A model generated the notes under the pieces. The model made no database searches. It worked only from the letters and a program-made list of their open reading frames with translations, and had not been told where the DNA came from. A stretch of DNA of 22,314 nucleotides, taken from Candidatus Eiseniibacteriota bacterium. GTDB lineage: Bacteria > Arandabacterota > Arandabacteria > JAGLYR01. Both the position numbers and the translations under genes were made by a program. The stretch covers positions 1 through 22,314 of the forward strand of contig JAGLYR010000236.1 in NCBI GenBank assembly GCA_023132135.1. Direction: 5' to 3'. This document shows positions 1 to 22,314 of this stretch, piece after piece. Position 1 is the first letter of the stretch; each line of letters begins with the position of its first letter.

Positions 1-38
1 GCAACGCAGTCCAGACACAGCCTGAGACCCTCGCAGCA

Positions 39-62
39 GGGATTCATGAATAATCCAGGCTA
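39..62. repeat. Half copy of a dispersed palindromic element
   Basis: This stretch matches one arm of the perfect palindrome at 4248-4297 at 22 of 24 positions (GGGATTCaTGAATAAtCCAG, then GCTA, lower case marking the differences). Only one arm is visible. The sequence to its left does not form the partner arm, so it is a degenerate or truncated copy. It lies upstream of the promoter of the transglutaminase-like gene. Confidence 0.65.
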
Positions 63-71
63 AGGGCTTCA

Positions 72-100
72 TTGACTGCGCCCCGGACATATGGTAGACT
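72..100 (+). promoter_or_regulatory. Predicted sigma70-type promoter
   Basis: TTGACT (72-77) and TAGACT (95-100) are separated by 17 nt. A start site near 107 would give a leader of about 75 nt before the ATG at 182. The same box type and spacing recur at other gene starts in this window, which supports the reading. It is predicted from sequence only. Confidence 0.5.
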
Positions 101-181
101 TAGTGTTGCGCTGTGTCTGCGGCGCAGCCACAAACCATCACGGTCAGATGTGACCACTTTTCCCAAAACGTCGGGGGTGGA

Positions 182-2467
182 ATGATGACATGGCAAAACT
201 GTTTGCGACCAATAGCGATGGGCGCCCTTGCCCTCCTGCTGGTCACGATTCCGGTTGTCCCGGCCCTTTCCCAGGATCCGGTCTCCAGGGAAACGGATCC
301 TGCAGTGCGAGGAACGACGGTTCCCCACGCCGCCGAGCAGGGCTACCGCATGGAAGACGACACGCCGGATGCCACCCTGCTCCCCTGGGTCCTGCCCGAT
401 CGTGAAGTACTGGGCCGTTTCCCGGAAACGTCTGCGCGGGATTCGAACTGGGTCCTTGTGGAAATCGACACATTTCTGACGTATCTCCCGGTTGGCGAGA
501 CCTGCGGCATTCGGTTCGACTACCAGACCGGAGCCCTCTCCGTTTTCTCACCACCTGATCCTCTCACGACTCTTGCCCTCCAGGCTATCGAATGGGCCCC
601 CGACTGGTTGGCCATCGAACTCCGGGACATTTTTTCCAGGCTCGACGCAGCGGACCAGGATCTCTACGCCGGGATTATCCTGGACACCGAGGACCCCATT
701 GTGGATGAGGTCGCTTTCTCGATCGCTCACACCGCGCCCGAGGTTCTCACGGCGGCGAACTTCTATCCGGAGCTCCTGACGGAGAACGCGCAGAGTGTCT
801 ACGCGCACGACCCGTACCTCGACTACGTGGACATCGTGGACTACGGCTCCGCCTCGTCGGGTGGAGATTACTACTCCACGGTGGTCTATTGGACATCCGC
901 CACCAGAGACACGTTCCCGGTCGAGATGCCCAGGGAGATATACTACTGGGACATCGTTCATCCGAAGATCACCGACGAGCTCCCGACCTACATCGATCCG
1001 GCAACCGGTGGATCCAGCGCTCCTCCAACCGGTCGCTTCTGGCGCGAGTTCCTGTTCAATCACGCGGACGCCGGGTTCCCAATCATCCGGGACGCCCTGG
1101 CCGGATGCTCAACTCTCTGGGAGGGAAACGTCGATTCCAGAGACAATGGCGCTATCGGCATCATCACTCAGTGGATTCTGGATGTCATGGACTTCGGCTC
1201 GGGAGCGGAACGGCCGATCCAGCCCGTCCGTATCTACCGTCTGCACCTTGGACGTTGCGGTGAACACGCCGACATCACCGCAGCGGTGGCCCGTTCCTGT
1301 CTCATCCCCACCAACTCCCCGCTCGCCGTCGTAAGCGATCACACCTGGAACGAGTTCTGGGACGGCCGGTGGATCGCGTGGGAACCGGTCAATACGTACG
1401 TCGATTCTCCCTGGCACTACGAGAATTGGGGGAAGAGCTTCATAGGGATTTTCAGCTGGCGCGGAGATGACTGGACCTGGACCGTGACACATAACGGCTA
1501 CACCCCGCACTGCACACTTACCGTGGCTGTCACCGACTCCTTCGGCTTTCCCGTGGACGGAGCGCAGGTGACCATCGCAGACAAACCCCAGCCACTGACG
1601 TGGTTCCGGAGCACCTGGTCCTCCACCGACTGCAACGGTATCTGCCAGTTCACGCTCGGGGACGAGCACAACATCGCCTACCGGATTGACAGCTCCCTGG
1701 GAACCGTCCCGCCGGGACCGAACTACAAGCTGGCTGTCGAGGAGAGCGAAGCCGGCATGCACTACGTGGTCAACAAGAGCCTGCACAACCACCGGCCCCA
1801 GATCCCGGTGATGGCAGCCGCTATTCCTCCAGGACGGACAGACGAGTACCAGCTGCGCCTCAACTGGCAAGCCGTTGGTGAGTTCATCTACGGCGAAAAC
1901 AGGTTCGATCACAACACCTTCTCTGAACATCGCTCTGCGGGCGCAGTCGAGTTCTTCGTCTGCGACGAGATGAACTACCTGGCGTACAGCTCGTCCGACA
2001 CATTCTATGCGTACGAGATTATGGAAGACGCTTCCGGAGCCGACGTAACCTTCACGTTCCCGACGAACGACGACTGGTACGCGGTGCTGTCCAACGAGGA
2101 GCACGTGCTCAATTCGCAGGTTGTTCAGGGTACGGCGGAGCTCTATCGCCGGCAGGCCACCGACGTGGCAAGCGCCATGATCCCCCCGGTGGCAACGAGA
2201 CTGGAACGGGTCTGGCCAAACCCCTTCAATCCGCTGACCCGGATCTCGTACTCATTGGGAACGGACGGCCCCATCGATCTGGCCATCTACGATGTCAGCG
2301 GCCGTCTGGTCAAGACGCTCACATCCGGACCTGCAACGAAGGGCGAGTATCAGACCTGTTGGGACGGAACGGATTCCCGGGGGCGGCTTGTTGCGCCGGG
2401 CATTTACATGTGTCTCCTGGAAACCGCGCAGTCGCGGCTCTGCCGGAAGATGGTGCTGATCAAGTAG
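182..2467 (+). CDS. Secreted transglutaminase-like protein with C-terminal FlgD-like sorting/Ig domain
   Basis: The ATG at 182 is preferred over an in-frame ATG at 113 because it follows a GGGGGTGG ribosome site and begins directly with a signal peptide (hydrophobic core MGALALLLVTIPVVPA, cleavage near ALS-Q). The protein is 761 aa. A transglutaminase-like core lies near residues 350-405: Cys359 in GRCGEHAD, His387 in SDHTWNEFW, and Glu401 in AWEPVN. The third catalytic position is usually Asp in this superfamily, so Glu is notable. A carboxypeptidase-regulatory/Ig-like stretch follows (around LTVAVTDSFGFPVDGAQVTI). The last ~85 residues are a FlgD-like/type IX-like domain (VWPNPFNP, YDVSGRLVKTL, GIYMCLLE). 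It probably acts outside the cytoplasm. Such cores may crosslink, hydrolyse amide bonds, or cleave peptides, so the reaction is unknown. The gene probably starts its own transcript, and the next gene lies beyond the hairpin repeats. Confidence 0.85.
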   Translation: MMTWQNCLRPIAMGALALLLVTIPVVPALSQDPVSRETDPAVRGTTVPHAAEQGYRMEDDTPDATLLPWVLPDREVLGRFPETSARDSNWVLVEIDTFLTYLPVGETCGIRFDYQTGALSVFSPPDPLTTLALQAIEWAPDWLAIELRDIFSRLDAADQDLYAGIILDTEDPIVDEVAFSIAHTAPEVLTAANFYPELLTENAQSVYAHDPYLDYVDIVDYGSASSGGDYYSTVVYWTSATRDTFPVEMPREIYYWDIVHPKITDELPTYIDPATGGSSAPPTGRFWREFLFNHADAGFPIIRDALAGCSTLWEGNVDSRDNGAIGIITQWILDVMDFGSGAERPIQPVRIYRLHLGRCGEHADITAAVARSCLIPTNSPLAVVSDHTWNEFWDGRWIAWEPVNTYVDSPWHYENWGKSFIGIFSWRGDDWTWTVTHNGYTPHCTLTVAVTDSFGFPVDGAQVTIADKPQPLTWFRSTWSSTDCNGICQFTLGDEHNIAYRIDSSLGTVPPGPNYKLAVEESEAGMHYVVNKSLHNHRPQIPVMAAAIPPGRTDEYQLRLNWQAVGEFIYGENRFDHNTFSEHRSAGAVEFFVCDEMNYLAYSSSDTFYAYEIMEDASGADVTFTFPTNDDWYAVLSNEEHVLNSQVVQGTAELYRRQATDVASAMIPPVATRLERVWPNPFNPLTRISYSLGTDGPIDLAIYDVSGRLVKTLTSGPATKGEYQTCWDGTDSRGRLVAPGIYMCLLETAQSRLCRKMVLIK

Positions 2468-2587
2468 CATGATGTCACGGGATAATCTGTTTGACGGATT
2501 GCAGGTAGCATGATGTCGTGGGGTAATCTGTTTGACGGATTACGAGTGGCATGATGTTCGCGGGACAATCTGTTTGACAGATTGTCG
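2464..2587. repeat. Three tandem 41-42 bp repeats, each with a short hairpin
   Basis: Copies are at 2464-2504, 2505-2545 and 2546-2587, all beginning with a GT(A/G)GCATGATGT motif. Each holds a stem-loop of the form AATCTGT-TTG-AC(G/A)GATT. In copy 3 the stem is a perfect 9 bp (ACAATCTGT/ACAGATTGT). In copies 1 and 2 the same pair is G-T, and the flanking pair varies T-A, T-G or C-G, so pairing in RNA is kept. The array starts at the stop codon of the transglutaminase-like gene and ends 56 nt before the next start. The unit is repeated end to end with no spacers, so this is not a CRISPR array. Confidence 0.9.
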
Positions 2588-2602
2588 AACTATGCGCATT
2601 CT
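2574..2602 (+). promoter_or_regulatory. Possible promoter arising from the last tandem repeat
   Basis: A perfect TTGACA (2574-2579) sits in the loop and right stem of the third repeat. With a 17-nt spacer it is followed by CATTCT (2597-2602), a poor -10 box. It could start a transcript for the FG-GAP/CPBP pair about 40 nt ahead. The weak -10 box keeps confidence low. Confidence 0.25.
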
Positions 2603-2643
2603 TGGTCGGTCCGCTTCCCTGTTCCTCTGTCTGGAGGTCTACG

Positions 2644-3438
2644 ATGCCGAGCCGCAGGTTCTTGCCGATGATTCTCCTTCTTGGGATTCTGCTCATACCC
2701 ATGATCTGCCGGGCAGAGAAGCCCCCTCCCCCACCCATGCCCCCCGAGAGCCTGGACATGAACCTCACCACCTTCTCGGAGCTGGCGGCGGCGATGTCTA
2801 CGGTGGAGTACATCCCCGGGAAACCGGGGCTTCTCGTTTACGGAACGGGGCGCGGCTTCGTGTATCTGTACAAGGTGTACGGCAGCCGCATGAAGCCTGT
2901 GGCCGAAACCAATCTCTGGAAGGGCATCAAGAGCGTCACTCTGGTTGACATGGATCAGGATGGAGCGCCGGAGGTGGTCGTTCTGACCAAAGAGGCCATG
3001 CTGTATGTGCTGGATCGGGAGGATCTCACGATTATCTGGAGTACCGAGGAGAGCTACTTCGAAGGGATCTCCTGCTTCACAGTAGCCGACATGGAAGATG
3101 ACGGCCAAAACGAGATCATCATCCTTGCGGACAATCACCTCTTCGTGTTCGACATTGGATCCGGATACGAGCGCTGGAAATCCCTCGTCGAGCGCAAGGC
3201 CACACATATCGTCGCCGGAGACGTGGACGGTGATGGAATGAAGGAGCTTGTCCTCTCTGACGGCACCGTGCTTGGTCCCAGACTCTACGAAGAGGAGTGG
3301 ATCTGGGATCAGAGCTTCGGCCACCGAATGATTCTGCTGGATATGGACAACGACGGGATCCTGGAAGTGGTTAGTCTGGACGGGGGCGGCAACCTTCAGA
3401 TTGTCGATGTGGATGAGCGGGCCCGCCAATGGAAGTAG
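2644..3438 (+). CDS. Secreted FG-GAP/VCBS-type repeat protein with four DxDxDG motifs
   Basis: The ATG at 2644 has a clear GGAGGT ribosome site (2633-2638), so the upstream in-frame ATG at 2602 is not used here. The product is 264 aa. It begins with a signal peptide (SRRFLPMILLLGILLIPMICRA, cleavage probably after CRA) followed by a run of prolines. Four calcium-loop motifs occur about 40-45 residues apart: DMDQDG (102-107), DMEDDG (149-154), DVDGDG (193-198) and DMDNDG (233-238). Each is followed by a hydrophobic strand, as in FG-GAP/VCBS blades. Four blades are fewer than the seven of a full propeller, so it may be a half propeller or work as a dimer. The end overlaps the CPBP-like gene by 10 nt, which implies translational coupling. 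No enzymatic role is visible; surface binding is the family norm. Confidence 0.8.
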   Translation: MPSRRFLPMILLLGILLIPMICRAEKPPPPPMPPESLDMNLTTFSELAAAMSTVEYIPGKPGLLVYGTGRGFVYLYKVYGSRMKPVAETNLWKGIKSVTLVDMDQDGAPEVVVLTKEAMLYVLDREDLTIIWSTEESYFEGISCFTVADMEDDGQNEIIILADNHLFVFDIGSGYERWKSLVERKATHIVAGDVDGDGMKELVLSDGTVLGPRLYEEEWIWDQSFGHRMILLDMDNDGILEVVSLDGGGNLQIVDVDERARQWK

Positions 3439-4250
3439 GTATTTCTCCTCCGTCCGCGGGCCGTTCCCTCTTCGTGTTCGTAGCGCTGGCCCTTCTCCTG
3501 TCGTGGGTTCCGGCGCTGCTCCTCTCCTTCCCTGGCGGCGTGCGCTTTGTCCACCTCGACCGACTCGCGGGGACTCCGTCCTTCTGGATTGTAGCCGTTG
3601 CTCCCTTGCTGGCTGTGGCAATCGCCCGGCTTGTGGCCAAGGATTCCAGCCCCTGCGGCTTCTCCATGGATCTGCCGGTGAGATGGATTGCGGTTGCTCT
3701 CGTCCTCCCCGGCCTCTGGGTGGCGGGGGTTATTATTCTCGGAGAATCAGCCCGCTTGTCTGCCTGGCCCTACCCCCGTGAGACCGGCCTGTCTGCTGCA
3801 GGTTTGTCCCTCAGGACCACAGCGGCTGTGGGTCTTCCACTCGCACTTGTGCAGGAAGCGGCATGGCGGGGCTATCTTCTCCCCCGGCTTCTGGCCCGGG
3901 GGAGGATCGAGGCATCTCTGATCGTCGGTTTGATCTGGGCTGCCTGCACCTTGCCGTGGTTGTACCTGATCTGGCCCTACGGGGAAGCGCATCCGGTCCT
4001 GGGAACAGCCGCACACATCCTCCAGATCATCCTCCTCTCGCTCCTCATGACGTGGCTCTACACCAGGTCCAGGCGCAGTCTGATCGTGTGCGTGCTCGCC
4101 CACGCCATGCTCTGGACCTTCGCCGGCACCATCACCGGACCGGGTCATCTGGACGGCATGCCCATTCTCGTGGGGGCTCGGGGTATCCTGGGCTCCATGT
4201 TCCTCGTGCTGTGGGCATGGCTGGTGTATTTGCGCGGTGGCCTACGTTAG
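3429..4250 (+). CDS. CPBP/Abi-family membrane protein, probable pseudoprotease
   Basis: This 273-aa protein has about seven or eight hydrophobic segments and the layout of CPBP (CAAX-processing/bacteriocin-processing) intramembrane metalloproteases. The first motif reads QEAAWRGYLLPRL (142-154), where active relatives have EE-xxx-R, so the first Glu is Gln. The second motif reads WAACTLPW (170-177), where active proteins have His before LP; here it is Thr174. The third has His225, but the Asn/Asp four residues later is Trp229. With three of four metal or catalytic positions changed, proteolysis is unlikely. The start ATGGAAGTAG overlaps the stop of the preceding gene. The stop codon lies inside a 24-bp palindrome. 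It may act as a non-catalytic membrane partner of the secreted FG-GAP protein, which is inference from coupling. Confidence 0.75.
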   Translation: MEVGISPPSAGRSLFVFVALALLLSWVPALLLSFPGGVRFVHLDRLAGTPSFWIVAVAPLLAVAIARLVAKDSSPCGFSMDLPVRWIAVALVLPGLWVAGVIILGESARLSAWPYPRETGLSAAGLSLRTTAAVGLPLALVQEAAWRGYLLPRLLARGRIEASLIVGLIWAACTLPWLYLIWPYGEAHPVLGTAAHILQIILLSLLMTWLYTRSRRSLIVCVLAHAMLWTFAGTITGPGHLDGMPILVGARGILGSMFLVLWAWLVYLRGGLR

Positions 4251-4297
4251 CCTGGGTTATTCAGGAATCCCGAGGGATTCCTGAATAACCCAGGCTA
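4248..4297. repeat. Perfect 24-bp inverted repeat with 2-nt centre, dispersed palindrome family
   Basis: The arms 4248-4271 and 4274-4297 are exact reverse complements around GA. The outer part reads TAGCCTGGGTTATTCAGG and the inner part AATCCC. The left arm supplies the TAG stop codon of the CPBP-like gene. It sits between two convergent genes and could stop transcription in both directions, but no T-run follows on either strand. Related copies are at 39-62 and 5389-5436, so it is better described as a dispersed palindrome. Confidence 0.9.
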
Positions 4298-4334
4298 CAA
4301 CCGGTTCTCATACCCTTCTCTAAACTACCGGTAC

Positions 4335-5372
4335 CTACACGATCTGTGATTCCGAGGTTGCCATCAGCGCTTTGTCCACCGGGCCCGGTTCCACGATCCG
4401 CACGATGTCTTCGTAGTTCGGGTGCCGGCCGAGAGCCACCTTCATGTAGAGCTCCTTGACCTCATCGAGCCGGTCCCACTGCTTCAGCTTGCGGCCATCC
4501 ACGCTCAGGATGTTGGTGAGACCCGCGGAGGTTCCCGTCTCGAACAGGCTGAGTTTCCCGCTGTTGATATGATCCTTGAATTCCTCGTACGGCGCCGACA
4601 CACGCCGGGTCTTGATACCCATTTCCTTCTCAAGAAGCATTTCCGTAGTCTGCTGTGTGATCCCGTTCAGATTGAAGTCCGAGGGCGGGATGAAGTGGAC
4701 TTCGTTCTCGTACACGAGGACCAGGTTCGATGTCGTACATTCGGTGACGAAGAAACCATCGCTGTCGGGCCGCCAACCGAGCACGATGCCATCGGCCATC
4801 CCGCCGCCCACATCCCCGGCGAATTTCCCATCAAAAATGTCCTTGGCCATGGACTTCATGGCTCCATACATAAGGTAATTCGCGTTGAACTTGTGATGAT
4901 AGCCCAGAATCCGCGGGTACTTGACGGGGGATACTCCTTCCCTGATCGAATCATCCTCAGGAAGCACGACGAGATGAACTCCCTCGGCTGGATGGTAGCC
5001 CCCCGTCGCCTCCATGAACACCGTGAATCGACCCGCGGCGCCGAGAAGAGGCTTGATCCCGGCCTCTTCGTTGGCCGCGCTTACGTGGATATAGGAGGTC
5101 TCTTCCACACCGTTGGCGCGGACCGTGGCTACGATGGCCTTTTCGAGATCGTCTCCGGTCATCCCGTGATCCAGTTTCATCGCATCAGCTGTGCCCATCA
5201 GCCGCTCGATGTGGCGATCCAGAAACGGGAGAATCCACGCGCCCCGACTCTGATCCCAATGCGCCAGGAGACCCGTGAATGCCATGAATCCATACCGCGG
5301 CCCCTTCACCCGCTCAAAGGGTTCCTTGCCATCCAACGAGAGAAGCTTCCGACCGCGCCATACATATCGCAT
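4335..5372 (-). CDS. Class IV PLP aminotransferase, branched-chain (IlvE-like)
   Basis: The product is 345 aa, a usual length for branched-chain aminotransferases. The ATG is preceded by a strong GGAGGGAGG ribosome site 6 nt away. Family marks are GLLAHW and DRHIERL near residues 34-58, the PLP lysine in HHKFNANYL (Lys161), the conserved Glu211 in VTECTTSNL, and NLNGIT (235-239). These enzymes move the amino group between Leu/Ile/Val and 2-oxoglutarate in the cytoplasm. The Lys-to-Glu section holds a Gly-rich stretch (GDVGGGMADGIVLGW) where relatives usually read GyDEALlld. Substrate could therefore differ; a D-amino-acid or aminodeoxychorismate lyase role is less likely at this length. It lies 156 nt downstream of the OPT transporter on the same strand, with two palindromes between them. 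Confidence 0.85.
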   Translation of the reverse strand: MRYVWRGRKLLSLDGKEPFERVKGPRYGFMAFTGLLAHWDQSRGAWILPFLDRHIERLMGTADAMKLDHGMTGDDLEKAIVATVRANGVEETSYIHVSAANEEAGIKPLLGAAGRFTVFMEATGGYHPAEGVHLVVLPEDDSIREGVSPVKYPRILGYHHKFNANYLMYGAMKSMAKDIFDGKFAGDVGGGMADGIVLGWRPDSDGFFVTECTTSNLVLVYENEVHFIPPSDFNLNGITQQTTEMLLEKEMGIKTRRVSAPYEEFKDHINSGKLSLFETGTSAGLTNILSVDGRKLKQWDRLDEVKELYMKVALGRHPNYEDIVRIVEPGPVDKALMATSESQIV

Positions 5373-5388
5373 TTATGTCCTCCCTCCA

Positions 5389-5436
5389 GCCTGGACGATA
5401 CACGAACCCTGCCCGGGCTTCGTGAACCATCCAGGC
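5389..5436. repeat. Imperfect inverted repeat related to the 4248-4297 palindrome
   Basis: Arms GCCTGGACGATACACGAA (5389-5406) and its partner (5419-5436) pair at 15 of 18 positions around a GC-rich centre. The outer GCCTGG, the inner TTCA/TTCG-GAA section and the central CCC/GGG match the plan of the 4248-4297 element. It lies just ahead of the aminotransferase ribosome site. Confidence 0.7.
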
Positions 5437-5463
5437 AGACCAATGAAAAAGCGCACCGAAGAT

Positions 5464-5497
5464 AAGGGGCTGAAGCCCGGGCGGGCTCCAGCCCCTT
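5464..5497. repeat. GC-rich hairpin between the OPT and aminotransferase genes
   Basis: AAGGGGCTG (5464-5472) pairs with CAGCCCCTT (5489-5497). After one mismatch, AGCCCG (5474-5479) pairs with CGGGCT (5482-5487), leaving a 2-nt centre. It follows the OPT stop codon by about 30 nt on the minus strand. No U-run follows directly, so it could be an attenuator, an mRNA-stabilising hairpin or another dispersed palindrome. Confidence 0.75.
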
Positions 5498-5528
5498 CTC
5501 CATTCGAACACAATCGCCCCGCGCCCGC

Positions 5529-7541
5529 CTATGTCACCGCGCTCGGCGGAGGCGGCTCGTCCGGGTCGCCCGCGGTCTTCACCGGGTAGTATACCAGCAC
5601 GAACCCCAGGATTACGAAGACGAAGAGACTCGTGATAAAAGACGGATTCTGGAAAACCGCCGGAACCTTGGTGTTCGCAAAAGCCATAGCGGCGAACACC
5701 AGACCCATCAGGGCCTCGCCCGCAATCAAGCCGGCGGCAACGAGAACTCCCGTGTTCATCACCCGCGTCTTCTGGGCGTCGTTGAAGTTCCGCTTCCGGC
5801 CAACCGTGTCGGCAACCCACCGGATGATCCCGCCGATGAAGATGGCAAAGGTCGTCTCAAGCGGAAGATACATCCCCACGCAAACGAGCATGGGGGATCT
5901 TACCTGCACCAGAATCAGAGCAATCGCCATCAGGATCCCGACGATGAGAAGTGGCCAGGCCATCTCTCCACCGACAATACCCTGCGAGAGAAGGGCCATG
6001 AGACCCGCCTGCGGCGCCGGGAGTGCCCGGCCACCGAAGCCCTGGCCTCCGGCGTTGATGTCTCCCTGGTGGAGGATCACCAGCGGAATGAACATCGTGA
6101 AGGAAGCCAGGACCACGCCGATGAAATCGCCAACCTGCATCTTCCACGGCGTCCCACCCAGTATGTGGCCCACCTTGAGGTCCTGGAGCATCTCGCCGGC
6201 CACGGCCGCCGCCACACAGATTACGGCCGCCACACCGAGAGTCGCTGCAACTCCGGGCGCCCCCTTCATCCCCAGGATCACCATGAGCAACGCCGCCACA
6301 ACCAGCGTTGAGAGTGTAAAACCGCTGATCGGATTGTTGCTCGAACCGAGGATTCCGACCAGATAGCCGGACACCGCAGCAAAGAAGAACCCGGCGATCA
6401 CCATCACGACGGTGGCCACCAGCGCAGCAAGCACGTTCTGAGCGAAGTAGTAGTAGACAAAGTAGGTGGCCACGGCGCAGACCACGATGCCGATGAACAC
6501 CCACTTGAAGCTAATGTCCTTCTCCGTGCGCTCTTCGGGCGCCTCCGCCGCTCCCGCCCTCTTCACGTCGTTTACCGCGCGCCCGAGCCCGGTTGCCAGG
6601 CTCTTCCTCATGCCATAGAGCGTGTAGGCCGCACTCATGAGCATCCCGCCGATTGCGATGGGACGAACCATGAACTTCCAGACCGAGAAGGCCATGTCGA
6701 TCCACTCGTGCTGTCCCCCGGCGCCGGTATGCTGGACCAGGTCGGGCCCCACGAAGTAGAGCAGGAGGGGAACAAAGAGCCCCCAGCTCAGGAGCCCGCC
6801 GCTGAAGTTGAGCGATGCAAGACCGGGCCCGATGATGTAGCCCACCCCCATGTAGGCCGGGCTGACCCCGGGTGTGGTGAGGAGCGCGCCTCCGGCGCCC
6901 TCGACCTTCGTGATCAGACCACCCGTGCCGGTCAAGAGGGAAACGGCCGACTTCTTGAAGAAAATGAACTTGTCCCACGATGCGGCAAAAACACTCAACT
7001 TGCCGAGTGTTTGAACGAGGGCGCCGAGGCCCATGGCGCCGAAGAGATACTTGGCGCCCGAGGCCCCACTTCGACCCGCCTTGTGAATCTCGCCGGCGGC
7101 CACCGACTCGGGGAACACCAGATCGGCGTCTTCCACCATCACCCGCCTGAGAATGGTCACAAAGAAGATTCCGATGAAACCGCCCACCAGCATGATGACC
7201 GACGCCTTCATGTAGTTTGCGACCGTGCCGAACTCCGTCCAGACACCGGCGAGGAAGAAGGCCGGAATCGTGAAAATGGCGCCTGCGGCTACCGATTCGC
7301 CGATGGAGCCTACCGTTCGTGCGAGGTTCTCTTCGAGGATCGTGCCTTTCCACAACCTGATCGCCGCCATTCCGATGACCGCGGCCGGATAGGTTGCCGC
7401 AATGGTCATTCCCGCCTTGAGACCGAGGTAGGCGTTGGCGGCTCCCAGGATAACACACATCACGAGACCCAGCAGAATCGCCCCGACGGAGAACTCCTTC
7501 ATCGAGGTCTCTGGCGGGACGAAGGGTTTGTATCTCGCCAT
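5529..7541 (-). CDS. OPT-family oligopeptide/metal-chelate transporter
   Basis: This is a polytopic membrane protein of 670 aa with roughly 14-16 hydrophobic segments, the normal size for OPT proteins. The start is placed at 7541 (MARYKPFVPPETSMKEFSVG) because AAGGAG lies 7 nt upstream. An in-frame ATG at 7634 would add 31 low-complexity residues and has no ribosome site. Family marks are the N-terminal TxxE-like opening, NAYLGLKAGMT, SGYLVGILGSSNNPISG, and LKVGHILGGTPWKMQVGD. OPT proteins couple proton entry to uptake of small peptides or peptide-like metal chelates across the inner membrane. The aminotransferase downstream fits use of imported amino acids, but cotranscription is not shown. 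A good promoter lies at 7688-7716. Confidence 0.92.
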   Translation of the reverse strand: MARYKPFVPPETSMKEFSVGAILLGLVMCVILGAANAYLGLKAGMTIAATYPAAVIGMAAIRLWKGTILEENLARTVGSIGESVAAGAIFTIPAFFLAGVWTEFGTVANYMKASVIMLVGGFIGIFFVTILRRVMVEDADLVFPESVAAGEIHKAGRSGASGAKYLFGAMGLGALVQTLGKLSVFAASWDKFIFFKKSAVSLLTGTGGLITKVEGAGGALLTTPGVSPAYMGVGYIIGPGLASLNFSGGLLSWGLFVPLLLYFVGPDLVQHTGAGGQHEWIDMAFSVWKFMVRPIAIGGMLMSAAYTLYGMRKSLATGLGRAVNDVKRAGAAEAPEERTEKDISFKWVFIGIVVCAVATYFVYYYFAQNVLAALVATVVMVIAGFFFAAVSGYLVGILGSSNNPISGFTLSTLVVAALLMVILGMKGAPGVAATLGVAAVICVAAAVAGEMLQDLKVGHILGGTPWKMQVGDFIGVVLASFTMFIPLVILHQGDINAGGQGFGGRALPAPQAGLMALLSQGIVGGEMAWPLLIVGILMAIALILVQVRSPMLVCVGMYLPLETTFAIFIGGIIRWVADTVGRKRNFNDAQKTRVMNTGVLVAAGLIAGEALMGLVFAAMAFANTKVPAVFQNPSFITSLFVFVILGFVLVYYPVKTAGDPDEPPPPSAVT

Positions 7542-7687
7542 TCCTGCGCTCCTTATTGAACTCCCATCCCCGGTGCCCGAGGATTCATCAGCAGCCCCGC
7601 CGGAACATGGTCCCGCCGGAACCCGTTCACTCATGATGTTGCCCGACGCCGCGCACCTATTGCTTCAAGAACCCGAACGTCCCGCCG

Positions 7688-7716
7688 AGTATAGAAGTAG
7701 GCCCTGGGGAGGTCAA
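7688..7716 (-). promoter_or_regulatory. Predicted sigma70-type promoter for the OPT gene
   Basis: Read on the minus strand, TTGACC (7716-7711) and TATACT (7693-7688) are 17 nt apart. This is the best -10 box in the window. A start near 7681 leaves a leader of about 140 nt before the preferred OPT start, or about 47 nt before the alternative start at 7634. It is arranged back to back with the plus-strand promoter at 7740. Confidence 0.65.
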
Positions 7717-7739
7717 GAGATGTTTGCATCTGCAGCAAC

Positions 7740-7769
7740 TTGACAACTCCACCCCAGGAATGCTAGCCT
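7740..7769 (+). promoter_or_regulatory. Predicted sigma70-type promoter for the GT-C-like gene
   Basis: A perfect TTGACA (7740-7745) is followed after 18 nt by TAGCCT (7764-7769), a weak -10 box like others in this window. A start near 7776 gives a leader of about 55 nt. Its -35 box lies about 23 nt from the -35 box of the opposite promoter, so one regulator could act on both. Confidence 0.45.
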
Positions 7770-7830
7770 GCGTTTCTCACCAGGTTTCTGCTGCGGTACC
7801 GATCTATGCGCTGCGAGAGAAATCCCTGCT

Positions 7831-10407
7831 ATGGCAAATCCTGATCAGTTTCGTCGAAGAGTGGAATCGGCCGGAGCCATTGCTGTTGCGCTCCTCTTTG
7901 TGTTGCTCTACGCCCGGTCAGCGGATCCGGGGCCTCTTCGATTCGTGTTGGCAGTAGTCACGCTCCTGTTTCTGCCCGGGTACCTGCTGGGTCGCCTGCT
8001 CTGGCACTCCAGCCGCTGGAGTTTCGTCCACTGGTTCTCCATCGCCGTGAGTCTGAGCCTCGCCGTCGGCTGCTTCGCTGCCTGGATCCTGTACCTGCTG
8101 CACGCGGATTCCGGGTACCTCCTCTGGACGCTGGTGGGCGTGGTCGTTCTCCTCTCTACTGCGGGGCTGGCCGGCGCCGGACCGAATCCTGTGCCGTCCC
8201 TTCATCGCCGGACACCTCCGGGGGCCCCTACGGAGTGCCAGGGACGGATCTGGCTCATCCTGCTTACGGTTCTGGCAATTGCGGTGGCCTCCATGCTGGC
8301 CCTGTCGCCCGCCAGAATCGGCTACATTGAGGATGCGCTCGTCCACATGGCCACGAGCAAGGCTATCCTGGAGACCGGGAAAATCATCCCCCCCGACCTC
8401 CTGCTCTACGGGATGGACCACCCTGGCGAGGACCCCCGCGTTGCCCTCATCCATTCCGTGGTAGCCGCTCTGGGTCAGGGTTCGGGGTTGGACATGTACA
8501 CAGTCTGGTCGTGGCTCCTCAGTTTTTTCGTCCCTTTCTGGATAGCCAGCTTCTTCACCTTTACGAATGCTATCCTCAGGGGCTACTCCCGGAGTGTCCT
8601 CGCGACCCTCCTGTTCGTTCTGCTCTACGGCGGGCAGGGCACGTGGTCCGATATCCTGAGGGATGTTTTCTACCCCTCGCGGATCGGGATGTGCGTGTTC
8701 TGGACAGGCCTCCTCCTGATGCTCGACCATCTCCGATGGCGGGATCGGGATACCTTCTGGTTGGCAACGCTACTGCTGCCTGTCGCTGCGATGATCCACG
8801 TGACCCCGTTTCTGAACTACTGGATCAGTCTGGCTTCCCTGGCTGTCTTCCTGGGAATCTTCGGGAATCGGAAGCGGTGGGCCGCCATCCAGGCAGGCAA
8901 AGCTCTGGGGGTGGGAACCCTCCTCGCAGCACCGTACCTTCTGACCCGGTACCTGACCTCCTTTGATGTGGTCAACCCCATCCACCAGATACCGCAGCGG
9001 GTCCTGTTCCTGGATGGTGGCTGGATACTCCCTCTCCCCACGGAGGTAATCGCCTGGTTCGGCTGGGCCGGAATCCTCGCATTCCCGTTAGGTGTGGCCC
9101 TGTTCAGGCAGGCCAGGGATGATGAAGGCCGAATGCTCCTGTTCGGGAATACCGTGGTCGCCCTGGCACTGTTGAGCATTCCGCCCGTGTTCACCCTTGC
9201 GTTCAGGACCGTCAACTTCCTGGCTATTCGCTTTGTGCAACTGGTTCCCTACATTACGATCCTGACCCTGTTTCTTCTCCAGACCCCAGGCAAAATCCGT
9301 GAGGGCCGGAGGCCGGCCGTACGGGGAGTGGCTTTCGTGATTCTGTTTCTTCTTCTTGCCGTCCCAGGGGCCCTCAAACACCTGAGCGTGCATCTTGGGC
9401 CATTTGTCGACCCCAGTGTCGTCAACGAGAACCCCACGGAGATCATCCCGGCTCTCCGGGAACTGGATGCACTGGCCCCCGCATCCGAAATCGTTCTCTC
9501 CGATCCCTTCACCAGCTACGCCATCCTGGCCTTCACCCATCACAGACCCATGGCGGTTCCAGTGTCTCACTCATCGCCCAGCGATTCCCTCTCGGTAACC
9601 CGGACTCATGCGGCGACCCTTGCTCTGGATCCCGGTATCCCCTTGAGCGAAGCCCTGGCCTCCATGCGGAGATACGGGGTATCCTACATCATTCTGAACC
9701 ACACCTTCCGGAAATCTCACAATGGCTACGCCTTCAGCATCGATCCCGACCGGTTTGCCGCCCAGAAGGAACACTTTGACGCGCACCCGGAGTACTTCGA
9801 GGCAGTCGCTGCCCTGGACAGTGTGTACATCTACAGATTGCGGCCTGGCGCAGCTCTGGAAACCGGCACATCGGAGACTGCCCCAGGCGCTGTGAAACCC
9901 TGCCGGGATCTCCCGAAACCCGGGGGGCCGGCGATCTTCTACGACACATTTGAGCTGGTCGGAGCCAAGGTTCTCTCCGACCGGGTAGCAAGGGGAGATG
10001 AGCTGGGAATCGAGTGGTGCTGGAAGCGGACCCGGGGCGGGGAGCTCGACAGCGATTACTGGATCTACATCCGCTTCGACCGGGACTACGACAGAGGCAT
10101 CCTGTGGCAACCTGCCTACTCCAAGCCGTACCGCAAGATCCTGGAACGCCTCCGGGGGGAGCGGTACCGCTTCCGGGCCGACTACCCCATGGCACGGTAC
10201 GCGCCCCTCCTTGCCCTCCCGACCGCGGGGGTGACCACTTCCGATTCCATGCGCGTGGCCGTTCCGAAAGATGTCGCACCCGGCCGCTACCAAGTCAAGA
10301 TTTCCCTGAATCCCAAACTGGTCCACGCCAACATTCACATCAGGGATTTCCTGCGGGACGATGACATGTTCGACGGCGTGCCGATTGGATGGGTGGAAGT
10401 CGAATAG
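7831..10407 (+). CDS. Large polytopic membrane protein, GT-C glycosyltransferase-like
   Basis: The product is 858 aa. Residues 1-160 hold about five hydrophobic segments. A loop follows with EDALVHMATSKAILETG (167-183), in the place where GT-C enzymes (PMT/ArnT/GT39 type) carry an acidic catalytic motif. About seven more membrane segments run to residue 515, including IHVTPFLNYW. The remaining ~340 residues are soluble: an alpha/beta part (RELDALAPASEIVLSDP, RRYGVSYIILNH) and a beta-sandwich near 700-858 ending GRYQVKISLNP and GWVEVE. This plan fits membrane enzymes that take sugar from a polyprenyl-phosphate donor on the outer face of the inner membrane. I cannot name the family or sugar with certainty. 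The ribosome site (GAGAGAAAT) is weak. The next gene may form an operon with it. Confidence 0.6.
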   Translation: MANPDQFRRRVESAGAIAVALLFVLLYARSADPGPLRFVLAVVTLLFLPGYLLGRLLWHSSRWSFVHWFSIAVSLSLAVGCFAAWILYLLHADSGYLLWTLVGVVVLLSTAGLAGAGPNPVPSLHRRTPPGAPTECQGRIWLILLTVLAIAVASMLALSPARIGYIEDALVHMATSKAILETGKIIPPDLLLYGMDHPGEDPRVALIHSVVAALGQGSGLDMYTVWSWLLSFFVPFWIASFFTFTNAILRGYSRSVLATLLFVLLYGGQGTWSDILRDVFYPSRIGMCVFWTGLLLMLDHLRWRDRDTFWLATLLLPVAAMIHVTPFLNYWISLASLAVFLGIFGNRKRWAAIQAGKALGVGTLLAAPYLLTRYLTSFDVVNPIHQIPQRVLFLDGGWILPLPTEVIAWFGWAGILAFPLGVALFRQARDDEGRMLLFGNTVVALALLSIPPVFTLAFRTVNFLAIRFVQLVPYITILTLFLLQTPGKIREGRRPAVRGVAFVILFLLLAVPGALKHLSVHLGPFVDPSVVNENPTEIIPALRELDALAPASEIVLSDPFTSYAILAFTHHRPMAVPVSHSSPSDSLSVTRTHAATLALDPGIPLSEALASMRRYGVSYIILNHTFRKSHNGYAFSIDPDRFAAQKEHFDAHPEYFEAVAALDSVYIYRLRPGAALETGTSETAPGAVKPCRDLPKPGGPAIFYDTFELVGAKVLSDRVARGDELGIEWCWKRTRGGELDSDYWIYIRFDRDYDRGILWQPAYSKPYRKILERLRGERYRFRADYPMARYAPLLALPTAGVTTSDSMRVAVPKDVAPGRYQVKISLNPKLVHANIHIRDFLRDDDMFDGVPIGWVEVE

Positions 10408-10509
10408 AATACGGGTTAGGGGGAGTTTGCCCTTGACGGGCGCTTGGGGACTCTGGGAAAATCCGGCGTCACGTATGGATACTTGATTGGGAGAGGAGGA
10501 ACTGGCGCG

Positions 10510-10875
10510 GTGAGGATGGCTCTTTTCATTGGCTGTTCAATTGTGTGTCTGGTGTCCGGCCAGCTGCTCGTGAAGTTCGGGCTGGACAGAATCGGAGGCT
10601 TCTCCCTCACCGGCCCCGGCTTCATGGGGAAAGCCCTGAAGGTCGTATCCTCCCCGTTCATCTGGCTGGGGATGGGCGTGACCGGCCTCAGCACGCTGTT
10701 CTGGTTCGATATTCTCTCCACCCGGGATCCAAGTTATGCCTATCCATTTCTGAGCCTGGCCTTTGTTGTGATGCAGCTGGCGTGTCGGATCCTGTTCAAC
10801 GAGCCCATCCCGGGAATCCGCTGGGTTGGGCTGGTGCTCATTTGCCTCGGGGCGCTCGTGATCGCCAGGACATGA
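10510..10875 (+). CDS. Small four-helix DMT-family membrane protein (ArnE/EmrE-like)
   Basis: The product is 121 aa. A GTG start at 10510 is chosen because GAGGAGGA (10493-10500) lies about 9 nt upstream. The ATG at 10516 is the next choice and a TTG at 10444 is less likely. Four hydrophobic segments fill the protein: ALFIGCSIVCLVSG, IWLGMGVTGLSTLFWF, AYPFLSLAFVVMQLAC, and WVGLVLICLGALVIA. The pattern SYAYPFLSL, NEPIPGIRWVG is typical of the small multidrug/EamA half-transporters, especially ArnE/ArnF-type subunits that move undecaprenyl-phosphate sugars across the membrane. Such proteins work as dimers. Its place about 100 nt after a GT-C-like protein supports a lipid-linked sugar role over drug export, but this is inference. 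No Glu14-type residue in the first helix, as in EmrE, is seen. Confidence 0.7.
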   Translation: MRMALFIGCSIVCLVSGQLLVKFGLDRIGGFSLTGPGFMGKALKVVSSPFIWLGMGVTGLSTLFWFDILSTRDPSYAYPFLSLAFVVMQLACRILFNEPIPGIRWVGLVLICLGALVIART

Positions 10876-10909
10876 TTCTGCCGTGCACGCGTTGACAGAG
10901 GGAATTGCG

Positions 10910-10938
10910 TTGACACGGTAGCCGGTGTCTGATATGTT
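10910..10938 (+). promoter_or_regulatory. Promoter of the tRNA-Asp gene
   Basis: TTGACA (10910-10915), a 17-nt spacer and TATGTT (10933-10938) give a start near 10945, about 20 nt before the mature tRNA. A second perfect TTGACA stands 18 nt upstream at 10892-10897. It has no convincing -10 partner of its own at the right distance. Confidence 0.7.
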
Positions 10939-10963
10939 CTGCGGGCTTGAGAAGCTGATGCGC

Positions 10964-11041
10964 GGGGCCGTGGTGCAGTTTGGTTAGCACGCTGGCCTGT
11001 CAAGCCAGAGGTCGCGGGTTCAAGTCCCGTCGGCCCCGCCA
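10964..11041 (+). tRNA. tRNA-Asp (anticodon GTC), CCA encoded
   Basis: The full cloverleaf can be drawn. The acceptor GGGGCCG (10964-10970) pairs with CGGCCCC (11031-11037). The D stem is GTGC/GCAC. The anticodon stem is CTGGC/GCCAG around loop CTGTCAA, with GTC at 10999-11001. The T stem is GCGGG/CCCGT, closed by one G-U pair, around TTCAAGT. Discriminator G11038 is followed by an encoded CCA (11039-11041). G at the discriminator position is the expected identity base for Asp. The gene stands alone with its own promoter and terminator, so it is a one-gene transcript. Confidence 0.97.
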
Positions 11042-11047
11042 GAGAAT

Positions 11048-11084
11048 TCGGAGGGGGTTGTCCAAACCCCCTCCGAGTTTTTTT
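11048..11084 (+). terminator. Intrinsic terminator of tRNA-Asp
   Basis: A 12-bp perfect stem (11048-11059 with 11065-11076, TCGGAGGGGGTT and its complement) closes a 5-nt loop. Seven T residues follow at 11078-11084. It starts seven bases after the encoded CCA. Confidence 0.93.
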
Positions 11085-11120
11085 CCCATCTACCATTCCC
11101 GCTTTACGCCACTGCCGTTT

Positions 11121-12629
11121 TCACGGATCAAACGACCCCTTGTGCCGTCCGAACAGTCGCCCCACGAGGGCTTCTGTCGCAGGCCCACTGAAGTCATAGG
11201 TTGCAACACGGGTCATCGATCGACCCGGAGGCGGAAAGGCATTGGGGTTGAAAGCTGCGACCACAATGACCTTTGGGGCAGATTCGCAGGCCTCGATGAC
11301 CACTCTCTCCTGCCACGAGTCCAGCGGACCCCGGCTCAGCGTGAAAACGAGCGCCAGATCGCAGGCGCGGAAGGGTTCCGGATCCACAGCTTCGGGGGCC
11401 CGGGCCCTGATCAGACGAATACTCGGGTGCCTCGACACCAATTCCCGTTCGAGGAGATCACAGTCCACGGATCCCTCGGGAATCCCGGGATCGGGAACAA
11501 GAACCGCCAGACTCTCTTCCGGGTCCAGCGCGATGGGAATCAGACCGTCCGGATCTTCGAGGACCGCGATCCCACGCTCGCGTGGCCCCGCAAAGAGATC
11601 GTCCCCCTGCGGTAACGACAGACCGGGTATCTGGGACCTGAGGACACGGATCCTGGCGAGCGATTCCCGGACTCGGCTCTCCGCCAGGCGCCCGTCCGTG
11701 ATTGCTCCCAGCAGCACATCCCGCGCTTCCCAGGGTTTTTCGTCTCCCCCGGTAAAGAGCAGGAGATCCGCCCCGGCGCCCAGGGATCGAAGGGCCGCGT
11801 CTCCAGACGACGCCCGGCCGGCCACCGCAGCCATCTCCAGCGCATCCGTGATTACCGGGCCCGTGAAACCGAGTTCGTTTCTGAGAAGCCCCTCGATGAT
11901 CCGGCTCGAGAAGGTCGCAGGTTCGGCCTCCCGGCCGGTCACGGAGGGGAATGCCACATGGGCCGTCATCACCAAGTCCACGCCCCCCTCAATCGCCGAC
12001 ACAAAGGGCGGGAGGGAGCTTGCCCGGATCTCTTCCGTACTTCTCGTGTCAACGGGAAGCATCTTGTGGGAATCGAGGGTCGTCGAGCCGTGCCCCGGGA
12101 AGTGTTTGGCCGTGGCCGCCACCCCGCCTGCCTTAAGACCGCGGACTGTCGACACTCCCAGGCGAGTCACGAGCGCGGGATCGTCCCCGAATGAACGGGG
12201 ACCGATAACGGGATTTGCAATCTCGTCATTCACATCGAGACACGGAGCCAGGTTCAGATTCAGGCCGAGCGTTCGGAGACGGCTCCCAACTTCCCTGGCC
12301 ACCTCGAAGGCGACAGACTCCGAACCGATCGTTCCCAGGGCCATGGCTGCCGGCGCTGGATTCTCAAGCCCGAGGATGGGAGAAAGGAATCCGCCCTCTT
12401 CGTCGGCGCAGATAAGGAGCGGTGAGAAACCACCTTCTTCCGCCAATGCCTGGAGGCGTTTCGTCGTCTCCGAAACCGCATCGACAGAGTGTGCGTTTCG
12501 CCGAAACAGGATCACACCCGCCGGGGCCAGGTCGCAGAAGCGACGTTCCCGGCGGGGTGTGAGCGGGCCGGCCGGCAACCCAATCACCATCAGCTGCCCT
12601 ACTGCTCGCTTCAGACCCAGATCAGCCAT
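11121..12629 (-). CDS. nagZ: Beta-N-acetylhexosaminidase, glycoside hydrolase family 3 (NagZ type)
   Basis: The 502-aa product has no signal peptide, so it should be cytoplasmic. NagZ marks are KHFPGHG (175-181), DSH (186-188, His188 the general acid/base), and the nucleophile Asp262 in VITDALEM. It cleaves GlcNAc from GlcNAc-1,6-anhydroMurNAc during peptidoglycan recycling. Two points differ from the short form. First, the substrate-loop motif usually DQEGGRV reads DEEGGFL (76-82), so the usual Arg is missing. Second, it carries about 160 extra C-terminal residues, like two-domain Gram-positive NagZ and other GH3 enzymes. The activity is probably on GlcNAc-MurNAc sugars given its operon, but another hexosaminide is possible. 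It starts 26 nt after the SpoIID-like gene and is the last gene of the run. Its ribosome site is weak. Confidence 0.88.
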   Translation of the reverse strand: MADLGLKRAVGQLMVIGLPAGPLTPRRERRFCDLAPAGVILFRRNAHSVDAVSETTKRLQALAEEGGFSPLLICADEEGGFLSPILGLENPAPAAMALGTIGSESVAFEVAREVGSRLRTLGLNLNLAPCLDVNDEIANPVIGPRSFGDDPALVTRLGVSTVRGLKAGGVAATAKHFPGHGSTTLDSHKMLPVDTRSTEEIRASSLPPFVSAIEGGVDLVMTAHVAFPSVTGREAEPATFSSRIIEGLLRNELGFTGPVITDALEMAAVAGRASSGDAALRSLGAGADLLLFTGGDEKPWEARDVLLGAITDGRLAESRVRESLARIRVLRSQIPGLSLPQGDDLFAGPRERGIAVLEDPDGLIPIALDPEESLAVLVPDPGIPEGSVDCDLLERELVSRHPSIRLIRARAPEAVDPEPFRACDLALVFTLSRGPLDSWQERVVIEACESAPKVIVVAAFNPNAFPPPGRSMTRVATYDFSGPATEALVGRLFGRHKGSFDP

Positions 12630-12655
12630 TTGTTGCTCAGTATCGCGTTCATTGA

Positions 12656-13924
12656 CTACGAAACGGGCTTGTAGGGAATTCTCTCCAGGTGGATACCGGG
12701 GTAGTAGTGTTTGAGAATCTGATCATAGCGCTTGCCATCGCGCGACATCTGGATCGCGCCCTCCTGGCACAATCCCACCCCGTGGCCGAAACCGCGGCCC
12801 GTCGCGACAACCCGGCTCACGCGGCCGCCGGATCGCTTGACCTTGATCTTGAACCGCGCGCTCCAAAGAGCCTTCCCGTTTCCCGGCTGACGCAGAACCC
12901 ACCGGACCTTGTCGCCATGGATCCTGTGCTTCCCCCTGGTCGTGCGGATTTCCAGGGTCTTGACGCGTCCGCAGCGGTGGGTTCCCCGGACGCGGATGTC
13001 CTTGATTTCTCCCATCTCGATCTTTTTCCCCAGGGCCACCGGCAAACTCCTGGACAGGATCTTGGCCAGCTCCGCACCCTCCCACGTAACCGTCCACTTG
13101 AAGTATGGTGAGTTGCGGCAATAGGCCTCGTTGTTTTCCGATTTGCCCTGCGCACAATCCCGCACACCCCGGAGGTATGGTGCGTCCCCCTTCTCCCACA
13201 CATCGCGAATGGCTGCCGTCCGGCCGCCACAGGTGGAGCTGTAGTAGGCATCGATGAGCTTCCGCCGGTGAACAGCGACGATCCCTTCGGTTTCCAGGAT
13301 GGCCCGGTCGGACAGCCGGTGCTCCGCCGACTTGCCCTTGTATACCTGGTCTGCCACAGTTGCTACCAGATCGTAGTCCTCGCTCTTGCCATTGCCCAAG
13401 CGCTTCCGGGCATAGGTGCGGGCCGCTATCGCCTGCGCCTTCACCGCCTCAATCTTCTCTTCCTGAAGGTAGCCGATTTCACAGGGAACCACCCCCCTCA
13501 GGTACGACTCGATATCCAGAGCGTTGACTACCAGAATGCCGCTCCCTCCCCTGGCCAGGTTGATCTTCCCCCGGTAAGGTTTCCCGTTCACCGAGACGGC
13601 CGTCTGCCGATCCGTCCCCCCAACGTACAGCGGCAGGGGATGTTCGGAAGACGCTTCCTCGGCGGGTCGGAATACCCGGACCCGGCCGGACCCGGCCCAC
13701 TCTATCCGGACCGCCGCCCCACTCGGGAAAACGTCCGCAGGGCCGTTTCGTCCTGGAAACGACAAGCGGAAAGGCCCATCGGCACTGACGGTGACACTCG
13801 AGGCGTTCTCGACAAGGAGAACGCGAACCGCCGGAATTCCCGAGGGCGCCTTCCGCCACTTCTGCGCGGGAGCACATCCGGCAATGAAAGCAATCAGAAC
13901 AGCGATCTTCCAGTATCGATGCAT
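12656..13924 (-). CDS. SpoIID/LytB-domain lipoprotein, probable lytic transglycosylase
   Basis: The start at 13924 is preferred over in-frame ATGs at 13936 and 13954 because TGAGGA lies about 5 nt upstream and the protein then opens with a lipoprotein signal (MHRYWKIAVLIAFIAGC, lipid Cys17). It is 422 aa. The SpoIID domain shows ESYLRGVVPCEIGYL, with the likely catalytic Glu149, then EAVKAQAIAARTYARKRL, YYSSTCGGRTA, and the C-terminal GRGFGHGVGLCQEGA and ILKHYYPG. SpoIID of sporulating Firmicutes is a lytic transglycosylase that cuts stem-peptide-free glycan and leaves anhydroMurNAc ends. LytB-type relatives may instead stimulate amidases. Its place between anmK and nagZ favours the first role. 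It would be anchored in a membrane facing the cell wall. The protein is not evidence of sporulation. Confidence 0.85.
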   Translation of the reverse strand: MHRYWKIAVLIAFIAGCAPAQKWRKAPSGIPAVRVLLVENASSVTVSADGPFRLSFPGRNGPADVFPSGAAVRIEWAGSGRVRVFRPAEEASSEHPLPLYVGGTDRQTAVSVNGKPYRGKINLARGGSGILVVNALDIESYLRGVVPCEIGYLQEEKIEAVKAQAIAARTYARKRLGNGKSEDYDLVATVADQVYKGKSAEHRLSDRAILETEGIVAVHRRKLIDAYYSSTCGGRTAAIRDVWEKGDAPYLRGVRDCAQGKSENNEAYCRNSPYFKWTVTWEGAELAKILSRSLPVALGKKIEMGEIKDIRVRGTHRCGRVKTLEIRTTRGKHRIHGDKVRWVLRQPGNGKALWSARFKIKVKRSGGRVSRVVATGRGFGHGVGLCQEGAIQMSRDGKRYDQILKHYYPGIHLERIPYKPVS

Positions 13925-13940
13925 AGGTATCCTCATCACC

Positions 13941-15113
13941 CTACCCCGGTGCAATGTCTCCCAGGACCACGCTGCGCCGGGCGCCCGTCACCGCCGGCAC
14001 ATTGGACGGAATTCCATGGATCGTCTCGTTGGCCAGGACCGCAAAGGCAACAGCCTCCTTGGCATCGGAGGGCAGACCCAACTCCTCCAGCCGAACCACC
14101 GGAACGGGGTTCATCAGCACGGCCAGACGATCCATGAGGGTCCGGTTATGCACTCCTCCCCCGCTGACGATCATCCGCCCGAGATCTCCCATGTCTGTCA
14201 CGCAGAGTGCAATGGCCATGACAACGCTGCCGGCCGTGAGCTCCGTAACCGTAGCCAGCAGATCCTCATCGCTCGCCCCGAGCTCCCTGCCCGCGGCGAC
14301 GACTTCCTGAACGAAATGATCGCCGAAGGACTCCCTCCCGGCGGACTTGGGAGCCGCCTTCGCAAAATAGGAATGCCTGAGCAGACGGCTGAGGAGATCC
14401 GCAGTCACGGTACCGCGCGCAGCGCCCGCACCATCCCGGTCACACGCGACCTCTCCCCCACTCAGCAGCGCGGCCACACCATCGATTACCATGTTCCCGG
14501 GACCAGTATCAAATCCCAGAACCGCTCCGATGCCAAGTCCCCCGGGAAGAAGTGTCACGTTAGCGATCCCTCCCAGGTTCAGCATCACCCGGTTTTCTTC
14601 CCCGCTCCGGAAGAGGAGCCAGTCGACGTACGGCACGAGAGGCGCGCCCTGCCCCCCGGCGGCCAGATCCCTCGCCCTGAAGTTGGAAACCACGGTTACC
14701 CCGGTTTCTTCCGCTATCACTGCGCCCTCCCCAATCTGGAGAGTGCTCCCGTGGTCTCCATCCGGCAAGTGACAGACGGTCTGGCCGTGGGATCCGATGA
14801 GATCCACACCCCCTATTGAGCCGCCGGCCTTCTCCGCAACACGCCGCGCGGCCGCCACCGCCACGCCGGCCACCTCCACGTTCAGCCGGCAGAGCTCTTC
14901 GGTGGATCCGCCACCCAGACGGGCGGCCTCAAGCAGTCGCGCCCTGAGCTCGGCGGGGTAAGGCAACGTCTCGAATGCAAGAAGATCCACAGACGTTTCG
15001 GGGCCGGACCCACGAATCTCAACTGCGGCCGCATCCATCCCGTCCATGGACGTGCCGGAGCTCAGCCCGACCGCCCGCAGCGGTTCCTTCTTCAGGATCG
15101 AATCGAGAAACAA
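13941..15113 (-). CDS. anmK: Anhydro-N-acetylmuramic acid kinase
   Basis: This 390-aa cytoplasmic enzyme converts 1,6-anhydroMurNAc and ATP to MurNAc-6-phosphate. All main marks are present: GLSSGTSMDGMD (16-27, phosphate loop), SHGQT (108-112), the catalytic Asp149 in RDLAAGGQGAPLVPY, DTGPGN (202-207), KSAGRESF (256-263), and SGGGVHN near residue 328. Length fits the family. The start is a TTG preceded by GGAGG 5 nt away; the only nearby upstream ATG is out of frame and no later Met would keep the phosphate loop. It follows the second permease by 79 nt and precedes the SpoIID-like gene by 16 nt. MurQ, the next enzyme of the pathway, is not in the window. Confidence 0.96.
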   Translation of the reverse strand: MFLDSILKKEPLRAVGLSSGTSMDGMDAAAVEIRGSGPETSVDLLAFETLPYPAELRARLLEAARLGGGSTEELCRLNVEVAGVAVAAARRVAEKAGGSIGGVDLIGSHGQTVCHLPDGDHGSTLQIGEGAVIAEETGVTVVSNFRARDLAAGGQGAPLVPYVDWLLFRSGEENRVMLNLGGIANVTLLPGGLGIGAVLGFDTGPGNMVIDGVAALLSGGEVACDRDGAGAARGTVTADLLSRLLRHSYFAKAAPKSAGRESFGDHFVQEVVAAGRELGASDEDLLATVTELTAGSVVMAIALCVTDMGDLGRMIVSGGGVHNRTLMDRLAVLMNPVPVVRLEELGLPSDAKEAVAFAVLANETIHGIPSNVPAVTGARRSVVLGDIAPG

Positions 15114-15144
15114 GGGTCCTCCATCGTCCCCCGTCGCAAATCCC

Positions 15145-15171
15145 CTTCGTGTTCTTCGTGCACTTCGTGGT
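15145..15171. repeat. Short tandem repeat, three CTTCGTGnn units
   Basis: CTTCGTGTT, CTTCGTGCA and CTTCGTGGT follow each other without gaps in the 79-nt space between the second permease gene and anmK. On the coding strand this reads as repeated CACGAAG. No hairpin or terminator is formed. Its function is unknown, and it may be a simple-sequence expansion. Confidence 0.8.
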
Positions 15172-15192
15172 TGGAGCTTTTTTGTCCTGTTC

Positions 15193-16005
15193 CTATCCCT
15201 TAACCGCGCCGGCGGTCAGCCCCGATACGATCTGCCGCTGGAACAGGAAGAACACTACCAGAACCGGAATCACCGACAGCACGGACCCGGCCATGAGACT
15301 ACCCCAGTCAATGCTGTACTGGCCCTGCGCATACAGAGCCAGTCCCACCGGGAGTGTCCGCATGTGCTCGCTGGCCGTCAGAATGAAGGGGTACAGGAAC
15401 GAGTTCCAGTTCAGAAGAAACGTGTTGATCCCCACCACGGCCAACACCGGTGCCAGCAACGGCATCACAATGCGGAAGAATACCACCGCTTCGCCCGCAC
15501 CGTCAATCCTTGCCGCGTCCTCAAGATCCGGCGGCACCGTCTGCAGGAACTGGTAGACGAGAAAGATGTTCAACGCGTCCACAAGGAAAGGCAGTGTCAG
15601 CGCCCAGTAGGAGTCAATTAGTCCCAGCCGCGCCATGAGGACGTAGAGAGGCACCATGGTCACCTGCTTGGGGATCATAAGCATCCCCAGCACCGTCCCC
15701 ATCACCAGTTTCGATCCGCGAGTCCGGAACCTGGCCAGCCCGTATGCCACCATTGACGCGAAAACCAGATTCCCGGCCACCACGAGAGTCGCCACGATGG
15801 AGGAGTTCAGAAAGAAGCGCGCGAACGCGCCGCCCGCCCAGACCTCCCGGTAGTGATCCAGCGTGGGCTGCCGCGGGAGGAGATCCGAGACCCCCCGTAG
15901 CACCGTGCCTTCGCCCCTGACGGACAGCGACACCATCCAGACGAGGGGGATGAGTGTCGTCAGCACAAAGAACACCAGCGCCAGTATGATGAGGATTCTT
16001 TTCAA
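15193..16005 (-). CDS. ABC sugar-transporter permease, MalG/UgpE type
   Basis: The product is 270 aa with six membrane segments. The binding-protein-dependent permease (EAA) loop is at 162-186: EDAARIDGAGEAVV, then FFRIVMPLLAP, which contacts the ATPase. The C-terminal FLLNWNSFLYPFIL and AYGLARFRTRG are typical of the MalG side of CUT1 sugar importers. The start is TTG at 16005 with GAGG 5 nt upstream. It gives the usual N-terminus MKRILIILAL, and no ATG lies before the first helix. It follows the MalF-type gene by 29 nt and pairs with that subunit in the inner membrane. The required ATPase gene is not in the window. Confidence 0.92.
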   Translation of the reverse strand: MKRILIILALVFFVLTTLIPLVWMVSLSVRGEGTVLRGVSDLLPRQPTLDHYREVWAGGAFARFFLNSSIVATLVVAGNLVFASMVAYGLARFRTRGSKLVMGTVLGMLMIPKQVTMVPLYVLMARLGLIDSYWALTLPFLVDALNIFLVYQFLQTVPPDLEDAARIDGAGEAVVFFRIVMPLLAPVLAVVGINTFLLNWNSFLYPFILTASEHMRTLPVGLALYAQGQYSIDWGSLMAGSVLSVIPVLVVFFLFQRQIVSGLTAGAVKG

Positions 16006-16034
16006 CCTAACCTCAATGTGTCAGGAAACCCGGC

Positions 16035-16913
16035 CTATTCTCCGACGGCGCGGCTGAACCGGAACGCGCGCAACTGCACCAGCGTCACTACAAAGAGGAT
16101 GGCAAACAGTGCATACGCAATGGCCGAACCGTATCCCATCCTCAGTTTATAGAAAGCCGTCTCGTACAGGTAGTACACCACCGTCAGCGTCCTGTTGAGC
16201 GGTCCCCCCTGCGTCATGACCACAATCTCGACAAACACCTGGAGCGACCGGATCGTGTTGATGACAACCACGAAGAGCAACATGGGACGGAGTCCGGGGA
16301 GCGTGATGTGCCACAACCTGGCCCACCAGCCGGCGCCGTCCACCTCCGCCGAATCGTAGATCTCACGGGGAATCGCCTTGAGACCCGCCAGCATCAGGAT
16401 CATGTAGTAACCGACCGCGGCCCAGACATCCATCGCCATGATAGCGGGCAGGGCAAAGTTCGGATCCTGCAACCACGCCTTCCCCCCAATCCCCAACCAT
16501 CCCAGGAACGCGTTGAGCATTCCAATCGGAGCATAGACGTAGCGAAAGATGAGGGAGACGACCACGAGGGAAATCACGGTCGGGACAAACAGGGCGGTCC
16601 GGAAAAACCCGCCCGCAGGGGGACGCGAGTGCAGCAGCAACGCCAGCGCCAGGGCAATTCCCGTGGTGAAGGGTATGGTCCCCATAGCGAAGAAGGCCGT
16701 GTTGCCCACCGACTGCCAGAAGGTCCCGTCAGCCGCGAGCTCGGCGTAGTTGGCCAAGCCCACCCAATGGGTGGCCCCTGGACGCGCCGGGTTGAAACGG
16801 CTGAAGCTCAGTCCCAGTGAGAAGAGAACCGGGAACAGACCAAAAGCAGCAAAGGTCACAAGCCAGGGAATGGTGAAGATGAATCCAGCACGTTCCTGGG
16901 ATGAAGGCGCCAT
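16035..16913 (-). CDS. ABC sugar-transporter permease, MalF/UgpA type
   Basis: The product is 292 aa with six membrane segments. The N-terminal ERAGFIFTIPWLVTFAAFGLFPVLFSLGLSF and WVGLANYAEL are classic for MalF/UgpA-type subunits without the large periplasmic loop of E. coli MalF. The EAA loop is at 187-211: YDSAEVDGAGWW, then ARLWHITLPGLRP. TQGGPLNRTLTVVYYLYETAF near the end is also typical of CUT1 sugar importers. It begins 12 nt after the binding-protein gene stops. The ribosome site is weak, so translation may depend on the upstream gene. Confidence 0.93.
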   Translation of the reverse strand: MAPSSQERAGFIFTIPWLVTFAAFGLFPVLFSLGLSFSRFNPARPGATHWVGLANYAELAADGTFWQSVGNTAFFAMGTIPFTTGIALALALLLHSRPPAGGFFRTALFVPTVISLVVVSLIFRYVYAPIGMLNAFLGWLGIGGKAWLQDPNFALPAIMAMDVWAAVGYYMILMLAGLKAIPREIYDSAEVDGAGWWARLWHITLPGLRPMLLFVVVINTIRSLQVFVEIVVMTQGGPLNRTLTVVYYLYETAFYKLRMGYGSAIAYALFAILFVVTLVQLRAFRFSRAVGE

Positions 16914-16925
16914 CAGAAATAGTCC

Positions 16926-18146
16926 CTAGTGCGTAGTCCGTAGTCCCACGATTTTCTCGATTTCCTCCTGCGCGCGGCGCAAAGCTTCCTCCGGCGAAAT
17001 CCGGCCGTAGAGCGCTTCTTCGATCCGTGCGTCCAGGATCTCTTCCATTTCCACCCAGCGTGGATGCGCCGGTGTGGTCCGCGCGGTGCGCATCTGCTCC
17101 ACGAAAACCCGGGCCTCGGGGCTAAGGGCGGTGTCGCCGGCCGGCTTCGAAGACGGCCAGACGGATTGTACCTGCGTGGCGATTCGCCACGCCTGCTCCG
17201 GTGAGACGAGGAACCGGGCCAGGTCCGACGCAGCTCGCTTCTGCGTCGAAGAAGCCGGAACCGCCAGCATTTCGGCCCCGCCGAAGGAAATGTGCCGGCC
17301 CGACGGGGTATCCGGTCGGGGAACGCGCGCGACGCCAAAATCCAGGTCCGGCGCGGCCTCGGGAATGCTCTTCAGGTTCCACGATCCCGAGATAATCATT
17401 CCGACGCGCCCCTCCCTGAACATCTGGTCGAGCATGGCCTGTTTCTCGATCAGGGATACCCCGGCCAGATCCAGAAAGAACCGGAGGGCCGCGAGGTTTT
17501 CCTCGGAATCAAAGACCACCGAGCCGTCATCGGCCAGGATCCGCCCCCCGTTGCTCCACGCGAAGGACATGAACTTCTTGTAGAGCACATGCCGCTCTCC
17601 CGCGTTGGCGCCGAAGCCATACACGTCCGGGCCCAGGTCGTCGACGAGCCGGGCTGCATCGTACAACTGGGACCATGTTTCAGGGGGACGTTCGGGATCC
17701 AATCCCGCCTCCTCGAAGAGACGCCGGTTGTAGAACAGGGCCCGGGTGCCAACCAGCCAGGGCAGAGCATACACACGGCCCGAGTGTAACCCCGGTTCAG
17801 TGAGGTGATACCGGGCCTCCAGCTGTTGCGGGTCCAGCGGCAGCTGCGAGAGCACTCCATCCGCAGCAAACCTCGGGACCCACGTGGACCCGATCTCGCA
17901 AAGATCGGGCGCCGTGTTGGATGCGAAGGCCATGACGATTTTCTCAAAGCCCGATTGCCAGGTCAACTGCTGGGATTCGACCTGCAGATCCGGGTGGAGA
18001 GCTTCGAAATCGTCCAGAATGGGTTGGATGACAGGCTTGGGCCAGAAGTGCCAGAAGACAACGGTCGTCTTGCCGGAACGGTCGCCGCCGCAGGAGCAAC
18101 CCAGGAGCACGATAAGAAGCGCTGCACACATCAACCATCGCGGCAT
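16926..18146 (-). CDS. ABC sugar-binding lipoprotein, solute-binding family 1
   Basis: The 406-aa product starts with a lipoprotein signal (MPRWLMCAALLIVLLGC, lipid Cys17). The mature part opens with TTVVFWHFWP, as CUT1 binding proteins do. It continues with IGSTWVPRFAADGVL, YALPWLVGTRALFYNRRLFEEAGL, PPETWSQLYDAA, and GRVGMIISGSWNL. It would catch a sugar outside the inner membrane and hand it to the two downstream permeases. The ligand cannot be read from sequence; several Trp residues suit stacking on a sugar ring. Gene neighbours point to a GlcNAc/MurNAc-type fragment. The last codons (GLRTTH) fall within a GTAGTCC-type repeat, so the tail may be an insertion product. No clear promoter is seen ahead of it; a terminator for the gene before lies at 18180-18213. 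Confidence 0.93.
   Translation of the reverse strand: MPRWLMCAALLIVLLGCSCGGDRSGKTTVVFWHFWPKPVIQPILDDFEALHPDLQVESQQLTWQSGFEKIVMAFASNTAPDLCEIGSTWVPRFAADGVLSQLPLDPQQLEARYHLTEPGLHSGRVYALPWLVGTRALFYNRRLFEEAGLDPERPPETWSQLYDAARLVDDLGPDVYGFGANAGERHVLYKKFMSFAWSNGGRILADDGSVVFDSEENLAALRFFLDLAGVSLIEKQAMLDQMFREGRVGMIISGSWNLKSIPEAAPDLDFGVARVPRPDTPSGRHISFGGAEMLAVPASSTQKRAASDLARFLVSPEQAWRIATQVQSVWPSSKPAGDTALSPEARVFVEQMRTARTTPAHPRWVEMEEILDARIEEALYGRISPEEALRRAQEEIEKIVGLRTTH
16934..16947. repeat. Tandem GTAGTCC heptamers at the 3' end of the binding-protein gene
   Basis: Two exact GTAGTCC units (16934-16940, 16941-16947) plus partial copies (TAGTCC near 16921, AGTGCGTAG before the first unit) cover the last codons of the binding-protein gene and its stop. 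Short low-complexity strings of this kind also occur in the anmK spacer of the same operon. The function is unknown. Confidence 0.6.
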
Positions 18147-18179
18147 CAGGAATCCCCGCTTCCTCTGTCCCCGAAATTC

Positions 18180-18213
18180 AAAAAGACGGCCCCGACCGGC
18201 ATCGTCGGGGCCG
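18180..18213 (-). terminator. Intrinsic terminator after the secreted Cys-rich gene
   Basis: Read on the minus strand, a 9-bp stem (GGCCCCGAC with GTCGGGGCC, extended by one C-G pair) with a 7-nt loop is followed after two bases by five T residues (18184-18180). It lies about 30 nt after the stop of the Cys-rich gene and 34 nt before the binding-protein start, and so separates the two transcription units. Confidence 0.85.
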
Positions 18214-18240
18214 CCTGAAGCCTGCGCAGATAGTCTTCCT

Positions 18241-19023
18241 TTACTTCGAGGTCCGATAAAGGGCTTTCACGGTCGTCCACGTCGCGGGCTCCACTGAGGT
18301 CACGAGGTCACCGCCGTGCGTCCCCCCGAGCGCGCACCCGAAGCTATCCACAATCACGTCCTCGTCATAGCTAATCGCGCAGTCCAAAGTGTAGCTGTAG
18401 GGACTGGCCGGGTGGCTGAAAGCGCTCTCGCCGAAGACCAGACTAATCGGACTTCCATAGTCCGTGACTGCGGCGGTTCCGACGTAGAAGTAGGCAAACG
18501 GATAAATGAAGCAGTTGTACCGGGTGTCCGTCGGCGTCGTCATCTGCCAGCAGTCCCGGAGCTTGACGATGGTGGAAGCCTTGTTGCAGCCAGCCCCCGT
18601 CAGCGTTCCGGCAGCTGAGATGCAACCACCGCTGAAACAATTGCCCTGCACCAGCGTGTTCATCCCCGTGTCATCGGCGGTCCAGTCGAGCGAGGGGACC
18701 GGCGGAGATCCACGCGCAGTCGGCCAACCATCGATCACGAACTCCAGGCCGCTGATGCCGTGGCCTACGTCCGCACTACCAACCGCAGAGAAGTCATACG
18801 CGCAAAGCACGACATAGACTCCGTCGTAACTCGCGATCTCGGCGAGCGTGATGTCCTGGTCAACGTCATTCGTATTGATGAGCAGATCGGCGAAATCCGG
18901 GCCATAGAGGTATGCATCCGACGGGACGATGTGCATGCACAGTTTCACGTTCGGGTTTTGACCTCCCAGCACAACTGCCGGAACGGACAAAAGTAACAGG
19001 GAAATCAGCAACAGACGTCTCAT
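18241..19023 (-). CDS. Secreted cysteine-rich protein of unknown function
   Basis: The 260-aa product opens with a strong signal peptide (MRRLLLISLLLLSVPAVVLGG, cleavage near GG-Q). The ATG has AAAGGGG about 8 nt upstream. The mature part has nine Cys residues, several in close pairs (NCFSGGC), and is rich in Thr, Ser, Gly and Asp, as in exported beta-proteins held by disulfides. It opens with NPNVKLCMHIVPSDAYL and ends WTTVKALYRTSK. I recognise no domain or catalytic motif and assign no function. It has a predicted promoter and a terminator, so it is probably transcribed alone. There is no FlgD-like C-terminal domain, unlike the two big exported proteins in this window. Confidence 0.75.
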   Translation of the reverse strand: MRRLLLISLLLLSVPAVVLGGQNPNVKLCMHIVPSDAYLYGPDFADLLINTNDVDQDITLAEIASYDGVYVVLCAYDFSAVGSADVGHGISGLEFVIDGWPTARGSPPVPSLDWTADDTGMNTLVQGNCFSGGCISAAGTLTGAGCNKASTIVKLRDCWQMTTPTDTRYNCFIYPFAYFYVGTAAVTDYGSPISLVFGESAFSHPASPYSYTLDCAISYDEDVIVDSFGCALGGTHGGDLVTSVEPATWTTVKALYRTSK

Positions 19024-19088
19024 GACCGCACCCCTTTCCGCAACCAGACCACGCAGGCTGGTCAGGTCTCAGCAAACCCCCCAAGCCC

Positions 19089-19106
19089 GGATTCCCCCCG
19101 GAATCC
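19089..19106. other. Small hairpin in the leader of the Cys-rich gene
   Basis: GGATTCC (19089-19095) and GGAATCC (19100-19106) form a perfect 7-bp stem around CCCC. In the predicted mRNA (minus strand) the loop reads GGGG. It lies within the ~110-nt leader. I see no match to a known riboswitch. Confidence 0.5.
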
Positions 19107-19142
19107 AAGCCAATTCGATGCCAATACTCACTAACCGTCGCT

Positions 19143-19171
19143 AACCTACTAGAGCCCCCTCACGTTGTCAA
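19143..19171 (-). promoter_or_regulatory. Predicted promoter of the Cys-rich gene
   Basis: On the minus strand TTGACA (19171-19166) and TAGGTT (19148-19143) are 17 nt apart. A start near 19136 gives a leader of about 110 nt. A second perfect TTGACA lies 20 nt upstream (19191-19186), an arrangement like that ahead of the tRNA gene. Confidence 0.55.
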
Positions 19172-19245
19172 CACATTTCTTGGGATGTCAACGACCGCAA
19201 GTTTCCACCAGTTTGACCAATCACGATCCAGCGAACAGCGGTTGG

Positions 19246-22200
19246 CTACCGGATTCTCATCGCCTTCTGGATTTCCGATTGGGCTTCCTTCCCCCCACCT
19301 CTCGCAATCACCCTGTAGAGGTAAACTCCGTTGGCCACCTCGTCGCCGTCGTTGTCCCTCCCGTTCCAATAGATTCGGTTGTATCCATTCTCACCTTTAG
19401 TGACAAATGTTGCCAATTTTTTCCCGGCAACAGTGAAGATCCTGATCTCGATGTCCGCAGGAACCGTGAGTTGGAAAATAATGTCCGTTCCATCCTGGAA
19501 GGGATTGGGATAGTTGGTCAGATTTCGCACCGCCAGTTCCCCTTCCAGCACGAACCGGAGAGCGTCCGTCCGGACCTCGCCAACAAGAAGCTGGAGCGTG
19601 TGGCGTCCCTCCGCTAACCCCTCCAGCGCGAATCGCAACCGCCACTGAGTGCTGTCAGGACCCAGAGCTTCACGGACAATATCCGGCGCCCACTCGCCGC
19701 CCGCGCCCTGCACCAGCACAGCGAGATCGCCCGCCGGGACCGCCATAGGCAAACTGATACCCATCTCAACCTCCGCACCGGGGCTCACGTAGTCGCCGTC
19801 GAAAGCCCGGACTCCATCGAAGAACACCTCGTTGGAGAATCGTACCTTGAGGGTGAAGGTCCTCAGGAGTCCGTTGCGATCCCGGGCCTCGAAGACGATG
19901 TCGTACTCGGCGATCTCCACGCCATGCCGGTACTCGGCGACGACCAACCGCCCTCCGGAAACGGAGTCCGCCACTGCCAGGGTGTAGTCCACTCCCCGGG
20001 CCAGCGTCTGAATGCTTGTCCCCTTCCGAATGAGAACTCGTACCGACGACGTATCCACGGCCACTTCGTCCCCGATCACGGCCCGGATGCAGACCCGCTC
20101 CGAATGTCCGGAGGAGGTGAGGAAATCGCCATCCTCCACCGTAGTTCCGTCTACCGTCACAGCAAAACCGGGGGGCAGAGCATCGATCCGGAGCGCGGGA
20201 TCGCCGAGGATGACAATACGGTAGGCGGGCTCGTCGTAGCCGCCCAGAAGAATCATGGATGCCCCCAGCTCCCCCAGGAGCCACCGCGTCCCAACCGTAT
20301 CGCCCCCGGCCGAGACCCAGGGAGGAGTGTCGAAAAACACGTCCGCCAGAGCCATCTGATACGACCGCGCTATCCGGTATTCCTCGTATCCCACAGGACC
20401 CATCCCGGCGATCGCTCCTCCGTCGGGGAACAGGAGCATTTTCTCCACCAGCGACTCCTGCCACTCCACGGAGTTCTCCTCCACCTGGCTGAAATCAGCG
20501 AAATGGCACCCGAATGTCGCCAGGATAAAGGGACGTCCGTCATTGGAGAGTCGTTCTGCGATGTCGTGGTTATACCGGCCGTCAATGTACACACCATCCA
20601 CAACGATGTGCTCATGCGCCATGACGGTCCGATTGCCGTGCCCCTGGAACTGGAACATCAACACACCGTCGTTCAGGATGTCAAAAAGGGCCGGGGTGAG
20701 GGAATCCCGCACGACGGCTCTCATACAGCGGAGATTCAGATCCGCGCCGTCCAGACACGCCAGATGCCAACCTTCGTATGCGCTGTACCCCGTGTACTCG
20801 CTCATGTGGAGGGCGATGGTGTCCAATGGAGCGCCGGTGGACTCCGCAGCCCGGGAGAGCGTGTACCGGCAGGCCCCTTCGAAGCGATCCTCCCCGGCCC
20901 GGTTGCACAGGTAGTCCGAGGAAGCCGTGGTGGAACACCGGTCGTCGCTCACGGCCAGAAACCGGCCCCGCCACGCGTCGCCGGGATCGAACTGTTCGTA
21001 CGCGATGATCTTGTCGATCAGGTCTTCCAGCTCCGGAACCGAGCCGACCGGCAGCCGGCCCAGGTAGATGTCCAGCGTGTAGTCATCGTCCAGATCCACA
21101 TACCAGTTGTCACCCGGGGTCGGCTCATTCACCCACATGAAGTGCGGGGGAGGAATGAAATCCGGGCCGCTGTCCGCGTGCAAACCTCTGTGGTCGTCGC
21201 TCCCATCTCCTACGAGAACCGCGAACTGGGGCCGCACAGTCCAGTGATCGAAAGCCCACCGGAGGTACCGTTTGATGGCCAGGGGATCCTTCATTCCGCC
21301 GCTGAAGGCATCATACACCTCATCCACCCGGACCACCTGGACCTGCAGGCCCTGCCCCCGCCGGTAGGACGCCAGCCTCCGGCATTCCTCCTCGAATTCC
21401 TCGTGGGTGATGAGAAGGTAGTCTCCCTCCCGGAGCCAACACGGATTCTCCACGCCTGTTCTCTGGAACTCACCCTCGACCTTTCTCGCCGACCGGGGAG
21501 TGAACGCGACGTACGTCTTGCGGACCGCCGTGCTCTCGGGGAAAACGAGGCGGTAGTCTCCTGCCGTACCAAGGACCTGCCCCTCGCCGAGGTTCACCCA
21601 CACGGGCTGAGCCGGATCGGAAACCTCAGCGAGGCGGATTTCGGTATCGCCGAATCCCTCGACCTGGACAGTCCCCTCGCCCAGGTGTCCCGTGTTGAAG
21701 ACCAGGTAGTCATCACGCGCTGTCAGGCTGCGGTCGTACCAGACCGTGATCCAGTCGAGGAATGCTCCGAAGGCGCTCTTGCCACCGAACTGAAAGTAGT
21801 TGGTCCCGTGTGTCAGGAATCCGGCGGGGAGAGAATCTCCCGTGTCGTAGAAGTACTCGCTTTCCTCCGCGAAGGACTGTGGACCAAGGGCATGGATCTG
21901 ACTCTGGGCATTCACAAGCATTGGGGCTACCGAGTGAGTTCCTTTGATGTACCCCTGGAAACGGATCCGCAATCGGGCAGTGGAGTCGGGGACCGGATCG
22001 TAGAGCTCGAAGGGGAGGGATCCTCCCGATGCCGTGCGGCTGGTCCAGTACCACCAGTCCACATCGCTCCGGGGCGGGATGCCGTCGATATCGACGGTGG
22101 TGGGAGTGTGCCAATTGTGCCGGTCCTCCTCGTAGAAAAGCTCTTCGGCGAAATGACTGAGGGTGTCGACCGGCTCACCCGTCCAGACCTCGGCCGTATC

Positions 22201-22314
22201 CATCCGCTCTCCGCCCGATTCCCCCCAACCTATCCAGTACACATTCCTGTCCGCGTAACGATCCTCGAAATCATGGACCATGAACTGGTCCCGGAATCCC
22301 AGCGCCCAGAAGTA
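19246..22314 (-). CDS. Secreted C25 (gingipain/PorU-type) cysteine protease with FlgD-like C-terminal domain, 5' partial
   Basis: The reading frame stays open to the right edge of the window (YFWALGFRDQF precedes the first internal Met at 22281), so the start and signal peptide lie outside; 1022 residues are visible. Numbered from that Met, the N-terminal ~270 residues look like the C25 pro/beta region (NVYWIGWGESGGERM). The protease core holds YLLITHEEFEEECRRLASYRR, VLVGDGSDDHR, YLGRLPVGS, the catalytic His548 in FQFQGHGNR, and the nucleophile Cys592 in LATFGCHFADF. The last ~90 residues form a FlgD-like/type IX-like domain (NYPNPFQDG, IFTVAGKKLATF, NGVYLYRV, MRIR). Relatives include gingipains and the PorU sortase. 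Whether this one acts as sortase or general protease cannot be told. No terminator is seen after the stop. Confidence 0.88.
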   Translation of the reverse strand, partial: YFWALGFRDQFMVHDFEDRYADRNVYWIGWGESGGERMDTAEVWTGEPVDTLSHFAEELFYEEDRHNWHTPTTVDIDGIPPRSDVDWWYWTSRTASGGSLPFELYDPVPDSTARLRIRFQGYIKGTHSVAPMLVNAQSQIHALGPQSFAEESEYFYDTGDSLPAGFLTHGTNYFQFGGKSAFGAFLDWITVWYDRSLTARDDYLVFNTGHLGEGTVQVEGFGDTEIRLAEVSDPAQPVWVNLGEGQVLGTAGDYRLVFPESTAVRKTYVAFTPRSARKVEGEFQRTGVENPCWLREGDYLLITHEEFEEECRRLASYRRGQGLQVQVVRVDEVYDAFSGGMKDPLAIKRYLRWAFDHWTVRPQFAVLVGDGSDDHRGLHADSGPDFIPPPHFMWVNEPTPGDNWYVDLDDDYTLDIYLGRLPVGSVPELEDLIDKIIAYEQFDPGDAWRGRFLAVSDDRCSTTASSDYLCNRAGEDRFEGACRYTLSRAAESTGAPLDTIALHMSEYTGYSAYEGWHLACLDGADLNLRCMRAVVRDSLTPALFDILNDGVLMFQFQGHGNRTVMAHEHIVVDGVYIDGRYNHDIAERLSNDGRPFILATFGCHFADFSQVEENSVEWQESLVEKMLLFPDGGAIAGMGPVGYEEYRIARSYQMALADVFFDTPPWVSAGGDTVGTRWLLGELGASMILLGGYDEPAYRIVILGDPALRIDALPPGFAVTVDGTTVEDGDFLTSSGHSERVCIRAVIGDEVAVDTSSVRVLIRKGTSIQTLARGVDYTLAVADSVSGGRLVVAEYRHGVEIAEYDIVFEARDRNGLLRTFTLKVRFSNEVFFDGVRAFDGDYVSPGAEVEMGISLPMAVPAGDLAVLVQGAGGEWAPDIVREALGPDSTQWRLRFALEGLAEGRHTLQLLVGEVRTDALRFVLEGELAVRNLTNYPNPFQDGTDIIFQLTVPADIEIRIFTVAGKKLATFVTKGENGYNRIYWNGRDNDGDEVANGVYLYRVIARGGGKEAQSEIQKAMRIR

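Follow-up and report, generated by a model that had tools for sequence, protein, structure and literature searches.

A probable peptidoglycan recycling operon with a CUT1-type ABC importer in Candidatus Eisenbacteria

Many bacteria carry AnmK, NagZ and MurQ but have no known importer for the fragments that these enzymes use. The wall-sugar importers described so far are AmpG (MFS), MurP (PTS) and MurT, together with one ABC system, the peptide-type YejBEF-YepA (PMC9790009, PMC13204101). Here we ask whether an importer of another kind might do this work in a genome of Candidatus Eisenbacteria, a little-studied bacterial group. The window that we analysed, 22,314 nucleotides long, is the entire contig C153 of a 3.4-Mb genome assembly in 345 contigs that is about 96% complete. 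A sequence-only reading of this DNA had proposed an operon for the release, uptake and recycling of wall fragments with a MalEFG-type importer, and the comparative evidence presented below supports that proposal. Judging from gene content and gene order, the locus is probably a peptidoglycan recycling operon whose CUT1 (MalEFG-type) ABC importer takes the role that AmpG has in E. coli. If this is true, CUT1 importers would fill the importer gap in several lineages, and would be a third type of transporter for anhydro-muropeptide sugars, besides MFS proteins and peptide-type ABC systems.

Searches against Pfam and NCBIfam assigned six co-directional minus-strand genes in this region to the families proposed for them. 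The first three have the make-up of a CUT1 importer, namely an SBP_bac_1/8 binding lipoprotein (MalE, 16926..18146, 406 aa; SBP_bac_1, 5e-37), whose N-terminus is lipoprotein-like with a lipobox-like LLGC, and two BPD_transp_1 permeases with EAA loops, MalF (16035..16913; 6e-15; motif DSAEVDGA) and MalG (15193..16005; 8e-14; motif DAARIDGA), the latter used to build the MalG tree discussed below. These are followed by genes for AnmK (13941..15113), a SpoIID/LytB-domain lipoprotein (12656..13924) and a NagZ-type enzyme (11121..12629). The intergenic gaps of 12, 29, 79, 16 and 26 nt had been given correctly, the 16-nt gap between anmK and spoIID being that measured from the spoIID ATG at 13924; a longer form that starts with TTG at 13954 overlaps anmK by 14 nt. 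A terminator-like hairpin on the minus strand (18184..18216; 13 pairs and a T-rich tail, a consensus match only) lies directly upstream of malE, between it and the gene at 18241-19023. A promoter of their own for the last three genes had been named as evidence that would count against a single operon. When we scanned the 79-nt gap between malG and anmK, we saw no promoter-like site, in a scan that is weak for this phylum, and a separate promoter was set aside. In relatives the same junction ranges from a 4-nt overlap up to 148 nt, and the six genes are likely to be cotranscribed.

The three enzymes were then compared with family models and with solved structures. AnmK (PF03702, 2e-104) scored 457 bits against the NF007148 equivalog of NCBIfam, for which the cut-off is 387 bits; aligned to solved AnmK, it keeps the FDTGPGN motif, D202 is conserved, and the protein has no signal peptide. 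The SpoIID/LytB-domain protein (SpoIID, 9e-20), a predicted lytic transglycosylase, has a lipoprotein-like N-terminus with an IAGC lipobox and scored 212 bits against the SpoIID_LytB model of NCBIfam (TIGR02669; cut-off 83 bits). Alignment to solved SpoIID proteins showed conservation of the Glu of VVPCEIG, which we take to be E88 of B. subtilis SpoIID. The B. subtilis protein acts on peptide-free glycan strands, and a chlamydial SpoIID homologue has both lytic transglycosylase and muramidase activity (PMC6635528). The products that this chlamydial protein makes from denuded glycan are mostly non-anhydro (PMC6635528), which is a point against our main reading. A second such point comes from the GH3 beta-N-acetylhexosaminidase (PF00933, Glyco_hydro_3, 3e-70), which reached 184.8 bits against the PRK05337 equivalog of NCBIfam and so falls just under its cut-off of 207. 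Its closest solved chain is 6k5j, a GH3 beta-N-acetylglucosaminidase (1e-75), and it lies closer to the two-domain GH3 N-acetylglucosaminidases. It retains the KHFPGHG/DSH dyad and the ITDALEM motif with the Asp nucleophile, and because it has no signal peptide it should work inside the cell on an imported disaccharide.

In the pathway that we propose, amidases would take off the stem peptides outside the inner membrane, and the SpoIID-type lipoprotein would cleave the denuded glycan strands to yield GlcNAc-1,6-anhydroMurNAc. This disaccharide would be caught by the MalE-type lipoprotein and imported by MalFG, with energy from a MalK-type ATPase that is shared and whose gene lies elsewhere in the genome. 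NagZ would remove GlcNAc from the imported disaccharide, AnmK would convert the anhydroMurNAc to MurNAc-6-P, and MurQ would turn this into GlcNAc-6-P. If so, the route would recycle sugars only.

MurQ had been noted as absent from the window, and it is indeed encoded elsewhere in the genome, on contig C154 (378 bits against a cut-off of 302); in relatives murQ most often leads the operon. On C154, murQ is flanked by a complete C25 peptidase gene and by the N-terminal part of a second, which runs off the contig, and the right edge of the window holds the C-terminal part of a C25-type peptidase (19246..22314, minus strand, truncated by the contig end) that is context and lies outside the pathway. 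Mapped onto a complete paralogue, the N-terminal part spans residues 15-273 and the C-terminal part residues 328-1360; the two do not overlap, and their strands are compatible. Because these halves are complementary at the edges of the two contigs, C154 probably abuts C153, which would place murQ upstream of malE. The order C25 peptidase-MurQ-MalE is found in relatives (L034/L076, L077 and L087). A secreted C25-type peptidase ahead of MurQ, both here and in relatives, would suit feeding on cell debris, and both SpoIID and MalE resemble lipoproteins that face the outer side of the inner membrane; the same pathway might be used to scavenge the peptidoglycan of other, dead bacteria, and not the cell's own wall. 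We regard this as possible but doubtful: gene content is identical for both uses, the C25 peptidases are unnecessary for the pathway, and the operons of the G202 class were scored regardless of such peptidases.

How widely is this arrangement conserved? Separation of the ABC genes from anmK-spoIID-nagZ in most relatives was the other finding named beforehand as telling against the operon, and we found the opposite. Across Candidatus Eisenbacteria the core order is MurQ-MalE-MalF-MalG-AnmK-SpoIID(-NagZ). In the window's own class, malEFG adjoins anmK in G001, G002, G004 and G006 (the last with two copies), so that the importer is linked in every resolvable locus; the G007 locus ends at a contig edge, and G003 and G005 are without an AnmK match. 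In the class of G202, which includes the complete chromosome CP070702.1 of Candidatus Eisenbacteria bin56, AnmK was found in 33 of 47 genomes, and the importer lies between MurQ and AnmK in 18 of these 33, as far as contig ends permit. Seven of the 33 have a MalE-like gene alone at this place, with no permeases, six are without an importer beside anmK (one of them, G397, has an orthologous MalG at the edge of another contig), and two loci were not resolvable. SpoIID comes after AnmK in nearly all loci of this class, and NagZ follows SpoIID in L206, L208 and L209, whose loci show the window's six-gene order preceded by MurQ (seven genes). Relocation of the permeases in genomes with MalE alone was checked on one CUT1 set, that of G406 (L239), which scored as generic and not as the anmK-linked subfamily. 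Chance adjacency of importer and anmK can be rejected, because a CUT1 gene occurs within 3 kb of only 1 of 87 AnmK loci of other lineages (SpoIID at 10, NagZ at 19 and MurQ at 18), and because the genome itself has just two MalG-type permease genes, the second of which belongs to a generic, unlinked importer on C205. The nearest importers by sequence, from Riflebacteria and Zixibacteria, are solitary and have no recycling genes beside them, which implies that the subfamily need not be muropeptide-specific.

A similar operon was found in the phylum of G031, where all three genomes have a MalE-MalF fusion, MalG, SpoIID, NamZ, NagZ, AnmK and Amidase_3 in a row. In a tree of MalG sequences, permeases of the Eisenbacteria type group together (93/90) beside the lone Riflebacteria and Zixibacteria importers. 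The G031 permeases branch apart from this set (split 99/97) and sit with generic CUT1 members; as some branches are long, the precise sister relationships are uncertain. Since two different CUT1 branches are tied to the same recycling genes, this linkage arose at least twice. The exo-muramidase NamZ of the convergent operon releases the MurNAc monosaccharide, and the importer might accordingly take single MurNAc or anhydroMurNAc units, leaving NagZ to act on other substrates or outside the cell. This seems unlikely, however, for the locus studied here, whose operon has no NamZ and whose NagZ is made without an export signal.

In the case of the importer itself, MalE gave Pfam matches to SBP_bac_1/8 only, and is thus not of the peptide type (SBP_bac_5-like) found in YejBEF-YepA; its match to the NgcE model was weak. 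An AlphaFold model of MalE (pLDDT 93) has a CUT1 oligosaccharide-binding fold, and a fold search with it returned binders of beta-linked gluco-oligosaccharides, including cello-oligosaccharide, as top matches by Z, with other near matches that bind ordinary beta- and alpha-glucans. The structural comparison suggested by the sequence-only reading therefore confirmed the type of fold and did not name the ligand: no muropeptide was singled out, and a search whose near matches include common glucan binders is non-discriminating. The modelled fold is consistent with a beta-1,4 disaccharide, which falls short of proof. The window has no ATPase gene. A MalK-type ATPase (OB_MalK/TOBE_2) is encoded elsewhere, by a single gene in the genome, on contig C75, a short contig that shows no linked permease; this protein may be the shared energizer of the window's MalFG. 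In its subunits, its presumed shared MalK-type ATPase and its binding-protein fold, the system resembles the CUT1 importers of chitobiose (DasABC, NgcEFG) and cello-oligosaccharides (CbpB); unlike these, it has no chitin or cellulose genes beside it and is linked to MurQ, AnmK, SpoIID and NagZ.

We also searched for other uptake routes. The best match to AmpG (TIGR00901) in this genome reached 23 bits against a cut-off of 350, and none above the cut-off was found in seven class-mates. The Amidase_2/AmpD family (PF01510) had no match in this genome or its class-mates, and control genomes do match. A PTS EIIBC gene was looked for in the window operon and next to murQ in this genome, and none was found at either place. 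Given that there is no AmpD family and that the importer is of the sugar type, the most economical model has GlcNAc-anhydroMurNAc imported bare and then processed by NagZ, AnmK and MurQ. In a sample of 98 genomes, AnmK was present in 39 and AmpG above its cut-off in 5.

Within family f176, we found that the importer is exchanged with an AmpG-like MFS protein, which is present in 10 of 10 resolved genomes without permeases (G332, G405, G406, G407, G409, G413, G415, G416, G420 and G421) and in none of the five with the importer (G202, G404, G410, G411 and G417; Fisher p = 3e-4). These AmpG-like proteins score 147-198 bits against the AmpG family model, under the AmpG cut-off. In the whole class of G202 the figures are 11 of 12 genomes without the importer and 1 of 18 with it (p = 2.5e-6), where both p values ignore relatedness and come from draft genomes and a pattern noticed post hoc. 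The exceptions are G389 and G422, the latter having an AmpG above the cut-off in addition to its importer. Those AmpG-like proteins that we fetched group with AmpG, to the exclusion of a second, weaker MFS type (100/100); this type B (100-140 bits) falls outside the AmpG branch and was rejected as a substitute. In the AnmK tree, genomes with and without the importer are mixed at several places (e.g. G202/G416, at 98/96), and six state changes are needed, four of which well-supported branches make unavoidable. Within the family, the importer was lost several times independently. Such repeated exchange is what would be expected if both transporters carry the same substrate.

This exchange bears on the possibility that GlcNAc, chitobiose or some other common oligosaccharide is what the importer takes up, its only tie to the recycling enzymes being shared regulation. 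MalE does resemble solved cello-oligosaccharide and glucan binders and weakly matches NgcE, and chitobiose can be cleaved by NagZ-type GH3 enzymes (PMC6987092). But the importer genes are flanked by MurQ and AnmK, enzymes for MurNAc derivatives, the operon has no chitinase or other sugar kinase, and AnmK requires imported anhydroMurNAc in a genome where AmpG is missing. A chitobiose or glucan importer is quite improbable because of the linkage to MurQ and AnmK and the exchange with an AmpG-like protein. Still more remote is a kinase for another imported 1,6-anhydro sugar such as levoglucosan, for although levoglucosan kinase comes second among the solved relatives of this AnmK (226 against 242 bits), the protein exceeds the AnmK equivalog cut-off, and the linked MurQ, SpoIID and NagZ play no part in levoglucosan use. 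Returning to the import of anhydro-sugar wall fragments, we incline, with some hesitation, towards a broader scheme of peptide-free recycling, in which peptides would be removed outside, SpoIID would make GlcNAc-anhydroMurNAc and the bare disaccharide would be imported by a CUT1 system that was recruited on two or more occasions, from separate CUT1 branches, and swapped repeatedly for an AmpG-like MFS protein.

ABC-mediated peptidoglycan recycling is already known, as in Agrobacterium, where YejBEF-YepA replaces AmpG for muropeptides (PMC9790009), and a CUT1 importer in that role would be the new part. In our search of the open-access literature, with subscription papers outside its scope, we found no report of a CUT1 muropeptide importer. 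YejBEF-YepA is of the peptide type, whereas the binding protein here is an SBP_bac_1/8 (CUT1 sugar-type) protein and the import genes lie inside the recycling operon. With the E. coli AmpG-NagZ-AmpD-AnmK-MurQ pathway the system shares the NagZ, AnmK and MurQ steps and the import of anhydro-sugar wall fragments. It differs in that the importer is a CUT1 ABC system where AmpG is an MFS protein, in that the recycling genes lie in one operon, and in that this genome has no AmpD-family amidase, the imported fragment being probably peptide-free. The MurP-MurQ operons of Bacillus subtilis and S. aureus are alike in being dedicated operons that link uptake to MurQ (PMC5061867). MurP, however, is a PTS protein that phosphorylates MurNAc during uptake, whereas here uptake would be by an ABC importer and phosphorylation by AnmK. 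NagZ and NamZ are part of the B. subtilis cluster, and the convergent G031 operon encodes both as well.

The pairing of a CUT1 importer with recycling genes extends to another lineage. A small phylum has, in each of its three genomes (loci L044, L100 and L101), a complete recycling operon made up of a MalE-MalF fusion, MalG, SpoIID, NamZ, NagZ, AnmK and Amidase_3. In a 7.3-Mb Paenibacillus-like genome, genes for AnmK, an RpiR-type regulator, MurQ, a BadF-type (MurK-like) kinase and a CUT1 MalE-F-G-K set are grouped (L130:6710-15001), possibly a third, unrelated case of such an importer beside recycling genes. The importer's nearest relatives outside Eisenbacteria, from Riflebacteria (L079-L085, L088) and Zixibacteria (L090-L093), stand alone, with no sugar or recycling genes found adjoining them, and some carry a MalE-MalF fusion.

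At seven loci from as many genomes of one Eisenbacteria class (L173, L197, L199, L200, L201, L203 and L204), a MalE-like gene is retained between MurQ and AnmK, where MalF and MalG are absent; this lone binding protein is rather diverged in L199 and L201. The importer-anmK cluster is present twice in a single genome, G006, at separate sites (L036 and L037).

SpoIID-domain genes adjoin anmK in many unrelated lineages (L042, L061, L116, L123, L134, L135, L136, L144, L157 and L160), and also at loci without any importer. We found no published description of this wider gene link.

In the window's own genome, murQ has genes for C25-type peptidases with FlgD-like C-termini (window 19246-22314; L033:1-6275) on both sides, and such peptidases also come before the importer genes. 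The two halves of one such peptidase gene sit at the ends of contigs C154 and C153, which suggests that these contigs are adjacent. Window 18241-19023 encodes a 260-aa protein that is predicted to be secreted and matches no Pfam family; it has relatives encoded elsewhere in this genome, at L033:10058-10885 and L033:13141-15198. On the minus strand, an OPT-family oligopeptide transporter gene adjoins a class-IV aminotransferase gene (window 4335-7634).
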